This document shows positions 1 to 46,722 of a stretch of DNA of 46,722 nucleotides, one piece after another. The position numbers and the translations under genes are program-made. The notes below the pieces were generated by a model that saw nothing but the letters and a program-made list of their open reading frames with translations, was not told the DNA's origin and searched no databases. Within the stretch, counting starts at the first letter, position 1; each line of letters begins with the position of its first letter. The stretch comes from Minisyncoccota bacterium (GTDB lineage: Bacteria; Patescibacteriota; Microgenomatia; UBA1400; UBA12028): positions 1 to 46,722 of the forward strand of contig JACRHV010000006.1 of NCBI GenBank assembly GCA_016211945.1, given 5' to 3'.

Positions 1-416
1 CGACGAATGTGAGGACTTCCCGCAATGAGATCGAGATCTTCTGGTCGAAAAAGCACCGTGAGTACATGCCCCACAACGTCTTTTTTTCGTTTTGATACTC
101 CGTCTAAAAGATACTTGCGCTTTTGCACACGCTCCCCTTGCACCATTCCTGTTGTCACGAGAACCTCAAGATTTTCATCCCCATTCTTTGATGAAATCTC
201 GCCTTTCACCCTCCCCACCTCTTTTCCCCACTGCACCATTTCCTCTATGCGACGCGCACGAAAACTTTCACCCGTAGAAAGGAGTGTTATCGCTTCCAAA
301 ATATTTGTTTTCCCACGAGCGTTTTCACCAATAATAACCGTGATTTTGGGAGAGAATTGAAATGTTTTTGCAGAGTAGTTGCGAAAATGGTGGAGTGAAA
401 GAGAGCGTATCTGCAT
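1..416 (-). CDS. recF: RecF, DNA repair/replication ATPase (3' part outside window)
   Basis: This is the first 138 codons of recF; the rest lies beyond the left edge. RecF is an SMC-like ATPase that helps load RecA at single-strand gaps. The start matches the family: a short strand with FRNY, then the Walker A motif GENARGKTN at about residues 30-38, then ILEAI and the FRARR segment. FRPEDLDLI followed by a G-P-H-R motif near the cut end is also typical of RecF. The ATG at 416 lies 27 bp behind the lepA stop. There is no Shine-Dalgarno; a CATAAT box ends 6 nt before the ATG, so a leaderless message is possible. Identity is firm; completeness cannot be judged here. Confidence 0.93.
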   Translation of the reverse strand, partial: MQIRSLSLHHFRNYSAKTFQFSPKITVIIGENARGKTNILEAITLLSTGESFRARRIEEMVQWGKEVGRVKGEISSKNGDENLEVLVTTGMVQGERVQKRKYLLDGVSKRKKDVVGHVLTVLFRPEDLDLIAGSPHIR

Positions 417-422
417 AGTAAT

Positions 423-428
423 ATTATG
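423..428 (-). promoter_or_regulatory. Candidate -10 box of recF, leaderless
   Basis: On the minus strand CATAAT is preceded by TGT (extended -10) and ends 6 nt before the recF ATG. No Shine-Dalgarno lies between. No good -35 box is seen, so the call rests on the extended -10 and the repeated spacing in this window. Confidence 0.4.
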
Positions 429-443
429 ACAGATTTATCGCGA

Positions 444-2240
444 TTATCTTTCCAAAACCGCTAAAAATGCTTCCTGTGGAAGTGAGATTTTGCCAAACTC
501 TTTCATCCGCTTCTTCCCCTTTTTCTGCTTCTTCAATAGTTTATCTTTCCGTGTTTGGTCACCACCATACAGTTTTGCAATCACATCTTTGCGGTACGAT
601 CCAATTGTTTCGCGCGCAACAATGTCTCCACCAACCGCCGCCTGAATTGCCACCTCAAACTGTTGACGAGGAATCACCTCTTTCAGTTTCTTTGTGATGA
701 CTCTACCAATGCGTTGCGCTTGCGATCGAACGACCATCTGCGAAAGCGCCTCCACAACTTCATGGTGAACCAAGATATCCAGCTTCACTGCATCCACCGG
801 TTCATATCCAATGAGTTCATATTCAAGACTCGCAAATCCGGATGAAACAGACTTTAATCGATCATGAAACTGTACAATCAACTCTGCCAACGGCAAAAAA
901 TACGTTGCGCGCACGCGTGACCCAATGTCCTGGAGTTCCTGCAAACTCGCGCGATGTTCCTCACACAATCGCATCACGGCACCTAAATAGTCTTTAGGTG
1001 TGTAAATTGTTGCCAGTGTCATAGGCTCATCATACTGCGTAATCTCTGATGGATCCGGCAGTTCTGATGGATTATGAATCATTTTTTCTGTGCCGTTGGT
1101 TAAATGGATACGGTACGGGACCGAGGGAGAGGTTGCGATCAACTCAAGATCATACTCATCTTCCAGTCTTTCCTGCACAACATCGGCATGCAAAATCCCC
1201 AAGAAACCCACGCGTAATCCATTCCCCAGTGCGTGCGAATGTGTCGGCTGATATTGAATTGCGGCATCATGAAGTGCCAACTTCCCCATCGCGTCTACCA
1301 ACAACACAAAATCGTCTCCATCCATCGGGTAAAAATCCATATAGACCATCGGTTGTGGTTCTTTATATCCTGCGAGTGGCAAAGTCTTGCGCTGTTGTGC
1401 GGCTACTGCGGTTGTGACAGTATCACCTACGCGTACGAGCGCGACTTCCTTCAGTCCTGTTGCCAAGTACCCTACCTCGCCCATACGAAGTTCCGTGACT
1501 TCCTTCATCTCAGGATTGAAGATGCCAATTTCTGTTGGGAGAAATGTTGCTTTTGCTGCCATCAAATGAAGCTGTTCGCGTTTCAGCACGCCACTCATCA
1601 CGCGAACATACGCAATCACCCCTTTATGCGGATGATACAGCGATGCAAAAACAAGAACGCGCAATGGTTCGTCCTCGCGGCCAGTTGGAGGCGGAATATG
1701 ATCAACAATGGCCTGCAACAATGTATCAACACCAGCACCGGATTTTGCGGAGACACGGACAATGTCCTGTTCGGAAACTTTAAGTACTTCAATCAGATCT
1801 AACGCAACTTGGTCAGGATCGGCAGCTGGCAGATCAATTTTATTAATCACTGGAATAATTTTTAAACCTAAAACACGCGCTTTCTCAAAATTTGAAAGTG
1901 TTTGCGCTTGAATTCCCTGAGTCGCGTCCACCACTAAAAGAGCCCCTTCACACGCAGCCAAGGAGCGGGAAACTTCGTATCCAAAATCAACATGTCCTGG
2001 TGTATCAATCAAATTTAATTCATATGTTTCCGTGCCAACGGAGTGAAACATGCGAACCGGTGCCAATTTAATCGTAATCCCTCGTTCCTTTTCAATCGGA
2101 TTACTGTCCATCATCCGCTCTTCAAGTAGACGCGCAGAAACCGTGTTTGTTGCACGCAGTAAGCGATCGGTCAGGGTCGTTTTGCCGTGATCGATATGCG
2201 CGATAATGCTGAAGTTTCGAACATTTCTTGAGGAAATCAT
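444..2240 (-). CDS. lepA: Elongation factor 4 (LepA), back-translocating GTPase
   Basis: LepA/EF4 is a ribosome-bound translational GTPase. The predicted 598 residues match the usual family length. Seen motifs: G1 AHIDHGKTT (14-22), G3 DTPGHVDF (79-86), G4 NKID (133-136) and G5 SAKSG. The LepA-specific C-terminal domain ends with YGGD, a Lys-rich stretch and QEAFLAVL, as in known LepA. The reading frame is open 22 codons further upstream, but homology begins at the ATG at 2240. That start has no Shine-Dalgarno; an extended -10 (TGGTACAAT) ends 8 nt upstream. It lies 43 bp behind murJ and 27 bp before recF on the same strand. No damaged motif was seen. Confidence 0.97.
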   Translation of the reverse strand: MISSRNVRNFSIIAHIDHGKTTLTDRLLRATNTVSARLLEERMMDSNPIEKERGITIKLAPVRMFHSVGTETYELNLIDTPGHVDFGYEVSRSLAACEGALLVVDATQGIQAQTLSNFEKARVLGLKIIPVINKIDLPAADPDQVALDLIEVLKVSEQDIVRVSAKSGAGVDTLLQAIVDHIPPPTGREDEPLRVLVFASLYHPHKGVIAYVRVMSGVLKREQLHLMAAKATFLPTEIGIFNPEMKEVTELRMGEVGYLATGLKEVALVRVGDTVTTAVAAQQRKTLPLAGYKEPQPMVYMDFYPMDGDDFVLLVDAMGKLALHDAAIQYQPTHSHALGNGLRVGFLGILHADVVQERLEDEYDLELIATSPSVPYRIHLTNGTEKMIHNPSELPDPSEITQYDEPMTLATIYTPKDYLGAVMRLCEEHRASLQELQDIGSRVRATYFLPLAELIVQFHDRLKSVSSGFASLEYELIGYEPVDAVKLDILVHHEVVEALSQMVVRSQAQRIGRVITKKLKEVIPRQQFEVAIQAAVGGDIVARETIGSYRKDVIAKLYGGDQTRKDKLLKKQKKGKKRMKEFGKISLPQEAFLAVLER

Positions 2241-2248
2241 GAGAGTGT

Positions 2249-2254
2249 ATTGTA
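2249..2254 (-). promoter_or_regulatory. Candidate -10 box of lepA, leaderless
   Basis: TACAAT preceded by TGG (extended -10) on the minus strand ends 8 nt before the lepA ATG at 2240. The predicted transcript start would lie within 1-2 nt of the start codon. Confidence 0.45.
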
Positions 2255-2283
2255 CCAGGTTCTTGTAGGATTCTATACCAAAC

Positions 2284-3972
2284 CTAGTCCACACTCGCTT
2301 CCGCACTCACTGTTTCTATCGCCTCGCCAGATTTTGCCAAGTTCTTCTGCCACCCCGCCATGCGGCCCCACAAATTCTTCACAATATACAACTCCTCCAG
2401 TTTAAACAACCAAACAAGAAGCAAATAAACTGTCATACCAATCACCGACACAACCCCCGTCAATACCAAAAGTCCAATGGTGTGTGTCGTATCGATGATC
2501 GCGATATCCAACACCTTTAGCGGAAAGTACAGTCCACACGCCATGAGGACTGACGCAATCATCATCTTGACTTGCGGTACGAGAACATCGTGCAGAGAAA
2601 ATCGAATCTTTACAAACAACATCGCTGTTAAAACCGCAGCTTCTATCCATCCGGAAATACTCACAGTAGCGGCTAACCCTAACATTGAGAATGAGGTGAA
2701 GTATGTGATGTACCAACCGGAAATAACTCCTACAACCATAGACGCCAGTGAAACGACAAACGGCCCCTTTGTGTCGTGCAACGCATACAGTCCCCGCACT
2801 AAAACGTGCGTAACCGCCTGGGCTGCTACCGATAACGCGAGGATTGCGACAATTTTCCCTGTAAGTACCGTGTCCGCCCATGGGAAGTTTTTTGCTCCAA
2901 ACGCAAAACGGACAATTGGAATACGCAAAATCAACAAAAGTACAGAGGCTGGCCATGCAAAAAACATTACCTGATGAATCGACTGAACGAGCAATTTGCG
3001 AAACCGATCCTCATCCCCTTTTCCTGATTCTTGCGATAAAAACGGAAGTGCCGCCTGTCCGATAGGCACACCAAAAATGCGAATAGGGATCGACATGAGC
3101 CGTTGCGCGAATCGCATAATAGTCAAGTTTGCACCACTAATTGAAGTGATAAAAAATGTCAAAAAGTATGGCTGAATTAAGTCAATTGCCGTTCCAATCG
3201 CCCTCGGAATAGTGAGGCGAAACGTTTCCCGCACACCTGGATGGTTCCACAGTACAATAGGTCGATAATGGAATCCCAATTTCCACGCGAGCGGCAACTG
3301 CAATGCCATGTGCAAAAACGCCCCGATTAACGTTCCGTACACCGGACCAAAAATCCCAAAATATTTACTGAGTACAACTGTTCCAAAAATAATGCCCAAG
3401 TTATACACAACGGGAGAGATTGCGTGAATGATAAACCGCTGATATGACTGAATCATTCCAGATAAAAAGTTCGAGATCGCAAAAAAGAATTGTGAAAACA
3501 ACATTGTACGCGTCATGTTTGCAGCAAGAGCTATCTGCGACGCTGAAAACTGTGTTCCCGTCATTCCACGTATAATCTGTTCTGCAAAAATTATGACCGT
3601 TATCGATACAACACAAAAAAGAATCAATACAACATTCATAACACTGGATGCAATAGCAAATGCATCATCCTCACTTTTCTGCTTGTACTTGGTAAATACG
3701 GGAATAAATGCCGCAGAAAGAGCGCCAATCACTAAGAGTTGAAACACGAGATCCGATGGTTGGAACGCCACCCAATAGGCATCAAGCTGTTCCTGTGTTT
3801 TTGTCGATGGGTTATAGAATGTTGAGGCTAAAAGTCTATAACTCAATAACCCCGTCAATGAAGAAAGAAGCACTGATGCTGTAATAATCACCGCAGCTGA
3901 AAGAATCGATGTTTGTTGTTTTTCAAGCCATTGCGTGCCGTTTTGAAAGTTTTTGAGTATGGAAAGGACCAT
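2284..3972 (-). CDS. murJ: MurJ-like lipid II flippase (MviN family)
   Basis: MurJ moves lipid-linked peptidoglycan precursor (lipid II) across the membrane and belongs to the MOP exporter superfamily. The predicted 562 residues are of usual length and consist of many hydrophobic helices. The N-terminal segment with GLLSYRLLASTF and the loop ALSAAFIPVFTKY match MurJ (known form: ALSxAFIPxF). The frame is open for 38 codons upstream from a GTG, but that extension is charged, low in similarity and probably not translated. The ATG at 3972 has an extended -10 (TGG TTAAAT) ending 8 nt upstream and no Shine-Dalgarno. It is divergent from the surface-protein gene at 4176. It supports the two PBPs found later in the window. 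Confidence 0.93.
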   Translation of the reverse strand: MVLSILKNFQNGTQWLEKQQTSILSAAVIITASVLLSSLTGLLSYRLLASTFYNPSTKTQEQLDAYWVAFQPSDLVFQLLVIGALSAAFIPVFTKYKQKSEDDAFAIASSVMNVVLILFCVVSITVIIFAEQIIRGMTGTQFSASQIALAANMTRTMLFSQFFFAISNFLSGMIQSYQRFIIHAISPVVYNLGIIFGTVVLSKYFGIFGPVYGTLIGAFLHMALQLPLAWKLGFHYRPIVLWNHPGVRETFRLTIPRAIGTAIDLIQPYFLTFFITSISGANLTIMRFAQRLMSIPIRIFGVPIGQAALPFLSQESGKGDEDRFRKLLVQSIHQVMFFAWPASVLLLILRIPIVRFAFGAKNFPWADTVLTGKIVAILALSVAAQAVTHVLVRGLYALHDTKGPFVVSLASMVVGVISGWYITYFTSFSMLGLAATVSISGWIEAAVLTAMLFVKIRFSLHDVLVPQVKMMIASVLMACGLYFPLKVLDIAIIDTTHTIGLLVLTGVVSVIGMTVYLLLVWLFKLEELYIVKNLWGRMAGWQKNLAKSGEAIETVSAEASVD

Positions 3973-3980
3973 ATAGGTGC

Positions 3981-3986
3981 ATTTAA
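3981..3986 (-). promoter_or_regulatory. Candidate -10 box of murJ, leaderless
   Basis: TTAAAT with TGG directly before it on the minus strand ends 8 nt before the chosen murJ ATG. It supports that start over the longer open frame. Confidence 0.35.
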
Positions 3987-4175
3987 CCACAAGGTTGATG
4001 TTTTCGGTATCCGGCAGAAATTGAGATTGTTTATGTTCGTCTTCGTATTCTCTTCGCCTTGCGCAATCTCTGGCAGTTCTATACACTCATTTCATAGCCT
4101 GAATAAGGCAGATTTTTGTACTGGAAAAGATCGAGAGATTGAGGAAAAATAAAACAACAGTAAAGCCTGCCAACT

Positions 4176-5573
4176 ATGAATGTAAAAGAATTTTTTTCTA
4201 AACGCATTCCAACAATACTCGGAATATTATTCCTTGTCGGTGGTTTGGGTGTGGGAATTTTTATTGTGAACCAAGGAACTGGCGGATTTTTGCCAAAAGC
4301 AAGTCCTGAAACAACACCAAAAAACGTCAAGATTACCAATATTACTGACAACACATTTACCGTTTCATTCATCACCGATACCGCAGTCCCCAGCTACGTA
4401 AAGTACGGGACGGAAACAAACAAACTTTCCAGTCAGACAAGCGACGACCGCGATCAATTAAGTGGAAGTGTTGGCCAATTCACCACACATCACATTACAC
4501 TCCGCAGTCTTTCTCCATCCACAACGTATTACTTTGCCATCGGCACTGCTTCGAGAGAAATTTATACAGACAACGGAAAACCATATCAAGTTGCCACCGC
4601 ACCAAAAATTGGCGCAGCACCAGAAGCGTTTACCGCCTACGGAAGTGTGGTAACCAAAGCCTCAACTCCAGCAAGTGACAGCATCGTCTATGTTTCGCTG
4701 GACGGGGCAAGTCCTCTCTCCACTCTCGTGAAGTCGTCGGGGAGCTGGGCCATCCCACTCTCTACTGCGCGTACTAAAAATCTTTCCTCGTACGCACAAA
4801 CAACACCGGATACACAGGTCGACATTTTTGTACAAGGAAAGGAGGCGGCAACTGTTTCTAAAGGACAGGTAACCGTTGCAAAAACACAACCCGTGCCGAC
4901 CATAACATTGGGGCAGTCTTTATCTGTTGAAACAACTGCGTCAACCGCGACTCCAGCAACAGAATCGGCACAAGCAAGTTCTATGGAAGCTTCCGGAAGT
5001 TCAAAGTTCTCTGCCGCACAATTGAGTCCGGCAGTTGAAAGTACTGCAGGCGCAGTGCAAGCGCTCGGCATCACGTTTTATAATCCATCGAAAAATGGCG
5101 AGGAACTCAACACATTGAAACCTGCTTTACAAGGAAAAGGGCCTGCAAAAACAAAGCTTACCATCGAGATTCATTCTGATCCCGTATATAAGGGTACCGT
5201 AACAACCGACGCCAATGGCGAGTGGACATATACACCAACCGGCAATCTTACTCCCGGCGAACATACAATCACTGTAAGTTATAAAGACGCGAATGGACAA
5301 ACCGTCACCGAACAACGTACGTTCAAGGTGCTTGCACAAGGCAAAAGCGTGAATCCAGCCTTCACCTCTACTCCGTCGGCAACAACGACAGGCAGTGCGA
5401 CAACGCGAACAACCACAGTCGCAAGTGGGTCAGCAGTTCCAAAGTCAGGAAGCGTGGAGCAAACGTTTGTCTTACTTTTCGCCGGCCTTTTGAGTGTGTT
5501 TGCCGGTCTGTACCTATGGCATCGGTCATCGCAATACAGTCTTGACGCGCTAGAGGAATATACCGTACTGTAA
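4176..5573 (+). CDS. Membrane-anchored surface protein with fibronectin-III and Ig-like domains
   Basis: The 465-residue protein starts with a membrane segment (about residues 12-32), followed by a fibronectin type III-like domain (about 47-130; it contains a Y-K/V-K-Y-G strand and the SPSTTYYFAI strand). A second beta-rich segment follows at 150-235, then a Ser/Thr/Ala linker. A bacterial Ig-like domain (about 290-388) contains TTDANGEWTYTP and PGEHTITVSYKD. The C-terminus has VPKSG (421-425), a hydrophobic helix and a 17-residue tail. VPKSG plus a helix resembles a weak sortase-type signal, but the tail after the helix is longer than usual. The likely role is adhesion or wall architecture. 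It leads a plus-strand run with the next two genes (gap 11 bp). A TTGAGG/TAAAGC pair (16-bp spacer) upstream is a weak promoter candidate. Confidence 0.75.
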   Translation: MNVKEFFSKRIPTILGILFLVGGLGVGIFIVNQGTGGFLPKASPETTPKNVKITNITDNTFTVSFITDTAVPSYVKYGTETNKLSSQTSDDRDQLSGSVGQFTTHHITLRSLSPSTTYYFAIGTASREIYTDNGKPYQVATAPKIGAAPEAFTAYGSVVTKASTPASDSIVYVSLDGASPLSTLVKSSGSWAIPLSTARTKNLSSYAQTTPDTQVDIFVQGKEAATVSKGQVTVAKTQPVPTITLGQSLSVETTASTATPATESAQASSMEASGSSKFSAAQLSPAVESTAGAVQALGITFYNPSKNGEELNTLKPALQGKGPAKTKLTIEIHSDPVYKGTVTTDANGEWTYTPTGNLTPGEHTITVSYKDANGQTVTEQRTFKVLAQGKSVNPAFTSTPSATTTGSATTRTTTVASGSAVPKSGSVEQTFVLLFAGLLSVFAGLYLWHRSSQYSLDALEEYTVL

Positions 5574-5584
5574 GAGAGAGTCAC

Positions 5585-8500
5585 ATGGACGATACACAAA
5601 AGACCCTGCCACCATCTTCCCCCACTCCGAATCCTTCAAAAGACCCGCAGAGCACATTGGACGATATTCTGTCGCAGTTGGAAGAACAGTATAAGAAGGC
5701 AATGGATCGTGGTACTGTGCAGGAAAAAGTTATTGAAGAGAAAAAAGAACACGTTTCCGTTCCCGTTATTACCCCTCCACCACCATCTTCATCAACTGTT
5801 TTAGAGAAACCAGCAGACGCCATTTTGTCTGCTCCAAAGACTGAGACTATAAAAACAGAACTCTCTGGGGCAAATCTATCCGTTGCACATTCCCCAATAT
5901 CTCACGCTGAAGAACATACCCTCCCCCATTCCTCAGCTATCGATGCGGCACAAAAAAAGGTTACTGTTGAACCTATTGGAAGTGTTGTAAAACCGACCAC
6001 AATCATCGAGCCAAACGTGATGAAAACTATGCAAGAGGATGGAATTCCACCGAAAAAAGTTGAACCATTGCCAGCTTCAGCTCAGTCAACGACACAGGAA
6101 CCTACTTCTCCTTTTGCTCGCGTCGTAAAAAAAATGGGCAAGACTAGAACATTGGTGGGGAGTTTGCTTATTGTATTGACAATAGGTGGGCTTATAGGCG
6201 CATCATATCTAGTAAAAAAATCACAGGATACACGAAAACATGCGGCTGGATTTTGTGAAGTGAAAACAGAAAGTGGAGAAACTGCGGGATTTGTTATTTG
6301 TGATACACCGGGGGAAACACTTACTGGTACTTGGGATGATGTAAATAAAAATCGAAATGTTGATAATGCCGCTGTAACAGATAGTCAAATTAACTATAGT
6401 AATAGTACAGTTACTTCAGACCAACCTTTAGTTACTGTACAAACCGATAATAACAATAATATTGTTGATAATGGCGGGGGGGGTGGCAACAATAATAATG
6501 GTGGAAATAACGATGGTGGAAACAATGGAGGGGGCAACACTACTCCACCCACCACTGCTGGTGGAGTTGCCATTGGTGGCGCTGACACGAAATGCACAGC
6601 AGCAGAACAAAAAGACTGCGGTGGAGCCAACCAAGGATACTGTGTCTGTGGATCCTCGCAAGAAAAACTCTGTAAAGGCAACTACACCCCTATGGGTGGA
6701 GACTGTGTTCCTGCAGGAACGAAGGAGGCAGTCGCCGGCAAACCAGGAGATACTGGAACACAGTGTCAATCTAATAGTGGATGTGCAGATGGCCTAGAGT
6801 GCTCTAGCCACGTTTGTCAGGAGAAACCAAAAACACAGCCAACATCTGTTGCAGATACCGGAGTTGGTCGTGGAGCACAAGGCGCATGTTGGTGTCAAGA
6901 AAAAGGTCTTGTGTGTACGAATAACGGAAAAGCACAATGGATGGGACCTGTTGGAGAATGTACTGATGCAAAAAACGATGGAAAAAGTGCGGGTAAAATT
7001 TTAGATTTTTCATCGAGTAATGCTGTCAATGAGCGTGTTGGTATCAATGAAGCAAAATACGGAACAGGCAGTCTTGAAATTATTACTCCAGGAGGGGGAC
7101 CGAGCGGTTACCAGGTAAAAGATCTCGTTGCTGGACAAACGATCGGTAATATGTGTGATAACGCTGATTATGCAAAAGCAAAACCGTGTAACACTCATGC
7201 GGATTGGGAGCGCGGATATTATGATGCAAAAAAACCGGAGAACTTTGGGAAAAAGGCCACACAACCAGAGTACACTGATGCTGTTGGTCATGATTTAGAC
7301 GGAAATTCGGCAAATGGATATCAAATTGGGAAAATTGAGTGGGATCCTGTCACAAAGCAATTCGTTATAAAAACAGCATTTACATTAAATACATCTGCGA
7401 TGAAAATTGATCCTTCTTCTGTGTTTACCGTTTCGCAAAATGCTGATGGAACTGCAAGTTTGACACGTATTTCATCGAGTGCGAGCGGAGGATCTTCTGG
7501 GACTCTCCCTCCCGATTGGTTTGATCGAGCAAAAAATGGGAAATGCAACTCACCAGCAGTCGTTCCAAATGATAATCCTAATGTATTGAATACCTATGAT
7601 TTAGTAGATCCTACCTTCTCAAAACATGATTTATTATGTGAACCTGTAAATGGTATGGCGGCATTCTGTGTACCAAATGGATGGTTGGGCAGTAAAGGAT
7701 GTGATCAGTACGTTCTCGAGGGTGGTGGTGCATTGAGATACGGTGGAAATGCTGTGTTTGTTGCACAAGCATGTTCTGGTGTTCAAGATGAGCATGGAAT
7801 TATTACTTGTTCGAAAGACAGTAAGTATTGGCAATGCAGTCCATATGAGTATTCAACGCTTGGATCTGGAAATGTCGTATCTGTAACTGAAGTTGGCTTC
7901 AAATGCTATGAAAAGGATCCAGCAAAAAGACTGAGTGCCCCAGCAGCCGCACCGTTTACGGTCAATGGTGACTGTATTTCTTCCAAAAACGGGGGCACCA
8001 TTGCGGGATATTATTGTCAAGGATCTGCCGAGGCAGGAAGAAGTCTTGGATGTAATGATCCATCTCCTCTAAATGTCTCTCCTCGAACAAGTGGGCAGAT
8101 TTGTGTGAATGATATCGTGGCAGCATCGGATATTTGCGGCGTCGTACAGGTAGATGGAGATGGTATTGGCACTGATGGACAGTATTATCACTACTCCATT
8201 AATGTTGCTTCAACAAACGGGTGTGGATCTGGTCCAAGAATACCAACTCCACCAATAGTTCAGGTGAGTTGTCTGCCGGGGCAATGTGGCGGAACAACAT
8301 CAATCTGTACAGAAAATTGTGGCGGCACCACCCCATCTCCTCCACCTCCAGGCTCCCCGGTGTGTGTAGACATCACAACATCAATTGCGGCACCCACAAT
8401 CGGACAGGCCCCAGTCTTCACCTGCTCCCCCGCCGCCGAGGCAACACGATATGAGTTCCGGTACAAAATTGGTTCCGGCGCATATTCCGCGATTACACCA

Positions 8501-8614
8501 GCCTCAACAAACAGCAATGTTTCCACACCGCTTACCGTGAATGCGAGTGGTGTCTATACTGTGCAATGTCGACCATGTAATGCAAACGGATGCGCAAATT
8601 GGGATAATCTATGA
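5585..8614 (+). CDS. Large Cys-rich single-pass surface protein
   Basis: This 1009-residue protein has a Pro/Ser-rich, probably cytoplasmic N-terminal region (1-188), one membrane helix (about 189-210) and an outside region of about 800 residues. The outer part holds an Asn/Gly-rich linker (about residues 280-320) and several Cys-rich segments (about 335-385 and 395-420, with CxxxxxCxxGLxC spacing). A mixed middle region follows, then a C-terminal fibronectin-like domain (about 905-1009). No enzyme motif was recognised. GAGAG lies 6 nt before the ATG, and the stop overlaps the next ATG by 4 bp (ATGA), so the two are probably translated together. A run of eight G lies within the linker at 6476-6483. 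Function is unknown; a surface adhesin or structural protein is likely. Confidence 0.8.
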   Translation: MDDTQKTLPPSSPTPNPSKDPQSTLDDILSQLEEQYKKAMDRGTVQEKVIEEKKEHVSVPVITPPPPSSSTVLEKPADAILSAPKTETIKTELSGANLSVAHSPISHAEEHTLPHSSAIDAAQKKVTVEPIGSVVKPTTIIEPNVMKTMQEDGIPPKKVEPLPASAQSTTQEPTSPFARVVKKMGKTRTLVGSLLIVLTIGGLIGASYLVKKSQDTRKHAAGFCEVKTESGETAGFVICDTPGETLTGTWDDVNKNRNVDNAAVTDSQINYSNSTVTSDQPLVTVQTDNNNNIVDNGGGGGNNNNGGNNDGGNNGGGNTTPPTTAGGVAIGGADTKCTAAEQKDCGGANQGYCVCGSSQEKLCKGNYTPMGGDCVPAGTKEAVAGKPGDTGTQCQSNSGCADGLECSSHVCQEKPKTQPTSVADTGVGRGAQGACWCQEKGLVCTNNGKAQWMGPVGECTDAKNDGKSAGKILDFSSSNAVNERVGINEAKYGTGSLEIITPGGGPSGYQVKDLVAGQTIGNMCDNADYAKAKPCNTHADWERGYYDAKKPENFGKKATQPEYTDAVGHDLDGNSANGYQIGKIEWDPVTKQFVIKTAFTLNTSAMKIDPSSVFTVSQNADGTASLTRISSSASGGSSGTLPPDWFDRAKNGKCNSPAVVPNDNPNVLNTYDLVDPTFSKHDLLCEPVNGMAAFCVPNGWLGSKGCDQYVLEGGGALRYGGNAVFVAQACSGVQDEHGIITCSKDSKYWQCSPYEYSTLGSGNVVSVTEVGFKCYEKDPAKRLSAPAAAPFTVNGDCISSKNGGTIAGYYCQGSAEAGRSLGCNDPSPLNVSPRTSGQICVNDIVAASDICGVVQVDGDGIGTDGQYYHYSINVASTNGCGSGPRIPTPPIVQVSCLPGQCGGTTSICTENCGGTTPSPPPPGSPVCVDITTSIAAPTIGQAPVFTCSPAAEATRYEFRYKIGSGAYSAITPASTNSNVSTPLTVNASGVYTVQCRPCNANGCANWDNL
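6476..6483 (+). repeat. Eight-G homopolymer inside a surface-protein gene
   Basis: A run of eight G falls in the Gly/Asn-rich linker at about residue 297 of the 1009-residue protein. Gain or loss of one base would shift the frame and remove about 700 outer residues. Confidence 0.9.
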
Positions 8615-9336
8615 GCTTCAACGTCATACAAAAACACCGGCTGAAAACATACCTCATTGTTGGAGGTACGATCTTGACACTTGTTCTTGCGGGTGCGGTT
8701 GTATTTATTGCCGGTAAAATCGAGAAAAAAGGAAGCACCTCTATTGCTCCAAACGTGCCCACTTCCAGACCGAAAGCGGCGAATGCGGGCACATGTTCCC
8801 TTCAATTTACTGTTACTGGCTCCTCGCCAAGTCCTTCGCCGTCTACGACGCCGAGTCCATCACCAAGCGTTTCACCGTCACCATCGGTTTCGCCTTCTCC
8901 AACACCTCCGATTTCATGCAACTCAAGTTGTACGACCAATGCGAACTGTCAGTCTGGTCTTGTGTGTTCCGGCGCATCTCCTGGACAAGCCGGTTCATGC
9001 CGCAATCCCCTGTGTACAGGTTCATCGAGCTGTCTCTGCCCAACTCCCTCTCCAACCCCACCAAACGGGTGTAATAACGGCTGTGTCACGAACAACGACT
9101 GTGCCGCAGGACTTGTGTGCTCAAACAACCTTTGTCGAACAGCCGCATGCTTAAGCAGTGCAAACTGTCTTTGTTCTTCATCACCAACACCGACAACAAC
9201 GACAGGGACATCACGCCCCACACCAACGCCAACCTCAACGTTACCAAAGGCAGGGTCTGTTTTAGGCACAACAACAGTCTTTGGACTGGGAACAATCTTG
9301 ACTATTCTTGGAATTATTGGATTCTTCGCGCTTTAG
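8611..9336 (+). CDS. Cys-rich surface protein with LPKAG sorting-like tail
   Basis: The 241-residue protein has an N-terminal membrane segment (12-35), a Ser/Pro repeat linker (71-100) and two similar Cys-rich modules (about 103-143 and 154-188). These share the pattern CxxxCxxNxxCxxGLVC and end in CLC. A Thr/Pro linker follows, then LPKAG (211-215) and a hydrophobic helix to the last residue. The tail resembles an LPXTG-type sorting signal but has no basic residues after the helix. The ATG overlaps the stop of the gene before it. The modules resemble those in the 1009-residue neighbour and in the cohesin protein at 15303-17858, pointing to one family of surface proteins. No enzymatic role is visible. 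Confidence 0.8.
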   Translation: MSFNVIQKHRLKTYLIVGGTILTLVLAGAVVFIAGKIEKKGSTSIAPNVPTSRPKAANAGTCSLQFTVTGSSPSPSPSTTPSPSPSVSPSPSVSPSPTPPISCNSSCTTNANCQSGLVCSGASPGQAGSCRNPLCTGSSSCLCPTPSPTPPNGCNNGCVTNNDCAAGLVCSNNLCRTAACLSSANCLCSSSPTPTTTTGTSRPTPTPTSTLPKAGSVLGTTTVFGLGTILTILGIIGFFAL

Positions 9337-9351
9337 TTTTGCATCAAAAAT

Positions 9352-9567
9352 TTAGTGATCTGCCCGACGAATTGTTTTTTTCAGTCGTATTCCCTCATAT
9401 CGTTTTTCCTCGCCAGTATGTGTGTTTCGCGCGGTTAACACATATGCCTCATGTTCCTTGAGTTCCGTATCTGCGAGTTGTTCGATCTGAAAAAACTGCT
9501 TCCAAAAACGCTGATGTTCGATTTCCTGAAATGGGTGTTTGAAGAAAAGATGTTTTGGTTTTTTCAT
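9352..9567 (-). CDS. 71-residue protein of unknown function behind tRNA-Ile
   Basis: A short, basic, aromatic-rich protein with no recognised family. It has no signal peptide or membrane segment. Its ATG lies 1 nt behind the last base (discriminator) of tRNA-Ile on the same strand and has no Shine-Dalgarno. Cleavage of the tRNA 3' end would leave an mRNA starting C-AUG. It is convergent with the LPKAG protein gene (15-bp gap). Continuous reading to the next gene and plausible composition favour a real gene, but its short length keeps the call moderate. Confidence 0.5.
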   Translation of the reverse strand: MKKPKHLFFKHPFQEIEHQRFWKQFFQIEQLADTELKEHEAYVLTARNTHTGEEKRYEGIRLKKTIRRADH

Positions 9568-9568
9568 G

Positions 9569-9641
9569 TGGGCGCGCCTGGATTCGAACCAGGAACCTTG
9601 AAGGTATAAGCTTCCTGCGCTAACCGTTGCGCCACGCGCCC
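9569..9641 (-). tRNA. tRNA-Ile with anticodon UAU
   Basis: The minus strand folds into a full cloverleaf. The acceptor stem GGGCGCG/CGCGCCC is perfect and the D stem is GCGC/GCGC. The anticodon arm is GGAAG / loop CTTATAC / CTTCA, with one G-A mismatch at the 27-43 pair. The T arm is CCTGG, loop TTCGAAT, CCAGG. The anticodon (34-36) is TAT, reading AUA as isoleucine. The discriminator is A and CCA is not encoded (the next bases are CAT). Most bacteria read AUA with a CAU tRNA modified to lysidine, so UAU is unusual. Confidence 0.93.
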
Positions 9642-9652
9642 GCTATGGGAGG

Positions 9653-9658
9653 ATTGTA
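9653..9658 (-). promoter_or_regulatory. Candidate promoter -10 of tRNA-Ile
   Basis: TACAAT preceded by TGC (extended -10) on the minus strand ends 11 nt before the tRNA 5' end. This would give a leader of only a few bases. It lies back to back with the toxin-antitoxin promoter. Confidence 0.5.
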
Positions 9659-9670
9659 GCATATTACTTC

Positions 9671-9699
9671 TTGACATCAGAGTCTCATCATGTTAGTAT
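9671..9699 (+). promoter_or_regulatory. Promoter of the AbrB/Doc toxin-antitoxin pair
   Basis: TTGACA (9671-9676), a 17-bp spacer and TAGTAT (9694-9699) with TGT before it form a good sigma-70-type promoter. GGAGG (9713-9717) lies 3 nt before the ATG at 9721. A perfect GTTATAAC palindrome (9702-9709) sits at the expected transcript start and could be an operator. Confidence 0.65.
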
Positions 9700-9720
9700 G
9701 CGTTATAACAATGGAGGCAT

Positions 9721-10041
9721 ATGCAAACACAAAAGATTAAGACACAAAAACTCATCAAGGTCGGAAATAGTTACGCTGTAACTTTGGATCGGGAGTTTGT
9801 TTCTCAGTCAGGTCTAGACAAGAAAAAAGATGTAACTGTTCAATATAATATTTCCGAACCATCCGTTCATCTTCTCCTCCGAGATAAACCAGAGGTTGGA
9901 TATACAACATCGGAGAGGAAACTTACAAAATCTGAAAAATCGGCATATCTCGCGTCTGAAATAACGCCAGAATTTAAGAAATGGGTCGATAAAACACTAG
10001 AAGAAGACCGTAAATCAATGAAGGCACTCGCACATCTATGA
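9721..10041 (+). CDS. AbrB/MazE-like antitoxin of a Doc module
   Basis: The 106-residue protein has an N-terminal swapped-hairpin (SpoVT/AbrB-like) DNA-binding domain at about residues 9-45, with KLIKVGNSYAVTLDREFV. A charged, probably flexible C-terminal half would bind the toxin. Such proteins repress their own promoter and block the partner toxin. The stop overlaps the toxin ATG by 4 bp (ATGA), as is common in toxin-antitoxin pairs. It has its own promoter and sits beside a tRNA gene, a frequent site for gained DNA. The role follows from the fold and the Doc-like partner; the cognate pairing is inferred. Confidence 0.8.
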   Translation: MQTQKIKTQKLIKVGNSYAVTLDREFVSQSGLDKKKDVTVQYNISEPSVHLLLRDKPEVGYTTSERKLTKSEKSAYLASEITPEFKKWVDKTLEEDRKSMKALAHL

Positions 10042-10433
10042 CGGATTATTCTTCTCTTTCCATCGAGAAAGTACTCTATCTTCATGATAGAATCATTCAA
10101 CTTGCTGGAGGAAAAGAGGGTATTCGAGACTTCACTCTTCTCCATTCTGGGTTAGAACGATGTAAAGCCACATTTGCTGGAGAGGATCATTACCCCACAC
10201 TCTTTGATAAAGCATCTGCTCTTCTCCATTCGATGGTCATGAATCATCCTTTTCTTGACGCGAATAAAAGAACGGCATATCAAGTGATGAAGCGTTTTCT
10301 CTATACAAATGGATATCTCATGCAGGTCGATCAGGACGAAATCGTCCGCTTCTGTATTTCTGTTGATAATGAAGGGATAAAAGGAAAACAAATTGTTGCT
10401 TGGTTGAAAAAACACACCGGTCACGAACAATAA
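10038..10433 (+). CDS. doc: Doc-family toxin (Fic/Doc fold)
   Basis: The 131-residue protein carries HPFLDANKRTA (70-80), the Doc form of the Fic motif. Classical Fic AMP-transferases have G-N-G in place of the A-N-K seen here. Known Doc phosphorylates EF-Tu and stops translation. The length is typical of Doc, with helices on both sides of the motif. All motif residues (H70, F72, D74, N76, K77, R78) are present, so it is probably active. It is translated together with the antitoxin before it and is followed by the convergent SDR gene 8 bp away. Confidence 0.88.
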   Translation: MTDYSSLSIEKVLYLHDRIIQLAGGKEGIRDFTLLHSGLERCKATFAGEDHYPTLFDKASALLHSMVMNHPFLDANKRTAYQVMKRFLYTNGYLMQVDQDEIVRFCISVDNEGIKGKQIVAWLKKHTGHEQ

Positions 10434-10441
10434 GTAAAAAG

Positions 10442-11149
10442 TTATCGCTCCACCCGTACATCATGAAGCCAAATTTTTTGCGGTTGTGAAAGCATAAAAA
10501 CAACAACTTCCGCTAAATCATATGGCTCGGTGAACTCCACTGTTGAAAATTCCTCGCCAGCTTTTTGAAACATAGTTGTGTTGATTCCCCCTTGATACAC
10601 TCCCGCAACGCGTACTGATGTCCCCTTCAAATCTTCCTTTAATACCTCGGTAAATCCATGGACACCCCATTTTGCCGCAGAATATATCGACTGGCCCATT
10701 TGTGCGGTGGTTCCAGATCTCGAGGAAATATTAATAATTGCCGCCTCTGGTTGTTTGAGTAAATGCGGAAGCGTTAAGCGTGTGCAGTGGATAACTGCGG
10801 TAAGATCAATCCCAATGACCTGATCTACCACCTCCTGAGAAATGGTGTCCAATCTCCCCTTTTTCTGCCAAATGCCGGCGTTATTGATCAAAATATCAAG
10901 TACCCCAAAATCATGAATGATCGAGGAAATTGCCCTGCTAAGCTTTTTTGTATCTACAACATCACATGGATATATTCGAGCCTCAGCTGCCCCCAACTTT
11001 TTCGCCTCATCCGCAACCTTTTGAAGCGCATCCGCACGACGTGCCAGCAAGGCCAACTTTACCCTACGAACAGCCAGCCGTAACGCAATTTGTTTTCCGA
11101 TCCCATCACTCGCACCAGTGATCAACACTACCTTACCCTGAAGATTCAT
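10442..11149 (-). CDS. Short-chain dehydrogenase/reductase
   Basis: A 235-residue classical SDR oxidoreductase. Seen: the NAD(P)-binding TGASDGIG (10-17), NNAG (about 87-90), the catalytic Ser in INISSRSG and YSAAK (Tyr-xxx-Lys). The Arg-rich segment after the second strand (LLARRADAL) suggests NADP(H). The substrate cannot be told; this type often reduces 3-oxo groups or sugars. A strong GGAGGAG lies 4 nt before the ATG. It is 10 bp downstream of the TraG-like ATPase on the same strand and may share its transcript, although no functional link is evident. Confidence 0.9.
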   Translation of the reverse strand: MNLQGKVVLITGASDGIGKQIALRLAVRRVKLALLARRADALQKVADEAKKLGAAEARIYPCDVVDTKKLSRAISSIIHDFGVLDILINNAGIWQKKGRLDTISQEVVDQVIGIDLTAVIHCTRLTLPHLLKQPEAAIINISSRSGTTAQMGQSIYSAAKWGVHGFTEVLKEDLKGTSVRVAGVYQGGINTTMFQKAGEEFSTVEFTEPYDLAEVVVFMLSQPQKIWLHDVRVER

Positions 11150-11159
11150 ATCTCCTCCG

Positions 11160-13493
11160 CTACAACTTCGCCCGTACCGCCATCTCGGCTTCGATAATAT
11201 CGCGCGGAATACCGTACTTCAACATAGAAAGTTCCTTTATCATCTCAGCCACTTTGGGATTCATCATCGCCCGCTCTTTATCCACATCACGTGTGAGGTC
11301 CATGCTAAACGCCGGCACAGGCTCATTCCCCACAATAGTCTTGACGTAGACGTGGAATCGTTCAATATTCGTTAAATCTCCCTCGGTGAAAATTGGCGCA
11401 AATTCGTGCTGTAAAAAGTTTGCGTCTGGTACACCGACGCGGAAGGTAACTAATGTACCAACGTTTCCAAACACAGCATTCTTGACGTCTTCCTCGATCT
11501 GCGCGACAAACTGGTTTGCCACCACAAGATTGAGTTTGTACTTTCGCGCCTCGGACAAGATCGTTGCAAAATCTTGCGTCGCAAAGTTCTGGAACTCGTC
11601 AACGTATAAGTAGAAATCTCGGCGTTGCTCCATCGGAACGTTCACGCGTGACATTGCGGCAGCCAAGATTTTTGGAACCATGATCAACCCAAGAAACTTT
11701 GCGTCTTCCTCACCCAATGAACCTTTGGACAAATTCACCAATAAAATCTTTCCATTGTCCATCACCTCACGGAGATTAAACGCAGACTTAGACTGGCCGA
11801 TGATATTACGCATTGTTTTATTCGTGATGAATCGGCCGAATTTAGAGACGATGTAGTCCAACACCTCGGACTTATGGAAATCGCTCGTCTGCGCGATTTG
11901 GTCTGTCCAATACCGGCGAACAATCGGATCTTTCACTTGCGGCAACAGTTCCTGGAGAAACTTTTGATCGGTCAACACGCGAACAAGCTCGATAAATGTG
12001 CTTCCCGGCGTTGCCATAATCGTCAACATGGCGTTGCGAATTGCGTGTTCAAACCGCGGCCCAATGATACCGGTTTTGTGTGGATCGTACAGTTTGTACA
12101 TGAGTCCAATAATCGAACCTGCAACAAAATGCATCTGCTCTTCTGTCTCTGCCTCCATCATGTTGAGACCCATGGGGCGTTCTGTGTATGATGGGTTGAA
12201 GTAAATCACTTCCTCGGCACGATCCGGAGGCATCATCTGGAGCAGATCTTCCACAAGCTCACCGTGAGGATCAATAACCGCCATTCCCTTCCCTGCACGA
12301 ATATCCTGCAAAATCATGTCCTTCAAAAACTCAGATTTTCCAGTGCCGGTTTTTCCTACGATATACATGTGCCGCTGCCGATCTTTTTCTGAGATATAAA
12401 TGGGCTTTGACACACCACGATAGAGACTTTTCCCTATGTACAAGCCAGAAGTTGGAATGGAGGCCGGTGCCGGCGAACTTTTTGCCTTGAGCCAATGAAT
12501 GTGATGTGTTTCTACTGTTTTGTTTGGAAAGTGAATCATTGTTGCCAACTCCTCACTGTTAAAAATGGAGGTGCGCCATCCAAAAAGCGGCATGTATCGA
12601 TAAATAAAGTCAATCATGAAAAGCTGTTTCAGCCAAATACGCGGTTTTTCTAGACTGTTCTGAGGTGAGGTGAATTGGCCGAACGATCCAACGATATTAG
12701 TTAGATGTGAGTTTGCGGACTGCTCGTTTGTTGAGTTGACCACAATACGAATGATCGTGCGGAATCCAGGTTTGCTTACCTTTCCATCAATAGAGTCGAG
12801 TTTTTTTGGATCATTGGAATAACTTGCCTTTTGCGGATCTGCTTCGCGTTTTTTCGTTGATGCCAAATAACTTCTTCCTTTATTTTGCCACCCCTCACTC
12901 TCCGGTTCTATGACAAACTGGACAACCGCCCCTTCCCCTTCCTGCATTTTAGAAAGTGCGGAAGTTAAAAGAGAAAGACTGTCCGTTGGCAAATCTTTGT
13001 ACGTTTTTATGGGAAAATATTCACTGTCTTTTTCTTTGAGCGTTGCGAAGGTAACCTTCCCACCTTCGCTAAAAATATTAGGCTCATCTACGACTTGAAT
13101 TTCCGCTCCTGGATACGCGCCATTGACTTGTTTTTCAATAAAATCGCGAAGATGTTCGGAACATGAGATGTAAAATTTGATGTCTTCATGGAGCGCAACA
13201 ACCTCTATTGCAAAGTGGTCCTCGTGTTTGAGGAACGCGAACCATCCGTCGTTTTTTAACGAATGAAGACCGGCAAACATCTGTTCCGCCGCGTCAACTT
13301 TTATCTCATTATCTTTTGGCAACGCAACAAGAAGATGAACAAATTTTAAACTGTACTCTTCACGATCACGATGCTTCCACCATTGGAGTAAAAGGTATAA
13401 CACCATAAAAAGTGCAACACCGCCAATGCACAGCAACACAAGACCTGTAAGAAGTGTCGTTGCCCGAACAATCACAGTATCTATTGGATTCAT
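11160..13493 (-). CDS. VirD4/TraG-like membrane ATPase (type IV secretion DNA-pump family)
   Basis: This 777-residue protein has one membrane helix near the N-terminus (about 12-37), a beta-rich region and a RecA-like ATPase. Walker A is GKTGTGKS (380-387), followed by IDPHGE. Walker B is YVDEFQNF near residue 640, then a TraG/VirD4-type segment with EARKYKLNLVVANQF. Family members couple DNA or protein substrates to type IV secretion machines or pull DNA into pili. No relaxase, VirB4 or pilus gene lies near, so it acts here as an orphan motor. Its ATG overlaps the stop of its small partner by 4 bp. It may serve DNA uptake or export, which is an inference. Confidence 0.82.
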   Translation of the reverse strand: MNPIDTVIVRATTLLTGLVLLCIGGVALFMVLYLLLQWWKHRDREEYSLKFVHLLVALPKDNEIKVDAAEQMFAGLHSLKNDGWFAFLKHEDHFAIEVVALHEDIKFYISCSEHLRDFIEKQVNGAYPGAEIQVVDEPNIFSEGGKVTFATLKEKDSEYFPIKTYKDLPTDSLSLLTSALSKMQEGEGAVVQFVIEPESEGWQNKGRSYLASTKKREADPQKASYSNDPKKLDSIDGKVSKPGFRTIIRIVVNSTNEQSANSHLTNIVGSFGQFTSPQNSLEKPRIWLKQLFMIDFIYRYMPLFGWRTSIFNSEELATMIHFPNKTVETHHIHWLKAKSSPAPASIPTSGLYIGKSLYRGVSKPIYISEKDRQRHMYIVGKTGTGKSEFLKDMILQDIRAGKGMAVIDPHGELVEDLLQMMPPDRAEEVIYFNPSYTERPMGLNMMEAETEEQMHFVAGSIIGLMYKLYDPHKTGIIGPRFEHAIRNAMLTIMATPGSTFIELVRVLTDQKFLQELLPQVKDPIVRRYWTDQIAQTSDFHKSEVLDYIVSKFGRFITNKTMRNIIGQSKSAFNLREVMDNGKILLVNLSKGSLGEEDAKFLGLIMVPKILAAAMSRVNVPMEQRRDFYLYVDEFQNFATQDFATILSEARKYKLNLVVANQFVAQIEEDVKNAVFGNVGTLVTFRVGVPDANFLQHEFAPIFTEGDLTNIERFHVYVKTIVGNEPVPAFSMDLTRDVDKERAMMNPKVAEMIKELSMLKYGIPRDIIEAEMAVRAKL

Positions 13494-14080
13494 GACCGAT
13501 CCCCCTGCGACTCCTCCCTATACACCACCATGCCATGAAATTTTTTGATTACACGCAAACACCACTCCGCAAGCCACCGAATACTTTCCGCTACACTTTT
13601 TTTCATTCCTGTTTGCACTTTTTGATGTGAAATCGGAAGGATGATGACGGGATCAGATGCGTAGTGCCCGGTGGGCTGTGCTGATGTTTGGTCCGCGACC
13701 ACCACTTCTTTTGGCGCGGCAATTTCATGGTGGTCCACCTTCTCCATCCAACTCTCTACCTCCGGAGGAATCTCTGCTGATTTCTCCGTTTCAATGACCT
13801 GCGCTCCGGGGACTTCCTGAACAAGCGTGTCTAAACCACTAGACACACGCTCCTTTACTCCAAGCCCTGGCTTGCCACCAGCGTGCGGTGGATTGAGTGG
13901 ATCATATGCTTGGGCGGCTTGAAGAACTGATGTCGTTACCACCGCATCAACCGGAGTAATTGGATCTTGTTGTAGAGTGGACTGCTGAGACCACGCACCT
14001 TTTCCATCATCAGATTGCGATGATAAAACAGGCTGAGCACTATCGTCATGTACCGGAGGTTGAACGGGCAGATCAGACAT
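13490..14080 (-). CDS. Pro/Ser-rich partner protein of the TraG-like ATPase, unknown function
   Basis: The 196-residue protein has a low-complexity acidic N-terminal half. A more conserved-looking C-terminal part (about 100-190) includes PPEVESWMEKVDH, a strand with DPVIILPIS and SIRWLAEWCLRVIKK, an amphipathic helix. There is no clear membrane segment. It overlaps the ATPase start by 4 bp (ATGA), so the two are translated together and probably act together. A promoter-like pair (TAGTCA, 18-bp spacer, TGC-TATTAT) ends 6 nt before the ATG with no Shine-Dalgarno, suggesting a leaderless start. I do not recognise a named family. Confidence 0.7.
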   Translation of the reverse strand: MSDLPVQPPVHDDSAQPVLSSQSDDGKGAWSQQSTLQQDPITPVDAVVTTSVLQAAQAYDPLNPPHAGGKPGLGVKERVSSGLDTLVQEVPGAQVIETEKSAEIPPEVESWMEKVDHHEIAAPKEVVVADQTSAQPTGHYASDPVIILPISHQKVQTGMKKSVAESIRWLAEWCLRVIKKFHGMVVYREESQGDRS

Positions 14081-14086
14081 GTCTTT

Positions 14087-14116
14087 ATAATAGCATGGAA
14101 AAGGAAACGTTGACTA
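14087..14116 (-). promoter_or_regulatory. Candidate promoter of the TraG-like pair, leaderless
   Basis: On the minus strand TAGTCA (14111-14116), an 18-bp spacer and TATTAT (14087-14092) with TGC before it. The -10 ends 6 nt before the ATG at 14080, so the transcript should begin at or beside the start codon. Confidence 0.5.
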
Positions 14117-14713
14117 AAAATCTAACCCCTTAATCGCGAGCTTCCCACTATCAAATGGATGTTTAATTTTTTTGATATCACTCACCAAATCTGCTTTCTT
14201 TATGATCGCCTGCGTTGCGTTTCTTCCGGTTAGTACAAGATGAACACCTTGTCTTTTTTCCACAATACGCATGACATCTTTTTCATCCACCAATTCGTCA
14301 TGTATTGCGTTGCATACCTCATCCAACACTAAAACATCAACTGCAGACAAAAGATTTTCTGCCTTTTGTAAAGCACTATTTGCAACAATACGATGACTGT
14401 CAGCACTGTCGTCATCAACGATAACCGCGCTGTTCGCACGCACAATTTTTACCTTTCCTACATGTTGTGACATTATTCCATTCTGAAGGTAAAACCCCTT
14501 TCCCATAGGAAAGAAAAAAAGTCTTTTTTTTGCCTCATCACTTAAAATTGTATCGAGTTTGTGTTCGCTGATTCCCCAACTCGCTTCCTTGTACCAACTG
14601 ACCCATCCCACGCTCCACCCATGTGTTAAGGCGCGCAAGACTATACCAAGCGCAGCACTCGTTTTCCCTTTTCCATCACCAGTAAATACATACACCAACC
14701 CGCGATCAGACAT
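14114..14713 (-). CDS. cobO: Cob(I)alamin adenosyltransferase (CobO/BtuR type)
   Basis: CobO joins the adenosyl group of ATP to cob(I)alamin, making adenosylcobalamin. The predicted 199 residues match the family. The P-loop is GDGKGKTS (12-19), then VLDEVCNAI and LTGRNA. The end carries ADLVSDIKKIKHPFDSG, as in CobO/BtuR. No other corrinoid synthesis gene is present, so it probably works on salvaged cobalamin. Its product is the cofactor of the three class II ribonucleotide reductases further along. The ATG at 14713 has no Shine-Dalgarno; a TACAAT box ends 6 nt upstream. It follows the cohesin gene by 20 bp. Confidence 0.93.
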   Translation of the reverse strand: MSDRGLVYVFTGDGKGKTSAALGIVLRALTHGWSVGWVSWYKEASWGISEHKLDTILSDEAKKRLFFFPMGKGFYLQNGIMSQHVGKVKIVRANSAVIVDDDSADSHRIVANSALQKAENLLSAVDVLVLDEVCNAIHDELVDEKDVMRIVEKRQGVHLVLTGRNATQAIIKKADLVSDIKKIKHPFDSGKLAIKGLDF

Positions 14714-14719
14714 GGAGAT

Positions 14720-14725
14720 ATTGTA
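14720..14725 (-). promoter_or_regulatory. Candidate -10 box of cobO, leaderless
   Basis: TACAAT on the minus strand ends 6 nt before the cobO ATG, and no Shine-Dalgarno is present. It lies between the end of the cohesin gene and cobO, so cobO may also have a promoter of its own. Confidence 0.4.
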
Positions 14726-14733
14726 CCGCACTC

Positions 14734-15294
14734 TTATTTTTTAGCGAAAAATGGAAAAAATCGAAACATCTCGCTCAACCAAGTTGTTACCATTGATACG
14801 ATATTTTTCTTCTGTACAAGAACTTCAACATTCATTGGAGGTTTTGTAAGAAGATCTTTTCCTTTTACGTCAACGACCCCAGTTTTCGAGGTGCTCCCTT
14901 TCTCATATACATATGAAATCTTCGCCATTCCTTCTTTTTTTGCTCGAAAATATACCGTTCCAAATAAGCCGGTCGCCGAGACAGGTTTGCTCACACTCGC
15001 GGAACCGGACAAAACAATGAGTCCTTTTGCCGCTTGAACACGTTGTGTCTCAACCGGATTGTACGTTGCATAACTCGTACCCTGCGTAACACGCATAGGC
15101 TCAAGAAGATCTTTATCATATTGGAGAATGACGTCTGTTCCTATTGTTTTTTCCCCGCCACTCAGCGTCATTGCGACAGGAAACTCATCTCCAATATACA
15201 CTTTCTTTTGCACAGAAAATCCAAGATCTGCGGCATATCCATTCGTGGGAAAAAACAACGTAAAAGCAATACATCCAATAATAACGTACTTCAT
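14734..15294 (-). CDS. Exported cohesin-domain protein
   Basis: The 186-residue protein begins with a signal peptide (about 1-21; GYA before the probable cut). A single cohesin-like beta domain follows at about 24-160, with VYIGDEFPVAMTLSG near its start, TDVILQYDKDLLEP, and GLFGTVYFRAKKEG near its end. The C-terminal 20 residues form an amphipathic, aromatic helix ending in two Lys, which may hold it at the membrane. Cohesins bind dockerins. The neighbour just upstream carries a cohesin and a dockerin-like pair, so the two may interact. GGAG lies 6 nt before the ATG, 8 bp behind that gene's stop. Confidence 0.75.
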   Translation of the reverse strand: MKYVIIGCIAFTLFFPTNGYAADLGFSVQKKVYIGDEFPVAMTLSGGEKTIGTDVILQYDKDLLEPMRVTQGTSYATYNPVETQRVQAAKGLIVLSGSASVSKPVSATGLFGTVYFRAKKEGMAKISYVYEKGSTSKTGVVDVKGKDLLTKPPMNVEVLVQKKNIVSMVTTWLSEMFRFFPFFAKK

Positions 15295-15302
15295 GATTAC
15301 TC

Positions 15303-17858
15303 CTATTGTACCGGCGCTCTGTTCACCGGCGTTAACTCTTCACCACCGCCCCCGCCAGAAATCGGAGGTTCTGGTGGAATAAATCCGCCATCTAAATCCC
15401 AGTCTGTTGGAGGTGTTTTCACTACTCCTGGTGGAAACTGCGCACCTTGTTTACCAAAGTTATTCATAAGAAGTGCGTAATCGCGGTTGTTTACAATACC
15501 ATCGCCATTGAGATCCGCTGACTGGTACTTCCTGAAACACGCTCCCGTATCACTGCCTACACACTCGGTCTTTGGATCACCCCATTGCGTAAACATCTCC
15601 GCGACGTCAAACGTGTTGATCGTGTTGTCCTTTGCTGAACTCGTCGAGTCCGCATACACATTTCCTGCCGCTAAGGTTCCAAAATTCAGTTTTGTATTTG
15701 TCGTCAGCATATAGGCGATCGGTTTTCCGTAGTATGTTCGGAGATGTGCTGGAGTATCGACGTACAAATAGACCGGTCTCGACATCGTTTTTATGACCGA
15801 TGCATCAACAATCTCAAAAACCCCCGACGGAATACTATTTTCATTTCTCTGTAGCGGCACCGTTCCAACTGCTTGAAGTGTTTCTGTAGAAGAGACGCTC
15901 ATTCTCAAATCTTGTGGAGCTGTCGCTATATAGAGGGTGAGCGACGGCAATACGGCGGGATTCCCTTCCAATCCAACCTCCACTGGTATACGCAGTGTTG
16001 TTGCTGGTTTTGGAGTACTTGAGGGAACTGGAGTTGCAATAAGTATGGGTGATGGAGTTGGTGTTGGCGGGAGCGGGGATGGAGCTATCGTTGGCCTTGG
16101 AAAAGGCGTTGGACCAACACTTACCGACGGGAACGTAAAGGTATTTGTCAGTGCGTTATAACACAACGGACTGTCCATGGTCGCAACGAGGACATCATTG
16201 TTCGGATTTCCACTCAATACCGTCAATCCTTTCAACCATTTCATGATCATATACTTTCCATCCTTAGGATAGATGTAATACCACCCCTCATTGGTAGACG
16301 AATCAGGAAGAAAAGTGCTATCAACGAACCATTTTTCCTGTAATCCACCCCAATTTACATAGATGCCGTTTACGTGAATACGTAATGGGGCCACATATGC
16401 CAAAGCCTGTACAACATCAAGACAGGCCTTTTCTTGTACAGGCGGCGACGGAAATGGTTGAGTGCCAAGAACACACATACCGGGAGCACTTCCGTCTGCA
16501 TTCATACCAGCCTCGTCAATAATTTTGCAGTACATGTTGGCGGGACACGTCATGTTTCTACTCGAACAACCTGAGGATGGCGGCGTTGTTGTAGAAGATG
16601 GTGTTGAGGTTTTCCCCTCACATATCAACATTTTTTCACACGGATCCTTAAAACACTGAACACTTTCATATCGACAACCCTCTGGAGGAGCCGGATAGTC
16701 TACAACTGCCGGTCTACAGTATGCAGGCTGCATCTTTTCTGTGCATCCCTCACCGTTTATTGTCACGGGACAGAGCGGCTGTGGTGGTTGATAGCATATT
16801 TCACCCTTCGCACAATCGAGGTCTTTTACACACGTTTTGCTTGGTGGTGGCGTAGGGGTTGGAGAAGGAACTGCAGTTCCTATCTCCGCTTCAAATGTGG
16901 GAGGAGCACTCAAAAGACGTTCTTGTGGTTTCTGCACACTTGCCGCAAGAAGGGTGGAAAAACCGTTTATGTTTGTATCGTCTGTTGTGGTTGCTCCCCT
17001 ATACACGTACTGTATACGAAGTTTTCCAGGATTTTTTGGTGCGATAAAATGCAAGGTGCCAAATACACCCTTTCCAGAAAATCCTTTAAAATGACCTTGA
17101 TCGTCCACGGCATACGCCTTTACACCGGACAAGGCGATGGTGTTTTGATTGGAGATGATCGTTCCCCTATTTGCCGTTGGATATTCGTCAAAAAGAGACC
17201 CTTGTTTCAAATCGGTCAACACGAGTTGGTCCTGCGTGTTTGAAAGCGCCGCATCCACAGTATTGTCAGGAGGGACTGGATTAATAACCATCTCGATTGG
17301 CTTTATGTCCATTCCAGGGAGATATGGGACACCCTCACCAGGTGGAATTGGCAACGGTCCATCTTCCCTTGGCATACAGTATGAGGAAGGAAATACCTGA
17401 ATACACGCTTGTCCCTCCGGACACAACGGCATCGGCGGCTGATAACATCTCCCCCCTCCACAATCATCATCTGTTGTACAGCCCTTTTGTGAACTTTGTG
17501 AGGTTGGGGTAAATGAGTATGAGACAATCGCGTCCACACCGGATATTGAATAATTCTCATCTTCCACTGTATTAAGGACCAGATCAACTGTAAATGGTTG
17601 TCCTGGAGAAATTGGTGAGACATTCATGGCGAGAAAACTTTGAGGTTCTCCGCCCGCTTTACTCCTATTATCGGTTGTAGTGTTTTTCACCATAAGATAG
17701 GCTCCTCCGGACAATGCGGCGAGCATAATACCCAATCCCAAACTTACATCGAAAATCGTTCGTTTTGCCTTTTGCGAGATATGAACTGTGGGTGTACCAG
17801 ACGGAGACGTATCGTCATCTGGACGATCAAAAAAATCCTGAGGTTGGACATGAAGCAT
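15303..17858 (-). CDS. Membrane-anchored cohesin/dockerin protein with Cys-rich modules
   Basis: The predicted 851 residues have a short cytoplasmic start, a membrane helix at about 38-57 and a cohesin-like domain at about 70-325. That domain is interrupted by a Cys-rich insert (about 127-190). Two or three Cys-rich modules follow (about 345-480), then a WYYIYPKDGKY-containing region, a Pro/Thr linker and a beta domain. The C-terminus has a dockerin-like pair: DNTINTFDVAEMF and ADLNGDGIVNNRDYALL, the latter a full EF-hand-type calcium loop. I chose the ATG at 17858, not the open frame to 17951, because TTGACA with a 17-bp spacer and a CAGCAT box ends 6 nt before it and the longer form would overlap maf. 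Confidence 0.78.
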   Translation of the reverse strand: MLHVQPQDFFDRPDDDTSPSGTPTVHISQKAKRTIFDVSLGLGIMLAALSGGAYLMVKNTTTDNRSKAGGEPQSFLAMNVSPISPGQPFTVDLVLNTVEDENYSISGVDAIVSYSFTPTSQSSQKGCTTDDDCGGGRCYQPPMPLCPEGQACIQVFPSSYCMPREDGPLPIPPGEGVPYLPGMDIKPIEMVINPVPPDNTVDAALSNTQDQLVLTDLKQGSLFDEYPTANRGTIISNQNTIALSGVKAYAVDDQGHFKGFSGKGVFGTLHFIAPKNPGKLRIQYVYRGATTTDDTNINGFSTLLAASVQKPQERLLSAPPTFEAEIGTAVPSPTPTPPPSKTCVKDLDCAKGEICYQPPQPLCPVTINGEGCTEKMQPAYCRPAVVDYPAPPEGCRYESVQCFKDPCEKMLICEGKTSTPSSTTTPPSSGCSSRNMTCPANMYCKIIDEAGMNADGSAPGMCVLGTQPFPSPPVQEKACLDVVQALAYVAPLRIHVNGIYVNWGGLQEKWFVDSTFLPDSSTNEGWYYIYPKDGKYMIMKWLKGLTVLSGNPNNDVLVATMDSPLCYNALTNTFTFPSVSVGPTPFPRPTIAPSPLPPTPTPSPILIATPVPSSTPKPATTLRIPVEVGLEGNPAVLPSLTLYIATAPQDLRMSVSSTETLQAVGTVPLQRNENSIPSGVFEIVDASVIKTMSRPVYLYVDTPAHLRTYYGKPIAYMLTTNTKLNFGTLAAGNVYADSTSSAKDNTINTFDVAEMFTQWGDPKTECVGSDTGACFRKYQSADLNGDGIVNNRDYALLMNNFGKQGAQFPPGVVKTPPTDWDLDGGFIPPEPPISGGGGGEELTPVNRAPVQ

Positions 17859-17864
17859 ACTGCC

Positions 17865-17893
17865 ATGCTGAACTACATCATGGAGAATGTCAA
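17865..17893 (-). promoter_or_regulatory. Candidate promoter of the cohesin/dockerin gene, leaderless
   Basis: On the minus strand a perfect TTGACA (17888-17893), a 17-bp spacer and CAGCAT (17865-17870). The -10 is weak, but it ends 6 nt before the chosen ATG at 17858. It lies within the short gap behind maf. Confidence 0.5.
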
Positions 17894-17919
17894 ATATGTT
17901 TGGTTTTTCTTTGGTAAGG

Positions 17920-18549
17920 TTATGTGCGCATTCCAGTTTTTTCAAATGCACTACGTTCTATGTCAACCTCAATCGGAACACCAAGTTCCTCTAACATGTT
18001 CCGAACTGTTACCAGCGGAAATCCCACAACGTTCAACTCACTTCCTTGTACTTCTTGAATGAATCGCTTCGCGAAGCCTTGAAGTGCATATCCGCCTGCT
18101 TTGTCGTATGGCTCGCTCGTTTCAATGTATTGGTTTATCATCTCGTCACTAAAAGGAAAAAATGTAACGAGACTTTTCACAACCTCTGTCTTTTTCTCGC
18201 CGGTTTCACCATCAATCATGACAACTGCAGTAAAAACTGTATGTTGCTTTCCGCGTAAGGTTTTCAGCATAGCTCGGGCGTCATACAAATCTTTCGGTTT
18301 CCCATAGATCTTTTCATCAAGATAAACCGTTGTGTCCGATGCAATAATAAGTGCTTCCGGAAATTGGTCTGCAACAACAAGCGCTTTTCCCATCGCAATG
18401 GCCGACACATACTCTTCCGGATTGTTGAAATCTTCAAATTTTATTTGTTCTTCCAGAAAATTGCTCACATGTATTTCAAAAGGGATGCCCAACCATTTCA
18501 TGAGTTCTTGACGTCGAAATGAGCTTGAGGCGAGAACAATCTTTTTCAT
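17920..18549 (-). CDS. maf: Maf-family nucleotide pyrophosphatase
   Basis: Maf proteins hydrolyse dTTP/UTP or modified nucleotides to monophosphates and keep wrong bases out of nucleic acids. The 209-residue product has ASSSFRRQELM at the start (known: ASxSPRR), SDTTV (about 72-76), GKPKD and SEPYDKAGGYALQG, all family hallmarks. The frame is open 20 codons upstream, but the MKKIVLASSS start at 18549 fits homology. A TATCAT box ends 7 nt before that ATG and no Shine-Dalgarno is seen. It is divergent from the coiled-coil protein gene at 18596. Confidence 0.92.
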   Translation of the reverse strand: MKKIVLASSSFRRQELMKWLGIPFEIHVSNFLEEQIKFEDFNNPEEYVSAIAMGKALVVADQFPEALIIASDTTVYLDEKIYGKPKDLYDARAMLKTLRGKQHTVFTAVVMIDGETGEKKTEVVKSLVTFFPFSDEMINQYIETSEPYDKAGGYALQGFAKRFIQEVQGSELNVVGFPLVTVRNMLEELGVPIEVDIERSAFEKTGMRT

Positions 18550-18556
18550 AACCGCT

Positions 18557-18562
18557 ATGATA
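18557..18562 (-). promoter_or_regulatory. Candidate -10 box of maf, leaderless
   Basis: TATCAT on the minus strand ends 7 nt before the maf ATG; TG lies directly before it. The region also serves the divergent plus-strand gene. Confidence 0.4.
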
Positions 18563-18595
18563 CACTGTTCTGTAGTGAGATTATAAAGGAGGTAT

Positions 18596-19117
18596 ATGAG
18601 AAAGATCATCTATATATCTGCGTTACTAACGCTCATTCTTCTTGTCGCAACTCCCGCTTCCGTACTCGCTGTGGAAACCTCGCCCTCACTTCGTCAAGAG
18701 ATTAAAACTATAAAACAGGAAAAAAGACAGGTTGTTGCCGCAAGAAAGGCCGATCGATTGGAGAAATATTGTACTGTCGTTGAACAACGTATTATGAATC
18801 TCCTTCGTCGCATAGAGTCAAGAATGGCAAAACAGAAAGCCGATGGAAAAGATGTCACTGCGGTTGAGGCAGCTGTTACTGAAGCAAAAACACACATCAA
18901 TACGGCAACCTCCATGTGTCAACAGGCAGTTGCAAAATATGATGCGGTACCAACCGACAAATGGTCTGCTCAACATCCTTTTGTTGTTGAGGCAAGAGGA
19001 TTCGCAAAACAAGCACATGATGCATTTGTGAATGCGAGAAAGGCAGTTTCCCAAGCTCTCAAATCTCTCGCAGCGAATAATAATAAAGAAACACCTACGA
19101 TAAAAATCACACAATAA
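18596..19117 (+). CDS. Exported helical (coiled-coil-like) protein of unknown function
   Basis: The 173-residue protein has a signal peptide (about 1-25, ending ASVLAVE). The rest is almost wholly charged helix, rich in Lys, Arg, Ala and Gln, with two Cys (58 and 102) that could form a disulfide. It resembles small secreted helical proteins frequent in CPR genomes, but I cannot name a family. A strong AAAGGAGGT lies 2-3 nt before the ATG. A second small membrane protein gene follows 10 bp later, so they form a two-gene unit. A role in the cell envelope is likely. Confidence 0.7.
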   Translation: MRKIIYISALLTLILLVATPASVLAVETSPSLRQEIKTIKQEKRQVVAARKADRLEKYCTVVEQRIMNLLRRIESRMAKQKADGKDVTAVEAAVTEAKTHINTATSMCQQAVAKYDAVPTDKWSAQHPFVVEARGFAKQAHDAFVNARKAVSQALKSLAANNNKETPTIKITQ

Positions 19118-19127
19118 AAGGAGAGAT

Positions 19128-19418
19128 ATGACAAAGCAACAAGTATTTCTTTTCCTTGCAGGGATCGTTGTCGTGTTTGGAGGATACATACTTCTTCTCC
19201 AGAAGAAAAATGTTGTACCCCGCGCTCCTTCTTCAACTCAAACACTGTCTCCTGCACCTATGCAAGCAACTCCATCAACAACACAGATGGATAGTCCTTC
19301 ATATAAACTCGAAGGAACAACCGAAAGTGGTATGAGCGATAAGGATGATACAGCTGCGATACAAAAAGACTTGGACAGTACCGTCATTGACGAGAATTTC
19401 AGTGTGCTCGTTGAATGA
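19128..19418 (+). CDS. Small single-pass membrane protein
   Basis: The 96-residue protein has one N-terminal membrane helix (about 6-24), a basic stop-transfer segment and a Ser/Thr/Pro-rich acidic outer tail. No domain is recognised. AAAGGAGAGAT gives a clear ribosome site, and it follows the helical exported protein by 10 bp. It ends 14 bp from the convergent nrdJ stop, with no visible terminator between them. Confidence 0.65.
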   Translation: MTKQQVFLFLAGIVVVFGGYILLLQKKNVVPRAPSSTQTLSPAPMQATPSTTQMDSPSYKLEGTTESGMSDKDDTAAIQKDLDSTVIDENFSVLVE

Positions 19419-19432
19419 AAAGGCACGGTGTT

Positions 19433-21754
19433 TTACAGTTTGCACTTACTGTACGCGCAGTTCGGGCAGAGGTTGCACCCCTCTTGGTTTTGCATTACAG
19501 TTCCACATTCCGGACATTTTTCTTCATCTGTGGTAATGTCGACGACATCTCCATGTTTGATTTCCTGCCGAATAACGGTAGAAAAATCGTTACGATCGGC
19601 AAGCGGAGTTACTCTATGCTGGCTTTGCATGATCTGCACTGATTTTTTATCCTTTTTCTTATCACTTCCCTGAGACATCACTGAAAGCACCTGAACGCTC
19701 TTGGATCTGTCACGATAAATTGTGATTCCTTTTAGACCTAATTTCCAAGCCAAAATGTAGGCTCCTCGAATTTCCTCAACCGTAGCGTTTGACGGAAAGT
19801 TAATTGTTTTACTCACAGCATTGTCGGTGTGTTTTTGAAATGCGGCCTGCATACGAACGTGCCATTCCCATGAAATATCGTGCGCTGTAACAAAGATGCG
19901 CCGGAGTTCATGCGGAACACTATCGCTATGCTGCACACTTCCCGTTTGTGATACCTCAGCGATAATCGCGTTATACTCACCATTACTTCCAACATATTCT
20001 TTCAATGCATGCTCAAAGTGCGCGTTTACATATGTTAATCCTGATGTATCAACAACATTCTTGTTATAACTCAACGCGAAAATCGGCTCAATACCGCTAC
20101 TGCAATCCGCAGTCATAGAAATTGTTCCTGTTGGTGCGATTGTTGTGATTGCGACATTTCTAAATTTTCTTGGAGAATGTTTGTGTGTATAGCTATGGGT
20201 CACCGGGTCGTATCCACGGGCAAACCAACTCTCCTTCCATCGAGGAAACGATCCCTTTTCCCTTGCCAGTTGCTCCGATGAAATCCAGCTGTTTTCTTGC
20301 ACATGTCGCATCACTTTTTCCGCAAGCTTAACCCCTTCTTCCGAGTTGTATGGAATTCCAAGCTGCACAAGCATATCCGCCCATCCCATGACGCCCAGGC
20401 CTATGCGTCTATTTTTTTTCACCGTTTCTGTAATTTGAGGTAATGGATATTTACACGCGTCAATAACGTTATCTAACATACGTGTTGCAATACGTGCGAC
20501 TTCACCCAACCGTTCCCAATTCACAACACCTTTTCCCTTTGAGTCCATCTTCACAAACGCGGCGAGATTAATCGATCCCAAGTTACACGAGTCAAAACCA
20601 TGAAGGGGTTGTTCACCGCATGGATTTGTTGCATAAATAGGTCCGACGCTATCGCAGAGCGGGTTGTTGCGATTGATCGCATCCCAATAGATCATCCCCG
20701 GATCGCCCGTTCTCCATGCTAAAGAAACAATTTGATCCATAAGCAGTCGTGCAGAGATTTTTTGTATTGGCTCCATAGTGCGTGGATTGCGTAACGCAAA
20801 CTCCGTATCTTTTTCTACCGCTTTCATAAACTCATCTGTCGCACCAACGGAAATATTGAAGTTGCTGATTTCTCCCTCTTCACTTTTACACGTAATAAAC
20901 TCGAGAATATCGGGGTGCCAAGCGGCCAAAATTCCCATGTTCGCACCGCGTTGCTTTCCACCTTGCATAACCTGACGCGTCGCGATATCAAATACCTTCA
21001 TAAATGAAACCGGTCCTGTGGAAAAGCCGCCGGATGATTTGGTGACTGCATCACCGCGGGGACGAAGAGGAGTGAAATCAAAACCCGTACCGCCGCCCGT
21101 CCTATGGACAAGTGCGGTCCACTTTACTGCATCAAAAATGCCTTCCATGCTATCTTCTACTGGTAAGACGAAACAATTTGCGAGTTGATTTTGTGGTGTC
21201 CCAGCATTATTGAGTGTTCTTCCACCGGGCAAAAACTCAAATTTTGTCATGACTTCATAAAACACTTCTCCCCATTTTTTCTGAACTGCTTTTTTTTCTA
21301 CTCCCGCAAGTGTTCGCGCAACACGACGGAACATTTCTGCTGGAGTCTCTGTGGGTTTTCCCTGCTGATCATGAAGGAGATAGCGACGCTCAATAACTTT
21401 AAGTTGATTGATGGAAAGATTGAGGTCATTCTCAACACCAAGAACCGTTTCTGCTTTACGGATTTTTGCGTGTTCTGCTCGATACAAAATGTATGCTTTC
21501 GCGGTTGAAAAATGACCTGCTGCCATGAGAACTTGTTCAACGGTGTCCTGAATCTGTTCAACAGTAACAGGAGATTTTTTTACACCAACAACCTTTTCCA
21601 AAATTCCACGCACTATGCCAGCCAATCGTACCGCATCCTGCTCTCCAAACTCACGCGTCTGAACTCCCGCCTTCTCAATAGCAGTCCCTATTTTTTTCTC
21701 TTCAAATGAAACTTTTGATCCATCTCTCTTTACCACCGTCTTCAACGCAGTCAT
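19433..21754 (-). CDS. nrdJ: Class II (adenosylcobalamin-dependent) ribonucleotide reductase, third copy
   Basis: It reduces ribonucleotides to deoxyribonucleotides with adenosylcobalamin and a thiyl radical. The 773 residues comprise an N-terminal ATP-cone (about 5-95, beginning with TVVKRDGSKVSFE), the reductase barrel and a C-terminal zinc-like/thiol tail with CPECG and CPNCAYSKC. Active-site signs: [16 protein letters not shown] (N-x-C-x-E triad) and DSCNLGSINL. It has no intein. Its ATG overlaps the MazG stop by 4 bp and AAGGAG lies upstream. It is the last gene of the nrd operon and convergent with the small membrane protein gene. The ATP-cone implies allosteric control of overall activity. 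Confidence 0.95.
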   Translation of the reverse strand: MTALKTVVKRDGSKVSFEEKKIGTAIEKAGVQTREFGEQDAVRLAGIVRGILEKVVGVKKSPVTVEQIQDTVEQVLMAAGHFSTAKAYILYRAEHAKIRKAETVLGVENDLNLSINQLKVIERRYLLHDQQGKPTETPAEMFRRVARTLAGVEKKAVQKKWGEVFYEVMTKFEFLPGGRTLNNAGTPQNQLANCFVLPVEDSMEGIFDAVKWTALVHRTGGGTGFDFTPLRPRGDAVTKSSGGFSTGPVSFMKVFDIATRQVMQGGKQRGANMGILAAWHPDILEFITCKSEEGEISNFNISVGATDEFMKAVEKDTEFALRNPRTMEPIQKISARLLMDQIVSLAWRTGDPGMIYWDAINRNNPLCDSVGPIYATNPCGEQPLHGFDSCNLGSINLAAFVKMDSKGKGVVNWERLGEVARIATRMLDNVIDACKYPLPQITETVKKNRRIGLGVMGWADMLVQLGIPYNSEEGVKLAEKVMRHVQENSWISSEQLAREKGSFPRWKESWFARGYDPVTHSYTHKHSPRKFRNVAITTIAPTGTISMTADCSSGIEPIFALSYNKNVVDTSGLTYVNAHFEHALKEYVGSNGEYNAIIAEVSQTGSVQHSDSVPHELRRIFVTAHDISWEWHVRMQAAFQKHTDNAVSKTINFPSNATVEEIRGAYILAWKLGLKGITIYRDRSKSVQVLSVMSQGSDKKKDKKSVQIMQSQHRVTPLADRNDFSTVIRQEIKHGDVVDITTDEEKCPECGTVMQNQEGCNLCPNCAYSKCKL

Positions 21755-22182
21755 TTCTTCTCCTTCTCTTGCTCCGGTTCATACAGTGGATGACCGCCTC
21801 GAGTTGCTGCTTTTATTTTGTAATAGGCCCGATCTTTTTCTTCCTGTGTCATGGTGGGGGAAAAAAGTGATTCTGGATATTTCTTCTCATTTTTTTCCAT
21901 TTTTCTCTCAAATGCTTGTGCGACATCGATTCCAAGTCGATCGCCCAAGTTCACGAGCCACCACAACACATCACTCATTTCTTCACTAATTGCGTCCTTA
22001 ATTTTTTGATTGTTCAGTACTTCATCACCAGTGAGCCACTGAAAATGCTCAAGAAGCTCGGACCCCTCAAGAATCAAGGAAAGTGCTATATCCTTAGGAT
22101 CCTCATTTGTCCATCCTCGCTTTTTTCGAAATATTCGAATAAGCTCTTTTATTTGTGAGAGTGATGTCGTCTGGTCATTCAT
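21751..22182 (-). CDS. MazG-like nucleotide pyrophosphohydrolase
   Basis: A 143-residue all-alpha NTP-PPase of the MazG/dUTPase-like group. The EGSELLEHF segment (Glu-rich helix with ExxE), EEMSDVLWWLVNL (EExxD) and a downstream charged helix supply metal ligands. Such enzymes cleave (d)NTPs to monophosphates and act on dCTP or aberrant nucleotides; which one cannot be told. Homology and an AGGGAG site support the ATG at 22182, not the open frame to 22323. It lies 34 bp behind the Nudix gene and overlaps nrdJ by 4 bp, giving a pool-cleaning enzyme translated together with a reductase. Confidence 0.85.
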   Translation of the reverse strand: MNDQTTSLSQIKELIRIFRKKRGWTNEDPKDIALSLILEGSELLEHFQWLTGDEVLNNQKIKDAISEEMSDVLWWLVNLGDRLGIDVAQAFERKMEKNEKKYPESLFSPTMTQEEKDRAYYKIKAATRGGHPLYEPEQEKEKK

Positions 22183-22216
22183 TTGTTTTTCTCCCTCTGT
22201 GGCGCAGTGTCCCTTT

Positions 22217-22705
22217 TTACAACGTTTTTGCGTAATCATCAAGCATTGTTCTATGATCAAAAGCAACGTTTTCTGGTAATTGATGAAGTGGGAACCATTG
22301 GATATCGGTTGCTTCTTCCTCATTTGCCGTCAACACTCCTTGGTACGTTGCAATAAAACAATGTCCTATGTTCTGTCTTCCATCCAAATCTCTTGCGGGA
22401 TTATCGTAGAGTCTGAAGAACGTGATCGTGCTGACGTCCAAACCAGTCTCTTCTTTTACTTCCCTCTTGGCTGTTTGCTCCAACCGCTCTCCCCAATCAA
22501 CATATCCTCCAGGAAGTGACCACCACCCTTGTTGTGGCATCGCAGCGCGCCGAATAAATAAGACCTCTTTTCTTTCATTGAGCATGATCACCTCAACCGT
22601 ACTACACCGAACGTTATATCGAGCACAGGATGGACAAAACGTCCCAGTTGGAATCTTTCCATTTGGATACTTTGTCCATGTTATAGTGATTTGATCTTTA
22701 GTCAT
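22217..22705 (-). CDS. Nudix hydrolase
   Basis: The 162-residue protein has a complete Nudix box from G67 to L89: G, x5, E73, x7, REVKEETG. This catalyses hydrolysis of nucleoside diphosphates linked to another group. A short CPSC segment near residues 24-27 may bind zinc, as in NUDT12/NadC-like Nudix proteins. The box, GWWSLPGGYVD and the PARDLDGR segment suggest a nucleotide or cofactor substrate (ADP-ribose or oxidised dNTP), which is an inference. The ATG overlaps the membrane protease gene by 8 bp, and AGAGAG lies 5 nt upstream. Confidence 0.9.
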   Translation of the reverse strand: MTKDQITITWTKYPNGKIPTGTFCPSCARYNVRCSTVEVIMLNERKEVLFIRRAAMPQQGWWSLPGGYVDWGERLEQTAKREVKEETGLDVSTITFFRLYDNPARDLDGRQNIGHCFIATYQGVLTANEEEATDIQWFPLHQLPENVAFDHRTMLDDYAKTL

Positions 22706-23609
22706 GCGTTCTCTCTTTCATTAATGCAACGTCAAGATAATCGAGAAAAACATGTTCGTTCATCTCAATCGCACCACTTAATTCTTGAAAAAGTGTGTCA
22801 CCAAAGTCGTATGAAAACTTTTCTTCTACAGCTCTACCATAAACAAAACCAAATACCCCCAGGCCCATACTTAATAAAAACAAGCTAACTCCTAGCCCCT
22901 CATCAATTGAAGTTAATCTTTCACTAAAAATGTTTACCAGCCATGTTGTTAATAACGTTGGAGTTAACGCCAGTGTTGTGATAAGTGCTCTTTTCTCAAA
23001 TATTTTTCTCCGATGTTCCAGTTCATGCGCAAGCGTCCAGGACATTTCAGATTTCAACGCACGAACAAGCTGTCTTTTTATAAATTCCTTTGCACGCGTC
23101 TGTTGTTCTTCCGCTGGAAGTGTATTTGAAAGAGTTCCTTGTTTTGAAGCCTTGAGATACTTTGATCTCCTCTTCATATTTCCTTTTAAAAGACTTCTAT
23201 GAAAATCTGTCCCTAATGTTTTCATTGCCATATATGGCCAATTTGTGGGAAAAAAAGGAGAGGTTACTACTTTTGTTACAAGATCATCTTCATTCATTTT
23301 CTCTTTTGTGAGATATCCATACACATAGCATAATGCTTTCATAAAACTTTGTTGATAAATAAGAATTCTCTTTTTTGATAGTTCATATCTTGCCAGACTC
23401 CCCGGGTCTTCTTCATTTGTAAGCACAACAGAAGAAAGTAGGTTCTCAGGAAAACCAGCCCGCAACAAAACTTCGCGCACTTTGTGCATATCAATTGAGA
23501 AAATTGCTTCTTGTGGAGACATTTTCTCCAACTGAAATGTAAAATCTTCGACTAATTCTGTGGGAACTTCTGCTGTATCAAGATTTTTATTTACCATATG
23601 TTGTTTCAT
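22698..23609 (-). CDS. M48-like membrane zinc metallopeptidase, unknown role
   Basis: The 303-residue protein has a soluble N-terminal half, then SWTLAHELEH, a HExxH zinc-peptidase motif. Two membrane helices follow, then an acidic segment (GRAVEEKFSYDFGD) where M48 enzymes have their third metal ligand, usually written ExxxD. The order HExxH, two helices, Glu matches M48 (HtpX/Oma1-type) peptidases. Similarity beyond that is weak, and the Glu-to-Asp spacing is one residue longer. It starts directly after the stop of the intein-bearing nrdJ and overlaps Nudix. An M48-like protein is unexpected in a ribonucleotide reductase operon. Family is moderately sure; substrate unknown. Confidence 0.65.
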   Translation of the reverse strand: MKQHMVNKNLDTAEVPTELVEDFTFQLEKMSPQEAIFSIDMHKVREVLLRAGFPENLLSSVVLTNEEDPGSLARYELSKKRILIYQQSFMKALCYVYGYLTKEKMNEDDLVTKVVTSPFFPTNWPYMAMKTLGTDFHRSLLKGNMKRRSKYLKASKQGTLSNTLPAEEQQTRAKEFIKRQLVRALKSEMSWTLAHELEHRRKIFEKRALITTLALTPTLLTTWLVNIFSERLTSIDEGLGVSLFLLSMGLGVFGFVYGRAVEEKFSYDFGDTLFQELSGAIEMNEHVFLDYLDVALMKERTHD

Positions 23610-26600
23610 TTACATCGTACACTTGCTCCACCCACAATCTGGACAGCTCACACACCCACTTTCATACTTCAATGAAGCCGCCGCACATTCCGGACACACG
23701 TGTTTTTCCCCACTCGCCGGCTTGTTCGAATGTGTGTGCGCATACTCTACTTCACTCTTTTTCATCTTGGAGACAGCATCTTTTGATAAGGCGCTTTCTT
23801 TGCCTGCAACATTCAATACCTGATCCACTTTGCTTCCATCTCGGTAAATCGTAATTCCTTTCAACCCCAATTTCCACCCCAAAAGATACGCTTTTTTCAC
23901 ATCCTCAATCGTTGCATTATTTGGAAAATTAATCGTTTTACTTACTGAATTATCGATCCATTTTTGCCAGGCAGCTTGTATACGTACATGCCATTCTGGT
24001 GAAATGGTATGCGTTGTCACAAACATACGTTTCTCTTCTCTTGAAAGTTCTTTAACACCATCCAAGTTACCATCGTGTACAACCTGCTTCATGATTTTTT
24101 CTCTAGTTTTTTCATCAAATTTTGACCGCAAAAATTCATCAAATATAGGATCTGCAATGGTAAACTCGCGTGTTGGAGCGTTTGCTGTACTGTCCTCATT
24201 AAAACTTCGCCGAACTTGCACTAAAGAAAATACCGGCTCTATACCAGAACTTGTGTTTGCAAACAATGAAATGGTGCCCGTGGGTGCAATCATCATCACC
24301 GCACAGTTTCGATATCGCTCGGATGTTCCAGCATATATGGAAACATCAAAATTTGGAAATGCGCCACGCTCCTTCCCAAGTTCGATCGATGCTTCCTCTG
24401 CTTTTTTCCGCATAAATTTTGCGATGCGTTCCGCGAGCCGCACGGCTTCCTCGGAATTATATGGTATTCGCATGCGGTACAACATGTGCGCATATCCCAT
24501 AACGCCGATGCCAATACGCCGGTTTCCCTCCTTTACCATCTGTCGAATTTCGTCCAGTGCATAGGTATTAACCTCGATCATGTCGTCTAAAAATCGCACG
24601 CCTAGTTTTACGGATTTCTCGAGGTCATCCCAATCAATCTCCCACTCGCCTTTCTTGTTTTTTATGAGATGACGATTGAGATCAATTGATGTTAAATTAC
24701 ATGATTCATAGGGCAATAATGGTATCTCTCCGCAGTTATGGACAACAAAGCCGTTGGCAATAAAAGAGTGTGTGTCAGGTTCGGTTACATCAAATACGGG
24801 TTCCTCTTCGCCTTCTGTAATCGAAAAAATTTGATCTTCAAACTTCTGTTTATAATATGTTTTTAAAAAGAGTTTATCTATTTTTTCATGATGAAGTGGT
24901 CCAATAAATCCGATTTGTCGAATAAATTCTTGCACTTGATCTTTAGATATCTCCAATTCCCACAAGACCCCATCACTCCCATACCTCACTTTAGTTCCAT
25001 TCGCTTTTGTGTATTCAGGAAAAATAGCAACACGCGCTTTCCTTGATCGATTATATATTTTACTAAAAATTCCAAAGTTAAGGAGTAAAGTCTGTACATC
25101 ACGTAAAAGCTCTTTTGACTTTGAGGTTAAACGAACATATGACGACTTATTTTTTACAAAATTTACAGTACCATCAGCACTAAATAGACCACGCAAAAAC
25201 CCTGAAACCGCTGCTTTATGCATTTTATAAATGCATTCGGGAACACGTTTGAATTCGGAGCGAACAGGAAGAACTCCCAGATCTACTAAGAAATGCGCAA
25301 ATATTTTATTATGCATCCATAATTGATTCGAACGATTATTTGGACTACGATTTGTGATATGAAGACCCCATCCAGAAAGACATTCCTCAAAATATTCTTG
25401 AATTTCTTGTCGTGATTTTCCAAAAGTCACATAGACATAATTATCTTTTGCGTCTGAACGTAATGATCCATCACCAACCAAATACCCTAGAAATTCTCCG
25501 AATCGTTCTGTAGAAACTTTTGGATATGAATCGGGATATTTTTGTGAAAATTCAATAAATGATTCAAGTTTTTTTTCCGCTGACCATAATCCTCTTCCCG
25601 ATTGAATAAGCATAGTATCTTTTAGATTTAAATCTTTTACCTCAATCCAGCCGCGCGTTGTCATAAATTTATGTTCTGCGGTCGCTCGAATAGTGAAGCC
25701 ATATACAGTTTTTATTTCATAAATTTTCTTCATTCCTGTGCATTGAAAATTGTGAGCTTTTCTTGATGAGACTCCATCTTTACTTTTCTCAGCAAGCCTT
25801 GAATCAATCGCCATCAAGACATGCTTTTCTCCATATTTCTTTACAACTTCATCAAACCGTAATAACCCATATTCTGTTGGAATTCGTGCATCACCGGTAA
25901 TACAAGGATTTGTTGCATTTAACACGCCCAAAGAAGGTGTGGGATTATCTTCTTGAAGTCGGTCCAAAAACGCAAGTCCAGGGTCACCTGTTGCCCATGC
26001 GTGTTCTGCAATCAAATCAAAGACCTCACGAGCTTTTACGGTTTTCCACACTTCTCCATTTCGCGGATTCATTAAATCCCACTCCTTATCCGCCTGTACC
26101 GCCTCCATAAATTCGTTTGAAACACCAACGGATATATTGAAATTTTTGATTGTGCCATCCTGATCTTTCAACGTAATAAACTCAACGATGTCCGGGTGGT
26201 CGGCATTCAAAATCGCGATGTTTGCTCCCTGTCGTTTCGCTCCCTGTAAAATTTGTGAGAGTGCTGCAGAATAGGCTTTCAAAAAATCAACGGGCCCTGA
26301 TGACGCCTTAGGTACATTCTTAACTTTGTCACCATGCGGCCGAATTTTCGAGAAATTAAATCCTGTTCCACCGTTGTTTTTATGAACAACAGCAGCATCG
26401 CCTAACGTTTTAAATATTTTTTGGATACTGTCATCGATAGGCAAAACAAAGCAACTTGACAACTGCCCTGTGCCTCCGGGATTCCCAGCCTCAAACATTG
26501 CTTTTCCCGCACAGACAAACTTGAGATTCACCATGCGTTCGTAAAATGCGCGTGCCGTCTCATCAACAATTCCATTCTCGCCCCATTGAATCTCCGCTTT

Positions 26601-27041
26601 TGCCATGTGTCGCGCAACGCGCCACAACATCTCGCCTGGAGTTTCGATCACAACTCCATTCATATCTGTGCGGAGATACCGCTTCTTAACAATTTCGAGT
26701 GCCGTGGGGCTAAGTTCTGGTTCCTGAACGTGAATAGCTTTATTGGCCTTCTGTTGCTTTTTTTCGCCATACAAAATGTAGTATTTTGCCGTCGCAAAAT
26801 ATCCCGCCTCGGCAATCGTAGGCTCTACAACATCCCGAATCTGTTGCACCGTCACTGCGTCATGCTGTGTGCGGACAGACGCAAGTTTTACCTCGACCTT
26901 ACGGACAATACGATCCGCATCTTTTTCCTCATACTCTCCAGTGTCTTTTCCTGCATGAATGATGGATGAAGAAATTTTTTCCATTGAAAACGGAACTTTT
27001 TTTCCATCACGCTTGATCACAAAAACAATAGATACACCCAT
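23610..27041 (-). CDS. nrdJ: Class II ribonucleotide reductase precursor with intein (second copy)
   Basis: The precursor has 1143 residues; removal of a 390-residue intein leaves a 753-residue adenosylcobalamin-dependent reductase. The N-terminal ATP-cone (about 8-95, KRDGKKVPFSMEK) is followed by the barrel with LSSCFVLPIDD, GGTGFNFSKIRP, and N-P-[intein]-C-G-E where the catalytic triad stands. ESCNLTSIDL follows the intein. The C-terminal tail has CPEC and CPDCGWSKC, thiol or zinc ligands. The ATG at 27041 is preceded by AGGGGG at a good distance; a TTG one codon upstream is also open. It lies 9 bp behind the first nrdJ. Without splicing it should be inactive. Confidence 0.95.
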   Translation of the reverse strand: MGVSIVFVIKRDGKKVPFSMEKISSSIIHAGKDTGEYEEKDADRIVRKVEVKLASVRTQHDAVTVQQIRDVVEPTIAEAGYFATAKYYILYGEKKQQKANKAIHVQEPELSPTALEIVKKRYLRTDMNGVVIETPGEMLWRVARHMAKAEIQWGENGIVDETARAFYERMVNLKFVCAGKAMFEAGNPGGTGQLSSCFVLPIDDSIQKIFKTLGDAAVVHKNNGGTGFNFSKIRPHGDKVKNVPKASSGPVDFLKAYSAALSQILQGAKRQGANIAILNADHPDIVEFITLKDQDGTIKNFNISVGVSNEFMEAVQADKEWDLMNPRNGEVWKTVKAREVFDLIAEHAWATGDPGLAFLDRLQEDNPTPSLGVLNATNPCITGDARIPTEYGLLRFDEVVKKYGEKHVLMAIDSRLAEKSKDGVSSRKAHNFQCTGMKKIYEIKTVYGFTIRATAEHKFMTTRGWIEVKDLNLKDTMLIQSGRGLWSAEKKLESFIEFSQKYPDSYPKVSTERFGEFLGYLVGDGSLRSDAKDNYVYVTFGKSRQEIQEYFEECLSGWGLHITNRSPNNRSNQLWMHNKIFAHFLVDLGVLPVRSEFKRVPECIYKMHKAAVSGFLRGLFSADGTVNFVKNKSSYVRLTSKSKELLRDVQTLLLNFGIFSKIYNRSRKARVAIFPEYTKANGTKVRYGSDGVLWELEISKDQVQEFIRQIGFIGPLHHEKIDKLFLKTYYKQKFEDQIFSITEGEEEPVFDVTEPDTHSFIANGFVVHNCGEIPLLPYESCNLTSIDLNRHLIKNKKGEWEIDWDDLEKSVKLGVRFLDDMIEVNTYALDEIRQMVKEGNRRIGIGVMGYAHMLYRMRIPYNSEEAVRLAERIAKFMRKKAEEASIELGKERGAFPNFDVSIYAGTSERYRNCAVMMIAPTGTISLFANTSSGIEPVFSLVQVRRSFNEDSTANAPTREFTIADPIFDEFLRSKFDEKTREKIMKQVVHDGNLDGVKELSREEKRMFVTTHTISPEWHVRIQAAWQKWIDNSVSKTINFPNNATIEDVKKAYLLGWKLGLKGITIYRDGSKVDQVLNVAGKESALSKDAVSKMKKSEVEYAHTHSNKPASGEKHVCPECAAASLKYESGCVSCPDCGWSKCTM
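24735..25904 (-). mobile_element. Intein with LAGLIDADG homing endonuclease in nrdJ
   Basis: A 390-residue in-frame insertion with all splicing features. It begins with Cys1 (CITGDARIPT, block A) and has TAEH at 75-78 (block B). A LAGLIDADG endonuclease carries LGYLVGDGS (139-147) and LRGLFSADG (237-245). It ends with SFIANGFVVHN, His389-Asn390, before Cys+1. Both catalytic acidic residues are present in each motif, so the nuclease may be active. It lies directly before the N-x-C-x-E cysteine of the reductase. The two paralogous genes in the operon have no insertion at this site. Confidence 0.95.
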
Positions 27042-27050
27042 CAAAACCCC

Positions 27051-29135
27051 CTATATACTACATTTGCTATACGCACAACTCGGACACACAAAACACCCCT
27101 CCTGAATAACAAGCGTGGTACTACATTCGGGACATGCCTCATCACCAGGCCTCACTTTTATTAGCGGCGCGCCAACAAACGCCTCGTTGTTAAATGTCTT
27201 TCCATCTTCTTCTCGTTTGCGTTTTGTATCACCGGTCTCCAACACAACCTTGCTTCTGCTTCCCGTAACATACACCGTCATTCCTTTTAATCCTAATTTC
27301 CATCCTTTGAAGTATGCTTTCCAGACTTCGTCTTCTGTTGCTTCTGCTGGAAAATTAATTGTTTTGGAAATGGCATTGTCGACAAACCGTTGCAGTGCCG
27401 CCTCCATCTCAACGTGTTCGCTCACAGGAATGTCACCCGATACAACAAACACTTCACGAATCTCTTTTGGCACATCGTCAAGATCTTGGCATGTTCCGTG
27501 TTGTCTGATCTCCTCAAAAATGGTTTCAATGCGTTTTTCGTCGAGCTTTGCGCGTTCAAGTGATTCTTTAAATAAACGACTCTCATAATACAACTCACGA
27601 AAATCTTGGCCGAGTTTTTCTGCTCCTTCATGTGTTCGCATCACGTAACTCAACGCAAAGACTGGTTCACATCCGTATCCCTCCAAACCAGAAATCGTGG
27701 CAATTGCTCCAGTAGGCTGAATGGTGTTTTGACAGCTGTGACGCACTCCATGTGTTTTGATATTTTTTTCGAGTAACTCCCAGTCTAATTTTGGCATTCC
27801 AACGTGGTGTTTGTAGTCGTGTAATGGTTTTGGACGACTCCAAACTTTGATTCCTTTTACCTTGAGTGTTGCAATATTCTGTTCAGAATAGTCATACCGA
27901 CTTCCTTTTATTCCTGGAAATGCGCCGCGTTCTTGTGCAAGCGCGTTTGATGCGCGTAGTGTGTGGAAACGAATATATTCCATGATTTGGCCGGCAAAAT
28001 CGATGCCTTTTTCGCTCCCATATCGGACTCCAACAGCGTAAAGCATGTCTGCTAATCCCATAATAGAAATACCAATACGTCTATTGCGTTTTGCAGCCTC
28101 TTCCAACTCCGGAACCGCAGAAACATATTTATTCGCATCAACGACATCATCGAGCCAACGCACGGTATACTCGACAGTTTCCGCTAATTTTCCCCAGTCA
28201 ACGCTGTACGGGAACATACCTTTTTTCTTCTCGTCAAGTTTTACGTGTTCCGCAAGATTGATTGAGGCCATACAACAGTTTTCGTACGGAAGGAGGAATT
28301 GTTCTCCGCAAGGATTTGTCGCTTCAAGATCTCCTTGTGATGGGGTTGGATTTTCTCGATTTGCCTCATCCAAAAACAACACCCCTGGCTCCCCATTGTG
28401 ATGCGCAAAATGAACAATGTCATGGAACAACTCCCGCGCCTTAACACGCTCCCACACTTCCCCATTCCGTGGATTTATTAACGGAAAATCAGTATCTTTT
28501 TCCACCGCCTCCATAAACGCATCGGTAATACCAACAGAAATATTAAAATGCTCGATGACACCCTCCCGCTCCTTACAATGAATAAATTCACGAATATCTG
28601 GATGGTGGACAGGGAGAACTGCCATACAGGCCGACCTACGTCCCCCACCCTGACCAATGACCCAAAACGCTGTGTCATAGACCTTCAAGAAGGACACCGC
28701 TCCCGTTGCCTTTCCTTTTGATGAACCAATAGAGTCTCCTTTGGGTCGAATACGCCCAAAGCTAAATCCAACACCCCCACCCGATTGCAGTACGAGCACG
28801 GCATCACGTAGTGTTGTAAATATCCCATCCTGCGTACGACCCATATCATCGCTGATAGGAAGAACAAAACAGTTCGCGAGCTGCCCCCATCCCGTTCCTG
28901 CATTTGCTAAAGTTCGTCCGTTTGGCATAAATCGAAAATCTTGTAAAAGATCTAAAAATTTCTTCTCGATTTCCTGAGGTGTTGAACCATCTCTGTAGTT
29001 ATGCTCTGCCTGTGCAACAACTCGCGCAGTGCGAGACAAAATATCTTTCACTGTCTCTTTTGGATTGCCATCATCATCGCGAAGCGCATAGCGGTTAATC
29101 ATGACTTCTTGTGCGTTCGGCGTTAATTTTTTCAT
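27051..29135 (-). CDS. nrdJ: Class II ribonucleotide reductase, first copy, without ATP-cone
   Basis: This 694-residue adenosylcobalamin-dependent reductase starts directly with the barrel region and has no N-terminal ATP-cone, unlike the two other copies. Motifs: [35 protein letters not shown] (N-x-C-x-E triad) and [10 protein letters not shown]. The C-terminal tail has CPEC and CPSCAYSKC. An insertion with [14 protein letters not shown] near residue 420 is not seen in the other copies. It lies 2 bp behind nrdR and leads the three reductases. Lacking the cone, it should escape dATP shut-off of overall activity (inference from the known role of the cone). Confidence 0.95.
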
Positions 29136-29137
29136 GC

Positions 29138-29611
29138 TTAGCGGCCTTTCTCTCTCTCCATCTCACTTTTTACTTTTCGAATTTCGCTCTCAAAGTCCTC
29201 AAGTGTTTGAAAATCTCTGTACACACTTGCGAATAGAAGATACGAAACGGGATCTACCTTACGTAATCGATTCATCACGAGCTTTCCAATCTCCCAACTT
29301 TTAATTTCATTCGTATGTTTAATACGGAGTTTCCGTTCTATTTCCTCGATAAGCGCCTCAATGTCCTCGACTGAAATAGGCCGTTTCCATGTTGCCTTCA
29401 TCACACCCTTTTTTACTTTTTCTCGATCAAAAGGTTCTCGTTCCCCATTTTTCTTCACCACTGTGAGATCGACTCCCTCAACACGCTCGTAGGTGGTAAA
29501 TCTCTTTTCGCATTTCTCACATTGGCGGCGGCGGCGCATCGTCGCTTGATCCGGCACAATACGACTTTCAAGAACGATAGAGTCATCGTGTGAACAATAT
29601 GGACATTGCAT
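29138..29611 (-). CDS. nrdR: NrdR, ATP-cone transcriptional repressor of ribonucleotide reductase genes
   Basis: NrdR binds dATP/ATP through an ATP-cone and represses nrd genes at NrdR boxes. The 157-residue product has an N-terminal zinc ribbon (MQCPYCSHDD, then CEKCEKRFTTYE) and an ATP-cone at about 47-137 with VVKKNGEREPFDREKV. Both match the family in order and length. The frame is open to 29719, but the MQCPYC start is universal; its GGAGG lies 12 nt upstream, further than usual. Two NrdR boxes lie about 36-83 bp before the start, so it should repress itself and the whole operon. The nrdJ start follows 2 bp behind. Confidence 0.97.
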   Translation of the reverse strand: MQCPYCSHDDSIVLESRIVPDQATMRRRRQCEKCEKRFTTYERVEGVDLTVVKKNGEREPFDREKVKKGVMKATWKRPISVEDIEALIEEIERKLRIKHTNEIKSWEIGKLVMNRLRKVDPVSYLLFASVYRDFQTLEDFESEIRKVKSEMEREKGR

Positions 29612-29646
29612 ATCTCGTGTATTCCTCCAAAACATCTCGCAATAAA

Positions 29647-29662
29647 TCACTAGATATAGTGT
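29647..29662 (-). promoter_or_regulatory. NrdR box 1 (proximal)
   Basis: The minus strand reads ACACTATATCTAGTGA, close to the NrdR box consensus ACACwATATATwGTGT. A -10-like TATATC lies inside the box, so a bound repressor would block the promoter. It is 36 bp from the nrdR ATG. Confidence 0.85.
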
Positions 29663-29678
29663 GCGAATATTCAGTGAA

Positions 29679-29694
29679 ACACTACCACTAGTGT
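29679..29694 (-). promoter_or_regulatory. NrdR box 2 (distal)
   Basis: ACACTA-N4-TAGTGT, a perfect palindrome in its arms. It lies exactly 32 bp (three helix turns) from box 1, the spacing known for paired NrdR boxes. Confidence 0.85.
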
Positions 29695-29804
29695 TCGTCA
29701 ACTGTTCAGAAACGATCAAACTCGATCATTATGTACAATCCAGATTCAAATATATTCCAGCAGTTTTTGAGGAGATAACCGAACACGTTTTATATGCAAG
29801 AATA

Positions 29805-30398
29805 TCAAAAAGAGGCCCGTACAAAGCCATAAAGTGTTTGTTGTAATGCGAGATTGTAGCTTATCAGTTTATCAAGCTCCGTTTTCTGCGTATCGGAAAG
29901 TGCATCATGAATCTCGCGCATATACTGCTCGTGGATGGTGAGGGCGGTAAACAACTGATTAATTTGATGTTGATCAATAGTTTGTTCTGGATGATATTTC
30001 AATAGTGTTTCAACAGCCAATCCAAGATATACCTCCGCTTTTGCGAGCGTCGTAATCCCCAAGGATACCTCGTCGTATCGTATGAGTTCCTGCGCAGCTA
30101 GAAGCCTTGAACGCGCATACTCGACAAGGAGGAGATACCGTTCCTGTGGACGATGTTCTGTGATAAAACGGATACGATCTCTCGCCATGTAAAACAGATA
30201 GAGCGGATTGCCCGGAATTATTTTCCCTCCAAGTAATTTTGCTAAAGGACGGGTGGCATAAAGATCGGAAGGCTGTTTTGTTAACGAGTCCGAGGATCGG
30301 AGAGAAAGAAAGAGAATAATGCATGCAAAAAGGCCGACAAAAAGAGAGAGTATAAGATACCTCCATGTTAAGGGAGGATGTACGTTACGGTGTGCCAT
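29805..30398 (-). CDS. DUF5667-like membrane-anchored protein
   Basis: The 197-residue protein has an N-terminal membrane helix (about 12-33). A helical outer domain includes IIPGNPLYLFYMARDRIRF, a Leu/Ala-rich helix with LLLVEYARSRLLAAQ and a LAKAEVYLGLAVE segment. This matches the DUF5667 pattern (signature: PG.PLY.....D....) seen in many CPR and actinobacterial envelope proteins; function unknown. Its ATG overlaps the CPBP gene end by 14 bp, so the two are coupled. The 85 bp at its end before the nrdR region hold no clear terminator. Confidence 0.75.
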   Translation of the reverse strand: MAHRNVHPPLTWRYLILSLFVGLFACIILFLSLRSSDSLTKQPSDLYATRPLAKLLGGKIIPGNPLYLFYMARDRIRFITEHRPQERYLLLVEYARSRLLAAQELIRYDEVSLGITTLAKAEVYLGLAVETLLKYHPEQTIDQHQINQLFTALTIHEQYMREIHDALSDTQKTELDKLISYNLALQQTLYGFVRASF

Positions 30399-31068
30399 AA
30401 ATCATGAGTACCATCCCCCACAATGCGTGGGAGATCACAATCGAATACAAACTCTTGGTTCGTAAAAACAGTATCGCTTGTCCCGCGGCAAAGATCCCCA
30501 AAAGCGTGAGCTGCGCTACAGCAACGGAACCAAAACCCTCAAGCATAAAACGGAGCGGGGCGTGGAACGCGACAAACACAATACATGCGGCGACAACCGC
30601 AAATACTTCTGGTAGTTTGTATTCATCCTTCATCGCATTCATGATGTATCCGAAAAAGAACACGCTTTCCCACCAACCCGTCATCATCGCCAAGAAAAAC
30701 GTGTACCAAAACTGTGATGATGCAAACAACATTCCAGGCTCAACGTGTGTTCCAGAAGACAAGGAACGAAATGCCCCCACAAATCCATAAATACCTCCAA
30801 CGAGCAGTCCCATGTACATGCCGCACCAAAACCGATCCGGGGACAACCCAAGTTTTTCCCTCACACGAAGCGCGTTCCGTGCGTAAAGAAGTGATGGGAG
30901 ACCAAACACGATTCCCTTTGCAAAAATCTCGTCAAACCAATCTGGAAATACAAACAATGAACGATACAACGCCCAGAGAACAAAAAGGCCAATTATCTGA
31001 AAAAACACCGGAATATGTTTTGGTGTAGACACTTTCTTACGAGCCGAGCGCACGAAGGACTGTTTCAA
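30385..31068 (-). CDS. CPBP-family (CAAX protease-like) membrane protein with degenerate motif 1
   Basis: The 227-residue protein has about six membrane helices. CPBP/Rce1-type proteases have an EExxxR motif followed by His motifs. Here motif 1 reads WWESVFFFGY, so the second Glu and the Arg are replaced (Ser, Phe). The following His motifs FVAFHAP and SHALWG are present, but Asn in the last is missing. It may be inactive or act differently. The first start is TTG at 31068, with GAGAGG 6 nt before it and overlapping the kinase gene by 32 bp; a GTG at 31032 is an alternative. It is coupled to the DUF5667 gene. Confidence 0.72.
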   Translation of the reverse strand: MKQSFVRSARKKVSTPKHIPVFFQIIGLFVLWALYRSLFVFPDWFDEIFAKGIVFGLPSLLYARNALRVREKLGLSPDRFWCGMYMGLLVGGIYGFVGAFRSLSSGTHVEPGMLFASSQFWYTFFLAMMTGWWESVFFFGYIMNAMKDEYKLPEVFAVVAACIVFVAFHAPLRFMLEGFGSVAVAQLTLLGIFAAGQAILFLRTKSLYSIVISHALWGMVLMIYGTP

Positions 31069-31648
31069 GTGTTTCCTCTCGCGAGTTTGAGTATGTATCG
31101 ATAACTACATCGTAGAGGGATGGGAGCCAAAAATCAATTGCGTCGTTTTTCTTGACTTTACCTGGCTGAACAACCCACTCATTCCATTCTTTTGCATATA
31201 CCCGAGACCACTTCTCAACATTTTTTTTCTTCCTCTCTAAGATGTGCTGTTTTGCTTCTAGAATGCTGATGTCGTCTCTGTTCACGATACGGTCGATACG
31301 AACCGCATCATCTTTGCACACAAGGAGTACCTTCAACACTCCGGGTACTCCCTGCGCCATAAAGCCGGAAAGCCACGATTCCAATATCCATTTCTCTTCA
31401 TGTTCTAACCTTGATCGCATACCGTAGTCCACCTCACGATCAAACTCCTCACCGTACACCGTAGCATCGTGGTGAAATTTGTTTGTTTTTGCATCAAAAA
31501 GGCCTTTGTCTGCCGCATACATCCGCATGAACTCACCGCCAGAAAACCCCTTCCATCCCTTCGATTCCAACGTATCCTTGAGTAATTTTAGGAGCGTTGT
31601 TGATCCGTTTCCAGGAAGTCCTGATATGGTGATGTTGCGGTACTGCAT
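31037..31648 (-). CDS. Cytidylate/NMP kinase-like P-loop protein
   Basis: The 203-residue protein has the P-loop GLPGNGSTT (10-18), then FSGGEFMR (a substrate-binding segment as in SAGDIFR of CMP kinases). A lid-like region has NRDDIS and many basic residues. This points to a nucleoside monophosphate kinase of the archaeal-type Cmk/AAA_18 group, phosphorylating a nucleoside monophosphate with ATP. A second, classical cmk lies at 37740, so this one may have another substrate. AAAGGA lies 8 nt before the ATG. It is divergent from a PBP gene, with a 19-bp palindrome between. Confidence 0.7.
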   Translation of the reverse strand: MQYRNITISGLPGNGSTTLLKLLKDTLESKGWKGFSGGEFMRMYAADKGLFDAKTNKFHHDATVYGEEFDREVDYGMRSRLEHEEKWILESWLSGFMAQGVPGVLKVLLVCKDDAVRIDRIVNRDDISILEAKQHILERKKKNVEKWSRVYAKEWNEWVVQPGKVKKNDAIDFWLPSLYDVVIDTYSNSREETLETVLRALGS

Positions 31649-31664
31649 AGATCGATCCTTTCTT

Positions 31665-31683
31665 GGTAGAATAGCATTCTACC
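31665..31683. promoter_or_regulatory. Palindrome with back-to-back -10 boxes between kinase and PBP genes
   Basis: GGTAGAAT-AGC-ATTCTACC is a perfect 8-bp inverted repeat with 3-bp centre. Each arm contains TAGAAT, a good -10 box for its own strand. On the plus strand TGG precedes it and the -10 (31667-31672) ends 12 nt before the PBP ATG. It could be a shared operator for both genes. Confidence 0.5.
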
Positions 31684-31684
31684 T

Positions 31685-33985
31685 ATGTATCTTTCACGTC
31701 GCAATACTTTCATCCGCCTTCTCTCTATGGTACGCCATCGTAAACGTCTTGTACTTGGAGTCGTAAGTGGATGCACCATCATCTTCTTTCTTTTTCTTCT
31801 ACTCAAGGATATTCCATCGCCGACAAAATTAAAACGCGCGCAAGATTTTGCAATTAGCACAAAAATCTTTGATCGCAATGGATTGCTGCTGTATGAAATT
31901 TACTCGGATAAAAATCGAACTCCTGTGGCACTCAATGATCTCCCCCCATACGTTTATCAAGCATCCATTGCGATAGAGGATCAGCGCTTTTATCAACATT
32001 TTGGATTCGATGCATCCGGTATTATTCGGGCACTAAAAAATATGGTGTTTCGACAACAAATACAGGGGGGTTCAACGATAACACAACAGTTGATAAAAAC
32101 AGCGTTGTTAACAAGAGAGAAAACATTGATAAGAAAAATGAAAGAGGCGATTCTCACAATAGCAGCAGAGATTATGTACTCGAAAAACGAAATTCTTGAG
32201 ATGTATCTCAATCACATTCCATACGGCGGAACTTCTTGGGGGGTTGAGGCAGCAGCAGAGACATTTTTTAACAAACACGCAAAAGAGTTAGATATCGCGG
32301 AGGCGGCGTTTCTCGCCGGATTGCCGCAGTCTCCTTCCAGATACTCTCCTTTTGGCATAAATCCGGACCTAGCAAAAAACAGACAAAAGGATGTGCTTCG
32401 CCGTATGGCGGAAGATAAGTACATTACAAAAGAACAAGCGCTAAAAGCGGAACAAGAAACTTTGCATTTTGCGCAATCAAAAACGCAGATTGCCGCACCG
32501 CATTTTGTGTTTCATGTTCGCGATATTTTGGAAGAGAAATATGGACAAGCACTCGTAGAAAGTGGCGGGTTGCGTGTATACACCACACTTGATTTAAAAC
32601 TGCAGAATGACGCTCAGGCCTCTCTGTCTTCTGAGATAAACACCCTGAAACGGTATCGTGTGGGAAATGGAGCAGCACTTATCACAAAACCAAGTACCGG
32701 TGAGATATTGGCGATGATTGGATCGAGAAATTTCTTTGACGCAACGCACGACGGTCAAGTGAATGTTGTACTTCGCCAAAGACAGCCAGGAAGTTCGATA
32801 AAACCCATCAACATCGTCACAGCGTTACAACTAAAAAAAATCACACCGGCAACAATGTTGTTGGATATTCCGACGTGTTTTCAAGTCGGCGGTCAAAAAG
32901 CGTACTGCCCTAAAAATTATGACGGAACATTCCATGGTCCAGTTCAAACACGCTTTTTCCTGGGAAATTCATACAACATTCCGGAAATCAAGGTTATCGG
33001 GCTCAATACCGTTGAAAACTTCATTGCAACGGCTTCTGCAATGGGGATCACTACCTGGAAAGACACATCACAGTATGGTCTATCGTTGACGTTGGGTGGC
33101 GGTGAAGTAACGATGTATGACATGGCAACGGCATTTGGAACACTCGCAAATCAGGGGGTAAAGGTTCCGCTTCAGTCAATTCTTCGGATAGAGGATTACA
33201 AAGGAAAAATATTGGAAGAATATGCACCAGACCAAACAAAAAAAACTGTAGAAAAAATGACAAAAGATCAGGACATTCCCGAGCTTGAAGGAATTCATCG
33301 CGTGTTGAATAGAGAACCATCGTATCTCGTTTCACACATGCTTCTCGATAACAGTGCGCGTGTCGGGGCGTTTGGTCCGAATTCAAAGCTCGTGATACCA
33401 AATCAAGTGGTAAGCGCAAAAACTGGAACAACAAATGATCTCAGGGACAACTGGACGATCGGATACACCCCGGAGTACTTGACCGCAGTGTGGGTGGGCA
33501 ATAACGACAATACACCGATGAATCAAGCGCTTGTTTCTGGTGTTACCGGCGCCGCACCAATTTGGCATGACATTATGTCGCGTGTGCTCAAAGGTCAAAA
33601 ATCATTATGGCCGGAAAAACCGTCGGGTGTGATTGATAAGGAAGTCTGTGCTCTATCAGGCCTTCTTCCAAACCCGGAGGCTCCATGTCAAACGAGAGTT
33701 GAATACTTTTGGGAAGGGACAGAGCCCATAGACCTTGATCCCCTCCCACGCGACACGTGGATTGTATCGACAACTGGACTTCCACCAAAAGAAGGAGATT
33801 CTATTGACGGCCTTCAGTTACAGAAAAAACTTCTTCTTTCCGATCCATTTACGCGTGATTTTTGTGTTGACTGTGTTCGGCCAATTGATGAAAAAGGTCA
33901 TGTTGTGTACGAACAGCATGATGTCGATATGCAGCAGTTCTATGCACACTATGATGAACGACCAACACCAAGAACAACTCAATAG
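31685..33985 (+). CDS. Class A penicillin-binding protein (GT51 + transpeptidase), copy 1
   Basis: A bifunctional peptidoglycan synthase anchored by one helix (about 21-40). The glycosyltransferase domain has IEDQRFYQHFG (catalytic Glu98), GGSTITQQL and LNHIPYGG. The transpeptidase domain has SSIK (Ser370, Lys373), SYN (429-431) and KTGT (579-582). All catalytic motifs are present. The C-terminal end after the transpeptidase holds two Cys pairs (CALSGL.., CVDC) that may form disulfides. The start ATG has only a weak ribosome site. The stop lies 35 bp inside the next gene. MurJ in the same window supplies its lipid II substrate. Confidence 0.95.
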   Translation: MYLSRRNTFIRLLSMVRHRKRLVLGVVSGCTIIFFLFLLLKDIPSPTKLKRAQDFAISTKIFDRNGLLLYEIYSDKNRTPVALNDLPPYVYQASIAIEDQRFYQHFGFDASGIIRALKNMVFRQQIQGGSTITQQLIKTALLTREKTLIRKMKEAILTIAAEIMYSKNEILEMYLNHIPYGGTSWGVEAAAETFFNKHAKELDIAEAAFLAGLPQSPSRYSPFGINPDLAKNRQKDVLRRMAEDKYITKEQALKAEQETLHFAQSKTQIAAPHFVFHVRDILEEKYGQALVESGGLRVYTTLDLKLQNDAQASLSSEINTLKRYRVGNGAALITKPSTGEILAMIGSRNFFDATHDGQVNVVLRQRQPGSSIKPINIVTALQLKKITPATMLLDIPTCFQVGGQKAYCPKNYDGTFHGPVQTRFFLGNSYNIPEIKVIGLNTVENFIATASAMGITTWKDTSQYGLSLTLGGGEVTMYDMATAFGTLANQGVKVPLQSILRIEDYKGKILEEYAPDQTKKTVEKMTKDQDIPELEGIHRVLNREPSYLVSHMLLDNSARVGAFGPNSKLVIPNQVVSAKTGTTNDLRDNWTIGYTPEYLTAVWVGNNDNTPMNQALVSGVTGAAPIWHDIMSRVLKGQKSLWPEKPSGVIDKEVCALSGLLPNPEAPCQTRVEYFWEGTEPIDLDPLPRDTWIVSTTGLPPKEGDSIDGLQLQKKLLLSDPFTRDFCVDCVRPIDEKGHVVYEQHDVDMQQFYAHYDERPTPRTTQ

Positions 33986-35210
33986 CATTGCCCGTCATAA
34001 TGGAAGTGTACTCAAAAAATTTATGACACTTCTCCTTTTGGGATTCGGGGCCGCTTGTTTTGTTTTTGGAATAAAATTCGTCAATGAATATGACAAACCA
34101 ATCCTCCTTTCTCCGATAGACTTCAATACTTTTGTATCGCCAACAGCAGGTACTTCGTCTGCTAGAGTTCAACCACAGTCCGTGCAACAAAAAGTAATCT
34201 ATGGATTTCTCCCCTACTGGACAATAAAAAATGCAACATTCGATTCATCATTGACACACATTGGGTATTTTTCATTACCAATAGATAAGAATGGCAATTT
34301 TGTTACATCAACGGATGATGCCGCAACAGGATGGAAAACGTTCCGCACAGATGCTGTTGAACGAGTGCGACAAGAAACAACAAAAAACAATCAGAAATTT
34401 GAAGTTCTTATTACCATGATGGATGCAGATGACATTGCGTCGTTTTTACATAATGCAAAAGCACAGGATACTTTTATAAAAAACGTGAAGATGTTCATCA
34501 AAAGTCAACCAGTTGATGGCATTAATCTTGACATAGAGTATGCGGGTGAAGTTGATGACAAACTTCGTAACGAATACACCACATTTATCTCAAAATTCTC
34601 CAAAAGTATGCGCGCGTCTTTTCCGTCACTTCATATTTCACTCGATATCTTTGCAGACAGTGCGCTGAAATATCGCATCTGGAATTTACCACAGCTCGCG
34701 CCTTTCGTTGACCATATTGTCGTGATGACCTACGATTTTTTCCGTAGTTCCTCTTCACAATCCGGTCCCGTTGCTCCTCTTTTTGGAAGTGAAAAAAACA
34801 GATGGGATGTGGATATTGTAAAGACACTCAAGCCGATGCTTGATCAGGTTCCGTCAGAGAAAATTTTACTAGGTATCCCCTTCTACGGATATGAGTGGCA
34901 AACCGTTGGTTCGGCGCCGGGATCAAACACCTTCCCCCAAACGGGTGGTCTTGCAACATACAAGCGCGTAAAAAAATTACTCGAGGAAAAAAACATAAAA
35001 GAGCAATGGGATGCTGATGCCTTTTCACCGTATCTTACCTATATAGACAAGGGAAAAATTCAAACCATTTTTTATGAAAATGCGCTTTCTCTCTCGTATA
35101 AACTAGACCTCGTTCGCGAGACAAACATGGGTGGAATTGCTATTTGGGCGCTCGGGTATGAAGGAAGCGGACCCGAACTTTGGCATGTCATCCGACAAAA
35201 ATTGCGATAA
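33951..35210 (+). CDS. GH18-family glycoside hydrolase, membrane-anchored
   Basis: The 419-residue protein has an N-terminal helix (about 22-45) and a GH18 barrel. The catalytic motif is DGINLDIEY (189-197; known DGxDxDxE), with Glu196 as proton donor; the middle Asp is Asn here. MTYDFF and WALGYEGSG near the end match GH18 (YaaH/SpoVS-like) proteins. It probably cuts N-acetylglucosamine-containing glycan, with peptidoglycan likely from its neighbours. The chosen ATG at 33951 overlaps the end of the PBP gene by 35 bp in another frame; the longer open frame from 33735 lies wholly within the PBP gene. It sits between two PBPs, suggesting building and trimming in one unit. Confidence 0.82.
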   Translation: MMNDQHQEQLNSIARHNGSVLKKFMTLLLLGFGAACFVFGIKFVNEYDKPILLSPIDFNTFVSPTAGTSSARVQPQSVQQKVIYGFLPYWTIKNATFDSSLTHIGYFSLPIDKNGNFVTSTDDAATGWKTFRTDAVERVRQETTKNNQKFEVLITMMDADDIASFLHNAKAQDTFIKNVKMFIKSQPVDGINLDIEYAGEVDDKLRNEYTTFISKFSKSMRASFPSLHISLDIFADSALKYRIWNLPQLAPFVDHIVVMTYDFFRSSSSQSGPVAPLFGSEKNRWDVDIVKTLKPMLDQVPSEKILLGIPFYGYEWQTVGSAPGSNTFPQTGGLATYKRVKKLLEEKNIKEQWDADAFSPYLTYIDKGKIQTIFYENALSLSYKLDLVRETNMGGIAIWALGYEGSGPELWHVIRQKLR

Positions 35211-35248
35211 ACCAAGAACTTTGATAGTGCAATCAAATGAATTCTCTG

Positions 35249-35277
35249 TTGTTTAGTCTGGAACTTCTTGGTAAAAT
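35249..35277 (+). promoter_or_regulatory. Candidate promoter of the second PBP, leaderless
   Basis: TTGTTT (35249-35254), a 17-bp spacer and TAAAAT (35272-35277) with TGG before it. The -10 ends 8 nt before the ATG at 35286, and no Shine-Dalgarno is seen. Confidence 0.55.
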
Positions 35278-35285
35278 CCCGCCAG

Positions 35286-37565
35286 ATGCGCCGCAAGATA
35301 CACCATCCCGCTGTCCGTGAGTCTCTTCACCTATTTTTGCTGAGGATGTTTTGGTCGTTCTGTGTACTGTGCGGAAAACCGTTGTATTACATCACATCTT
35401 TTCTTTTCGTTATCATTCCATTTCTTTTTCTTACAATAACTATTCCTCGATTTTTTCGTGCGGTCACTTCCAGCCTCTTTCCTCTTATTTCCTCTATAAA
35501 AACATACGTCGTATACAAAGGAACACATCTCGGAATTTTTGTGTCCGTTGTTCTCATGATCATGGGGATTACCTTGTATTCATTTATACTCCGAGACCTT
35601 CCTTCTCCACGCGAACTCATTACGCGCAAACAAATCGTGACAACCAAAATATATGACCGCAATGGCGAGGTGCTTTATAAAATTTACAAAGATGAAAATC
35701 GCACTCTCGTTCCACTCTCCTCCATTCCTCTCCCATTAAAACAGGCAACACTTGCTATTGAAGATAAAGATTTTTACCGACACAACGGATTTTCTTTTGC
35801 TGGAATTGCCCGCGCAATCAGAGCAAATATCGAGCGTAAAAAAATACAAGGTGGATCAACGATTACTCAGCAATTAGTCAAAAACACACTTCTTACGCCG
35901 GAAAAAACATTGAGAAGAAAAATGCGCGAGATCGTGCTCTCCATGATGGTTGAGGCAACACTGAATAAAGACGAAATTCTTGAAATGTATTTCAATGAGG
36001 TTTCGTATGGCGGTTCTGTCTACGGAGCCGAGGAGGCGAGTCGCCGATATTTTAATAAAAGTGTGCGTGAACTCACTCTGGCTGAAAGCGCGTATTTAGC
36101 TGGTCTTCCTCAAGCTCCAACCGCCTATTCCCCTTTTGGTCCAACGCCAGAATATGGATTTATGCGCCAACATCAAGTTCTGCAGCGGATGGTTGAGGAT
36201 CGGTACATCACTGAAGAACAAGCGCAATACGCACGAGAGGAAAAAATCACGTTCCAACCAGATTTGAATAACATTAAAGCACCTCATTTTGTCATGTATG
36301 TGCGGGATTTACTCGCAAAGGAATACGGCGAAGAGGTTGTCGCACAAGGAGGACTTGAGGTTGTCACATCGCTTGATTATTCGATTCAATCTCTTGCACA
36401 GCAGTCCATTGAAAAAGAGTTGCAACGTCTGCAGAGACTCAACGTGTCTAATGCCGCAGCACTCGTAACCAATCCGCAAACCGGTGAAATTCTCGCAATG
36501 GTTGGAAGTAAAGACTACTTTGATGTGAAGCATGACGGTCAAGTTAATGTTACGATCCGTCCACGTCAGCCAGGAAGCTCGATTAAACCACTGACCTATG
36601 CAACAGCATTTGAAAGGGGTATGACGCCTGCCTCTATGATCGAGGATGCGCCAATCACCTACAAAATGATCGGTTCTCCTCCCTACTCGCCAAGAAATTA
36701 TGACGGAAACTACCATGGAAAGGTAACAATCCGCACTGCGCTTGCAAACTCGTATAACATTCCCGCAGTAAAGACGCTCGCGACAGTAGGAGTTTCTACG
36801 GTGGTACAGCAGGGCCGAAAGATGGGAATAACAACATGGGGAGATGAAGAGGCATCACGTTTTGGTTTGTCACTCACACTTGGAGGGGGTGAGATCCTCA
36901 TGACCGACATGGCAACGCTGTATGGTACCTTCCCCAATGAAGGAATCACCGTTCCACTCTCCCCCATTATTTCTGTAAAGAATTACAAAGGGGAAACATT
37001 GTACGCAAATCCATGTATTCATCAGACAACGCCATGCCATGGTACACGCACACTTGATCCTCGCGTCTCGTACCAAATCACCGATATTTTATCTGATACC
37101 ATAGCACGTGCTCCGGCTTTTGGAATGAACTCTGTGCTTACTATTCCAAAACAGCAGGTCGCGGTAAAAACTGGGACAACCAATAGTTTGCGCGACAACT
37201 GGACGTTCGGATATATCTCGAATCGCGTGATTGGCGCTTGGGTTGGGAATAATGACAACACACCAATGAGCCACATCGCCTCTGGAATCACGGGGGCCTC
37301 TCCCATTTGGAATGCAATTATGCGTGGTTTGCTTGACGAACATGAGCCACATCGCTTTGCGTCACCATCCGGTTTGTTGAAGCTACGTACTTGTGCTGTG
37401 ACAGGAACGCTCTCATGTAAAGCCTGTCCTCTTCAAAAAGACGAGTATTTCATCCCAGGAACGGAACCAAAACAAGCGTGTACAGATGAAATGTTCATTC
37501 CAAAAGATGATCAACAGAATGGCGAAAAAAGAGACGGCATACTTGAGGGAGTTCGCACGCCTTGA
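35286..37565 (+). CDS. Class A penicillin-binding protein (GT51 + transpeptidase), copy 2
   Basis: A 759-residue paralogue of the PBP at 31685. It begins with a long hydrophobic stretch (about three helices before residue 105), more than in copy 1. The GT51 domain has IEDKDFYRHNG (Glu near 159), GGSTITQQL and FNEVSYGG. The transpeptidase has SSIK, SYNIP and KTGTTNSLRDNW; all are intact. The C-terminus carries a CKAC-type Cys group and ends acidic. The ATG at 35286 was chosen over a TTG at 35268 because a promoter-like pair ends 8 nt before it. It is convergent with a 56-residue gene; an inverted repeat lies between. Confidence 0.94.
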   Translation: MRRKIHHPAVRESLHLFLLRMFWSFCVLCGKPLYYITSFLFVIIPFLFLTITIPRFFRAVTSSLFPLISSIKTYVVYKGTHLGIFVSVVLMIMGITLYSFILRDLPSPRELITRKQIVTTKIYDRNGEVLYKIYKDENRTLVPLSSIPLPLKQATLAIEDKDFYRHNGFSFAGIARAIRANIERKKIQGGSTITQQLVKNTLLTPEKTLRRKMREIVLSMMVEATLNKDEILEMYFNEVSYGGSVYGAEEASRRYFNKSVRELTLAESAYLAGLPQAPTAYSPFGPTPEYGFMRQHQVLQRMVEDRYITEEQAQYAREEKITFQPDLNNIKAPHFVMYVRDLLAKEYGEEVVAQGGLEVVTSLDYSIQSLAQQSIEKELQRLQRLNVSNAAALVTNPQTGEILAMVGSKDYFDVKHDGQVNVTIRPRQPGSSIKPLTYATAFERGMTPASMIEDAPITYKMIGSPPYSPRNYDGNYHGKVTIRTALANSYNIPAVKTLATVGVSTVVQQGRKMGITTWGDEEASRFGLSLTLGGGEILMTDMATLYGTFPNEGITVPLSPIISVKNYKGETLYANPCIHQTTPCHGTRTLDPRVSYQITDILSDTIARAPAFGMNSVLTIPKQQVAVKTGTTNSLRDNWTFGYISNRVIGAWVGNNDNTPMSHIASGITGASPIWNAIMRGLLDEHEPHRFASPSGLLKLRTCAVTGTLSCKACPLQKDEYFIPGTEPKQACTDEMFIPKDDQQNGEKRDGILEGVRTP

Positions 37566-37594
37566 TTACGCGTTACCTCTGCCAAAACGCGTAA
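37566..37594. repeat. Inverted repeat at a convergent gene junction
   Basis: TTACGCGTT (37566-37574) and AACGCGTAA (37586-37594) form a perfect 9-bp stem with an 11-nt loop. It covers the stop of the 56-residue gene and lies just behind the PBP stop. No T-tract follows on either strand, so it is at most a weak bidirectional terminator. Confidence 0.6.
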
Positions 37595-37743
37595 CCGAAA
37601 AACAATGTTAAAAGAAATATAAGAATGGTAATCCACCTACCACGTTTCGCTTTTTCCTCTGGTGCAACAATAATCTTCCGCACGCGCGGCTTTATCTCTT
37701 CTTTTTTATTCTTCTTCGAATTTTTCTCTGCGCGATCATTCAT
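37573..37743 (-). CDS. Small basic single-pass membrane protein (56 residues)
   Basis: A 56-residue protein below common gene-calling limits. The first 36 residues are strongly basic (many Lys, Arg), then one hydrophobic helix (about 37-55) leads to the C-terminus, giving a tail-anchored form. Its ATG overlaps the cmk stop by 4 bp (ATGA), which argues for real translation. No named family is recognised. The basic face could bind nucleic acid or the membrane surface. Confidence 0.65.
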   Translation of the reverse strand: MNDRAEKNSKKNKKEEIKPRVRKIIVAPEEKAKRGRWITILIFLLTLFFGYAFWQR

Positions 37744-38429
37744 ACCGCTCCCAATTCTTTTGCTTTTGTGGCAATAAGCTCAACAACATCCTCAATTGTA
37801 AGATTTGTCGTATCAAGCACCCAAGATCCCTCGACTACATGGAGTGGGTCAACCTTGCGACCCATGTCACGGGCGTCACGATCTTCGATGTCTTTATACA
37901 CCTGTTCATATGCTGTATCCACGCCCCTCGACAATAATTCTTGGTGCCGGCGTTTCGCACGCGTTTCCACCGAGGCATCTAAATATATTTTCATCTGTGC
38001 ATCTGGAAGTACACGAAAAGTGATGTCGCGGCCTTCCATAACAACGTGTGTCGTTTGTGCAATCCGTTGCTGTTTTTTGACCAACTCTTTCCGTACCTCT
38101 GCGTACTGAGCAACAATCGAGGCTCCCCTGCTCATTTCTTCTGTGCGGATCATCCATGACACATCCTCGCCGTTGAGTAACACTGTAATTTGGCGACCAT
38201 CTTGCTCAGAAAGGAGTGGATTGCGAAGCATCATCTCACTGTGTGAGATTTCTTGAGACAGCGCTGCTTCGTTATTAAGATCTATCCCTTTTTGTTTTCC
38301 CAAAAGCGCAGAGGCACGATACATAGCACCGGTATCAACATAGAGAAAACCCAACCTAGACGCGACAAGGCGCGCTACAGTTCCCTTGCCCGCGGCAACG
38401 GGACCGTCAATGGCAATTTGAAATGACAT
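37740..38429 (-). CDS. cmk: (d)CMP kinase
   Basis: Cytidylate kinase phosphorylates CMP and dCMP with ATP. The 229-residue product has the P-loop DGPVAAGKGT (8-17), YVDTGAMYRA (about 30-39), EGRDIT (about 133-138) and RDARDMGRKVDPL (known RDxxDxxRxxxPL). It is full length. The upstream open frame to 38486 is not supported; MSFQIAIDG at 38429 fits the family. It is 2 bp behind the small membrane protein gene. It feeds pyrimidine nucleotides to the pools that the nrd operon draws on. Confidence 0.95.
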   Translation of the reverse strand: MSFQIAIDGPVAAGKGTVARLVASRLGFLYVDTGAMYRASALLGKQKGIDLNNEAALSQEISHSEMMLRNPLLSEQDGRQITVLLNGEDVSWMIRTEEMSRGASIVAQYAEVRKELVKKQQRIAQTTHVVMEGRDITFRVLPDAQMKIYLDASVETRAKRRHQELLSRGVDTAYEQVYKDIEDRDARDMGRKVDPLHVVEGSWVLDTTNLTIEDVVELIATKAKELGAV

Positions 38430-38431
38430 GA

Positions 38432-38659
38432 TTATTTCTTCGATTTTTTCTTTGCTGTTTTCTTTACACCCGAGTCCATTCGGCATTCATCACAGCTCCC
38501 GGAAAGACCAATAAGTCCAACAACGACCAATACAACAGGCCAAAACTTCCAAAGAACCATTGGTAAAACACCAATATTCAACATCATGACCAAAGTTCCC
38601 ACAAAAATGAGGGTCAACGGCCAAAAAAGTTTATGATTATATCCACATTGTCCGCACAT
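38432..38659 (-). CDS. Small LiaF/DUF5668-like membrane protein
   Basis: A 75-residue protein with a CGQCG start, two membrane helices (about 11-28 and 33-52), a CDEC pair and a Lys-rich tail. The helix pair with WPLTLIF and KFWPVVLVVVG matches the LiaI-LiaF-like transmembrane region (DUF5668). The two Cys pairs may bind a metal. AAGGAGGATGT is a strong ribosome site and fixes the ATG at 38659 (the open frame runs to 38701). It is 2 bp from the cmk start, so both are likely co-translated. Confidence 0.75.
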   Translation of the reverse strand: MCGQCGYNHKLFWPLTLIFVGTLVMMLNIGVLPMVLWKFWPVVLVVVGLIGLSGSCDECRMDSGVKKTAKKKSKK

Positions 38660-38743
38660 ACATCCTCCTTCGCCCAGTGTGTAATGATGGGGGCAGAACA
38701 ATATGTAGTGTAGCAGAAAGTAGAAAGAAGAAACAGGTTGTTC

Positions 38744-40341
<1,598 letters not shown>

Positions 40342-40390
40342 TTCTCCCTCCTCCAAAAACAATTTTCTTCGATTTATCCATACATTATAC

Positions 40391-41332
40391 CTAAATCTTA
40401 GGTAAAACAATATTGAAACAATCGGTGTACCTTTTTGAAAACTCTTCTTTTGTATAGGTGTGCGTGACGGTTCCGTACATTTCTACCGTATACGCCGCGG
40501 CAACCGCCCCCATTCTTCCGCAGGTTTCCAAATCAAAATCGCGTAAATATCCTGCTAAAAAGCCACCGCGGTAGGCATCGCCAGCGCCGGTGGGATCCAA
40601 AATAGAGGTTGGCGGAGCAATGGGAATTTCTAGTGTTTTCCCATCAGATTCAATGCGTGACCCCTGTGCTCCAAGTGTCGTAATCAAGATCGGTGTCATT
40701 TTCTTCAAATCATCATGCGACAGAGCAAGTTTTTGTTCGATCAACGCGATCTCATAGTCATTTCCGATCAATATTTTCGCACCACCAATTCCCTCCTTTA
40801 ATTCTTCTGCAGAAAAATCTGCAATTTGAAAGGCTGGATCGTAGATATATGGAGCTTTATCTTCGATACATTCTTTGACGTATTTTTTCATCGCCTGAGG
40901 TTCGGTTGGCGAGATCACCACAATATCCGCTGGCAAACACGTTTCTATAGACAATTGATCCGCATACGCAATAGCCCCTTTGTAAAAGGATCCTATTTGG
41001 TTATCCTCTTGATCGGTTACGACAAAATAACTTCCCATCGTCACATCATCATGTACTGAGATATGTTCTGTAGAAATTCCATTCTTTTCTAAAAATTCAC
41101 GATATGATGCAAAATCATTTCCGGCCGGCGCGAGCAAGGATGGTTCAACTCCCAATAGTTTTAATGTGTATGCAATATTTCCCGCCGTTCCACCAAACTG
41201 TTTCTTTAGACTATCAACTAAAAAACTCAGTGAAATTTTATGCGCTTTTTCTGGCATGATACGATCCGCGAACTTGCCTGAAAAATCCATGATATAGTCG
41301 TAGCCCAAACTACCAGTGACAATGACATTCAT
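40391..41332 (-). CDS. PfkB-family sugar/nucleoside kinase, adenosine-kinase-like
   Basis: A 313-residue ribokinase-fold kinase. The first strand is VTGSLGYDYIMDF, the substrate region has FGGTAGNIAYTLKLLG, and the second signature is DPTGAGDAYRGGFLAGYL with catalytic Asp in GAGD. The N-terminal GSLGYDYIM and FGGTAGN features resemble archaeal-type adenosine/nucleoside kinases. The nearby SAHH makes an adenosine substrate plausible. Its ATG overlaps the next PfkB gene end by 4 bp (ATGA). Substrate is inferred; the kinase family is firm. Confidence 0.88.
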   Translation of the reverse strand: MNVIVTGSLGYDYIMDFSGKFADRIMPEKAHKISLSFLVDSLKKQFGGTAGNIAYTLKLLGVEPSLLAPAGNDFASYREFLEKNGISTEHISVHDDVTMGSYFVVTDQEDNQIGSFYKGAIAYADQLSIETCLPADIVVISPTEPQAMKKYVKECIEDKAPYIYDPAFQIADFSAEELKEGIGGAKILIGNDYEIALIEQKLALSHDDLKKMTPILITTLGAQGSRIESDGKTLEIPIAPPTSILDPTGAGDAYRGGFLAGYLRDFDLETCGRMGAVAAAYTVEMYGTVTHTYTKEEFSKRYTDCFNIVLPKI

Positions 41333-42252
41333 AGTGATCGCAGCAATCCCGTTTTTGCTCCCATACTGCGAATGACAGAACCCGCATTCTTCTTACCATA
41401 TTCGATACACTGAGTAATTTCTTTATTCGTCAATTGCCCCCCAAGAAATCCAACTGCAAACGCATCTCCGGCGCCGGTTTCTTGTACTGTTTCTACGCGT
41501 TCTCCCTCGTACCAAAAACACTTGCCTCCAATACAGTACCGGCCACCATGTTCTCCATCGGTAACCACGGTTATTTTGGGTCCAACAAAGCACCACTCGC
41601 TCCTCCACGCATCACCCTCCAACGACACTCCACTCAACTTTTCCATTTCCTCTTTATTCACAAATAACACTTCAACAGCAGACCAGTTGGGTTTTAACAC
41701 TCCAGAAACAATGGCTTCTATCTCCCAATTCCCAGGATTCCAACTCAATCGAATATGACGTTCCTTACAATACGAAAAAATACGAGAAATGACATCGGTA
41801 TTCCCAATAGACGAAAGGTGTATCCAGTTCGTCTGAAGAAGGTCTGAATGAAGATCGCTCACCGTGATCATCTGTGCCGCACCTCGAAACACCAATGCCG
41901 TTCTCGCACCATCTTGCGAAATGAGCAATCCGGAAATTCCCGTTGCCTCGCTCTTTTCTTGTACCAACAACTCTGTTGATACGCCTTCACGCTCCAGATC
42001 GTGAACGATAACACTCCCAGCAAAATCTTTTCCTATCTCCGCCAAACATGCAACGTGAAATCCAAGTCGCGCTAATCCCACAGCCACATTGGTTCCCGCT
42101 CCTCCACTGGAAATCATCGCTTGTTCCACCTCAATTTTTTCATTAAATGTCTCGCACAGTGCCAAAGATCCGTCCTTTTTCACCAGTTGAAACTGAGATG
42201 ACTTAAAAAATACATCGAGTATCGCTGATCCTATGGTGATAGCGTCAAACAT
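41329..42252 (-). CDS. PfkB-family kinase (ribokinase-like), second copy
   Basis: The 307-residue kinase has ITIGSAILDVFF at the start, SSGGAGTNVAVGLARLG (substrate-site glycine pair) and QETGAGDAFAVGFLGG as the phosphate-transfer signature. It belongs to the ribokinase superfamily; the substrate is unknown, with ribose or another sugar possible. The ATG at 42252 is chosen because GAGGAGG, encoded by the last codons of the LOG gene, lies 3-4 nt upstream. It overlaps LOG by 8 bp and the next PfkB gene by 4 bp, so all three are translated as a chain. Confidence 0.88.
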   Translation of the reverse strand: MFDAITIGSAILDVFFKSSQFQLVKKDGSLALCETFNEKIEVEQAMISSGGAGTNVAVGLARLGFHVACLAEIGKDFAGSVIVHDLEREGVSTELLVQEKSEATGISGLLISQDGARTALVFRGAAQMITVSDLHSDLLQTNWIHLSSIGNTDVISRIFSYCKERHIRLSWNPGNWEIEAIVSGVLKPNWSAVEVLFVNKEEMEKLSGVSLEGDAWRSEWCFVGPKITVVTDGEHGGRYCIGGKCFWYEGERVETVQETGAGDAFAVGFLGGQLTNKEITQCIEYGKKNAGSVIRSMGAKTGLLRSL

Positions 42253-42982
42253 GCGCCTCCTCAAGTTCTGTCTCTCCAGGTTCCGCTCGTTTTTGCTTCA
42301 AACATACTTCACATGTTGAATGATCTATGTTCCCCATTTCTTCATCAAACGCCCAAATTGCCGCTAACGCTTCTTCTGGTGTTGTGGCAACGCGCAGTAC
42401 TTCACGCTCATTTCCGCGCATCATCATGCGTTCACCTATAACATCCAACAACTCGTTCCAAAACTCGCCATACAAAATAAACGGCTTGTGATGACCAAAG
42501 TAGAGACGCGCCAACACCCATGCCGTGCCAAACTCGGAGAGTGTTCCTGTTCCGCCATTAAAAATAATATAGGCATCCGCGTGTTCCATGAGCTTGAACA
42601 TACGCTCAATATAGTTTTGTGTAATCACCTCTGTGTCTGCAACATTTCCAACATACCGCCCCTCAAATCCCGGAGCATCTTTGGGATAAAACGTCACCGC
42701 GATTGTCTCGCCACCGACTGAGGCCGCCCCCTTTGTTGCGGCATCCATAACACCAGGTCCACCGCCATCAACAATCGTAAGACCCTGTTTTGCAACGAGC
42801 TGCGCGGTTTTAAAGGCTTCTTTGTATAGCTCGGTTTCTGGCTCTGCATCCGCGTATCCAAAAAATGCCACATTTTTAATGTGTCGCATGAGTTGATATT
42901 TCTGTTCGCTCGATGTTTTTGAGGTGTCGTGAATAACGGTTTTTGCTCCGCTATGCTCTTCTTGTAGAGGTTGCGTATTCAT
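42245..42982 (-). CDS. LOG-family nucleotide phosphoribohydrolase-like protein
   Basis: The 245-residue protein has the LOG (TIGR00730, lysine decarboxylase-like) motifs PGVMDAATKGA and GGTGTLSEF (known PGxMEAxxxGA and GGxGTxxE). LOG enzymes hydrolyse nucleoside 5'-monophosphates to free base and ribose-5-phosphate. The C-terminus holds a CEVC pair. Ribose-5-phosphate fits RpiB, Rpe and the kinases in this run. The ATG at 42982 has no Shine-Dalgarno; a TATAGT box, overlapping the Rpe stop, ends 6 nt upstream. Substrate is not proven. Confidence 0.85.
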   Translation of the reverse strand: MNTQPLQEEHSGAKTVIHDTSKTSSEQKYQLMRHIKNVAFFGYADAEPETELYKEAFKTAQLVAKQGLTIVDGGGPGVMDAATKGAASVGGETIAVTFYPKDAPGFEGRYVGNVADTEVITQNYIERMFKLMEHADAYIIFNGGTGTLSEFGTAWVLARLYFGHHKPFILYGEFWNELLDVIGERMMMRGNEREVLRVATTPEEALAAIWAFDEEMGNIDHSTCEVCLKQKRAEPGETELEEAHV

Positions 42983-42988
42983 ACATAC

Positions 42989-42994
42989 ACTATA
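42989..42994 (-). promoter_or_regulatory. Candidate -10 box of the LOG gene, leaderless
   Basis: TATAGT on the minus strand ends 6 nt before the LOG ATG, and no Shine-Dalgarno is present. TTGCAG lies 18 bp upstream as a weak -35. Confidence 0.45.
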
Positions 42995-43634
42995 CAAGTT
43001 TTTTCAGCGACTCTGCAATGTTTTGTGATGCCCATAAATAATGCCCCGGCGTATAATGCGTCGCGCCAGCATCCTTACACAACCGAAACGTTTCCGGAGT
43101 AATTCCGCCATCAACAAAGAGATCACAGGTCAAATGCCTTTCATCAAGATGTTTTCGCACTTCATGTATTTTCTGTACTGCGATCAGCTCAAATTTCTGT
43201 CCCTGAAAGCCAGCGTGAATCGTCATCACTTGAATGACTTGCAGTCGCTTCCATTGATCTTCCTCTATTGCTGATACAGGCGTGTAAAGATCGAGTGAGA
43301 GACCAGCACTCCATCCACAACTTGCAACGTGATCAATAAAATCTTTTTGCGAGGACATCCGTTCTACTTGCCCAATAATTGCTCGAAGATTCTGTACACG
43401 CTCACATTCCACAACATAATCAATTGGTTCTATCGTTTGCAAGTGTAGATCTATGGACATGTTGTGGGTCGTTAATGAAGTGATATCAACGGGATGAAAT
43501 GTGATGTTATCCGCAAACTCCCCATCAATGATATCGATTTGAACACCAGAAACAAGTCCTTGAACAAGGTTGAGTTGTTCTTGGGCAAGCTCGAGTGAGT
43601 CAGTAAGAATTGAAGGAAAAATGTCGTTACGCAT
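42990..43634 (-). CDS. Ribulose-phosphate 3-epimerase-like protein (divergent)
   Basis: The 214-residue TIM-barrel protein starts FPSILTDSLELAQEQL and has VQIDIIDGEF, DLHLQT, VMTIHAGFQGQKF and LFVDGGITPETF. These match Rpe at each motif (known: PSIL, MDGHFVPN, DxHLM, PGFGGQ, DGGI), but several usual residues differ (MDGHFVPN is IDGEFADN; the phosphate-binding end is TPGHYL). It may act on another sugar phosphate. The ATG at 43634 overlaps the RpiB stop by 8 bp. A start at 43658 is also open but less likely. It belongs to the pentose-phosphate group here. Confidence 0.78.
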   Translation of the reverse strand: MRNDIFPSILTDSLELAQEQLNLVQGLVSGVQIDIIDGEFADNITFHPVDITSLTTHNMSIDLHLQTIEPIDYVVECERVQNLRAIIGQVERMSSQKDFIDHVASCGWSAGLSLDLYTPVSAIEEDQWKRLQVIQVMTIHAGFQGQKFELIAVQKIHEVRKHLDERHLTCDLFVDGGITPETFRLCKDAGATHYTPGHYLWASQNIAESLKKLV

Positions 43635-44061
43635 AGTGTTTTTCGATCTCTTGAACACGTCTGTGATAGCGTTCGTCTTTCCCGTACGGAGTTTCTATAA
43701 ATGTCTTCACGATTGTTTCTACTTGATCTGGATCGACCCACTGTGCGGATAATGTCATGATATTCGCGTGGTCATCATTTCTTGCCCATCGCACTTCTTC
43801 CGACGTCCTGCACTCCACTGCACGAATTCCGGTAAAACGATTTGCCGCAATGGCCATACCACCTCCACTTCTACAAACAAGAATCCCACTATTATTCTCT
43901 GGATCTTGAAGCACGCGCGTTGCAACCGATTGTGCGTATGTAGGATAATCGTCATCCGGATTCAATGTAAATGCACCGCAATCTTCAGTTTTTTGCCCCA
44001 AAAGCTGCTTTATGTGTTCTTTCAATGCAAAACCGCCATGATCCGCGCCAAGAAAGATCAT
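43627..44061 (-). CDS. rpiB: Ribose-5-phosphate isomerase B (RpiB/LacAB family)
   Basis: RpiB interconverts ribose-5-phosphate and ribulose-5-phosphate. The 144-residue length is typical. Seen: GADHGGF (5-11), LVCRSGGGMAIAANR with the probable catalytic Cys63, and NDDHANIMTL. In E. coli RpiB the comparable loop is CGTGIGM; here it is CRSGGGM, a modest difference. AAGGA lies before the ATG. It overlaps Rpe by 8 bp, so the isomerase and epimerase are made together. Confidence 0.92.
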   Translation of the reverse strand: MIFLGADHGGFALKEHIKQLLGQKTEDCGAFTLNPDDDYPTYAQSVATRVLQDPENNSGILVCRSGGGMAIAANRFTGIRAVECRTSEEVRWARNDDHANIMTLSAQWVDPDQVETIVKTFIETPYGKDERYHRRVQEIEKHYA

Positions 44062-44069
44062 AGAATTCC

Positions 44070-44489
44070 TTACTCAATAATCAATGTCCCCTTCATACCC
44101 ATCATTCTGTGTGCACCGACCGAACAATAATACTCGTACTTTCCTGCAACATCGCTAGAGACAATAATCGCTTGCGATTCTCCTTCTTTGAGCTGTTTTG
44201 TTTTGACGCCAAGTTCGTCAATAACAAGATCGTGAAATCCTTCTGTATTTTTTACCTCTAACACAATTTTTTCACCCCTTTTTATCCGAATTTCTTTGAG
44301 ATCATATGAGAAGTTTGTCGCGTTGATCGTCACCGTTCTTTCTGGAACTGTTTGTGTCGTTTCTTTTTGTGTCTTTGTTCCACTACTCGGAGGCGTTGGT
44401 GCTGCTGGTGATTTTGATTGTTTTACGATGAAATATCCAAAAACAAGACCAATAAGAAGAAGAAAACCAATACCGTATTTTTTAGACAT
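44070..44489 (-). CDS. Membrane-anchored cupredoxin (blue copper protein)
   Basis: The 139-residue protein has an N-terminal membrane helix (about 5-22), a Pro/Thr linker and a cupredoxin domain (about 50-139). Copper ligands are His86 (GFHDLVI), Cys122, His127 and Met132 in YCSVGAHRMMGM, the full type-1 set with Cys-x4-His-x4-Met spacing. It probably carries electrons outside the membrane or handles copper. AAAGGAGTGTT lies before the ATG. It stands 8 bp before rpiB and behind the DUF59 gene, without an obvious partner oxidase in the window. Confidence 0.9.
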   Translation of the reverse strand: MSKKYGIGFLLLIGLVFGYFIVKQSKSPAAPTPPSSGTKTQKETTQTVPERTVTINATNFSYDLKEIRIKRGEKIVLEVKNTEGFHDLVIDELGVKTKQLKEGESQAIIVSSDVAGKYEYYCSVGAHRMMGMKGTLIIE

Positions 44490-44530
44490 AACACTCCTTT
44501 GTAAATGATGTATTTCTTTTGCTTATCGTA

Positions 44531-44869
44531 TCACAACCCGAGTTGCGCGCGCGATTCGGGATTCATCATATCAATAACCCATGGCGGATCAAAAGTAAGT
44601 TCGATTGTTACATCCTGCTTTGGGTCAATGTCTCCCAATCCCTTCAGTCCATCTTTTACCATTTGATCAAACACACTTGCTAATGGACAGCCTGGGGTAG
44701 TTAAGGTCATGAGAATATGAATGTGGATACGTTCACCGCTATCGGTTTGTATTGGCACGAACGAAACATCATAAATCAAACCCAAGTCCACGAGACCGAT
44801 CCGCAGTTCCGGGTCAAGAATTGTATTGAGTTGTTTGTAGATGTCTGCAATAGTGAACGGTGATTCCAT
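44531..44869 (-). CDS. DUF59/MIP18 (SufT/PaaD-like) iron-sulfur assembly protein
   Basis: The 112-residue protein has DPELRIGLVDLGLIYDV (known DPE...IVDLGLIY) and TTPGCPL (conserved Cys), features of the MIP18/SufT/PaaD family that helps iron-sulfur maturation. It is the single-domain form. The frame is open to 44920 but that part crosses a terminator hairpin. The ATG at 44869 has TGG-TAGAAT ending 7 nt before it and no Shine-Dalgarno. The ferredoxin at the window's end could be a client (inference). Confidence 0.88.
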   Translation of the reverse strand: MESPFTIADIYKQLNTILDPELRIGLVDLGLIYDVSFVPIQTDSGERIHIHILMTLTTPGCPLASVFDQMVKDGLKGLGDIDPKQDVTIELTFDPPWVIDMMNPESRAQLGL

Positions 44870-44876
44870 ATACGGC

Positions 44877-44882
44877 ATTCTA
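44877..44882 (-). promoter_or_regulatory. Candidate -10 box of the DUF59 gene, leaderless
   Basis: TAGAAT preceded by TGG on the minus strand ends 7 nt before the ATG. It lies directly behind the terminator of the upstream gene, so this gene needs its own promoter. Confidence 0.5.
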
Positions 44883-44884
44883 CC

Positions 44885-44910
44885 AAAAAGCCCTCCTTTC
44901 GGAGGGCTTT
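44885..44910 (-). terminator. Rho-independent terminator of the 65-residue gene
   Basis: On the minus strand AAAGCCCTCC, a GAAA tetraloop and GGAGGGCTTT form a perfect 10-bp stem, with a run of five T. It lies 20 bp behind the 65-residue gene and before the DUF59 start. Confidence 0.92.
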
Positions 44911-44929
44911 CCTGTTTCAAACAAAAAGC

Positions 44930-45127
44930 TTACGCTTTTTTCAAGACTGGCATACCAGTTCTCTTGGTTTCCATAACCTTGTACCCTGATGGTACGGAGT
45001 CAAGGGAACCATCGCGCACATCACGCGCGAAGAAATAAATTACTTGAACGCGTCCGTTTTTCAACGTGACTTTGCGAGTGTGCAGATAATACGTCTGCCC
45101 CTTGCTGTTCTTGTATGAGAATGCCAT
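44930..45127 (-). CDS. 65-residue conserved-looking protein, function unknown
   Basis: A small basic protein with three or four predicted strands: YKNSKGQTYYLHTR, VQVIYFFARD and a C-terminal segment ending KRTGMPVLKK. The pattern resembles a small protein often met in CPR genomes, which I recall only by its look; no function is known to me. A strong AAAGGAGGGAAAC ribosome site, a near-consensus promoter and a clean terminator make it a single-gene unit likely to be highly expressed. Confidence 0.78.
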   Translation of the reverse strand: MAFSYKNSKGQTYYLHTRKVTLKNGRVQVIYFFARDVRDGSLDSVPSGYKVMETKRTGMPVLKKA

Positions 45128-45162
45128 GTTTCCCTCCTTTGGTTTAATATGGCTATTTTTCC

Positions 45163-45191
45163 ATTCTATACATTCTCGAGGTGCACTTCAA
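45163..45191 (-). promoter_or_regulatory. Promoter of the 65-residue gene
   Basis: On the minus strand TTGAAG (45186-45191), a 17-bp spacer and TAGAAT (45163-45168). The leader of about 29 nt carries AAAGGAGGG. This contrasts with the leaderless-type starts nearby. Confidence 0.7.
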
Positions 45192-45199
45192 GTAGAAGT

Positions 45200-45700
45200 T
45201 TACTCTCCCATATTCACAACACCCTCGAGCACTTTTTCCTCAAGTATATTGTCTTTTCTTACCTCCTGAGAAACAACGACCGTCATCACTTCTGGAAGTT
45301 GAGAGGGCGATGTGTAGTCAACAACATACCCACCCTTCCCTATTCTCATTGTTCCCATCAATGTCGAGCTCCCGTCAATAATCATCCACGCTTGATACGA
45401 GCCTTTTTGGAGTTGTGGAAGATTTGCAAGAACCGTTATTAATCTACGATCCTCCGACCACTGCACAACACCGTATCCTTCTGTGCGTCCAACCGACTTC
45501 AGTTGAGCAACACGTTTTTCTGGAATACCAAATCTTTTCAAGAGCGCCTGACTATTATCGTCAACAGAAATTCCTTCTGTTAACACTCCTTGTGGTTTTG
45601 GAATATTTGATGTCTGCGCGTTCCACCACTTATATCCGAGTACAACACCAAACGCGAGAACAACGAGGATGGGCAGGAGAAACAATGGATTCCTATTCAT
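45200..45700 (-). CDS. Membrane-anchored RskA-like (anti-sigma-K domain) protein
   Basis: The 166-residue protein has an N-terminal helix (about 5-24), then a beta-rich outer domain. VVQWSEDRRLITVLANLP and KGSYQAWMI resemble the RskA C-terminal (anti-sigma-K) domain. No N-terminal zinc anti-sigma part is present and no sigma gene is close, so it may be only the sensor-like or a structural domain. AAAGGAGATAC lies before the ATG. It lies 35 bp behind the DsbA-like gene on the same strand. Confidence 0.65.
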   Translation of the reverse strand: MNRNPLFLLPILVVLAFGVVLGYKWWNAQTSNIPKPQGVLTEGISVDDNSQALLKRFGIPEKRVAQLKSVGRTEGYGVVQWSEDRRLITVLANLPQLQKGSYQAWMIIDGSSTLMGTMRIGKGGYVVDYTSPSQLPEVMTVVVSQEVRKDNILEEKVLEGVVNMGE

Positions 45701-45735
45701 GTATCTCCTTTTTCAATGATAGATCAACCATACTC

Positions 45736-46359
45736 CTATTTAAGATATTTTTCAACTGTCGATTGTAAATCTGCGGTTTGCGTGCGTTGGCCATTCACAA
45801 AAAATGTTGGTGTTGAGTTCACTCCAAGCGCTGTACCATCTGCAATATCCTGGGCAACTTTCTGTTCAAACGTTTTCGTCTTCAATGATTGCTCCATGAG
45901 ATCTGGAGGAATACTGAACTCTTTTGCGAAATCTTTAAAGATATTCAAAACGTTCTCTTGTGTTTCCGTTCCCCATACCTCCTGTTGTTCGAACAGCCTA
46001 TCATGATATGGCCAAAACTTTCCCATACTGCCAGCTGTTTCTGCCGCAAGCGCCGCGAGTTGTGCATATTTATGCTGCGAAAGCGGGAAATGTCGATAGA
46101 CAAGTTTTACCTCGTTTGGATTTGCTTCCACAATTTTCTTGACAAGTGGTTGGGCCGCTTTGCATGCCGGACACTGGAGATCGCTAAACTCCACAATTGT
46201 GACTTTTGGCTGGGCACTTCCTGTAGCGTTATGTGCGTCACCTAGAAGTCTGGTCTGTTCCACAGGAGCGCCAGCTTTATTGCTAAACATAAATGCAACA
46301 ACAAATACGAGTAAGAATGTTCCAATAAGTGTTCCCAAAAGAAGTGGAATGTTTTTCAT
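45736..46359 (-). CDS. Membrane-anchored DsbA-like thiol oxidoreductase
   Basis: The 207-residue protein has an N-terminal membrane helix (about 6-26) and a thioredoxin-fold domain with SDLQCPACKAAQ (Cys63, Cys66) and the cis-Pro segment STPTFFVNG. This matches the DSBA/thioredoxin_4 family, which forms or shuffles disulfides in outer proteins. The many Cys-rich surface proteins in this window are likely clients. The ATG at 46359 has a promoter-like pair ending 7 nt upstream; the longer open frame to 46395 would cover it. No DsbB/VKOR partner is in the window. Confidence 0.9.
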   Translation of the reverse strand: MKNIPLLLGTLIGTFLLVFVVAFMFSNKAGAPVEQTRLLGDAHNATGSAQPKVTIVEFSDLQCPACKAAQPLVKKIVEANPNEVKLVYRHFPLSQHKYAQLAALAAETAGSMGKFWPYHDRLFEQQEVWGTETQENVLNIFKDFAKEFSIPPDLMEQSLKTKTFEQKVAQDIADGTALGVNSTPTFFVNGQRTQTADLQSTVEKYLK

Positions 46360-46366
46360 ATATGCA

Positions 46367-46395
46367 AAGGTATCACGAAAATTCGCCTTGGGCAA
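46367..46395 (-). promoter_or_regulatory. Candidate promoter of the DsbA-like gene, leaderless
   Basis: On the minus strand TTGCCC (46390-46395), a 17-bp spacer and TACCTT (46367-46372) with TGA before it. The -10 ends 7 nt before the ATG, and there is no Shine-Dalgarno. Confidence 0.45.
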
Positions 46396-46416
46396 GATAT
46401 GTTAACATATTTTTCT

Positions 46417-46695
46417 TTATCGAGGCCACACCTGTTCTCCAGTTTCTATATTCGTCACAACAATCGCTGCTGTAGGACAACTTTGTGCTGCCAATAACTT
46501 AACATCGTCAAGCTCATCTTCGCTTATCACAAATGCTTTTTGATCTTTGTCTAACCCGAATACTTTTGGCGCAATCGCAACACATGATGCAGCGCCGATG
46601 CACTTGTCTCGAAGCACCTCAACTTTATATTTCTCCAACGGTTTTTGGTTTGGTTGTTTGTTGTCTTGTGGTGTCGTTTTTTTTATATCTACCAT
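46417..46695 (-). CDS. Ferredoxin with three-Cys cluster site
   Basis: The 92-residue protein has a Lys/Gln-rich start (1-22) and a ferredoxin domain. CIGAASC (32-38) and SCPTAA (Cys73) form the cluster site. The middle Cys of the usual CxxCxxC is Ala, as in single-cluster ferredoxins with [3Fe-4S] or a ligand-poor [4Fe-4S] centre. VAIAPKVFGLDKD and the ending VETGEQVWP are typical. It should move electrons in the cytoplasm. A clear AAAGGAGAAAC lies before the ATG. Its partner enzyme is not evident; the DsbA-like gene follows in the same direction. Confidence 0.88.
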   Translation of the reverse strand: MVDIKKTTPQDNKQPNQKPLEKYKVEVLRDKCIGAASCVAIAPKVFGLDKDQKAFVISEDELDDVKLLAAQSCPTAAIVVTNIETGEQVWPR

Positions 46696-46722
46696 GTTTC
46701 TCCTTTGTGATTAACTTTTTGC

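What the first reader, a model, noticed from the sequence alone, without database searches (positions are those of the whole stretch)
24735..25904. Full intein placed exactly before the catalytic cysteine of one nrdJ copy
The 390-residue intein has Cys1, TAEH, two LAGLIDADG motifs and terminal HN before Cys+1. Cys+1 is the cysteine of the N-x-C-x-E triad, so the unspliced enzyme cannot work and the splice junction doubles as the active site. The two neighbouring paralogues have the same NPCGE site but no intein, giving natural empty-site controls within 8 kb.
Basis: partly seen in the sequence, partly recalled or inferred. Interest (0 to 1): 0.6.

Follow-up and report, generated by a model that had tools for sequence, protein, structure and literature searches.

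The report
Known-type intein in ribonucleotide reductase
One of three neighbouring copies of the enzyme that makes DNA building blocks carries a self-removing protein insert exactly in front of its catalytic cysteine; this is real and well formed, but the same kind of insert sits at the same spot in dozens of other bacteria and archaea, so it is ordinary.

Summary
Window 24735-25904 (-) encodes a 390-residue class 1 intein with Cys1, TAEH, a LAGLIDADG homing endonuclease and terminal HN. It lies in phase between NP and CGE of a 1144-aa class II ribonucleotide reductase (NrdJ). Cys+1 aligns with the catalytic cysteine of solved T. maritima NrdJ. AlphaFold gives a confident intein-plus-endonuclease fold (pLDDT 92.8). 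Splicing and homing are inferred, not shown.

It is not unusual. Of the 80 best GTDB matches, the 78 with both junctions readable carry a homologous intein at the same NP|CGE junction, in Omnitrophota, Thermaceae, haloarchaea, DPANN archaea, Microgenomates and others. Close relatives have the orthologous gene with and without it; the 83%-identical orthologue in the same family is empty.

The window's paralogues are weaker controls than implied: 44% and 41% identical proteins, whose orthologues elsewhere carry other inteins. The genome's only detected reductases are these three NrdJ copies, so one copy's dependence on splicing need not threaten survival.

A side lead is more interesting: in eight sampled genomes, inteins at this same site end in a conserved Ser-Arg-Gly instead of Asn/Gln/Asp.

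Verdict: new member of a known kind; low interest.

The parts
23610..27044 (-). nrdJ copy B, precursor gene (1144 aa with the intein, 754 aa without)
   Evidence: Open frame; Pfam Ribonuc_red_lgC, ATP-cone, Ribonuc_red_lgN; TIGR02504 NrdJ_Z above cut-off; alignment of the rejoined exteins to 1XJE
24735..25904 (-). Intein, 390 aa, class 1 with nested LAGLIDADG endonuclease
   Evidence: Motifs and family models; fold model and its PDB matches
24732..24734 (-). TGC codon of Cys+1, the catalytic cysteine of the mature enzyme
   Evidence: Sequence; aligned with the NPCGE cysteine of 1XJE
19433..21754 (-). nrdJ copy A (773 aa), intein-free NPCGE site
27051..29135 (-). nrdJ copy C (694 aa, no ATP-cone), intein-free NPCGE site
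29138..29719 (-). nrdR-like repressor gene upstream of the nrdJ copies (open frame; the coding start is probably the ATG near 29611)
   Evidence: Pfam ATP-cone and Zn_ribbon_NrdR

Best explanation
This is a class 1 intein with a nested LAGLIDADG homing endonuclease, in the middle copy of a three-gene nrdJ cluster of a Microgenomates-like bacterium. The precursor is made whole; the Cys1 acyl shift, transfer to Cys+1, Asn390 cyclisation and the final S-N acyl shift should remove the intein and join NP to CGE, giving an active 753/754-aa B12-dependent reductase. The endonuclease probably recognises the conserved site of an intein-free nrdJ-B allele, and repair copies the intein in. The junction falls on the active site because that stretch is highly conserved, is hard to lose without harm, and supplies a ready Cys+1. 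Shown here: anatomy, site, predicted fold, orthologues with and without the intein, and the same site across phyla. Inferred: splicing, endonuclease activity, arrival by transfer.
For: Motifs and family models; fold model pLDDT 92.8 with full endonuclease-bearing inteins as top PDB matches; splicing residues C1, T75 and H78 in all 86 family members examined, endonuclease Asp145 and Asp244 kept here and in 82 and 84 of 86; catalytic residues of the mature enzyme aligned with 1XJE; same junction in 78 of 80 best GTDB loci; empty orthologues in G001, G002, G009, G038 and occupied ones in G007, G018, G023.
Against: No direct evidence of splicing or DNA cleavage. [quoted passage not shown] The residue before Cys1 is proline, which from general knowledge can slow the first step in some inteins.
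Confidence: 0.93

Rival explanations
1. The intein is a regulatory switch: its splicing responds to redox state or another signal, so the B isoform is held inactive until conditions suit, while A and C serve as constitutive reductases.
For: Cys1 and Cys+1 are both present, and a disulfide between such cysteines has been reported for another intein precursor (reference 25 of PMC5874633). Two redundant intein-free copies exist, so delayed activation of B would be tolerable.
Against: The closest B orthologues work without an intein; the intein occurs in only 4 of the roughly 20 sampled genomes of the order with a B copy, which fits a mobile element better than a conserved switch. The endonuclease is intact, as expected of a mobile element.
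Confidence: 0.05
2. The intein is a dead remnant and copy B is a pseudogene-like precursor that never matures, the cell relying on copies A and C.
For: Two redundant copies lie in the same cluster.
Against: All splicing and endonuclease residues are intact, the frame is open over 1144 codons, and the exteins keep every catalytic residue tested.
Confidence: 0.02

Closest known systems
RIR1/nrdJ inteins at the NP|CGE site (NCBIfam PRK08332; GTDB loci such as L126 Thermus igniterrae, L143 Meiothermus rufus, L142 Halorubrum cibi, L070 and L071)
   Same: Same host enzyme family, same codon of insertion, same splicing blocks and LAGLIDADG endonuclease; the PRK08332 model holds an intein that ends where the copy A and C matches resume, at CGE
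   Different: Sequence: 45% identity at best; host copy is one of three tandem nrdJ genes
NrdJ-1 split intein
   Same: Lies in an NrdJ protein next to the active-site cysteine
   Different: Split, and its native junction is NPC|SEI, one residue further on, with Ser+1 (PMC13123727)
Aquifex aeolicus R2 (class I reductase) intein
   Same: LAGLIDADG intein that splits an active site of a ribonucleotide reductase and is removed efficiently (PMC8772380)
   Different: Sits in the small subunit between two iron ligands
TliVMA, PhoVMA, PI-PfuI and PI-SceI inteins
   Same: Best solved fold matches for the whole intein
   Different: 12-18% identity; TliVMA, PhoVMA and PI-SceI come from V-ATPase subunits

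Membership tests
Class 1 intein | Nucleophile at position 1, block B T-x-x-H, C-terminal Asn, Cys/Ser/Thr at +1 | tested here: met
   C1, T75/H78, H389-N390, Cys+1
Class 1 intein | Splicing (HINT) fold and profile | tested here: met
   PF14890, TIGR01445, TIGR01443 above cut-off; fold matches
Class 1 intein | Self-splicing of the precursor | not testable with these tools
   Needs expression
LAGLIDADG homing endonuclease | Two LAGLIDADG motifs with catalytic Asp | tested here: met
   D145 and D244
LAGLIDADG homing endonuclease | Cleaves the empty target site | not testable with these tools
   Needs a biochemical assay
NP|CGE nrdJ intein allele family | Homologous intein at the same codon of nrdJ | tested here: met
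   78 of 80 best GTDB loci plus relatives G007, G018, G023
Class II reductase NrdJ | N-x-C-x-E, redox Cys pair, C-terminal Cys cluster, NrdJ profile | tested here: met
   TIGR02504 above cut-off, 1XJE alignment, residues invariant in copies A, B and C

The most novel reading that the evidence does not exclude
Splicing at the catalytic cysteine is a domesticated post-translational gate (for example redox-dependent through a Cys1-Cys+1 disulfide) that sets when the B isoform of a three-reductase set becomes active.
Probability: 0.05. Interest if true: 0.55.

Novelty: new member of a known kind. Interest (0 to 1): 0.2.

Why it matters
It adds a well-formed example of active-site intein placement, in a small genome from an order where the same site is found empty, occupied by this lineage, and, in a paralogue, occupied by another lineage. 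That is a natural series for studying intein gain, loss and site specificity. On its own it changes no concept.

Tried and rejected
Chance or assembly artefact: rejected, because the insert is in phase, has all motifs, and sits at a site shared with dozens of independent genomes. Unique placement: rejected. Paralogue-to-paralogue homing: not supported by the intein tree, where the C-copy inteins of G007 and G038 are a separate deep branch, but the site DNA does not exclude recognition. dN/dS between related inteins: synonymous sites saturated, no ratio obtained. Literature searches found no described nrdJ active-site intein in Patescibacteria, but the held library lacks most subscription papers. 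InBase is not held, so the site could not be given its InBase letter. A first script misplaced several C-terminal junctions and was replaced.

Full report
Check of the observation. Copy B of nrdJ (23610-27044, -) reads 1144 codons without a stop and is interrupted in phase at 25904-24735 by 390 codons that begin CITGD and end VVHN, with NP before and CGE after. Intein N- and C-terminal models, the splicing domain and LAGLIDADG_3 all score above curated cut-offs. An AlphaFold model from 36 homologues has mean pLDDT 92.8 and pTM 0.92. Its best solved matches are full inteins with endonucleases: TliVMA, PI-PfuI, PhoVMA, PI-SceI.

The host gene. The rejoined exteins match T. maritima B12-dependent reductase 1XJE at 1e-112, with NPCGE and the partner cysteine 11 residues on aligned. 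All three copies keep these residues and the C-terminal cysteine cluster, so all three look active. The 908-kb genome (100% complete by its record) has no other large-chain hit, no class I small subunit and no class III enzyme. An nrdR-like gene lies directly upstream, behind two NrdR-box-like palindromes whose starts are 32 bases apart (read; one of them found by the pattern scan, where six matches stood against 2.9 expected).

The cluster in relatives. Three neighbouring nrdJ genes corresponding to C, B and A recur in sampled genomes of the same order. B orthologues of G007, G018 and G023 hold homologous inteins at the same codon; those of G001 (83% identical), G002, G009, G019 and G038 are empty. 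In G007 all three copies of the cluster carry inserts: B this lineage, C a different intein (23% identical) at the same codon, and A an insert at another place, near residue 222/223 of copy A. G007 has a further, uninterrupted nrdJ elsewhere. The A copy of G019 has an insert at the same 222/223 place.

Breadth. Of the 80 best GTDB loci, 78 show the NP|C and C-GE junction pair and the other two are cut off on the N side. Hosts include Omnitrophota, Bacillota, Chloroflexota, Deinococcota, haloarchaea, Asgard and DPANN archaea and several candidate phyla. For some loci the C-terminal string printed by that script was an internal look-alike; with a length rule 86 inteins of 359-420 aa were extracted. 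Viral contigs carry such inteins too. In the intein tree the four B inteins of this order form one clade (support 99), next to a group of DPANN archaea (support 89). The extein tree also joins the four B copies (100). Old presence with losses, or spread within the order, both fit. The lower third-position GC of the intein (0.24 against 0.42) is suggestive only, because the same trend is frequent in the family.

Mechanism. The residues needed for class 1 splicing are present and are invariant or nearly so in the family, so the standard four-step reaction is by far the likeliest. Because Cys+1 corresponds to the radical-bearing cysteine of NrdJ (established knowledge), the unspliced chain should be inactive. 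Both catalytic aspartates of the endonuclease are kept, so homing is plausible. The window's paralogues match the B site at 24 and 22 of 31 bases, about as well as the empty B sites of relatives do. DNA alone therefore does not tell whether they can be cut, but the intein lineages found so far follow the gene copy.

Comparison with the known. Reviews state that inteins favour catalytic and ligand-binding sites and list reductases among their hosts (PMC5874633; PMC7765530). The Aquifex R2 intein splits a metal site and is removed (PMC8772380). The NrdJ-1 split intein has the native junction NPC|SEI, one residue later (PMC13123727). The NCBIfam model PRK08332 already contains an intein ending at this position. 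The present case is a new member of a known kind.

Side lead. In eight genomes (G007, G038, G358, G387, G279, G369, G314, G533) an intein at this same site keeps Cys1, TAAH and the endonuclease but ends in SRG before CGE. A review lists Asn, Gln, Asp and Glu as the terminal residues that can cyclise (PMC4031507). Between G007 and G038 this intein is 80% identical and its exteins 75%, so it does not look decayed. How, or whether, it splices is open.

Noticed in passing
L271 and L259:1243-4347 (G007 copy C), L260:1297-4395 (G038 copy C), L272-L276, L280: Inteins at the same NP|CGE site that end in a conserved Ser-Arg-Gly instead of Asn, Gln or Asp, in eight genomes at 45-80% identity; a sister group (L277-L279) ends in Ser-Leu-Asp. 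No cyclising terminal residue, so the last splicing steps are unexplained.
   Followed up: partly
window 19433-29135; L259-L265: A three-gene nrdJ cluster is conserved in sampled genomes of the order, all three copies with intact catalytic residues in the window; why a genome under 1 Mb keeps three class II reductases is unexplained.
   Followed up: partly
L267 (own genome C1:148000-152500): A UDP-glucose-dehydrogenase-like gene with an intein placed between GGS and CFPKD, again directly before what is, from knowledge of the family, the catalytic cysteine.
   Followed up: no
L266 (own genome C15:1-8000): Adjacent GyrB-like and GyrA-like genes each carry an intein ending VHN|S; no LAGLIDADG_3 hit there, and HNH-like stretches in both inserts.
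   Followed up: no
window 29647-29662 and 29679-29694: Two NrdR-box-like palindromes 32 bases apart upstream of the nrdR-like gene, consistent with autoregulation of the nrdR-nrdJ genes.
   Followed up: partly
L259:7479-11183 (G007 copy A), L261:984-4637 (G019 copy A): Inserts of about 480 aa in copy A near residue 222/223, a second insertion place within the same gene family.
   Followed up: no
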